DNA from: a virus | Virus record (IMG/VR): IMGVR_UViG_3300045944_000063 | Coordinates: 1 to 24,832 of that record | Strand: one strand, 5' to 3' | Length of the DNA stretch: 24,832 bases | Part shown: positions 1 through 24,832 of the stretch, in pieces | How positions within the stretch are numbered: position 1 is the first letter of the stretch | How the letters are laid out: the number at the start of each line of letters is the position of its first letter | Made by a program: the position numbers and the translations under genes | Notes under the pieces: model-generated | Seen by the model: the letters and a program-made list of their open reading frames with translations, nothing else | Database searches by the model: none | Told to the model about the DNA's origin: nothing

Positions 1-429
1 CTCCCGGAGCTGTTGGGGCGAGTTATAGTTGAGAGAAAACGGAACCCCTCTCTGAGGATGTTCTCCGTTATAGACATTGAGGGGCTTCTTCCCGTTAGTA
101 GGAATACCCCACACAGCTTCCGCGAGACGCTGGAACCTGGAATCGTGTCGGCGGAGGTCTCCTTCCAGCTCACCACGGACGACCTCTCGCCACATTCGGT
201 CAACAAGAACTCCACGCCGTGACATGACGAAGCTTGGGGCTTGCATGGCTCTCTCGAACCCATATACCAATTGAGCATTGGAACTGTGGTCAACGACAGC
301 GAGGTCTGCATGTAAGGACTCCCATATCTCAAAGGTTACACAACAGTCTAGGCCATTATAAATCTGCAATGCGGTCATTTCATCTAGATCTTTACCGCGA
401 CTGATAGTCGCAGAGTTAATCCAAGGCAT
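1..429 (-). CDS. DNA polymerase family A, downstream half (partial, runs off left edge)
   Basis: Template-copying subunit of phage replication, of which 143 codons are visible. Residues 24-28 read YNGLD, the third exonuclease motif (Y-x3-D) of DEDDy proofreading domains. A stretch typical of the start of the polymerase domain follows (GVLVDRM near residue 77, FSLNYNSPQQL near residue 130). Exonuclease motifs I and II lie on a separate upstream gene (962-2029), so the proofreading domain is divided. I chose the ATG at 429 because AAGGAG lies seven bases upstream and an in-frame TGA lies just before it (433-435). The start overlaps the end of the 63-codon gene by 14 bases. The fingers and palm motifs would lie beyond position 1. 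Alternatively this is exon 2 of a spliced gene, but the dedicated ribosome binding site argues for independent translation. Confidence 0.9.
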   Translation of the reverse strand, partial: MPWINSATISRGKDLDEMTALQIYNGLDCCVTFEIWESLHADLAVVDHSSNAQLVYGFERAMQAPSFVMSRRGVLVDRMWREVVRGELEGDLRRHDSRFQRLAEAVWGIPTNGKKPLNVYNGEHPQRGVPFSLNYNSPQQLRE

Positions 430-607
430 CGATCAGCTCCTTTATAACCCTGATCTTCTGTTCCGTCTTCCAACGGCTCTGCCAGTGATTGTTTGGTACA
501 GTTTTGGAGTCGATTGTCTCCTTCTCTTTCTTCTGTAGTGCTTCCAGTTCCCAATGAGCCTCATCGAGCATTCGGAATAGCTTCGCCTGTATGTCTACCT
601 GTTTCAT
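416..607 (-). CDS. Small protein between HNH gene and polymerase half, function unknown
   Basis: Sixty-three residues, charged and largely helical-looking (DEAHWELEALQKKEKE near residue 15), with no domain I recognise. Its ATG overlaps the stop of the HNH gene (ATGA at 604-607), and its tail overlaps the start of the second polymerase half by 14 bases. It is therefore likely translated by coupling in a four-gene series. It carries the AAGGAG that serves the downstream polymerase start, so part of its retention may be for that signal. It could be a real partner of the HNH gene, a leftover of the inserted element, or a chance open frame. Confidence 0.5.
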   Translation of the reverse strand: MKQVDIQAKLFRMLDEAHWELEALQKKEKETIDSKTVPNNHWQSRWKTEQKIRVIKELIDALD

Positions 608-984
608 CTGTACTTTCTTCCTCTCTTATAGCGGTTAAGTTCCGACCAAGGGCTTATAGGTCCTTCTCCGCTGTAAGATGCGTTCCATTCTGGAGTTCCC
701 ATGCTGTCCTTCATGTTATCTGCTCGAGATTTCCAAGAAAGATGAGCCTTGTTTATGCAGCGCCTATTATGACAGGAGTGGGCTGCATCATAGCCCTGAA
801 CTGGAGATGGACCATGTGCCTGTTCACAGATCCAGTTATGGACATATATTCTCCTCCACATGAGAGGATAACCACTAATTGTAGTGTGATACGGCCAGAT
901 AATACACTCTTGCGTTTCTTTTGCTAGAGCGGCCAAAGCGAATTTCTTAGCATCACCTGATTTAGTCCTCACGTTTGAAATCAT
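604..984 (-). CDS. HNH homing-type endonuclease interrupting the DNA polymerase
   Basis: A 126-residue DNA endonuclease of the HNH_3-like group. Residues ~68-90 carry the zinc-binding, metal-dependent core: AAHSCHNRRCINKAHLSW, with the histidine, the asparagine of CIN and the histidine of AHL in HNH order. An upstream ECIIW and a downstream DNM are also typical of this group. Its ATG lies inside the last codons of the UDG-exonuclease gene (22-base overlap) with AGGA six bases before it. A second, clearly related copy sits at 2380-2700. HNH enzymes of this kind commonly move themselves into phage polymerase genes, either inside group I introns (I-HmuI in the SPO1 polymerase) or free-standing. 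Almost all of the insert is coding, so I favour the free-standing form. Confidence 0.9.
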   Translation of the reverse strand: MISNVRTKSGDAKKFALAALAKETQECIIWPYHTTISGYPLMWRRIYVHNWICEQAHGPSPVQGYDAAHSCHNRRCINKAHLSWKSRADNMKDSMGTPEWNASYSGEGPISPWSELNRYKRGRKYR

Positions 985-2029
985 CCTTGTTCCTGAATCG
1001 CATCATCTTCCAACTCGATTCGTTGGTGTGAATTGAAGCGAGGGTTCCGAGGTCTTTCCTAAGTTCAGGCCATAGGGCATGAGCCAACAACATCGTATCT
1101 TCGGAGCAGTTTCTTAGTGGAGCAAGCCAGTTGGCATAGAGATACGCCAGATCATACATACCGTTCTGGAAGATCTTGACGACTGATGGGGATCCCAGCA
1201 GCCTGCGTAGAAGCTGGACAATGATAACCTCATCGGATACTGACCAGTAAGAACCGCTGTCAGTTCGCAGATCCCAAAGAGGGATAACGGCTCCACATCT
1301 TGGTGATAGGGCAAGTCCAATAACCGTAATCTGACCAATCTTGGTCTCCACGTCAATGCAGACTTCGTTGGCGTGAAGGCATCGTTCGAGGTAATCGGTC
1401 GCCTCTTTGAAGGTCGGGTCAATTAAGATCTCCCTATGGGGTACGGTAACTTCAGGACTGATGGACTCACGCTTTAGTTTCTGGAGATCGGAGATTCCGA
1501 TAACCCTGTCTTTCCAGTTTCGCAGTATATAAGCTGGATGCAGGGTTGGCAGGACTTTATACGAAACTCCCCTGATACGAGTGCTGTAGATCCGTCCCCG
1601 TATACTAACAATTTTTGGTGTTTGCCTGAGGACTGCCCAACAAGCTGTGTTGCCCAGAGCACCGATGACATTCGGCTTGACCATTTCGATTTCATCATAC
1701 AGTCGTTCCAATTCGGAGTTAAAGGCATTATTCACGTATCTCCCAGGCATTAATGCTGGCATAGCTGGAATGCCTCGCTTTGCATCAAGACTATCGGTAA
1801 AGTGCTCAATCTTATTGTCAGATGGCCGCTGCCAAAAGACATTGGTCAGATAGCATTCCTCCGGTGCTATGCCAGCCTGCTTGAGCATTCTCCTTAGTTC
1901 TTTGCCGGAAGCCCCCACAAAGGGGGCTCCTTGCATGATCTCCTCAACTCCCGGCGCTTCCCCGATCAGCATTATTCTTGCTGAGCGCGGGCCGGTGGCT
2001 CTCATGGTTGGGTATATCACGGCTGTCAT
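962..2029 (-). CDS. Uracil-DNA glycosylase / 3'-5' exonuclease: upstream half of split DNA polymerase
   Basis: A 355-residue protein with two parts. Residues 1-175 are a uracil-DNA glycosylase-superfamily domain of the family 4 type: GEAPG at 23-27, PFVG at 36-39 and LHPAYILR at 163-170. Residues ~200-350 begin a DEDDy proofreading exonuclease: motif I CIDVET with D226 and E228, motif II FQNGMYD with N289 and D293, then EDTMLLAHALWPELRKDLG. The domain stops before motif III, which is found on the gene at 1-429. The protein is thus the front part of a UDG-exonuclease-polymerase A fusion, a layout known in SPO1-type polymerases. The start at 2029 has AGGA eight bases upstream. The first 86 bases overlap the preceding gene in another frame. 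Confidence 0.9.
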   Translation of the reverse strand: MTAVIYPTMRATGPRSARIMLIGEAPGVEEIMQGAPFVGASGKELRRMLKQAGIAPEECYLTNVFWQRPSDNKIEHFTDSLDAKRGIPAMPALMPGRYVNNAFNSELERLYDEIEMVKPNVIGALGNTACWAVLRQTPKIVSIRGRIYSTRIRGVSYKVLPTLHPAYILRNWKDRVIGISDLQKLKRESISPEVTVPHREILIDPTFKEATDYLERCLHANEVCIDVETKIGQITVIGLALSPRCGAVIPLWDLRTDSGSYWSVSDEVIIVQLLRRLLGSPSVVKIFQNGMYDLAYLYANWLAPLRNCSEDTMLLAHALWPELRKDLGTLASIHTNESSWKMMRFRNKDDFKRED

Positions 2030-2408
2030 CTAGCAGTTCCTGTTCGCTGAGGTCAAAAGGGTCAGCCTCGTCCGTCGGTTCGGGCATAATGGGCCTAGCC
2101 TCATTCGAACCGGCAAGAGCGCACTCGCCGGCAATTGCTGCATAAGCAACAGCGTCGGAGTAGTTATCGTCATGAATGACGGGACCAGTCGCGATACGGG
2201 CGATCTTTGTAAGTAGCATATCAATTGCCTCGTGTTCAGCCGGACCAATAGTCCGTGCGCTTCTGGCAGCGTACCTGACGAACACTCGTTTAAGCTCTCC
2301 AGCACAAGCCAAGTTAGTTCTCGGGTCACCATACACCGCATCCTTGCTCTGGATGTTTCGGGCAGCGCTCAGAATCACTCTAGCTCTGGGGGTTTGATGT
2401 TGTTCCAT
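1944..2408 (-). CDS. DUF6378-like phage protein
   Basis: A 154-residue protein of a family common in phage replication regions. It has the usual landmarks: YGDPRTNL near residue 26, then a helical stretch with MLLTKIARIATG near residue 84, then DDNYSDAVAYAAIAGE. The role of the family is unknown to me. The acidic tail beyond residue ~120 is extra and is encoded where this gene overlaps the start of the UDG-polymerase gene by 86 bases, so the tail may be poorly constrained. The start lies in the last 29 bases of the preceding HNH gene. Confidence 0.7.
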   Translation of the reverse strand: MEQHQTPRARVILSAARNIQSKDAVYGDPRTNLACAGELKRVFVRYAARSARTIGPAEHEAIDMLLTKIARIATGPVIHDDNYSDAVAYAAIAGECALAGSNEARPIMPEPTDEADPFDLSEQELLDDSRDIPNHESHRPALSKNNADRGSAGS

Positions 2409-2700
2409 CTATTTCTCCTTTTGTGTAGCTGGCTGCCATATTGGTTGCATGTAGCTGCCAAGATAGATGCCTCTTATTAATGCATCGAGTGTCATGACAG
2501 CTATGTGCAGCTTCATGTCCAGGAGGCTTTGGCCCACGATATGCCTCACAGACAATTCCAGTTAGTCTTTGCATCTTACCATCTATCGCCATATGAGGGT
2601 AGCGATGGGAAGCCAAGGCATATGTCCAAATAATACACTCGTCTGTTTCACTTGCCAGCGCCCTGAATAGAGCCTTGCTCAGTAGTCCGTGCTTGGTCAT
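2380..2700 (-). CDS. HNH endonuclease, paralogue of the one in the polymerase gene
   Basis: A 106-residue homing-type endonuclease. It shares with the 604-984 protein the pattern ALA-ET-ECIIW, then a CEA/CEQA segment, then AAHSCH-RCINK-HLSW and a final NM, so both descend from a common ancestor by duplication or repeated invasion. GGAG precedes the ATG by seven bases. It overlaps the methyltransferase gene by 53 bases upstream and the DUF6378-like gene by 29 bases downstream, so it is wedged into a tight gene pair. I see no sign that it splits a conserved domain here. The last ~17 residues of the methyltransferase may be replacement sequence made by the insertion. Confidence 0.85.
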   Translation of the reverse strand: MTKHGLLSKALFRALASETDECIIWTYALASHRYPHMAIDGKMQRLTGIVCEAYRGPKPPGHEAAHSCHDTRCINKRHLSWQLHATNMAASYTKGEIDGTTSNPQS

Positions 2701-4096
2701 GTATGTTCTCCTTTATTAATAGCTGGTTCATTCTGGCTTTACTTCTAAATCTATTTAGCTCTATCACCGCGTCCGCGTAGTACCGTTCTGACTTCTCGAT
2801 GCCGAATACCGAAGCTGCACCGAGGCTCTCTGCCGCCCGAAGTGATGTGCCGGATCCGGCAGTTGGGTCAAGCATCCTCGATTGCTGGTCGACAAACATG
2901 CTAAAGAAGTAACGCAGCATGGGCTCTGGCTTCTCTGCTGGATGTATCGATCTCGAGATTGGACAAGAGTACACGTCAGAGACGGACCTAATGATCTTTC
3001 TATCTCCTCTGGAGATGACCAAAGCTGTTTCATAGATATGCCTAGCACGTCTCGCAGCGTCGGACACCACACCGCTGTTGTCGGACTTGTGCCAGATGAG
3101 AGGGATTCGGAAGGTTCTGAACCCCAAAGCATCTTCGAAACTTTTGAAAAAGCTGAGGACATCGGACAGTAACTCCGTTTGAAACCAGACCATCATGTGA
3201 GCCGAGGTCGAGACCACATTGTCAAAGCTATCGAGTAGCACACTGCACAGATTCCAGAAGATCTCTGGGCTATCCTCATACGTCGGGAGGTCCTTGCCGA
3301 CATTAATCTGACTGTTCCGGAGGCCTGCGCCAGCTCCATAAGGGAAGTCGCAATGCACAAAGTTAAATTTAGGTCCCCTGTATGTGGCAGCCCACTCGGT
3401 GAAGTCCTCACAGATCAAGTCCCGTGTGGCTGGCCGCAGCTCGATGGTGGGCTCAGGTGTCGTCAGAGGAATGACGCTTGGGAGTAATGTTGCCAAGTTC
3501 AGCGACGTAATCGAAGTAGACGCTGGAGGTGCCTTCGACGCCTCCGCTATACCCACTAGCATGTCGTCGAACTTCCGATCTTGTTTCCTCTGCAATATGT
3601 TGAATGCTGTAGTCAACGAGGCCGCCTCCTCGATTTCGAAGTCTGATCTCATGGCCTCTGCAAGAGCAATGTAGCGTGATACAGACTGACTGGTCACACC
3701 TAAGCGTTCCGCTGTCCGTGACTGGTTCCATTCCGGGTCTTTAGCCTCCAACCGTTGGTGAATGTCTGCAGCTGCCCGGCAGCGTTCCTGCCAAGTCAGA
3801 TCAACGCGCTTGAGGTTCTCTTCCAGCTCTATGATCTTAGCCTCAGTCTCGGGCAGCGATTCTATGTCGATGACTGGGATCAGAGGCTTGCCCATGACCT
3901 TAAAGGCTGTGAGACGTCGCTCACCAGCCACCAGGACATTGCCCTCTCTAACACAGATAGGGTTAATAAGGCCAAGAGTACTAGGAAGATAAGGCTCATT
4001 CTGCGTGATAGAGGCCACCAGATCCTCCACCTCCACCTGCTTCCTCTGCCTCTCATCCCTGTTCACCACTATGTCGTCAACGTTAGCTAACCGCAT
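2648..4096 (-). CDS. ParB-like domain fused to DNA methyltransferase
   Basis: A 482-residue fusion. Residues ~1-150 resemble ParB/Srx proteins: VLVAGERRLTAF at 54-65, the ENLKRVDLTWQER box at 93-105 and a helix-turn-helix at 127-142 (RTAERLGVTSQSVSRY). Residues ~215-450 are an S-adenosylmethionine-dependent amino-methyltransferase of the circularly ordered type. Catalytic motif IV is DFPY at 250-253, where DPPY or NPPY is usual. HPAEKP (385-390) comes before the cofactor motif LDPTAGSGTS (410-418). Such fusions in phages are thought to modify phage DNA against restriction. The target base cannot be read from the sequence. I start at ATG 4096 because GGAG lies six bases upstream. Longer starts at 4108 or GTG 4135 lack a site and 4135 falls in the terminator hairpin. 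Confidence 0.85.
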   Translation of the reverse strand: MRLANVDDIVVNRDERQRKQVEVEDLVASITQNEPYLPSTLGLINPICVREGNVLVAGERRLTAFKVMGKPLIPVIDIESLPETEAKIIELEENLKRVDLTWQERCRAAADIHQRLEAKDPEWNQSRTAERLGVTSQSVSRYIALAEAMRSDFEIEEAASLTTAFNILQRKQDRKFDDMLVGIAEASKAPPASTSITSLNLATLLPSVIPLTTPEPTIELRPATRDLICEDFTEWAATYRGPKFNFVHCDFPYGAGAGLRNSQINVGKDLPTYEDSPEIFWNLCSVLLDSFDNVVSTSAHMMVWFQTELLSDVLSFFKSFEDALGFRTFRIPLIWHKSDNSGVVSDAARRARHIYETALVISRGDRKIIRSVSDVYSCPISRSIHPAEKPEPMLRYFFSMFVDQQSRMLDPTAGSGTSLRAAESLGAASVFGIEKSERYYADAVIELNRFRSKARMNQLLIKENIHDQARTTEQGSIQGAGK

Positions 4097-4116
4097 CTGG
4101 ATCTCCATAGAGCGCG

Positions 4117-4150
4117 AGAAAACCAGAGGCAGCACTTCGCTGCCTCTGGT
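4117..4150 (-). terminator. Rho-independent-type terminator or attenuator
   Basis: A perfect 12-base-pair stem (4122-4133 pairs with 4139-4150) with a five-base loop. On the minus strand it is followed by TTTT then CTCG. It lies just after the DUF669-like gene and only ~20 bases before the methyltransferase start. With no room for a separate promoter, it probably lowers rather than abolishes downstream expression. Confidence 0.65.
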
Positions 4151-4159
4151 CGGTTACTG

Positions 4160-4585
4160 CTAGTCGGCCTTCAGATAGCCGGTGATATTGGCAAACACCC
4201 GCGACGGATCTCGTGTAGATGCTTGGTGCCCAATGCTCACGACGACCTGTTGACCAACGGCTGCGTCGATGGACTCTCTAGTTGTCTCCATCAGGCAGCC
4301 AACCGTCTCAAAGAACTCCCTCAGCCGGAACATAGCGTCCGACGTCAGGTAGAACTCGTCGCGGAATTTGACCTTGGCGAGATCAATGCCGTCGAGCGCC
4401 GCTTCAGGCACACTCGGCAAGGCACTGATCGGGCGGAAGCGAAATTCCACGAACGGCGTTTTCTTCTGGCTGCTCTGTCCGTAGGTCTTGGACTCAATCA
4501 TGGCGAGGTATTCGCCTTCCGGTGCCGTTGGCGGTCTCTCAAAAGTCGAGGGATCTTTGTCGAGCAGTTCGTTAAAATCAGGCAT
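4160..4585 (-). CDS. DUF669-like protein, probable ssDNA-binding partner of the recombinase
   Basis: A 141-residue protein of a type often found directly beside Sak4-like ATPases in phages. It has a short N-terminal NELLDKDPSTF segment, the P-x-GEYLAMIE strand near residue 23, TPFVEFRF near residue 43, and ends in VFANITGYL, a layout suggesting a beta-barrel fold. The ssDNA-binding role is inferred from neighbourhood and fold type, not from a diagnostic motif. GGAG lies seven bases before the ATG, and the start overlaps the ATPase stop by eight bases, so the two are probably made together. Confidence 0.6.
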   Translation of the reverse strand: MPDFNELLDKDPSTFERPPTAPEGEYLAMIESKTYGQSSQKKTPFVEFRFRPISALPSVPEAALDGIDLAKVKFRDEFYLTSDAMFRLREFFETVGCLMETTRESIDAAVGQQVVVSIGHQASTRDPSRVFANITGYLKAD

Positions 4586-5390
4586 ATTTCTTCTCCGTTA
4601 TCGCTGACGTTGGTTTCACTTTCCGGACATCAAAGAAGTATTCCGCTAGTCCGGTACTCAGCGGATACGACTTCTTAACATCGAGGCTTTCAGTCTTGAG
4701 GTCTACGAAGTCGATAGGCTGGGTATAGATCTCGCGCTTTGCAGCGGCACCTGTACCCGTATTCCTGCACATGATGCAGGAATTGAATAGGCGTGGGACT
4801 TTGGGAGCAAACGAGCGGCCAACCGAAGTCATTGGATAGCCCACCTGAATCTCTGTCTCTCCTTGGCCTATGTAGTGGATGTGGGAGGTCATGATGACGT
4901 GGCACTTCACTTCGGCCGAATAGATCTTCATGAGGAAGGACTCCATCAGGTCTTGTGCTGCGCCCCAATCCTGTATCTCCTTTGTTGTCTGTAGTCTGTT
5001 TGCCATCTGCAGAATCCAATTGAACGCTGCTCTGGAGGCAAAGTTGAGGCTATCGATTACGAGGATGTGGTCCAGTGTAGTGTATTCGTTGGTCCACTCA
5101 GTGATCTTCTTCATTGCTGCTGCCCAAGCGATCACCTTCGAAGGGTAAACGCGCGGTCCAGCAGTCGAGTACACATCGGAGAACGACTCCACTTCTATTC
5201 GCCCTAAGGCAGCCTTGTCCTCTCGTAGGACATTCCGCAGTATGTTGGTGCCGTTGTCGAAGTCGATGATGTGGATCTGGTAGCCAGCACGAGCCAGTGA
5301 GGCCAATGAGCCGGTCTTACCAGAGCCTGAGTTGCCCAAAAGGAGCATCTTGATCGGGCTTTCTGAGCCCGGTTCATCCAGTCTTGGCAT
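4578..5390 (-). CDS. Sak4-like RecA-fold ATPase (phage recombinase)
   Basis: A 270-residue P-loop ATPase. Walker A is GNSGSGKT at 19-26. The second strand reads IHIIDFDNG near 39-47, and Walker B is ILVIDS at 109-114, followed by a TSHIHY segment near residue 168 in the sensor position. This matches the AAA_24/Sak4 group of single-strand annealing or RecA-like phage recombinases, which are usually 230-300 residues long. It lies between a DnaA-type DNA-binding protein and the presumed ssDNA-binding protein, and a PD-(D/E)XK nuclease is two genes upstream, so the four form a recombination/replication cluster. The start has GAGG eight bases upstream and overlaps the previous gene by 17 bases. 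Confidence 0.8.
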   Translation of the reverse strand: MPRLDEPGSESPIKMLLLGNSGSGKTGSLASLARAGYQIHIIDFDNGTNILRNVLREDKAALGRIEVESFSDVYSTAGPRVYPSKVIAWAAAMKKITEWTNEYTTLDHILVIDSLNFASRAAFNWILQMANRLQTTKEIQDWGAAQDLMESFLMKIYSAEVKCHVIMTSHIHYIGQGETEIQVGYPMTSVGRSFAPKVPRLFNSCIMCRNTGTGAAAKREIYTQPIDFVDLKTESLDVKKSYPLSTGLAEYFFDVRKVKPTSAITEKKYA

Positions 5391-5700
5391 TGTACATTCC
5401 TCTCATCTGTATGTCGAACCACTCTCGAATCTGCCGGTAATTCTCTGTTTCTCTCAGTTTGTAGTGGCGGTTCCGGGTATGCGTGATAAAGCTTGCGTCC
5501 ATTCCTAGCCAAAAGGCTACCTCGCCCTTCGGTATTGCCGCATCTGTAGCAACCAGAGTAAAGATCTGCCGAGCCAAGACCGCCCTTTTACCTCGCCAAA
5601 AGCGATCCAGCATATGTTCCAGAGGGACTTCCAATTCAGTGCTGATGTGCCTGGCTAGGCCATCTAGTAGACCCTCTTTCATTTCAGCTAGGGTTATCAT
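5374..5700 (-). CDS. DnaA C-terminal-like DNA-binding protein
   Basis: A 108-residue protein. Residues ~40-82 resemble the DNA-binding domain IV of DnaA, the bacterial replication initiator: RQIFTLVATDAAIPKGEVAF then WLGMDASFITHTRNRHYK, with a helix-turn-helix followed by a basic helix in the positions of the DnaA signature. The ATPase domain of DnaA is absent, so it cannot act as a full initiator alone. It could mark the phage origin, compete for DnaA boxes, or be a simple regulator. It overlaps neighbours by 17 bases on both sides. The start codon is supported only by a weak GAG. Confidence 0.65.
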   Translation of the reverse strand: MITLAEMKEGLLDGLARHISTELEVPLEHMLDRFWRGKRAVLARQIFTLVATDAAIPKGEVAFWLGMDASFITHTRNRHYKLRETENYRQIREWFDIQMRGMYNAKTG

Positions 5701-6613
5701 GGTCTCTCACTTTCAATGGTTCCCATCGATCCTCAGTGTAATTGCTCTTGATTACTGTCTCGCGCACCGAGGGATCACGAGAACAGATCTCCCTGAACGG
5801 ACAGCCCTGATAGACATGACACGCCTCAAAGTTCTGAGGGTAGCTGTCTGCTTCAGCATACTGCTCCGCCATCTTGATATAGAATTTCGTATTGCTGTAC
5901 CATTCATCCAGTTGGCCTTTGGTGAACTGAGCCGGGAACCGGAAATACTCATCGAGGTTTGTCCCGATGTGAACTGCATCAATCATCACCCCCTGTATCT
6001 CTTCCGCAAACGCCACCTGCGAGCCAGCAGTGTATTGCATCATCTGTCCGCTCGGTTTGAAGCTGGCGATGTAGTCGTAGGCAAAAGCACGACTCGAGGT
6101 TTTCCGATCGAAGACGTAAAGGCTACCATCCATCTCCCCGATTCTGTCCAGATGACCAGAGAGAATGTACGGAGTCTGGAACGGGGTCTGCATGTCAATC
6201 TCAAACCGGAAGCTGAGTTCGACCGCCGCCTTCCCGTTGGAGAGGACCAGCGTTTTGACCGGATCATTTCTGAAGTGGTCCAAATAGCCGTATACGGCGC
6301 GCACTAAGGTCTGCCGATTCTTGGTCTTGTGTTCGCTGTGCCAGTTCGCGGACTTGGTAAGGGCGTACTTGATGGTGTAATTCAATGCATCGACGTAGCT
6401 GGTCCCCGCTGCCCTCAAGTGATCGTACTGCTCCAGGGACTCGTGGTACAGGAGGCCGAACGTCAGATGGGGATTCTCCCCGTTTGGCCTCAGACCTCTC
6501 ACATTGGCGTAGTAATACTTCCTGGGGCAGGTTCGCAAGTTGCTCAGGGACGTATTGTCCCATGCTATCTGGTATATTTCTTTGTAGCTGGTGTTCTGTT
6601 CGCTGATATTCAT
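5684..6613 (-). CDS. PD-(D/E)XK exonuclease with four-cysteine cluster (Cas4/AddB-like)
   Basis: A 309-residue nuclease of the PDDEXK_1 group. It has H57 in the early conserved helix, the catalytic core GHLDRIGE (D156) and VFDRKTS (D169, K171), then QMMQY at 190-194, the Q-x3-Y motif of this family. C29 in RTCPRKYYY together with C265, C271 and C277 near the C-terminus makes the four-cysteine set that holds a 4Fe-4S cluster in Cas4, AddB and related phage nucleases. It likely resects DNA ends for the Sak4-like recombinase encoded two genes on. There is no CRISPR array in the window, so a Cas4 adaptation role is not implied. The gene overlaps the DnaA-like gene by 17 bases. Confidence 0.85.
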   Translation of the reverse strand: MNISEQNTSYKEIYQIAWDNTSLSNLRTCPRKYYYANVRGLRPNGENPHLTFGLLYHESLEQYDHLRAAGTSYVDALNYTIKYALTKSANWHSEHKTKNRQTLVRAVYGYLDHFRNDPVKTLVLSNGKAAVELSFRFEIDMQTPFQTPYILSGHLDRIGEMDGSLYVFDRKTSSRAFAYDYIASFKPSGQMMQYTAGSQVAFAEEIQGVMIDAVHIGTNLDEYFRFPAQFTKGQLDEWYSNTKFYIKMAEQYAEADSYPQNFEACHVYQGCPFREICSRDPSVRETVIKSNYTEDRWEPLKVRDHDNPS

Positions 6614-6672
6614 CGCTTTGTCTCGCCGTTAACACTGCATTAGTCGCCGCGTTGGTTACTGCATGGCCCATC

Positions 6673-6918
6673 TTACTGGCCTTTCTTGCCGAGGCCGATC
6701 ATGTCGAGGATTTCATCACTGGAGCCCAGAGGTATGGCTGTAGGTTTAGTAGTCTTCTGGGCTTTCGCCATCTTATAATGGGCACGCTGGTTCCTCAGCT
6801 CGGTGATCATCAGCTCGATGTCAGCATCTGTCAGACTCTCGACGTCGGCTGCGAACAATTCATCGAGGCTACGAGGATTCGCCTGGGCTAGCGGACTTGA
6901 GGTAGGTTCTGAGTTCAT
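6673..6918 (-). CDS. Small phage protein, LDELFA-type, function unknown
   Basis: An 81-residue protein with a clear internal pattern: LDELFAADVESLTDADIELM followed by ITELRNQRAHYKMAKAQK, a predicted helical pair, and a lysine-rich tail ending DMIGLGKKGQ. Short proteins with this LDELF-LTD-DIE-LRxQR arrangement are, from general familiarity, frequent in phage replication clusters, and their role is not known to me. GAAAGGAA lies before the ATG in the spacing used by several other genes here. It overlaps the ribbon-helix-helix-like gene by 50 bases, and a 59-base gap separates it from the nuclease. Confidence 0.65.
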   Translation of the reverse strand: MNSEPTSSPLAQANPRSLDELFAADVESLTDADIELMITELRNQRAHYKMAKAQKTTKPTAIPLGSSDEILDMIGLGKKGQ

Positions 6919-7117
6919 CTGGAGTAATTCCTTTCACTTCGGTTTGGTGCTGGCGGAGGGACTCTTCTGCTTGGGTCAGAAATCGCCGCACGAGAGCACG
7001 GATGATGCTCGATGGACTGTGATCTGGGAAATAATGCTGTAGCCGTTCCAGATCACCTTTGAAGAGTATTACATGGTGCCTGTCTGTCTGTTCAAGTGTC
7101 CTCTTTCTCCTTACCAT
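6869..7117 (-). CDS. Ribbon-helix-helix-like small DNA-binding protein (candidate regulator)
   Basis: An 82-residue protein. After a basic start (MVRRKRTLEQTDR), residues ~14-48 follow the ribbon-helix-helix pattern: a short strand HHVILFKGD, a helix LERLQHYF, then the turn SPSSIIRALVRRFL. Proteins of this fold bind DNA as dimers and often repress their own operons or accompany replication proteins. The match is by pattern only. GGAG is seven bases upstream of the ATG, which overlaps the preceding gene by 26 bases. It is a candidate reader of the palindromic repeat at 8070 and 14081, but that is speculation. Confidence 0.55.
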   Translation of the reverse strand: MVRRKRTLEQTDRHHVILFKGDLERLQHYFPDHSPSSIIRALVRRFLTQAEESLRQHQTEVKGITPDELRTYLKSASPGESS

Positions 7118-7319
7118 TTGCTTTCTCCGGTTTAGCTGTTATCCAGAGTTCATGCTCCGGATCTAAAGGGCTTAATCTAAACTCTAGGTTAGCTAATTCG
7201 GGAATCCCCTCGCGTTCCCGATATAAAAGAACACGCAAACGCTGAGGATCGGAGCAGGGTACTGCTACCCCGATCCGATGCCTCAGTGCTTCATAGGCCA
7301 GATGAATGTAGCTGGCCAT
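7092..7319 (-). CDS. Small protein of unknown function
   Basis: A 75-residue protein with no recognised domain. It mixes a helical start (YIHLAYEALRHRIG) with a middle reading RLRVLLYREREGIPEL, the strand pair FRLSPLDPEHELWITAKPE and a charged tail. The layout would suit a small alpha/beta protein. The ATG lies seven bases before the end of the larger gene upstream (7327), and only a weak GAG precedes it, so translation is probably coupled. Confidence 0.55.
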   Translation of the reverse strand: MASYIHLAYEALRHRIGVAVPCSDPQRLRVLLYREREGIPELANLEFRLSPLDPEHELWITAKPEKANGKEKEDT

Positions 7320-7326
7320 CTAGGTG

Positions 7327-7929
7327 TTACTCAGCAGCCTCATCGACCGCTGCCGGTGCCTTGGCAAGTGCCCCAATGTCGAGACCCTTGACCGTGACCG
7401 ACCTCATCGAATCAAGGCGAGCCTGTGCAGCAGCCTCTACCTCGTCCCGATTGGCCTCCAAGACCTTGGTGTAGAGGACGTCGTACTTCGCGCTGTCCTC
7501 TTTCTTGAGCTTGGACGGCGAGAACCCATTCTCCTTGAGAGCCTTGTCCAGCATCTCAGTGACAATGGTCTCGATCTCCTTCTCCAGCGGGGTCTTGGCC
7601 CGACCTGTTCTGATTCCGAATTCGTACCCCGAGACGTACTCGTTGATCTGTTCTTGGAGTTCCGTAAATTCGGCCTCAGAAAGCGTCGTGACCTCGACCA
7701 CTGGAGTCATCTGCTCCACCTTGGCCTGTTTGATCTGCTCGTCAGTCCAGCCAGCCGCCTTGAGCTTAGCATTCCTGACAGTCGATGCCATGTTGTTGCG
7801 GATATTCTCGACAAGAAGCTGGTTCATCGCGGCTGCTTCATTTGCCTTGAGAACGTAACCCTCGTTGTAGGGGGCGTCGATCTCGAACTCTGTGCTCTGG
7901 ATCTGGAGCCGCTGTTTGCCGTTTGCCAT
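7327..7929 (-). CDS. Conserved-looking phage protein, ~200 aa, function unknown
   Basis: A 200-residue protein rich in alanine, glutamate and lysine. The N-terminal third has FEIDAPYNEGYVLKANEAAA then NQLLVENIRNNMA, a pattern I associate with a widespread phage protein of unknown role found near replication genes. A glutamate-rich middle and helices with DKALKENGFSPSKLKKED and EVEAAAQARLDSM follow. I start at ATG 7929, not 7959, because GGAAGG sits nine bases before it. It is the first gene after a 181-base gap carrying a good promoter (7982-8011) and the 20-base repeat (8070-8089), so it probably heads the replication operon. Confidence 0.65.
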   Translation of the reverse strand: MANGKQRLQIQSTEFEIDAPYNEGYVLKANEAAAMNQLLVENIRNNMASTVRNAKLKAAGWTDEQIKQAKVEQMTPVVEVTTLSEAEFTELQEQINEYVSGYEFGIRTGRAKTPLEKEIETIVTEMLDKALKENGFSPSKLKKEDSAKYDVLYTKVLEANRDEVEAAAQARLDSMRSVTVKGLDIGALAKAPAAVDEAAE

Positions 7930-7951
7930 TTCAGTTTTCCTTCCGTGATTT

Positions 7952-8032
7952 GGGCACAATGCCCGATTGGTGGCAAGGGAGAGTATGCGCCCGATTGGTT
8001 GGGATTGTCAAGCGATATTTGGCAATTTTGCC
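7952..8032. repeat. Short direct and inverted repeats around the 7982-8011 promoter
   Basis: The gap holds a direct repeat of CCCGATTGGT (7962-7971 and 7990-7999), a hairpin GGGCA-CAA-TGCCC (about 7952-7964) and an inverted repeat GGCAA-TT-TTGCC (8021-8032). They bracket the candidate promoter on both sides and could be operators. No protein can be assigned to them. Confidence 0.45.
7982..8011 (-). promoter_or_regulatory. Candidate sigma70-type promoter for the replication operon
   Basis: On the minus strand a perfect TTGACA (8006-8011) is followed after 18 bases by CATACT (7982-7987). It faces the gene starting at 7929 with a ~45-base leader. It is one of only two perfect TTGACA boxes I found in minus-strand gaps, each with an acceptable -10 box. 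Confidence 0.6.
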
Positions 8033-8069
8033 GTGTCGGGCGCATTTTCTTTCAGTTTTGGGTCCACGA

Positions 8070-8089
8070 TCACATGATGTGAAAGTGGG
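8070..8089 (-). repeat. Copy 1 of a 20-base repeat with palindromic core (candidate operator)
   Basis: On the plus strand this reads tcacatgatgtgaaagtggg, identical to 14081-14100. The first 13 bases form TCACAT-G-ATGTGA, two inverted arms around one base, as in operators for dimeric regulators. Here it lies ~60 bases upstream of the TTGACA box of the 7982-8011 promoter, in the largest gap of the left arm after the hub. Confidence 0.7.
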
Positions 8090-8110
8090 ACGTTAGCTTC
8101 GACCGATCTC

Positions 8111-8281
8111 CTACTCCTCGCCGCTCTCCTTGGTTATTATGTAGGCCGATAGGCGGAGAGTAGCTTCATCGATGGACTTCTTGATGTAGTCTCGCAGTTC
8201 GTCGTCGTCCTCGATACTGTCGTAGATGTTGTCACTAAGTTCTTCGAGAGAGTCGAGATAGTTCTGTAGATCTTCAAGCAT
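8111..8281 (-). CDS. Small acidic protein of unknown function
   Basis: Fifty-six residues, strongly acidic and helical (YLDSLEELSDNIYDSIEDDDEL, given only by its 40-base region here: residues 8-29), then a mixed helix ending ITKESGEE. No domain is recognised. I chose ATG 8281 over 8329 because GGAGG lies eight bases upstream and the longer form would overlap the preceding gene far more. The start overlaps the end of the 8274-8648 gene by eight bases. It is the last gene before the 181-base promoter gap. Confidence 0.55.
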   Translation of the reverse strand: MLEDLQNYLDSLEELSDNIYDSIEDDDELRDYIKKSIDEATLRLSAYIITKESGEE

Positions 8282-8648
8282 TAATCTTTCCTCCCTTACT
8301 AGCCAGGAACGCGAAGATTTGGTCAGCATTCATATCTCCAAACTGGGAATCTCGCCGGCTGGAACGGGCAGTCTTAGTTGGCTTGGGGATTCCGGCATTT
8401 GGACGCGGAACTCTAGTCCGAGCCTCCAGCATCTGTCCCTCAATCCGCGCAAGCGCTCCTTGGACTGCACCGACAATCGTGCTGGATTCTCCGGAGCCGT
8501 ATGTAGCACCAAGACTACTGCCGAACGGGTCCCGCACGTCGTAGCCAACTTTAAGACAGACTGCCCAGCCTCCGTGCCACTTGGAGTGGATGCTAACGAG
8601 TTCAATCCCATCAGGCAGATCGAACCGTATATCAATGGCGTGTACCAT
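8274..8648 (-). CDS. Protein of unknown function, 124 aa
   Basis: A two-part protein. Residues 1-75 look like a small alpha/beta fold (AIDIRFDLPDGIELVSIHSK then GWAVCLKVGYDVRDPFG). A basic proline/serine/arginine linker follows near residues 85-102, then a short C-terminal helix (NADQIFAFLASKGG). I prefer ATG 8648 to 8666 because the 41-codon gene upstream ends in TGA with the ATG one base later (TGACATG), typical of coupled genes, and GGAGG lies ten bases before it. Confidence 0.6.
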   Translation of the reverse strand: MVHAIDIRFDLPDGIELVSIHSKWHGGWAVCLKVGYDVRDPFGSSLGATYGSGESSTIVGAVQGALARIEGQMLEARTRVPRPNAGIPKPTKTARSSRRDSQFGDMNADQIFAFLASKGGKINA

Positions 8649-8649
8649 G

Positions 8650-8775
8650 TCACTGGGGCCTCCCATCTCTGTAGTGATCCTTGAGCCTCTCTTGTAGCTG
8701 TTCCAGCTCTAGGATAATTGCCCTTAGCCTGACAATTAACTGCCAGAACTCAGTTCCTTTCTTCGTGGTATCCAT
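8650..8775 (-). CDS. Very small helical protein (41 aa)
   Basis: A 41-codon frame: MDTTKKGTEF, then a heptad-like helix VRLRAIILELEQLQERLKD and a short tail GRPQ. It fills an otherwise uncoded stretch of ~75 bases. GGAG lies ten bases upstream of the ATG, the start overlaps the previous gene by 26 bases and the stop abuts the next start as TGACATG. These fit a real coupled gene, but the short length means chance cannot be excluded. Confidence 0.5.
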   Translation of the reverse strand: MDTTKKGTEFWQLIVRLRAIILELEQLQERLKDHYRDGRPQ

Positions 8776-8944
8776 AGGGTGCTTTCTCCAGTTGGTTTTC
8801 CCGGCAGATCCGCTGAACTCCACTCAAGTATTCAACCACATAGTTCAGCCGGCCCTTTTTACTGGTAAAGATCGCGCGGACCTCGCCGGGAATGTCGCCG
8901 CCGCGAATTACCTTCTCACCAATTTTAAATTTAGTATTTTCCAT
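8750..8944 (-). CDS. Small SH3-barrel-like protein, function unknown
   Basis: Sixty-four residues. The pattern FKIGEKVIRGGDIPGEVRAI, a lysine-rich turn, YVVEYLSGVQRICRENQLEKA is that of a small five-stranded barrel of the SH3 or KOW type (G-x-V turns and a final E-x-Q-L). Similar tiny proteins abound in phage early regions without known roles. I start at 8944 rather than 8953 because the upstream gene stops at TGA with the ATG just after it (TGAAATG) and GAGG is nine bases upstream. Confidence 0.6.
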   Translation of the reverse strand: MENTKFKIGEKVIRGGDIPGEVRAIFTSKKGRLNYVVEYLSGVQRICRENQLEKAPYGYHEERN

Positions 8945-8945
8945 T

Positions 8946-9143
8946 TCAGTCATCCTCTGCTCGAGTTACCATAAAGCCAAGCTTGAGGAACGCTGGCGCG
9001 ACTATTGTGAAGAACTCCGTTCTATCCATAATTTCGAACTCATCACCGAACCAGTCTGATCGCCAGACACGGACTTGATCTCCGTCGCCGTCCCTGTTGG
9101 GACGCCACTCAATTCCGGGTGGATTAAACTTAGCCTTCCTCAT
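8946..9143 (-). CDS. Small protein of unknown function
   Basis: Sixty-five residues, rich in tryptophan and aspartate at the front (GIEWRPNRDGDGDQVRVWRS), then EFFTIVAPAFLKLGFMVTRAEDD, a likely helix and strand. No family is recognised. The gene overlaps the helicase stop by 14 bases and its own stop runs into the next start, so it sits in a coupled series behind the helicase. Confidence 0.55.
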   Translation of the reverse strand: MRKAKFNPPGIEWRPNRDGDGDQVRVWRSDWFGDEFEIMDRTEFFTIVAPAFLKLGFMVTRAEDD

Positions 9144-10764
9144 CTTCTATCTCCGGTAGCTGATCGGCACATTGGTCTAGTTGAATCATGTAGAGCTTGT
9201 CTTTCGTGCGAGTTTCTATGACATACAGCAAGTTCTCCTCTTGGTGGAGGGCTCCCGGATAGCCCTGTTTGGCTTGCTTTAGAGCGTACTTTGAGGGGAG
9301 TCGGTGACTGTCGAGGTGCCACACCTCCTCCCACTCAAAGCCCTTCGACCGATGCCCACTAGTCAGTACGAGAGTGCCTTGGGACTTGTCGAAGATCGTG
9401 TCACAGAGTTCCATCGCCTCTCCGAGATTGGCGGACTCTATGATTATCATTCTGGCACACTCTTTCCGATCCCGGAGGGTCGAGGCTAGTTCGCCAGACC
9501 ATTTGCCGCCGGTCTTGTCCTTGGACTGGAGCCGTGTGAGTTCGTTATTAAACCAGATACCTAACCGGGTCAGGAGCTGGTCCTGTGGGATTGCTAGATC
9601 GGCTTTGGTTAGGTTCTGGCCGGTCTTGCCTGCGACCTTCTTGATGAGACCTTTGAGGTTCTTTGCCATGTCTTGGCCGTAGAAGGTAAAGCCTTTCTTG
9701 GAGCGGATGAGCGAGAACGCTAAAGCGACAAGAGGAGCATTATTGCGACAGATAACAGCACCAGATACTTCGGCCAGATTCCACTCGGCCTTGACCTCCA
9801 CGTGTCCATCACGGTTCCCTTCGAAGGCTTTGAACTCCGGATAATGTCCCTTCTGGCGTGCTGCCACCAGTTTGGGGCAGCGGAAGCTAGTTGCCAGTGG
9901 ATAGGGAGTCAAATCCAGACCCAACTGTGTCTCTGCTGCATGGGCCAAATTTGCCATAGAGTCCCGATCGGCTCCTCTGAACGCATAGATGGCCTGCTTC
10001 GGGTCGCCAACAGCAATCAGTTGACGCGGCTTGCAAAGCATCAGCTGTAGATGATTGGCTGGGCTGAGGTCTTGGGCTTCGTCCACCAGCACCACATCGA
10101 ACTGCGGGTAGGGGCAGAAGAAGCTGGTAGACATGTAGATCTGATCGTCGAAGTCGATCTTCTTGGCGAACGCCTGGTTGATCGACTTGACTAGGACGTC
10201 CTCCGACAGGTCTAGCATCTGCTCAACGCTCATCAGGCCGGTGTCCCAGTCCTCGATCACTAGGAACTCATCGAGGTAGGTTTCAGGATTGGCACCGACA
10301 AGGCGTGGTGCCCTGAAGCGCGCCTTGTCGGGGACCCAGTTATTCTGGCGCATCTTGTTCACGAACTTCCGAACTGTGGTCCAGCACGAGCCGTCCTCAT
10401 CCAATTGCCGGATGCGTGGCGCACGCTCCTTGAATGTCTCAGTCACTAGGGCTGCGACCTTACCCGTGTCTAGCGTTAGCTGGCCTCCGCGCTGCTTCAT
10501 CCACGCACCGTGCCCTAGTCCGTTGAGAGTCTTAATAACAAACGTGTCAGGTAAAGCAGCAGTGAGGTCATTGACAATGCGCTTATTAAAAGCAACAGCA
10601 AGGACGCTAGTCCCCACCAATTTAGGCGCGAGCATCTTGAGCGTGGTGGTTTTGGCAGACCCCGCACCTGCGATAGCCATGAATGATTCGCCGCGTGCTG
10701 CGGCTTCGATGATCGCCCTCTGCTCATCAGTGGGCTCCAGTTTCTTTTCAGTTTCCTGTAACAT
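9130..10764 (-). CDS. SF1 DNA helicase (UvrD/REP-like)
   Basis: A 544-residue ATP-driven DNA-unwinding enzyme of superfamily 1A. Motifs in order are: Q-motif DEQRAII (13-19); Walker A GAGSAKTT (33-40), where alanine stands in place of the usual glycine before the catalytic lysine; Walker B VDEAQD (227-232); motif III GDPKQAIYAFRG (253-264); motif IV region LATSFRCP; motif V SGHRSKGFEWEEV; and motif VI LLYVIETRTK. It is shorter than cellular UvrD (~720 residues), as is usual for phage versions. AAGAAAGGAAC lies before the ATG. It likely works with the polymerase in replication or with the nuclease and Sak4-like ATPase in recombination. Confidence 0.92.
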   Translation of the reverse strand: MLQETEKKLEPTDEQRAIIEAAARGESFMAIAGAGSAKTTTLKMLAPKLVGTSVLAVAFNKRIVNDLTAALPDTFVIKTLNGLGHGAWMKQRGGQLTLDTGKVAALVTETFKERAPRIRQLDEDGSCWTTVRKFVNKMRQNNWVPDKARFRAPRLVGANPETYLDEFLVIEDWDTGLMSVEQMLDLSEDVLVKSINQAFAKKIDFDDQIYMSTSFFCPYPQFDVVLVDEAQDLSPANHLQLMLCKPRQLIAVGDPKQAIYAFRGADRDSMANLAHAAETQLGLDLTPYPLATSFRCPKLVAARQKGHYPEFKAFEGNRDGHVEVKAEWNLAEVSGAVICRNNAPLVALAFSLIRSKKGFTFYGQDMAKNLKGLIKKVAGKTGQNLTKADLAIPQDQLLTRLGIWFNNELTRLQSKDKTGGKWSGELASTLRDRKECARMIIIESANLGEAMELCDTIFDKSQGTLVLTSGHRSKGFEWEEVWHLDSHRLPSKYALKQAKQGYPGALHQEENLLYVIETRTKDKLYMIQLDQCADQLPEIEDEEG

Positions 10765-11068
10765 TGTCGTTCCTTTCTTCTGTTGTTACTCCTTTGGGCA
10801 CGCGCTGGCGCTTGAGGAGGAAGTTGTAGAGATCGGGGATTAGTTCCCCGAACTCTTTGTACTGGTCCGCTCCGACCTGCCCTAATGGGTAGTCGAAAAA
10901 GACGGCCTCCAGCGAGACAATGGCTGAAACAAGCTGGAGGCCGGCGGAGAACGCACCTATCTGCTGATCAAGCGAGGTGACTGTCTCCGCTAAAGCCTTT
11001 ACATGGAAGGTTTGGTACGCTTGGTCACGCTTCCTGTAAACGCGTAGCTGTATAAAGAATGTTCTCAC
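10748..11068 (-). CDS. Protein of unknown function, 106 aa
   Basis: Begins at GTG 11068, which overlaps the preceding stop (GTGA), with GAGG ten bases upstream. The front (FFIQLRVYRKRDQAYQTFHV) looks like two strands of a beta hairpin. A long helix (SLDQQIGAFSAGLQLVSAIV) and the segment FFDYPLGQVGADQYKEF follow. There are no catalytic signatures. It lies directly upstream of the helicase with a 17-base overlap and may be co-translated with it. Confidence 0.55.
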   Translation of the reverse strand: MRTFFIQLRVYRKRDQAYQTFHVKALAETVTSLDQQIGAFSAGLQLVSAIVSLEAVFFDYPLGQVGADQYKEFGELIPDLYNFLLKRQRVPKGVTTEERNDNVTGN

Positions 11069-11529
11069 TCTTCGATTTCCTCAAAGATTGGGGTATGCTT
11101 CATATGGACCATCTTGCCAAAGATTGGATGGTCAATTGTACCTTCTGAATAGTCCATCCTTACGAAACGGACGTTAGGCCACTCGATAGCAGGCTCGATC
11201 TCCTGAGAACTGAAGTCACAGTCTGCAAAATCTCCATCGGGATAAGTCAAGCCCATTAGTACGGCGCGTCCAGCGATAGGCTGATCGTAGCCGCGTGGTT
11301 TCCAGAACGGGCCAGGGTCCAGCTGTAATAAGGCTTCATCGTCTACTACGAAGGCATCGGCTTTCGTGCGATCTAGATAGATGAACGTAGCTGTACCGTG
11401 GAATCCGCAGAGAGTCTTTATGTCAGCCATAGCATGAGCCTTGGCTACGTGGACCTCAAAGACAGCTTTGATCGCGGGGTCGATCATAACCCCGCGAAAA
11501 AAGCTGCGCGATTTGGCGCGCTTAGTCAT
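11065..11529 (-). CDS. Protein of unknown function, 154 aa (DUF3846-like layout)
   Basis: After a basic start comes IDPAIKAVFEVHVAKAHAMADI, then ATFIYLDRTKADAFVVDDEA and GYDQPIAGRAVLMGLTYPDG. The order of a short first domain, a 'D-N/D-D-E' turn and an 'I-x-G-x-A-V-x-x-G' strand recalls DUF3846 phage proteins, but I am not sure of the match. The start overlaps the previous stop as ATGA, so translation is coupled. No function is proposed. Confidence 0.55.
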   Translation of the reverse strand: MTKRAKSRSFFRGVMIDPAIKAVFEVHVAKAHAMADIKTLCGFHGTATFIYLDRTKADAFVVDDEALLQLDPGPFWKPRGYDQPIAGRAVLMGLTYPDGDFADCDFSSQEIEPAIEWPNVRFVRMDYSEGTIDHPIFGKMVHMKHTPIFEEIEE

Positions 11530-11804
11530 GGTGCAGGCTGCTCTACTGGTGGCTCCTCGACCGGAACCTCCTCAACCTCGACCTCTTCCTCGTCCTCATC
11601 ATCGGACTCCTCGTCATCGTCCTCGGAGCCGGGCTTGCCCTTCCCGATCCAGAACTCAGTGATCGGGACCATAAGTGTCAGGTAATATTCGTCCTGCGAA
11701 TCGGTTGCGAGATCCTCGGCGATCGCATACTTCGCAGGTCCAGTAATAAGGGTGACTTCGCGGGAGCCATAGGGCACCCCGAGCACTACATAGCGTTCAG
11801 TCAT
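11526..11804 (-). CDS. Small protein with very acidic tail
   Basis: Ninety-two residues. The first ~55 form a likely beta-rich unit (ERYVVLGVPYGSREVTLITG). Residues ~58-92 are an unbroken acidic, proline-ending tail with repeated EDDDEE and VEEVPVEEPP. Such tails act as DNA mimics or flexible linkers in some phage proteins, but nothing here decides it. GGAG is ten bases before the ATG. A 75-base gap with two hairpins separates it from the gene upstream. Confidence 0.55.
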   Translation of the reverse strand: MTERYVVLGVPYGSREVTLITGPAKYAIAEDLATDSQDEYYLTLMVPITEFWIGKGKPGSEDDDEESDDEDEEEVEVEEVPVEEPPVEQPAP

Positions 11805-11835
11805 TGTCGGTAGTCTCCGGTGGCAGAATCATCAG

Positions 11836-11874
11836 TAGCGGAATGCCAATCCGCTATAGGGGCCCTGAGGCCCC
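11836..11874. repeat. Two tandem hairpins in a gene gap
   Basis: TAGCGGA (11836-11842) pairs perfectly with TCCGCTA (11850-11856). Immediately beside it, GGGGCC (11859-11864) pairs with GGCCCC (11869-11874). On the minus strand no T run follows, so this is more likely an RNA processing or stability element, or a weak terminator, than a strong stop. A TTTC follows on the plus strand, where nothing is transcribed by design. Confidence 0.5.
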
Positions 11875-11879
11875 TTTCA

Positions 11880-12194
11880 TCATTTGTCCATCGCCTTTAT
11901 GAGCCGGGCTACATTAGTAGAGTGTAGTGCCAGCATGGTTATCTTGTGCTCTAGGTCTTTGGACCCGGCTGCGCTGATGAAGGTGTAGACCATTCGGTCC
12001 ATCGCCTGCATGCAGACTGTTGCGCCCTCTGCGTTTGAGAGCTGTCCGGTTTCCACGACCTGTATGCACATCTCGATCAGTGCTCCGGCGAGGCTATCGG
12101 CTATGTCGAATAGCTCGTCGTTGGTGCGGGGGTGCGCCGCCTTCGGCGGGACTCCACCGTGTCCACCTGCCCACGGAGATTCTTTGTTAGCCAT
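11880..12194 (-). CDS. Protein of unknown function, 104 aa
   Basis: A flexible glycine/proline-rich start (KESPWAGGHGGVPPKAAHP) is followed by an all-helical body (DELFDIADSLAGALIEMCIQ, then a cysteine/methionine-rich middle, and KITMLALHSTNVARLIKAM). No domain is recognised. AAGGA lies eight bases before the ATG, which overlaps the previous gene by eight bases. It is the last gene before the tandem hairpins. Confidence 0.55.
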   Translation of the reverse strand: MANKESPWAGGHGGVPPKAAHPRTNDELFDIADSLAGALIEMCIQVVETGQLSNAEGATVCMQAMDRMVYTFISAAGSKDLEHKITMLALHSTNVARLIKAMDK

Positions 12195-12582
12195 TGTCTA
12201 CTTCCTTTTCGATTTCGAGTTGTGCTTCGCGACGCTGCTTGAATGCTTCGTTTGTGCCCCGCTCTGAGTCACAATAGTCTTGGCAGAGCTTGTAGGTGTA
12301 GTTTGTGCGGATGACGTCCTTGACTGTCTGGGGCACTTGCTCGGTGCCGAGGACAAAGTCCATGAGGCCCATGAGGTAGCCCACGAGGGTAGGCTCTTGG
12401 CTGAAATACCAGTTGTCGATCCAGTGGGTGATTTCGTTGAAGGTGCGCTCTGAAGTGTGGCGGTCGTCGTTGGAGTCTGGTGCCCCGTCGTAGTCGTCGT
12501 GGTAGCAATGCCAATCAGCTCCTACAACGTTGGGCTCATAGTAGATGTGGAAGTGCCTGTAGGTCATGTCTAGTCGTGCCAT
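12187..12582 (-). CDS. Protein of unknown function, 131 aa
   Basis: Aromatic- and histidine-rich: YRHFHIYYEPNVVGADWHCY then HDDYDGAPDSNDDRH, a helix (EITHWIDNWYFSQEP) and a final charged helix (FKQRREAQLEIEKEV). The HCYHDDYDG stretch could bind metal, but no family is recognised. I start at ATG 12582 rather than 12693 because AAGAAAGGAAC, the leader shared by other genes here, lies nine bases upstream and the longer start would overlap the preceding gene widely. Confidence 0.6.
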   Translation of the reverse strand: MARLDMTYRHFHIYYEPNVVGADWHCYHDDYDGAPDSNDDRHTSERTFNEITHWIDNWYFSQEPTLVGYLMGLMDFVLGTEQVPQTVKDVIRTNYTYKLCQDYCDSERGTNEAFKQRREAQLEIEKEVDNG

Positions 12583-12598
12583 TGTCTGGGTTCCTTTC

Positions 12599-12883
12599 TT
12601 ATTTCTCTGTCTCAAGTGCTGTACTACGCTCCGCCTGGGCCTCGAACTCTGCCCAAGCCTTATCCCATGAGCCCTGCCCATGGAAATGCTCATACCAGCA
12701 TTTCACCGGGAAGCCCTCGACGCCTCCGAAAGAACAATAGAAGCTGAAGGCTTTGGGGTCCTTGACATGCTTCATCATGGCTGCGACTTCGCGATACTTC
12801 TTCTCGCCGAACCAGTTCACGATGTCGCACACCGCGTCGAATGCTGGTGCTGCGCGCTTGTTGTAGTCTACTTCACGATGCAT
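12599..12883 (-). CDS. Protein of unknown function, 94 aa
   Basis: A helical start (APAFDAVCDIVNWFGEKKYREV) is followed by FSFYCSFGGVEGFPVKCWYE and a final helix (WDKAWAEFEAQAERST). It has no known domain. The AAGAAAGGAAC leader lies seven bases before the ATG, and an 11-base overlap joins it to the preceding gene. A 16-base gap holding the next leader separates it from the following gene. Confidence 0.6.
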   Translation of the reverse strand: MHREVDYNKRAAPAFDAVCDIVNWFGEKKYREVAAMMKHVKDPKAFSFYCSFGGVEGFPVKCWYEHFHGQGSWDKAWAEFEAQAERSTALETEK

Positions 12884-13274
12884 CTGATAGTTCCTTTCTT
12901 ATGGTAGCTTCGATGGACTCTTTGTCAAAGGAGATTGGGCCTAGTTGGCGGAGAATTGCGTCCGCGTCCATGCCTCTAAGCTTGTTTGTGCGCTTGCGCT
13001 CCTCGATCTTCTGGAGCGTTTTGTCGGAGGGTGGAACCTTGGTGGCTGACAGAAGGCCCAGCCGTAGGATGGTATCGACGTCTAGGGCTTTCGCGTCTAG
13101 GTTCACGGCGTTGTCGCCCTTACCGGAATCGACTCGCTGAGAGTGGATGACGCGGACCACCTTGTCGAGCTGGGCGGCGGTCATAGGGGCTGACCAATGG
13201 GTCTTGCCGTGGACGTTGATCTGGAATTGCCACTTGCCGGTGACGGGATCGACCCGAGTCTGGAAGTAGAACAC
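12873..13274 (-). CDS. Protein of unknown function, 133 aa (GTG start)
   Basis: The protein begins FYFQTRVDPVTGKWQFQINV, a beta hairpin pair, then a helix with HWSAPMTAAQLDKVVRVI, a linker and a charged C-terminal helical part (TLQKIEERKRTNKLRGMDAD). No domain is recognised. I start it at GTG 13274 because AAGAAAGGAAC lies just upstream with an eight-base spacing. A perfect TTGACA promoter at 13323-13351 lies between this GTG and the alternative far TTG start at 13400, so the longer form would begin above the promoter. Confidence 0.6.
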   Translation of the reverse strand: MFYFQTRVDPVTGKWQFQINVHGKTHWSAPMTAAQLDKVVRVIHSQRVDSGKGDNAVNLDAKALDVDTILRLGLLSATKVPPSDKTLQKIEERKRTNKLRGMDADAILRQLGPISFDKESIEATIRKELSDAS

Positions 13275-13322
13275 CTGGAAGTTCCTTTCTTGGTGCGCGG
13301 TCAAAGTTCGACCGTCTTTGGA

Positions 13323-13351
13323 ATGGTACACCCATTTCGGGTAAATGTCAA
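13323..13351 (-). promoter_or_regulatory. Sigma70-type promoter for the 13274-11880 gene group
   Basis: On the minus strand TTGACA (13346-13351) is followed after 17 bases by TACCAT (13323-13328). It would start RNA near 13316, about 40 bases before the GTG at 13274. The spacer holds a small inverted repeat, ACCC-GAAAT-GGGT, which could serve as an operator. Confidence 0.6.
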
Positions 13352-13378
13352 GGGGTACAACCCAACTGCCGAAAATAA

Positions 13379-13627
13379 TTATCGAAGGCTGGATCTCCAA
13401 GGTAGCTTGCCGTTTATGGGGAACTTGAGATGAGCCAGTATTTGATGCTGCAGCTCGTGATCTCTGAAGCGCTGGAACTCGACTAGGAACTGTTCGAGGT
13501 GGCTTGTAGCTGTCATGAGGAATAGCAGGCGCGTGGCTGTATCCTCACCTGCGTTGTAGGCTTCTTGCTCGAGACTGTTTATTATGTCTCCGAATTTGAA
13601 TGGTAGCTCATCCAAATAGTGTCTCAT
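13379..13627 (-). CDS. Small helical protein of unknown function
   Basis: Eighty-two residues with several helices (FGDIINSLEQEAYNAGEDTA, LLFLMTATSHLEQFLVEFQR) and a short basic end. The ATG overlaps the preceding stop as ATGA, so it is co-translated with the first left-arm gene. No recognised family. The stop lies just upstream of the internal promoter, so this gene and the next upstream one form a two-gene leading unit. Confidence 0.55.
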   Translation of the reverse strand: MRHYLDELPFKFGDIINSLEQEAYNAGEDTATRLLFLMTATSHLEQFLVEFQRFRDHELQHQILAHLKFPINGKLPWRSSLR

Positions 13628-14049
13628 TTGTCTGACTCCTTCAGCTGCTCTTCAATGGCTATGTCGGCCATTATACGGTTAAATTCTTCTTCTAGCTGTG
13701 CTTGTGATGTGCCTACTGGACGATGTGCTAGCTTCTGACGCAGATCGTATCGCTCTTGTTCAACGGGTGATCGTCCCGGTCTGGAGGGCTTGAGGTTGGT
13801 CAGGAACGCTTCGTGCCGTGCTATCTTAGCTCTAGTGTAGGCTATTGTGTCGTCGATCTCGAATAGATGGTAGGATGGTAGCGCGCGCATATCGACTTGA
13901 GGTTTGATAATCTCGCGCTTTTCGAGAAGTCCTAACAGAAGGCGACGCTCCTCGGCTAGGGACTTGCGGTGGTAGTGCTTACGAACTGCGACGCGGTTAC
14001 GCTCGCGTCGGGCAGCTAGTATAGTGGGGTCTGTGTCTCTATGTGTCAT
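13624..14049 (-). CDS. First left-arm gene: basic helical protein, function unknown
   Basis: A 141-residue protein, strongly basic at the front (ILAARRERNRVAVRKHYHRK), then long helices (AEERRLLLGLLEKREI and TIAYTRAKIARHEAFLTNLK), a basic turn SRPGRSPVEQ and a final acidic helix. The basic start resembles a DNA- or RNA-contacting helix, but no family is recognised. GGAG lies ten bases before the ATG. It opens the leftward set directly below the hub, 31 bases after the palindromic repeat, so it is likely expressed early. Confidence 0.6.
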   Translation of the reverse strand: MTHRDTDPTILAARRERNRVAVRKHYHRKSLAEERRLLLGLLEKREIIKPQVDMRALPSYHLFEIDDTIAYTRAKIARHEAFLTNLKPSRPGRSPVEQERYDLRQKLAHRPVGTSQAQLEEEFNRIMADIAIEEQLKESDK

Positions 14050-14080
14050 AGCTGGGGTGCTCCGAGTTTAGTGGGCTCAT

Positions 14081-14100
14081 TCACATGATGTGAAAGTGGG
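14081..14100 (-). repeat. Copy 2 of the 20-base repeat with palindromic core
   Basis: Identical to 8070-8089. In this copy the inverted arms are longer, TTCACAT-G-ATGTGAA (14080-14094). It lies 31 bases upstream of the first left-arm gene and just below a candidate promoter (14117-14145), where a bound protein would block leftward transcription. A palindrome with one central base is typical of operator sites. Confidence 0.7.
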
Positions 14101-14116
14101 CCGGACGTACCCAATC

Positions 14117-14145
14117 AATATGGCATATCGGTAATGTTTTTACAA
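14117..14145 (-). promoter_or_regulatory. Weak candidate leftward promoter
   Basis: On the minus strand TTGTAA (14140-14145), 17 bases, then CATATT (14117-14122), each matching four of six consensus bases. It would place the palindromic repeat in the first transcribed bases. The position is right for driving the first left-arm genes, but the match is modest. Confidence 0.35.
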
Positions 14146-14152
14146 CTTTCAG

Positions 14153-14251
14153 GGAGACTGTCGGACCGGGATAGTGGGACGCCGACTCCTTCTTCTTTAA
14201 AAAAAAAAAAAAAAAAAAAACTGTATATAGAGCCCAGACTCGACCGTCTCC
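14153..14251. repeat. Run of 22 A flanked by an inverted repeat
   Basis: An unbroken A run occupies 14199-14220. GGAGACTGTCG (14153-14163) and CGACCGTCTCC (14241-14251) are inverted copies with one mismatch that flank it. The run could be an easily melted segment, a bent-DNA tract, or an assembly artefact of uncertain length. Confidence 0.6.
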
Positions 14252-14288
14252 AGTTTTTACCCGATCCGGCTGAAACTTCGCTGGGCTC
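14230..14288. repeat. Long-range 8-bp stem
   Basis: GAGCCCAG (14230-14237) and CTGGGCTC (14281-14288) are perfect inverted copies enclosing 43 bases. In RNA they would close a small folded domain. It does not fold as a tRNA, being too short and lacking the standard loops. No known RNA family is recognised. Confidence 0.4.
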
Positions 14289-14344
14289 CCATCCCTACTT
14301 CGAATTCTACCAAGACATGAGGTATTAGCCTAATCGATGTGGTC

Positions 14345-14445
14345 GCTAGATCCAGCCAGCCCATCCTTATGGCTCGAGCAGCGGACCAGCAGGCTCACGG
14401 GCTCCACCTAAAGGTGGAGTTCCGAGCTAGATCGTCCTTATGGCT
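14345..14445. repeat. Imperfect direct repeat GCTAGATC ... TCCTTATGGCT
   Basis: GCTAGATC followed by TCCTTATGGCT occurs at 14345-14374 and again at 14426-14445. An 11-base spacer separates the two words in the first copy and one base in the second. Both words and their order are kept, so this is a duplicated unit rather than chance matches. Confidence 0.5.
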
Positions 14446-14572
14446 TCCCGCCGGGGCGGCGCTGGCGCAACCTGGCGCTGCGCCGGCCGACCGGCTCGGC
14501 CGACCTGCGGTTGAAAAGTGTTTCAATGTGTCAAGAGGGCTTGACAAGTTCGCCCTACCCTTTAGGGTAGGG
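14402..14572. repeat. Cluster of GC-rich hairpins before the right-arm genes
   Basis: Three perfect stems are visible: CTCCACC-TAAA-GGTGGAG (14402-14419), GGCCGA-CCGGC-TCGGCC (14485-14501) and CCCTACCC-TTTA-GGGTAGGG (14553-14572). Between the first two lies a GC-rich zone with repeated CTGGCGC. The last stem overlaps the -10 position of the candidate right promoter. Confidence 0.55.
14541..14568 (+). promoter_or_regulatory. Candidate rightward promoter
   Basis: A perfect TTGACA (14541-14546) is followed after 16 bases by TAGGGT (14563-14568), which matches only three of six -10 bases. It is the best sigma70-like box upstream of the gene at 14649. The flanking TTGAAA-AGTG-TTTCAA repeat could be its operator. 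A phage-specific promoter would be missed by this reading. Confidence 0.35.
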
Positions 14573-14648
14573 GCTGTAAGTGCAGTGCATATCGGGCGAA
14601 CCGGCCTACCCGCCCGCGATCTTTGAACCCTAAATAGGAGCAACTACA

Positions 14649-15230
14649 ATGGCTGATGAAAATCAGGAAGTGCGTGCTGTGTCCAACATTCCCTTGGACA
14701 TTCGACTGGTCTTCGATCACAAGGGCGGCGCTAAGAATCCGGCCTTTGGTCATATTGGGGCGGTAGACTTCACCGCCTCGGTAGTAGACCCAACCCTTAA
14801 CGGTTCGCCGCTTGGGGCAAGGTCTATCAAGTACCTAGTGGCGTATGGACTTCGCAAGGTGTTCGCCGATGTATTCGCGCAAGCGGAATCGGCCAAAGAC
14901 GCTAAAGAGAAGTTCGCCGCTAGAGTCGCGAAGGTGATAGCGGGTACAATGTCTAGTCGCCGCAAGGCAATGGACGAATTTGACCGTCTATTCATTCGGA
15001 TAGTAGACGACAAGTTCGCAGAATGGTCTGGCATGACCGTGGATAAATTCTACGAGTCGCTTGGTCCAGACAAAATTGATGATGCGGATAAGGTCTACAA
15101 CGAATTCTTCGAGTCGGCGAAAGAATCCGTTGAACCGCTTGTTAAGCGACTCATCGAGGAGCAACGCACGCTAGAAGTCAAAACCGCTAAGTCGTTTCAA
15201 GACGTGATCGCGGAAATGAAGAAAGCCTAG
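14649..15230 (+). CDS. First right-arm gene: ~190-aa protein of unknown function
   Basis: A 193-residue protein. The front reads VSNIPLDIRLVFDHKGGAKN and VDFTASVVDPTLNG. The middle has KYLVAYGLRKVFADVFAQAE, then a basic patch (SSRRKAMDEFDRLFI), and ends in charged helices with VYNEFFESAKESVEPLV. The 'YLVAYGLR-x-x-x-x-D-x-x-A' stretch is a pattern I have seen in short phage early proteins of unknown role. AGGAG lies eight bases before the ATG. It is followed by its own hairpin terminator, so it may be strongly expressed alone. Some features echo the gene at 7327-7929, but the similarity is weak. Confidence 0.65.
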   Translation: MADENQEVRAVSNIPLDIRLVFDHKGGAKNPAFGHIGAVDFTASVVDPTLNGSPLGARSIKYLVAYGLRKVFADVFAQAESAKDAKEKFAARVAKVIAGTMSSRRKAMDEFDRLFIRIVDDKFAEWSGMTVDKFYESLGPDKIDDADKVYNEFFESAKESVEPLVKRLIEEQRTLEVKTAKSFQDVIAEMKKA

Positions 15231-15240
15231 TGCTTTCAAC

Positions 15241-15272
15241 TCCGGGCCGGAATGATCCGGCCCGGATCTTTC
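15241..15272 (+). terminator. Hairpin terminator after the first right-arm gene
   Basis: A perfect 11-base-pair stem (15241-15251 with 15256-15266), loop ATGA, then TCTTTC. The stem is very GC-rich and the T run short, so termination is probably partial, letting the next gene be read at a lower level. Confidence 0.6.
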
Positions 15273-15294
15273 AACCACACAAGGAACAATGGCT

Positions 15295-15525
15295 ATGTCC
15301 AAGAAAGTCACCATTTCACAGAACCCAATCGAAGACCTGTGCACAGTGTGCAATCATCTTGATGCCGCTTTGATGGTACTGGAGCCCATCGTTCGCCGGG
15401 CTGAGCAGGACAACATGCCCGATGTCACTAAGTACCTTCTGGAGTGCGGGAACCGTATCGACGTGATAGCACAAGCAATGCACGATAGTCTTATGTCGCT
15501 TGTGGCAAGTGAGCCTAAGCACTAG
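15295..15525 (+). CDS. Small helical protein of unknown function
   Basis: Seventy-six residues: KKVTISQNPIEDLCTVCNHL, then helices with LMVLEPIVRRAEQDNMPDVT and IDVIAQAMHDSLMSLV. The pair C-x-x-C is present but alone does not make a zinc site. No family is recognised. The second ATG (15295) is chosen because AAGGA is nine bases away, while it is only three bases from the first ATG (15289). The gene stands between two terminators. Confidence 0.6.
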   Translation: MSKKVTISQNPIEDLCTVCNHLDAALMVLEPIVRRAEQDNMPDVTKYLLECGNRIDVIAQAMHDSLMSLVASEPKH

Positions 15526-15534
15526 GTCTAGCAG

Positions 15535-15565
15535 AAAGCCCCGATTTCGGTCGGGGCTTTTTCTT
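15535..15565 (+). terminator. Strong Rho-independent terminator
   Basis: AAAGCCCCGA (15535-15544) pairs with TCGGGGCTTT (15551-15560) around the loop TTTCGG, followed by TTCTTT. This is a classic plus-strand terminator, and it separates the two small genes from the packaging and virion genes to the right. Confidence 0.85.
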
Positions 15566-15916
15566 TGCCCGCAGTTCTACGCCTGATCGTACTTGAGGGC
15601 ACCTACAACCTGGGGTTAGCCCACCCCCTTTAAGGGCATCCCCCCGTAGGGGGGATTGTCACTGAAAAATTGCACACCAGTTTAGTCAAGCCCACAACCC
15701 ACTACTTAGTTAGCAAACCCACTTGACACCGCCACAAAACTGTCACACACTCGATGCGTCCGAGCCTGTCGGACGTCCTCGCGCGCGGGAATTGGGTTTG
15801 TAGCTGGGCCTGGTTTCAGTAGCGAAGATGGAGAAGGCGGCGCGGGGTGGTTGTGATGGACTCCTGCCGGTACGCTGCCGCCTTCTTCGAGGAATGGAAA
15901 TGATGGAGAACCTAAG
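15566..15916. other. Noncoding gap with a second strong hairpin
   Basis: About 350 bases in which I see no credible gene on either strand. It holds a perfect stem ATCCCCCC-GTA-GGGGGGAT (15638-15656), an imperfect CCCTT-T-AAGGG palindrome just before it, and a TTGACA (15723-15728) with only a poor CACACT 17 bases on. A promoter for the terminase group must lie here or be read through from the left, but I cannot place it with confidence. Confidence 0.5.
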
Positions 15917-16261
15917 ATGGCCATGGAAACTGATGAGGAAAGACTTGTACGGACTAATTTGTCGTCGGTTAGGATCACTGACGATGAATCGAAGGCAGTG
16001 CAAAAGACGGAACATCGGGTCTCGTTGGACTCAATACTTGCCAAGATTAAGCATGAGGACTATGAGAATCCGGCACGGCATCCGCATATGACTCTGTGCG
16101 TTATTACGACTAAGTCCGGATATGTAGTGATCGGCAAGAGTGTGCCCGCCGACCCACTCAACTTTGACAAAGAACTAGGGAAGAAGTTTGCTAAGGAGGA
16201 CGCGATTCGGCAGCTCTGGCCGTTGGAGGCGTACCTGCTTAGGGAACGAATGAGTCAGTAG
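15917..16261 (+). CDS. Phage gp49/66-family protein (N4 gp49 / Sf6 gene 66)
   Basis: A 114-residue protein. The C-terminal half (residues ~55-114) carries the whole family signature: HMTLCVITTKSGYVVIGKSV, then PLNFDKELGKKFAKEDAI and the ending LWPLEAYLLRERM. The first ~50 residues are a variable acidic lead. The family is widespread in phages and its role is unknown. GGAG lies eight bases before the ATG. It stands directly upstream of the small terminase gene with a three-base gap, and opens the right-arm late cluster. Confidence 0.85.
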   Translation: MAMETDEERLVRTNLSSVRITDDESKAVQKTEHRVSLDSILAKIKHEDYENPARHPHMTLCVITTKSGYVVIGKSVPADPLNFDKELGKKFAKEDAIRQLWPLEAYLLRERMSQ

Positions 16262-16264
16262 GCA

Positions 16265-17143
16265 ATGGACATAGACGACATTATGGCTGAGATTGGGCTG
16301 CAACTGCATCCGGCACGCGGACGCAAGCCAGCTCAAGGCATCGCAGTTGGGGAGCCGCGACCTTTGACGGCCGCGGACGTGGCTCTGGCCCTCCAAGCCC
16401 CCCTGCCATTACCGACTGCGATGCCGCCCCCAATTGCCAAGATCCGCTCCAGGCATCACCAACTCGCACAGCTGCTCGCGATGGGACAGACCGATTGGGA
16501 GATCTCCCTGGCCCTCGGGTATTCCCCATCGCGAATCTCTGTCCTCAAAGCGGACCCCACCTTCCGGGAGCTTTTGTCCTTCTATGAAAAACAGCAAGCG
16601 GATCTCAAGCTGGATATTAGCACCAGGCTTACAGGGATTTCAATGGAAGCGTTGGAGACTCTACAGCAGCGCCTGGATGACGACCCAGAAGACTTCTCGA
16701 ATCGGGAACTCATGGATCTTGCTGAACTGTCCCTTGATCGAACAGGCCACGGGAAGTCCTCTACGGTACAAGTTCTACATGGCCTCGACGAGGAAACCGC
16801 TGAGTTTCTCAAATCACAGCATCAAACGCATCGCCTTGGGGCGGTCCACAACCTCTCGGAGGGTCAGGTAATCGATGTTACACCAGTCCCCGAGACCTCA
16901 GAGTCCGGCCGAAGGCCGCGCGACGTCGCGGCCTCATCGTCTTCGAGTCCCTCAGAGTCTTCAGGACGTGAAGATGCTAGCCTCCCGGCCGCACTTCATC
17001 CCGGTTCCGAGGCCACGGTCGGGGAGCACGGTCTCGAAGGGTTTGGCGTATCAGAAAAGGTGGCTGAGGCATTGCGAGACGCTCGCGGGCCTGGCGGCCG
17101 GACCTTTCAGCCACAGGTTATTTACGGGGATAAAGCGGAATGA
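16265..17143 (+). CDS. Terminase small subunit-like protein
   Basis: A 292-residue protein expected to recognise phage DNA for packaging. Residues ~64-96 form a helix-turn-helix of the terminase type (HHQLAQLLAMGQTDWEISLA then LGYSPSRISVLKADPTF), followed by the helical ISTRLTGISMEALETLQQRL region and the 'R-x-L-M-D-L-A-E-x-x-L-D-R-T-G' block typical of these proteins. The last ~110 residues are low-complexity with a serine run and glycine-rich end. They coincide with a 170-base overlap with the nuclease gene in the +1 frame. The large subunit lies ~6.3 kb away. Length is above the common 150-200, due to the tail. Confidence 0.8.
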   Translation: MDIDDIMAEIGLQLHPARGRKPAQGIAVGEPRPLTAADVALALQAPLPLPTAMPPPIAKIRSRHHQLAQLLAMGQTDWEISLALGYSPSRISVLKADPTFRELLSFYEKQQADLKLDISTRLTGISMEALETLQQRLDDDPEDFSNRELMDLAELSLDRTGHGKSSTVQVLHGLDEETAEFLKSQHQTHRLGAVHNLSEGQVIDVTPVPETSESGRRPRDVAASSSSSPSESSGREDASLPAALHPGSEATVGEHGLEGFGVSEKVAEALRDARGPGGRTFQPQVIYGDKAE

Positions 17144-17495
17144 CCTTGAGTTCCGGCCTGAGCAGTGGTTTATCTACGCCGACAGCAACGGGATTGGCTA
17201 CGCAGAGGCAGACCTCGTCATCGCCATTAAGCCAGCGAGGATCGTTTTACTCTTTGAAAACAAGAGGACGCATAAGGATCGGGGTCTTGTGCAACTCGGG
17301 CAACTCTACCGTCCGTTACTGGAGTTTGTCTATCCTGGGTTTGCCGTTTTCGGGCTCCTCGTATGCCGTAACCTTGATCCGTCTGTCAACCGCCGGTACC
17401 TCGTGGCCTCGCTTCAAGATTGGTTTGACCTCTTGGAGGCCGGACTCATCGCAGGAACTGAAGTTCCCCTCTACTCCCTTTGTTGGAGACCCTAG
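16974..17495 (+). CDS. PD-(D/E)XK-like nuclease overlapping the small terminase
   Basis: A 173-residue protein. After a basic lead come SKGLAYQKRWLRHCETLAG, then WFIYADSNGIGYAEADLVI with the likely catalytic aspartate, LLFENKRT with the E-x-K pair, and QLGQLYRPLLEF with Q-x3-Y. This order (D, then E-x-K, then Q-x3-Y) is that of PD-(D/E)XK enzymes. Many phages keep such a nuclease near packaging genes, perhaps to resolve branched DNA, but the exact role is inferred. I start at ATG 16974 because AGGA lies seven bases upstream. An earlier ATG at 16875 lacks a site and would overlap more. Confidence 0.7.
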   Translation: MLASRPHFIPVPRPRSGSTVSKGLAYQKRWLRHCETLAGLAAGPFSHRLFTGIKRNDLEFRPEQWFIYADSNGIGYAEADLVIAIKPARIVLLFENKRTHKDRGLVQLGQLYRPLLEFVYPGFAVFGLLVCRNLDPSVNRRYLVASLQDWFDLLEAGLIAGTEVPLYSLCWRP

Positions 17496-17509
17496 CCCAG
17501 GAGTTTGAA

Positions 17510-17527
17510 GCGCCACTCGCGTGGCGC
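17510..17527 (+). repeat. Hairpin after the nuclease gene
   Basis: GCGCCAC-TCGC-GTGGCGC, a perfect seven-pair stem, lies between the nuclease stop and the Ala/Gly-rich gene. No T run follows, so it is more likely an RNA processing or stability element than a terminator. Confidence 0.45.
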
Positions 17528-17558
17528 GTTCTGACTCTTGTATAACGGAGACACGAAG

Positions 17559-17936
17559 ATGGCAATGGCAGCATTAGCGCCCCTCGTGGCAGGAGCAGCA
17601 GGAGCAGCAGCCCCGGCAGCAGCAGCGGCCGCGCCGGCAATCGGGGCGGGGCTTGGGGCCGGGGCTGCCGGGTTGGGGGCTGGGGCTGCTGGAGCTGCGG
17701 CAGCACCCGCCGCTGCTGCGGGGGCTAGCTCTCTTCTTGGCGGTCTTGCTCCGGCTGCTGCGTCGGGAGCTGGTTCCGCGGGAGCGGGGATGGGTGGGGC
17801 GCTGATGGGCGCGATGAAGAACCCGATGTTGATGGGTCTGCTCAAAGGTGGAATGGGCCTCGGACAGCAGATGATGAACCGGCCGCCGCAGAATACTACC
17901 CAGATCTCACAGCGCGCGCCCTATGGTCAATTCTGA
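17559..17936 (+). CDS. Ala/Gly-rich small hydrophobic protein (possible virion or membrane protein)
   Basis: A 125-residue protein. The first ~80 residues are almost only alanine, glycine, proline and leucine (for example GAGLGAGAAGLGAGAAG). The rest is methionine-rich (NPMLMGLLKGGMGLGQQMMN) and ends polar with RAPYGQF. Such sequences are seen in minor virion or membrane-active phage proteins, so a holin or ejected pore protein is possible, but unproven. GGAG is eight bases before the ATG at 17559. The ATG at 17538 has no site. A later gene (20861) has a similar 'P-x-LMGL' and methionine-rich ending. Confidence 0.6.
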   Translation: MAMAALAPLVAGAAGAAAPAAAAAAPAIGAGLGAGAAGLGAGAAGAAAAPAAAAGASSLLGGLAPAAASGAGSAGAGMGGALMGAMKNPMLMGLLKGGMGLGQQMMNRPPQNTTQISQRAPYGQF

Positions 17937-17987
17937 CGGGCGTAGAGTATAGCACGCATATCTGTGGGCCATTGGTGGGACTAAGTT

Positions 17988-18278
17988 ATGAGACCACTTC
18001 AGCAAATCTGGCCAGAGCCCTATATGTACCAGCGGCGTCGTAGGCGACTGCCGGAGCCACAATTGCCATGGGGCTGGAATCCTCCACCACCGATGATCGA
18101 ACCGCCTACGGGATCGCCTAACCTGAACAATCCATTTGGTCCCGTAGAGCCGAGGCCACCGCCGGGAATGTTTCCCTTTATTCGGCGACCTAAGAAGCCG
18201 CCGCTCAGGAGAATCGAAGCCAAGCCAGACGAATTTGATCGTGTTCTGCATCCGGGGCTGAGGACCCCTAAGAACTGA
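17988..18278 (+). CDS. Proline/arginine-rich protein of unknown function
   Basis: Ninety-six residues, very rich in proline and arginine: a run of five arginines near residue 16, WGWNPPPPMIEPPTG, and PRPPPGMFPFIRRPKKPP. Probably disordered. Its composition suggests a flexible virion linker, but no family is recognised. A weak GGA lies before the ATG. The stop overlaps the next start as TGATG, so the following large gene is probably translated by coupling. Confidence 0.55.
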   Translation: MRPLQQIWPEPYMYQRRRRRLPEPQLPWGWNPPPPMIEPPTGSPNLNNPFGPVEPRPPPGMFPFIRRPKKPPLRRIEAKPDEFDRVLHPGLRTPKN

Positions 18279-19669
18279 TGCCGTATATTGGCGACCTCTC
18301 GAATATGGACTATACGACCCGACGGCGAGGTGCCTCTCGGAAGCCTCAACAGGGCCCGCCAGCACCAACGATTGCCAAGTCCTATGAGCCAACATGGACT
18401 GATCGCCTTTCAGGCAGCATCTCCAATTGGTTTGCTAACCAGTACGGCGGCTCCAACATTGCCCGCCGACAGATGACCGAGTCCGCGCGGCAGGGCCTGA
18501 AGATCACGCCAGTTGGGACTGCGGACACTGCCCGCGAAGCCTACATGGATCTGAGGGAAGGTCGGACTGGACAGGCCGTAAGTGGTGCTCTACAGACCGC
18601 AGCGGAGAATCTCCCAATCGAGAAGCTTCCGAAGGCAGCAGGGATTTTGGTGTCTCCATTCTCGATGAACCTAGTTGGAGGAGGAGGTCGGACCTACAAT
18701 GTTGGCGACACCTTAACAGAGAACCTCAGGAGACTTAGAAGTCGCGGCACCTCAGATAGAGATATTCAACGCCAGATTGGAGTGTCATTTGTTCGAGGGC
18801 ACGGTGACGATCCTGCCAATATGGTTCCAGCAATAGAACTGGAGACTCGGCACTCTCACAGAACTACGCCACATATAGATTTTAGGCGTATGCATGAGCA
18901 GACGGATTTGAAGAGACTCTATGACGACAGAGAGAAGTTTTTGGACGCTCCGAAGCTTCGAGAGCTAGTTCTTGACTCTCCGGCCTATAGGGTACATAAG
19001 GAGATCCCGAATACTCCATTGGTTGTTGGAGAGCATCAGCAGACTATGTGGCCGATCTTCGAGAAGCAGACAGGGGCTCCTCTAGCTGTAGGAGTTAATC
19101 CGGACCTCTGGGGAAAGACTGGGCCTTTTGAATGGCCAGATCCCTGGCAGTACGCTTCAGCAGAAGGGAATCCGCAGCGATTTGAGATCGATAGGACTAT
19201 ACAGGATCTCGCGTCTTACTGGTCCGGTTTCCCAACTACGCCAGTAACTAACTATTTCCGAGGAAGTCAGGGCAGCGTGCTAGCTGATATGCCAGCGACG
19301 TTTGCAGGGGAGAAGTATCCAGATACAGCACGGGTTCTAGAGGACCTGTTCCATGCATCAGACGATCGAGCAGACATTCCGGCTATGGCGCTTACTCAAA
19401 CAACTGGGAATGTGTTAAGCAATTTGGCCGCTGCAAGGGGAATGTTTAGTGAGGAGGCTATAGCGAATACGAGCCTTGGAACGAGTCTGAAAGATTTAGG
19501 CTTAGCTCCATTTGTAAACCAACTGGATGCGGACATCCTGAGGGGTCTAATGGAGAATTGGAATGCCCTAGAGCCGATAGAGAAAGCCAAGCAACGAATA
19601 AGGTGGACAACTCAATTTGCTGAGCGCCTGAACAGGCCACCATACAAGGGAGGTCTACAGAAATGGTAG
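18278..19669 (+). CDS. Large protein of unknown function, possibly ejected virion protein
   Basis: A 463-residue protein. Residues ~75-125 have TADTAREAYMDLREGRTGQA then ALQTAAENLPIEKLPKAAG, a layout I associate with linker segments of large ejected phage proteins. The rest is soluble-looking and aromatic-rich, with no catalytic motif I can name (RHSHRTTPHIDFRRMHEQ near 190, WPDPWQYASAEGN near 287). There is no signal peptide or membrane segment. It is preceded by a coupled start and followed by a seven-base overlap with the next gene. Placement between packaging and lysozyme genes supports a virion role, which remains inference. Confidence 0.6.
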   Translation: MPYIGDLSNMDYTTRRRGASRKPQQGPPAPTIAKSYEPTWTDRLSGSISNWFANQYGGSNIARRQMTESARQGLKITPVGTADTAREAYMDLREGRTGQAVSGALQTAAENLPIEKLPKAAGILVSPFSMNLVGGGGRTYNVGDTLTENLRRLRSRGTSDRDIQRQIGVSFVRGHGDDPANMVPAIELETRHSHRTTPHIDFRRMHEQTDLKRLYDDREKFLDAPKLRELVLDSPAYRVHKEIPNTPLVVGEHQQTMWPIFEKQTGAPLAVGVNPDLWGKTGPFEWPDPWQYASAEGNPQRFEIDRTIQDLASYWSGFPTTPVTNYFRGSQGSVLADMPATFAGEKYPDTARVLEDLFHASDDRADIPAMALTQTTGNVLSNLAAARGMFSEEAIANTSLGTSLKDLGLAPFVNQLDADILRGLMENWNALEPIEKAKQRIRWTTQFAERLNRPPYKGGLQKW

Positions 19670-20142
19670 ACCAAGCCGATGACTTTGTAATGAAGAGACT
19701 GCCCTTTGGCACTTGGCTCTGGGATCAGATCAATCCCTTTGGAGAACCCAGGGTGCCGGATGAGTTCCAGATTGCTCCCGGTAAAACTGATCGTCTGCCA
19801 GCTAACACTATCGAGGGACTTCTGGAGCAGTTTAATGATCCTCCGCCGGGAATAATGCCGAGTCCAGGTCTGCCACATGAGCTGCCTCCAGTTGGGCCAC
19901 CGATGGATCAGTGGGGAGATTACTTTTCGGAGGGACCACCGGAGCGCTATCACGGACTTCCCTTTGAGAAGAACCAAGGGGCCACGATGGAGGAGAAGCT
20001 GCTGCAATGGGATGACTACTTTAATCAGCGGCAGAATCCGCCCTACTATAGTGATGAAAATACTACGAACTTTCAGAAGAACCGGCCAAGCAATTCGATC
20101 GAGGAATACTTCTGGAAAGGACTAGGACCTCGGGTACGATGA
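19663..20142 (+). CDS. Protein with repeated aromatic-acidic motifs, function unknown
   Basis: A 159-residue proline-rich protein, probably disordered, built around a recurring short motif: EGLLEQFNDPPPG, DQWGDYFSEGPP, LLQWDDYFNQRQNPP and SIEEYFWKG. The repeated pattern (acidic/W, then D-Y-F or E-Y-F, then a proline pair) looks like a set of docking peptides for a partner. GGGAGG lies nine bases before the ATG. It ends in a four-base overlap (ATGA) with the endolysin gene. Confidence 0.6.
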   Translation: MVDQADDFVMKRLPFGTWLWDQINPFGEPRVPDEFQIAPGKTDRLPANTIEGLLEQFNDPPPGIMPSPGLPHELPPVGPPMDQWGDYFSEGPPERYHGLPFEKNQGATMEEKLLQWDDYFNQRQNPPYYSDENTTNFQKNRPSNSIEEYFWKGLGPRVR

Positions 20143-20855
20143 GAATTGACGTCATCGATCTCAGCCATCATAACACCGCGCACTCGGGAGAAGCGGTGAG
20201 CAACTCTGGTGTGATTGGAGTCATCCACAAAGCTACGGAGGGACTGACCTATGTCGATAACACGCTATTTCCTCGCGCTAAGCGTGCTATGGAACTGGGT
20301 CTTTGCTGGAGCACTTATCATTTCTTACGCCCTGGTGATATGGAAGCCCAGATGAATCATTACCTTGGCACAATAAAGCCGGTGCAAGGGGAACGGATCT
20401 GCTTAGATCATGAGGACGATGGAGTTTCGCTGGAAGATCTCAAAGTGTGCGTCAGCTACGTCCTTCAACTGAGGCCCGATCTACAAATCACCATATACTC
20501 GGGTCATCTGATAAAGGAGCAACTTGGGAGTGAACACGATGATTACTTGGCTAAAAACACTAGTCTCTGGATTGCGCAGTACACCTCTGGAAGTCCCACC
20601 TGGCCCAAAGGAACCTGGCCTAGCTACACCCTCTGGCAGTACACCGACAAGGGAAGAGTTCCAGGAATCGAAGGAAACTGCGACTGTAACCAGTTCAACG
20701 GATCCAGAGACAACTGCATTAAGTGGTTCGGCCCCGTGGGTTCAGAAGTTGCACCTGGACCAGACGTCAGGCCCGAGGACAAAAAAGTCTCCATCACCAT
20801 TAACACGGACGAAGGGGTCGCAGTCTCGATCCTCGTCAACGGGAAAGAAAGGTAG
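20139..20855 (+). CDS. GH25 muramidase (endolysin or virion-associated lysozyme)
   Basis: A 238-residue peptidoglycan hydrolase cutting the N-acetylmuramic acid bond. Residues 1-200 are a glycoside hydrolase 25 domain: IDLSHHN (D7) at the start, VIHKATEGLTYVD, YHFLRPGD, the catalytic CLDHED pair (D90 and E92), IYSGH, LWIAQYTSG, and the closing LWQYTDKG with CDCNQFNG. A short C-terminal segment (residues ~205-238, SITINTDEGVAVSILVNGK) is outside the known domain. There is no signal peptide, so it needs a holin or is carried in the virion. No holin is certain in the window. It starts by ATGA coupling with the gene before it. Confidence 0.92.
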   Translation: MRIDVIDLSHHNTAHSGEAVSNSGVIGVIHKATEGLTYVDNTLFPRAKRAMELGLCWSTYHFLRPGDMEAQMNHYLGTIKPVQGERICLDHEDDGVSLEDLKVCVSYVLQLRPDLQITIYSGHLIKEQLGSEHDDYLAKNTSLWIAQYTSGSPTWPKGTWPSYTLWQYTDKGRVPGIEGNCDCNQFNGSRDNCIKWFGPVGSEVAPGPDVRPEDKKVSITINTDEGVAVSILVNGKER

Positions 20856-20860
20856 CGGCC

Positions 20861-21136
20861 ATGGGAAGCCCAGCAAGTAGTGGCAGTAGCTCTGGTGGAG
20901 GAGGAGATCCGATCCTTATGGGCCTAATGAGGCCGGGGAAGGAAGACCCTAAGCAAGGCATGATGCGGATGGGGAATATGTTCGCGAATCAGGCTGGGCT
21001 GAGTGGGCCTTACGGGACTGTTGGAGGAGGCAGCACCAAAGGGAAGCCACAGCAGTCTACGCTGAGAGCACCGACACCTGCACCGCAACCAGTTTATGAG
21101 AATACATCTGGTCCAATGCCGTGGGCTCTGAAGTAG
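20861..21136 (+). CDS. Gly/Ser/Pro-rich small protein of unknown function
   Basis: Ninety-one residues. A glycine/serine start (SSGSSSGGGG) leads to DPILMGLMRPGKEDPKQGMM then RMGNMFANQAGLSGPYGTVG, and a proline-rich end. The DPILMGL and methionine-rich part recalls NPMLMGL in the 17559-17936 protein, and both end with a PYG motif. AAGG lies eight bases before the ATG. The stop is directly followed by the next ATG, so the two are coupled. Confidence 0.55.
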   Translation: MGSPASSGSSSGGGGDPILMGLMRPGKEDPKQGMMRMGNMFANQAGLSGPYGTVGGGSTKGKPQQSTLRAPTPAPQPVYENTSGPMPWALK

Positions 21137-21985
21137 ATGGCACAAGTAGTTATCAGGAAGAAATTGGCGCATCTGGAACGTGATCTTGCAGAGGTCGCGA
21201 CTCCGCCGTATACGATCTCTCCGATGGAGGGGACTAACGATGCGTATCTGGTGGAGGGCGATCACATTGAGGCGTTTGCTATAGAGAGGGGTGTGCTACC
21301 TTCAACTCCTGATGAGATCATAGAGGAAGAAGTTCCGGCCTGGGTTCCCACTGATGCCAAAATCCACATCGATCTGGTCGGCGGCAGTCCACAGGGGCGG
21401 GCGTGGGTGGAGGGCACCGGCGAGGTGGCGGTCGAGACGCTGCTGGGTGCTGATCCGAATACGGATAGTGCATGGGGTGCGACGGATTATGACCCCGGCA
21501 ATCTGATAGTGGACGGTTATGCCGCAGCGACCCCAATCGCATTGATTGGAGTGGCACTAATCAAAGTGCTGGACAACGCGACTTTGGTTATCAGAACAGC
21601 TGTCGCAGACGACGTAAGCATATCGCTGGCATGGGTGTCAGAAGACGGCAACGATGCGCTTGAAGTCGATCTTGGCATTGGAGTGCCAAATGTTCGGGCC
21701 TATAGCTGGAATGGCACTCTAGACAGCATTATTTCTGATGCCGTTAACGGAGATGTTGGCGAACTCAATGGCGCTGCGGTTACGATTACCGCTACGCGGC
21801 TGGATATAGCCGTCAATGGATCAGCGGCGATTGCTGGTACTGTAAGCAGTACCGATAGGCCTCCGGGCAATCCATTGGTTGCCATGCTGGTGGATGCCAA
21901 TGCCTCTTCGCCTGTGCAGTCCATCACTCTCTACGACCCGCTGCCCGACACGACAGGGCTTTCTGAATTGTCAGAGGTATCTTGA
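21137..21985 (+). CDS. Modular beta-rich virion-type protein A
   Basis: A 282-residue protein. Residues 1-70 form a module shared with the next gene (QVVIRKKLAHLERDLAEVAT, TPPYT, then TNDAYLVEGDHIE). From ~75 onward the sequence is beta-rich, with many D, G and T turns (SLAWVSEDGNDALEVDLGIG, then AVTITATRLDIAVNGSAAIA). It could be a lectin-like or jelly-roll head or tail decoration. No enzyme motif. The last base of its stop is the first base of the next start (TGATG). The virion assignment rests on position and composition. Confidence 0.6.
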   Translation: MAQVVIRKKLAHLERDLAEVATPPYTISPMEGTNDAYLVEGDHIEAFAIERGVLPSTPDEIIEEEVPAWVPTDAKIHIDLVGGSPQGRAWVEGTGEVAVETLLGADPNTDSAWGATDYDPGNLIVDGYAAATPIALIGVALIKVLDNATLVIRTAVADDVSISLAWVSEDGNDALEVDLGIGVPNVRAYSWNGTLDSIISDAVNGDVGELNGAAVTITATRLDIAVNGSAAIAGTVSSTDRPPGNPLVAMLVDANASSPVQSITLYDPLPDTTGLSELSEVS

Positions 21986-22827
21986 TGGCTAAGCTACCAC
22001 AAGTGATCGTTCGACATTCGTTTGAGAAGCTTCGACAGGAGCTGCGGGAGGTTGGGACTCCGCCCTTTACGACTCAGGCTGATGGGTTCCATGTGACGGA
22101 CGGTGCTGGGAGGACGATGGGCTATTGGTTTATTTATGACCCGCGCACAATTCCAGTTGGGATCACGCTGGATAGTATTAATGACACGATCTTAGTCGAG
22201 GGGACAATCGTGCCGGACTATTGCTACCAGAAGGGCATTTTGGAGTCTACGGAGGCAGAATGGATTGATACCTCTAAGCTGATTCCGCCGGTTCCGCCTC
22301 CTCTGAAGCCCACTGTGGTCAAATTGACTCCATATTTCGCTATGCTTGGCAGCGCAGATGTAGTTATGAAGGTGAATGGGACTAATTTCACTGTCAACTC
22401 CAAGATTGTGTTTAATGGAGGTGAGGAGCCGACGACTTTCGTGTCTGCGACGGAAGTTAGGACGACTGTAAAGCCCTCAACGGCTAGTATGGCGGTTTCG
22501 GTGCCAGTTTGGGTGAGAAATTCTCCGGTGCTGGAGTCGAATAGCCGCGATTTCATCTTTTATGCCTCTAGTGCAGAGTTGCGGTTAGACTCTATAACGC
22601 CTACAACGGCTCCGAGGGGCACGATGGTGACAGTTACAGCGGTTGGAGCTGGCTTTTATCCTGATGACAAGTTCATGGTGGATACTAAAGACCATTTGGT
22701 AGTGTACACTGACGCAAAGAATGTGAAGGCTGGGTTTAATTCTGGAGGACCGAAGACGCTCACTCTTAAATTGACACGAGCGGACAACTCTAGGAGTTCA
22801 AATAGCAAACAGTTCACGGTGACATAG
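21985..22827 (+). CDS. Modular virion-type protein B with IPT/TIG-like repeats
   Basis: A 280-residue protein. Residues 1-100 hold the module shared with the preceding gene (QVIVRHSFEKLRQELREVGT, then SINDTILVEGTIV), with an extra insert. After a proline linker (LIPPVPPPLKPTV) come two Ig-like IPT/TIG-type units: one around VVKLTPYFAMLGSADVVMKV with VNGTNF and IVFNG, the second around LDSITPTTAPRGTMVTVTAV with GAGFYPDDKF. Such Ig-like domains decorate phage heads and tails and bind sugars or cells weakly. ATG 21985 has GAGG seven bases upstream. The TTG just before it is less likely. Confidence 0.7.
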   Translation: MAKLPQVIVRHSFEKLRQELREVGTPPFTTQADGFHVTDGAGRTMGYWFIYDPRTIPVGITLDSINDTILVEGTIVPDYCYQKGILESTEAEWIDTSKLIPPVPPPLKPTVVKLTPYFAMLGSADVVMKVNGTNFTVNSKIVFNGGEEPTTFVSATEVRTTVKPSTASMAVSVPVWVRNSPVLESNSRDFIFYASSAELRLDSITPTTAPRGTMVTVTAVGAGFYPDDKFMVDTKDHLVVYTDAKNVKAGFNSGGPKTLTLKLTRADNSRSSNSKQFTVT

Positions 22828-22836
22828 GAGATTCTG

Positions 22837-23088
22837 ATGCCAGAAGTTGACGAGAGATTAAGTGCGCCTGAAGGGGCGGAAGCGACTGATTTCTGCGTGA
22901 TTTGGGAGCCAAAAGCGACAGTTGATGCCCTGATTGCCAGTTTGGGCATTACGGGCTTGACGACATCGACCAAAGCTGATGGTTCTGTTAAAGTGGTCGG
23001 TGCAAATACCTGTGTTTATGTCTCGCAACGGGGCATTAACATGGGCTGCGTCGGTGAGGACACTTATCTTGTGAGCAGTGTAGATTAG
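22837..23088 (+). CDS. Small protein of unknown function, 83 aa
   Basis: An acidic lead (PEVDERLSAPEGAEATDFCV), then a likely alpha/beta unit (VDALIASLGITGLTTSTKAD, NTCVYVSQRGINMGC). There is no recognised family. AGGAG lies six bases before the ATG and it follows protein B by nine bases. Its place among virion-type genes suggests a minor structural part, but this is only context. Confidence 0.55.
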   Translation: MPEVDERLSAPEGAEATDFCVIWEPKATVDALIASLGITGLTTSTKADGSVKVVGANTCVYVSQRGINMGCVGEDTYLVSSVD

Positions 23089-23097
23089 GAGATTGAA

Positions 23098-23346
23098 ATG
23101 GCGACGTTAGGACCACAGACTACGAAATCGAAAGGCCCAGAGACTGAGAAATCTGGATCCGACGCGGCGGCACCGGCCGATCCGATGGCTGAGGCGGTGA
23201 AGTTTGCTGCAGAGCATCCGAAAGTGGTTCCTCCGGGCATTCACGTCCCCTCCAATCAGTACGGTCCGAAAGCCGTGGCTCGAAAGGAGCGTGAAGAGGG
23301 CGGAGGAGAAGAGAAGAAGGCACCAGCAGAAGGAGAGAAGCCATGA
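23098..23346 (+). CDS. Small charged, disordered-looking protein, 82 aa
   Basis: Low-complexity and charged: KSKGPETEKSGSDAAAPADP at the front, a short ordered middle (AVKFAAEHPKVVPPGIHVPS), and a glutamate/lysine-rich end (REEGGGEEKKAPAEGEKP). AGGAG lies before the ATG. There is no recognised domain. It is the last gene before the large terminase, with a 94-base gap. A scaffold-like or assembly role is conceivable but not shown. Confidence 0.55.
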   Translation: MATLGPQTTKSKGPETEKSGSDAAAPADPMAEAVKFAAEHPKVVPPGIHVPSNQYGPKAVARKEREEGGGEEKKAPAEGEKP

Positions 23347-23440
23347 CTTAACGGCGAACCAGCACACTGTCTAGTAGCTCCCATACCACCCCAACGCTGG
23401 AACGCCAAAAACCCACACGAATCTGGAAAAACCCTAAACA
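23347..23440 (+). promoter_or_regulatory. C/A-rich leader before the large terminase
   Basis: Ninety-four bases without a gene, unusual in this tightly packed arm and markedly rich in C and A on the plus strand. The nearest GGA to the terminase ATG is more than ten bases away, so the start has a weak ribosome binding site. No hairpin or promoter is clear. Confidence 0.4.
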
Positions 23441-24832
23441 ATGAGTGCTCTGTCTCCCGAACAAAAGAAGGAAATCTATGCGGCAGGACTGGCTGATCCG
23501 GTCTATTTCTGCCGTGTGATTCTGACGGAGTGGTTTAGTCGGGCAATGCCTTGGTTCCACAGGGGGTTGCTGGCACTCCTGACTCGGGAGACAGATTTCC
23601 TGCTGAATTTTGGACTGGAGAGATGGAAGAATGAGACTTATGAGTGGGATGAACACCAACTCGCGAAGATTTGCCGCTCTTTTGTCTGGAAACTCGAGCC
23701 AGACAACCCTGAAAGCCCTGAATATCCATTATTCGTCCTTAATCGGGACAGGACCACTGGGAAAATTCTGTCAATATCGCTACAGGTGTCCCAAATTCAG
23801 CAGGAAATCATACCTCGCGGGTTTAGCAAGACGACGCTCTGTAATGCGATGATGATTAGGAATGTGGTTTATAAGTTAAAACATTTTCAACTGTTTGTCG
23901 CAGAGACCGGACCCCATGCCGCAGCCCAGCTTTCGAACGTCAAGACTCAGCTATCGGACAATGCTCTCCTTATTGAGGTGTACGGTGCTTTGGCACCCGA
24001 CAGAAATCACTCCAACCCCTGGAGAGATACAGAAGCTAAGGCACTTAATGGAGTATGGATGGCAGCCAGAGGTCGAGGAGGTCAGGTACGCGGCCTCAAC
24101 CGGAACGGCAGGCGGCCAGACTTCATCGTAGTGGACGATGTGGAAGATGAAGAATCGGTTCTCACGCCTGAGCAACGCAAAAAGACTGTTAAGTGGATTA
24201 TGGGCGCAGTTCGTCCGGCCTTGCCGCGAGGAGACCCGTCTGCGTTTATCCAGATCCTGGGAACAATGCTGCATCCAGAGTGTATGCTGGCGACACTGTC
24301 CAGCGATCCAACGGTTATCACTGTCAAGTTCGGAGCTATCGACCCTGAGGGAGATATGCTCTGGGATGCACATATGCCCAGGCGCGCTTACGATGCACTT
24401 AGAGAATCTTACCGCAGTGTCGGAGCGCTCGGGGACTTCAGCAGAGAGTTCGACTCTGTTATCAGCAACGAAGAACAGCAAATATTTAACGTTAAGAGCA
24501 TCATCTATCAGGTCAAGACCCTTAAGCAGTTCGTTGGACGTGCGATTGCTCTTGACCCTGCGATTAGCGAGGAGATGCACGCGGACTTCAGTGCGTATGC
24601 AGTCGTCGGGATGGAGGATACGGGCCTCATTCATGTCCTGGACTTTTATATGAAGCGCGGGATGACCCCGAGGGAGCAGATTGACAAGTTCTTTGAGATG
24701 AAGGTGATGTGGGAATGTACAGCTGCAGGAGTGGAAAGTGTTGCCTACCAAAAAGCACTCGTTCATCTCATTAGAGAAGAAATGTTCCGGCAGAGCAAGC
24801 GGTGGGGCGACCAATCTTACTTTGAGGTTGTA
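23441..24832 (+). CDS. Terminase large subunit (partial, runs off right edge)
   Basis: DNA-packaging motor and head-end nuclease, with 464 codons visible and open to the end. The ATPase domain has the terminase-type Walker A PRGFSKTT near residues 125-132, and Walker B FIVVDDVEDEE near 228-238 with the acidic pair. A lead segment of ~120 residues precedes them. The nuclease domain opens with AIALDPAISEE near residue 368-378, where the aspartate of LDPA is the first catalytic residue of the RNase H-like fold, followed by DFSAYAVVGMEDTGLIHVLD. An in-frame TAA just upstream (23435-23437) forces the start to be at or after 23441. The ribosome binding site is weak. The remaining nuclease motifs lie beyond the window. 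Confidence 0.92.
   Translation, partial: MSALSPEQKKEIYAAGLADPVYFCRVILTEWFSRAMPWFHRGLLALLTRETDFLLNFGLERWKNETYEWDEHQLAKICRSFVWKLEPDNPESPEYPLFVLNRDRTTGKILSISLQVSQIQQEIIPRGFSKTTLCNAMMIRNVVYKLKHFQLFVAETGPHAAAQLSNVKTQLSDNALLIEVYGALAPDRNHSNPWRDTEAKALNGVWMAARGRGGQVRGLNRNGRRPDFIVVDDVEDEESVLTPEQRKKTVKWIMGAVRPALPRGDPSAFIQILGTMLHPECMLATLSSDPTVITVKFGAIDPEGDMLWDAHMPRRAYDALRESYRSVGALGDFSREFDSVISNEEQQIFNVKSIIYQVKTLKQFVGRAIALDPAISEEMHADFSAYAVVGMEDTGLIHVLDFYMKRGMTPREQIDKFFEMKVMWECTAAGVESVAYQKALVHLIREEMFRQSKRWGDQSYFEVV

Follow-up and report, generated by a model that had tools for sequence, protein, structure and literature searches.

Two neighbouring genes of an uncultured virus encode proteins, P0001 and P0002, that share one small N-terminal module and continue into unlike bodies. 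We tentatively regard both as accessory proteins of the virion surface, with capsid decoration of a podophage as their most likely role; the module would then serve as the base and the beta-type bodies would be displayed. Their location on the virion, the anchoring by the module and the exposure and binding role of the bodies are what we infer from the sequence, and the same applies to the oligomer state and the target of the two proteins.

The gene pair and its genome

The window, the whole stretch of DNA analysed, is a virus record of 24,832 bases. Its minus strand holds replication genes (uracil-DNA glycosylase/3'-5' exonuclease, ParB-methyltransferase, Sak4-like ATPase, PD-(D/E)XK exonuclease and UvrD-type helicase), and on the plus strand a TerS-like gene is followed by a GH25 endolysin, a Gly/Ser-rich ORF, P0001, P0002, two short ORFs and a truncated TerL. 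The pair therefore lies on the late strand in a packaging/lysis block, flanked by TerS and the endolysin on one side and by TerL on the other.

20139-20855, plus strand: GH25 endolysin gene
20861-21136, plus strand: short Gly/Ser-rich ORF
21137-21985, plus strand: P0001 (ORF1), 282 aa
21137..21325, plus strand: module of P0001 (residues 1-63), with QVVIR, the helix LERDLAEVATPPYT, NDAYLVEG and RGVLPST; from BLASTP, shuffles and profile search
21353..21985, plus strand: body of P0001 (residues 73-282 and the stop), probably beta-rich, no relatives found
21983-21987, plus strand: TGATG overlap of the P0001 stop and the P0002 start, read from the sequence, with AGAGG about 10 nt upstream
21985-22827, plus strand: P0002 (ORF2), 280 aa from the ATG at 21985
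21985..22269, plus strand: module of P0002 (residues 1-95); from BLASTP, shuffles and profile search
22078..22164, plus strand: 29-residue insertion in the P0002 module (residues 32-60); from the pairwise alignment
22270..22308, plus strand: proline-rich linker DTSKLIPPVPPPLK from the module to the first TIG unit, containing PPVPPPLKP; from the translation
22306..22545, plus strand: first TIG/IPT unit of P0002; Pfam TIG, with 62.6 bits to NF058597 here (family match at residues 109-179)
22579..22824, plus strand: second, more divergent TIG unit of P0002 (about residues 199-280); second Pfam/NCBIfam stretch
from 23441, plus strand: large terminase, truncated

The ORF caller offers a TTG at 21982 as an alternative to the ATG at 21985. 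Because the P0002 start overlaps the P0001 stop, and the P0001 ATG comes directly after the stop of the preceding ORF, coupled translation of the gene set is probable, that of P0001 and P0002 included. Neither protein has an apparent N-terminal signal sequence, and export by the host is accordingly unlikely.

In the nearest contig, G001 (IMGVR_UViG_3300045284_000404, 50.5 kb), the terminase is 78% identical to that of the window, and much of the replication block is common to both. Compared with Caulobacter phage Kuura, which is a podophage by microscopy (PMC9959647), G001 shows 46% identity in the capsid, 42% in the portal and 41% in the terminase; its major capsid protein gene is at L005 12769-14037. 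This resemblance makes a podovirus form likely, and the source virus is likely an uncultured short-tailed phage of a sparsely sampled podophage group.

Several other arrangements were observed in these genomes. The TerS-like ORF (16265-17143) and a PD-(D/E)XK-nuclease-like ORF, assigned by motif (16875-17495), share about 270 bases, the overlap being in the +1 frame. G001 has the same overlap, and in Kuura the two domains form one fused ORF annotated as small terminase. This may be a fusion that has been split or, alternatively, a candidate +1 frameshift. At 965-2029 a uracil-DNA glycosylase is fused to a 3'-5' exonuclease domain of the DNA polymerase A type, and a separate minus-strand ORF (1-432) matches a Kuura gene annotated as DNA polymerase; the window, G001 and Kuura have this arrangement in common. 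A ParB-N-like domain is fused to an N6/N4 DNA methylase at 2648-4135 and is 64% conserved in G001. The ORF at 14634-15227 matches two G001 ORFs near the two ends of that contig (L005 202-825 and L007 9726-10337), which may be paralogues. The interval between TerS and TerL in G001 holds a protein of about 400 aa (L005 4705-5907) with an HEFQH motif, a possible metalloprotease by that motif, which PHROGs do not match. Finally, the low-complexity short ORF just upstream of the module genes (20861-21136) and another in G001 (L005 6970-7326) have similar YEN-x-x-G-x-MPWALK tails.

The shared module and the two bodies

An earlier note, made from the letters of this DNA, had proposed that the two proteins share an N-terminal module. 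Residues 1-63 of P0001 align with residues 4-95 of P0002 (BLASTP 37.7 bits, E = 1e-7 for a single comparison) across one 29-residue insertion in P0002. The Smith-Waterman score of 84 stands about 12 standard deviations above the mean of 5,000 shuffles (26 +/- 5, maximum 56), none of which reaches it. The module is therefore borne out; a profile of the two copies found no third one among the 451 ORFs of the window, and an 83-aa ORF at 22837-23088 was rejected as a candidate. The shared pattern consists of QV[IV][IV]R, the helix end L-x-x-[DE]-L-x-E-V-[AG]-T-P-P-[YF]-T, ND-x-x-LVEG and [RK]G[VI]L-x-ST; the helix motif given before, E-x-x-L-x-x-E-V, is corrected to this form. Single-sequence AlphaFold2 models of P0001 and P0002 have mean pLDDT values of 34.2 and 32.9, below usable confidence; both show a helix near residues 13-22, the position of the aligned motif, which offers it weak support. 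The module looks like a small alpha/beta domain. It matches no Pfam family (searched at E up to 1 for P0002 and up to 10 for P0001 and for P0004, the G001 protein described below), PHROG or NCBIfam entry, known tail and spike anchor families included, and the statement that it belongs to no named family holds.

Beyond the module the proteins diverge, as had been claimed: the likeness between their bodies is at chance level, with 344 of 500 shuffles scoring as high. In P0002, two stretches match Pfam PF01833 (TIG; 1.8e-9, 37.9 bits against a gathering cut-off of 20.9) and two match NCBIfam NF058597 (the CoaZ repeat, or 'choice-of-anchor Z repeating domain'; 2.6e-19, 69 bits against a curated cut-off of 30). 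P0002 thus belongs to both families above their curated cut-offs, in agreement with the two IPT/TIG-like units first read by eye. P0001 matches neither PF01833 nor NF058597 and, lacking the former, falls outside the IPT/TIG family.

The P0001 body gave nothing above chance in Pfam, PHROGs, PDB sequences or phage tblastn. Three candidates were discarded: an NCBIfam match of P0001 to an efflux pump (E = 0.094), taken as chance; a weak tblastn match of the body to Arthrobacter phage BruhMoment, on the strand opposite the gene; and one to Pseudomonas phage Shamal (E = 10), with no domain. The description of this body as one large beta-rich domain survives in a weak form, since crude propensities (32% strand, 24% helix) moderately favour strands; no family match backs it and AlphaFold2 failed. 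A hydrophobic stretch at residues 134-152 (KD 2.06) contains K, D and N and reads as strands. The last strands of the body (SITLYDPLPDTTGLSELS) hint at a possible concanavalin/LamG-like fold.

Module and TIG domains in other genomes

One further protein, from G001, is relevant to the module.

L003 2759-3262: P0004 of G001, 167 aa, with one TIG unit

The P0004 TIG unit matches PF01833 and NF058597 (55.9 bits for the latter, against the cut-off of 30). It is close to the first TIG unit of P0002, with an alignment score of 164 where shuffles give 27 +/- 5, and it resembles the second as well, at a score that none of 1,000 shuffles reaches. Ahead of this single unit, the N-terminus (VLIYEEEEDIRETLDEIG...NGGFILTGEDAEAYANHRGI) weakly resembles the module. 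The score against the P0001 module is reached by 2 of 5,000 shuffles and that against the two-module profile by 5 of 5,000, while the P0002 module alone gives no significant match (299 of 5,000); in an open search of the G001 ORFs this N-terminus ranks second, with E about 0.8. As the adjoining TIG unit makes this stretch the expected place for a module, we take the homology as probable, and the N-terminus as a probable, not proven, third copy. The position of the gene differs, P0004 lying before the endolysin gene in G001 and P0001 and P0002 after it in the window.

The module was not found in the other proteins of G001, predicted tail fibres included, and so does not seem to be the tail-fibre anchor of this group. 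In IMG/VR, four scans, one each for P0001, P0002, P0004 and the module alignment, and a search by degenerate DNA pattern returned G001 only, plus a second contig through its TIG domain; because the scans work by matching short exact peptides, more distant copies of the module may have escaped them. Three IMG/VR terminase scans gave no relative besides G001, and a terminase scan of bacterial genomes gave one remote Dehalococcoidia contig, in which the module is absent. The search with the module across phage records that the earlier note had suggested thus yielded the probable G001 copy and none in 50,697 phage records (INPHARED): tblastn with whole P0001 and P0002 (E up to 1) and with the P0004 N-terminus returned nothing, and the mycobacteriophage RecE-like exonucleases returned by the module alone (E up to 10) lie at E of 2 or more and were taken as chance. 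Nor was the module found in eight phage records with a related capsid or terminase (Kuura, Mel-JY34, CRP-810 from 20 kb onward, VS-ABTNL-3, LS06-2018-MD01, Tiera, EBPR podovirus 3 and PaMx41), and these searches found no cultured relative that carries it. Weak module hits in an outgroup sample of 151 Chloroflexota genomes (best E = 0.013 per genome) were also taken as chance.

The second contig, L002 (IMGVR_UViG_3300022894_000009), is a soil-phage contig. Two of its proteins have this same domain, TIG/CoaZ, at 71 and 69 bits, behind other, low-complexity N-termini, the module being absent. Their genes lie a few ORFs upstream of one whose product reads as a major capsid protein, and the match of an L002 TIG protein to the PHROG 'Hoc-like head decoration' is non-significant (E = 0.31). 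The module is thus followed by TIG units in P0002, and probably in P0004, and by an unrelated body in P0001, and TIG units occur with and without it; because they sit behind other N-termini in L002, module and bodies appear to be separately combined. These mixed pairings are the main support for a design of exchangeable base and body. The proposed common base gains some support from P0004 and L002, though it does not look like a tail-fibre anchor.

The CoaZ/TIG domain is above the cut-off in 31 of 101 Chloroflexota genomes. Since it is common there, bacterial proteins may be the source of the phage copies; in the genomes sampled it occurs mostly in long reading frames, whereas the phage proteins are short and carry it behind an unrelated small module.

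Possible roles of the pair

In the arrangement that we propose, the small alpha/beta module would fix each protein to one class of particle site, a flexible linker (proline-rich in P0002) would follow, and the exposed beta-type body would come last, as two TIG/Ig-like domains in P0002 and an unclassified body in P0001. One coupled transcript would make both proteins, giving a particle with two displayed bodies on one type of base, and the bodies might contact cell-surface or environmental polymers weakly.

The closest likeness is to T5 pb10, a protein of 164 aa whose helical N-terminal domain, of about 70 residues, binds the capsid and is joined through a poly-proline linker to an Ig-like domain that is exposed (PMC5292684). 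By sequence, P0002 has the same layout of two domains, the module and C-terminal Ig-like units, with a proline-rich linker between them; P0004 is of similar length (167 aa) and has both domains without such a linker. Homology to the pb10 N-terminal domain was rejected (783, 160 and 1348 of 2,000 shuffles at or above the score for P0001, P0002 and P0004), and the TIG units have no sequence similarity to its Ig domain. The pb10 N-terminal domain is all-helical where the module looks alpha/beta, and pb10 is a single gene adjoining the head genes where P0001 and P0002 are a pair before TerL. The likeness is therefore one of design, not membership. The Ig-like decoration proteins Hoc of T4 and gp17 of N4, accessory phage-particle proteins with tandem beta-sandwich domains, are functional analogues without implied homology.

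Capsid decoration is consistent with this layout, with the common module before unlike bodies and before TIG again, probably, in P0004, with the L002 TIG genes near a putative capsid gene, and with the late-strand location; Ig-like domains are also common in phage decoration proteins (PMC7602432). Against it stand the AlphaFold2 confidence (pLDDT 34 and 33), a module unlike the pb10 capsid-binding domain, the location of the genes, which precede TerL instead of adjoining the capsid gene and share their region with small accessory genes, the hydrophobic stretch of P0001 and the failure of the searches to find a cultured relative with the module. Beta-type bodies and Ig-like domains are frequent in tail fibres too (PMC7602432), and a dock that carries two bodies would suit a flexible host range. 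On this second reading the pair belongs to the tail or adsorption apparatus: the module would attach to an adaptor, nozzle or fibre of the short tail, and the bodies would bind receptors, either as alternatives or as a pair. We consider this unlikely, as the module is missing from the predicted tail-fibre proteins of G001, the genes lie outside the tail block of that genome, and P0001 and P0002 are short and have none of the collagen-like or collar features of fibres. The absence from these fibres, together with that of a signal sequence, is why we favour decoration.

Lower still we place a role outside the virion, as moron-like accessory proteins that work inside the infected cell or leave it at lysis, with the common N-terminus a trace of tandem duplication followed by replacement of a body. 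The window, G001 and Kuura differ greatly in the interval between TerS and TerL, as an accessory region would be expected to, and the genes come after the endolysin. However, a signal sequence for export is lacking, bacterial TIG domains usually act outside cells, and tandem duplication alone is compatible with a virion role. Least probable is a hetero-oligomer in which P0001 and P0002 join through the module as an assembly domain rather than a dock. Adjoining, overlapping genes with paralogous N-termini would suit it, but G001 yielded a single module copy, so a hetero-pair is not required. Module proteins were not found in relatives such as Kuura, a comparative hint that the decoration we favour may be dispensable for particle formation.

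It is possible, though doubtful, that the module is a new virion-docking domain that places the two bodies at equivalent sites, giving a mixed surface, and is reused with other bodies by related phages as a natural plug-in display. The base-and-display idea of the earlier note is a reasonable hypothesis that has gained modest support. A conserved base with exchangeable exposed domains is already known in phage surface proteins, one gene at a time; if the idea is true, two coupled genes on one base would show how a single particle can carry two displays at a time, and the small module would become a candidate for use as a docking tag. The present value lies mainly in annotation, in an unnamed domain from a poorly sampled podophage group.
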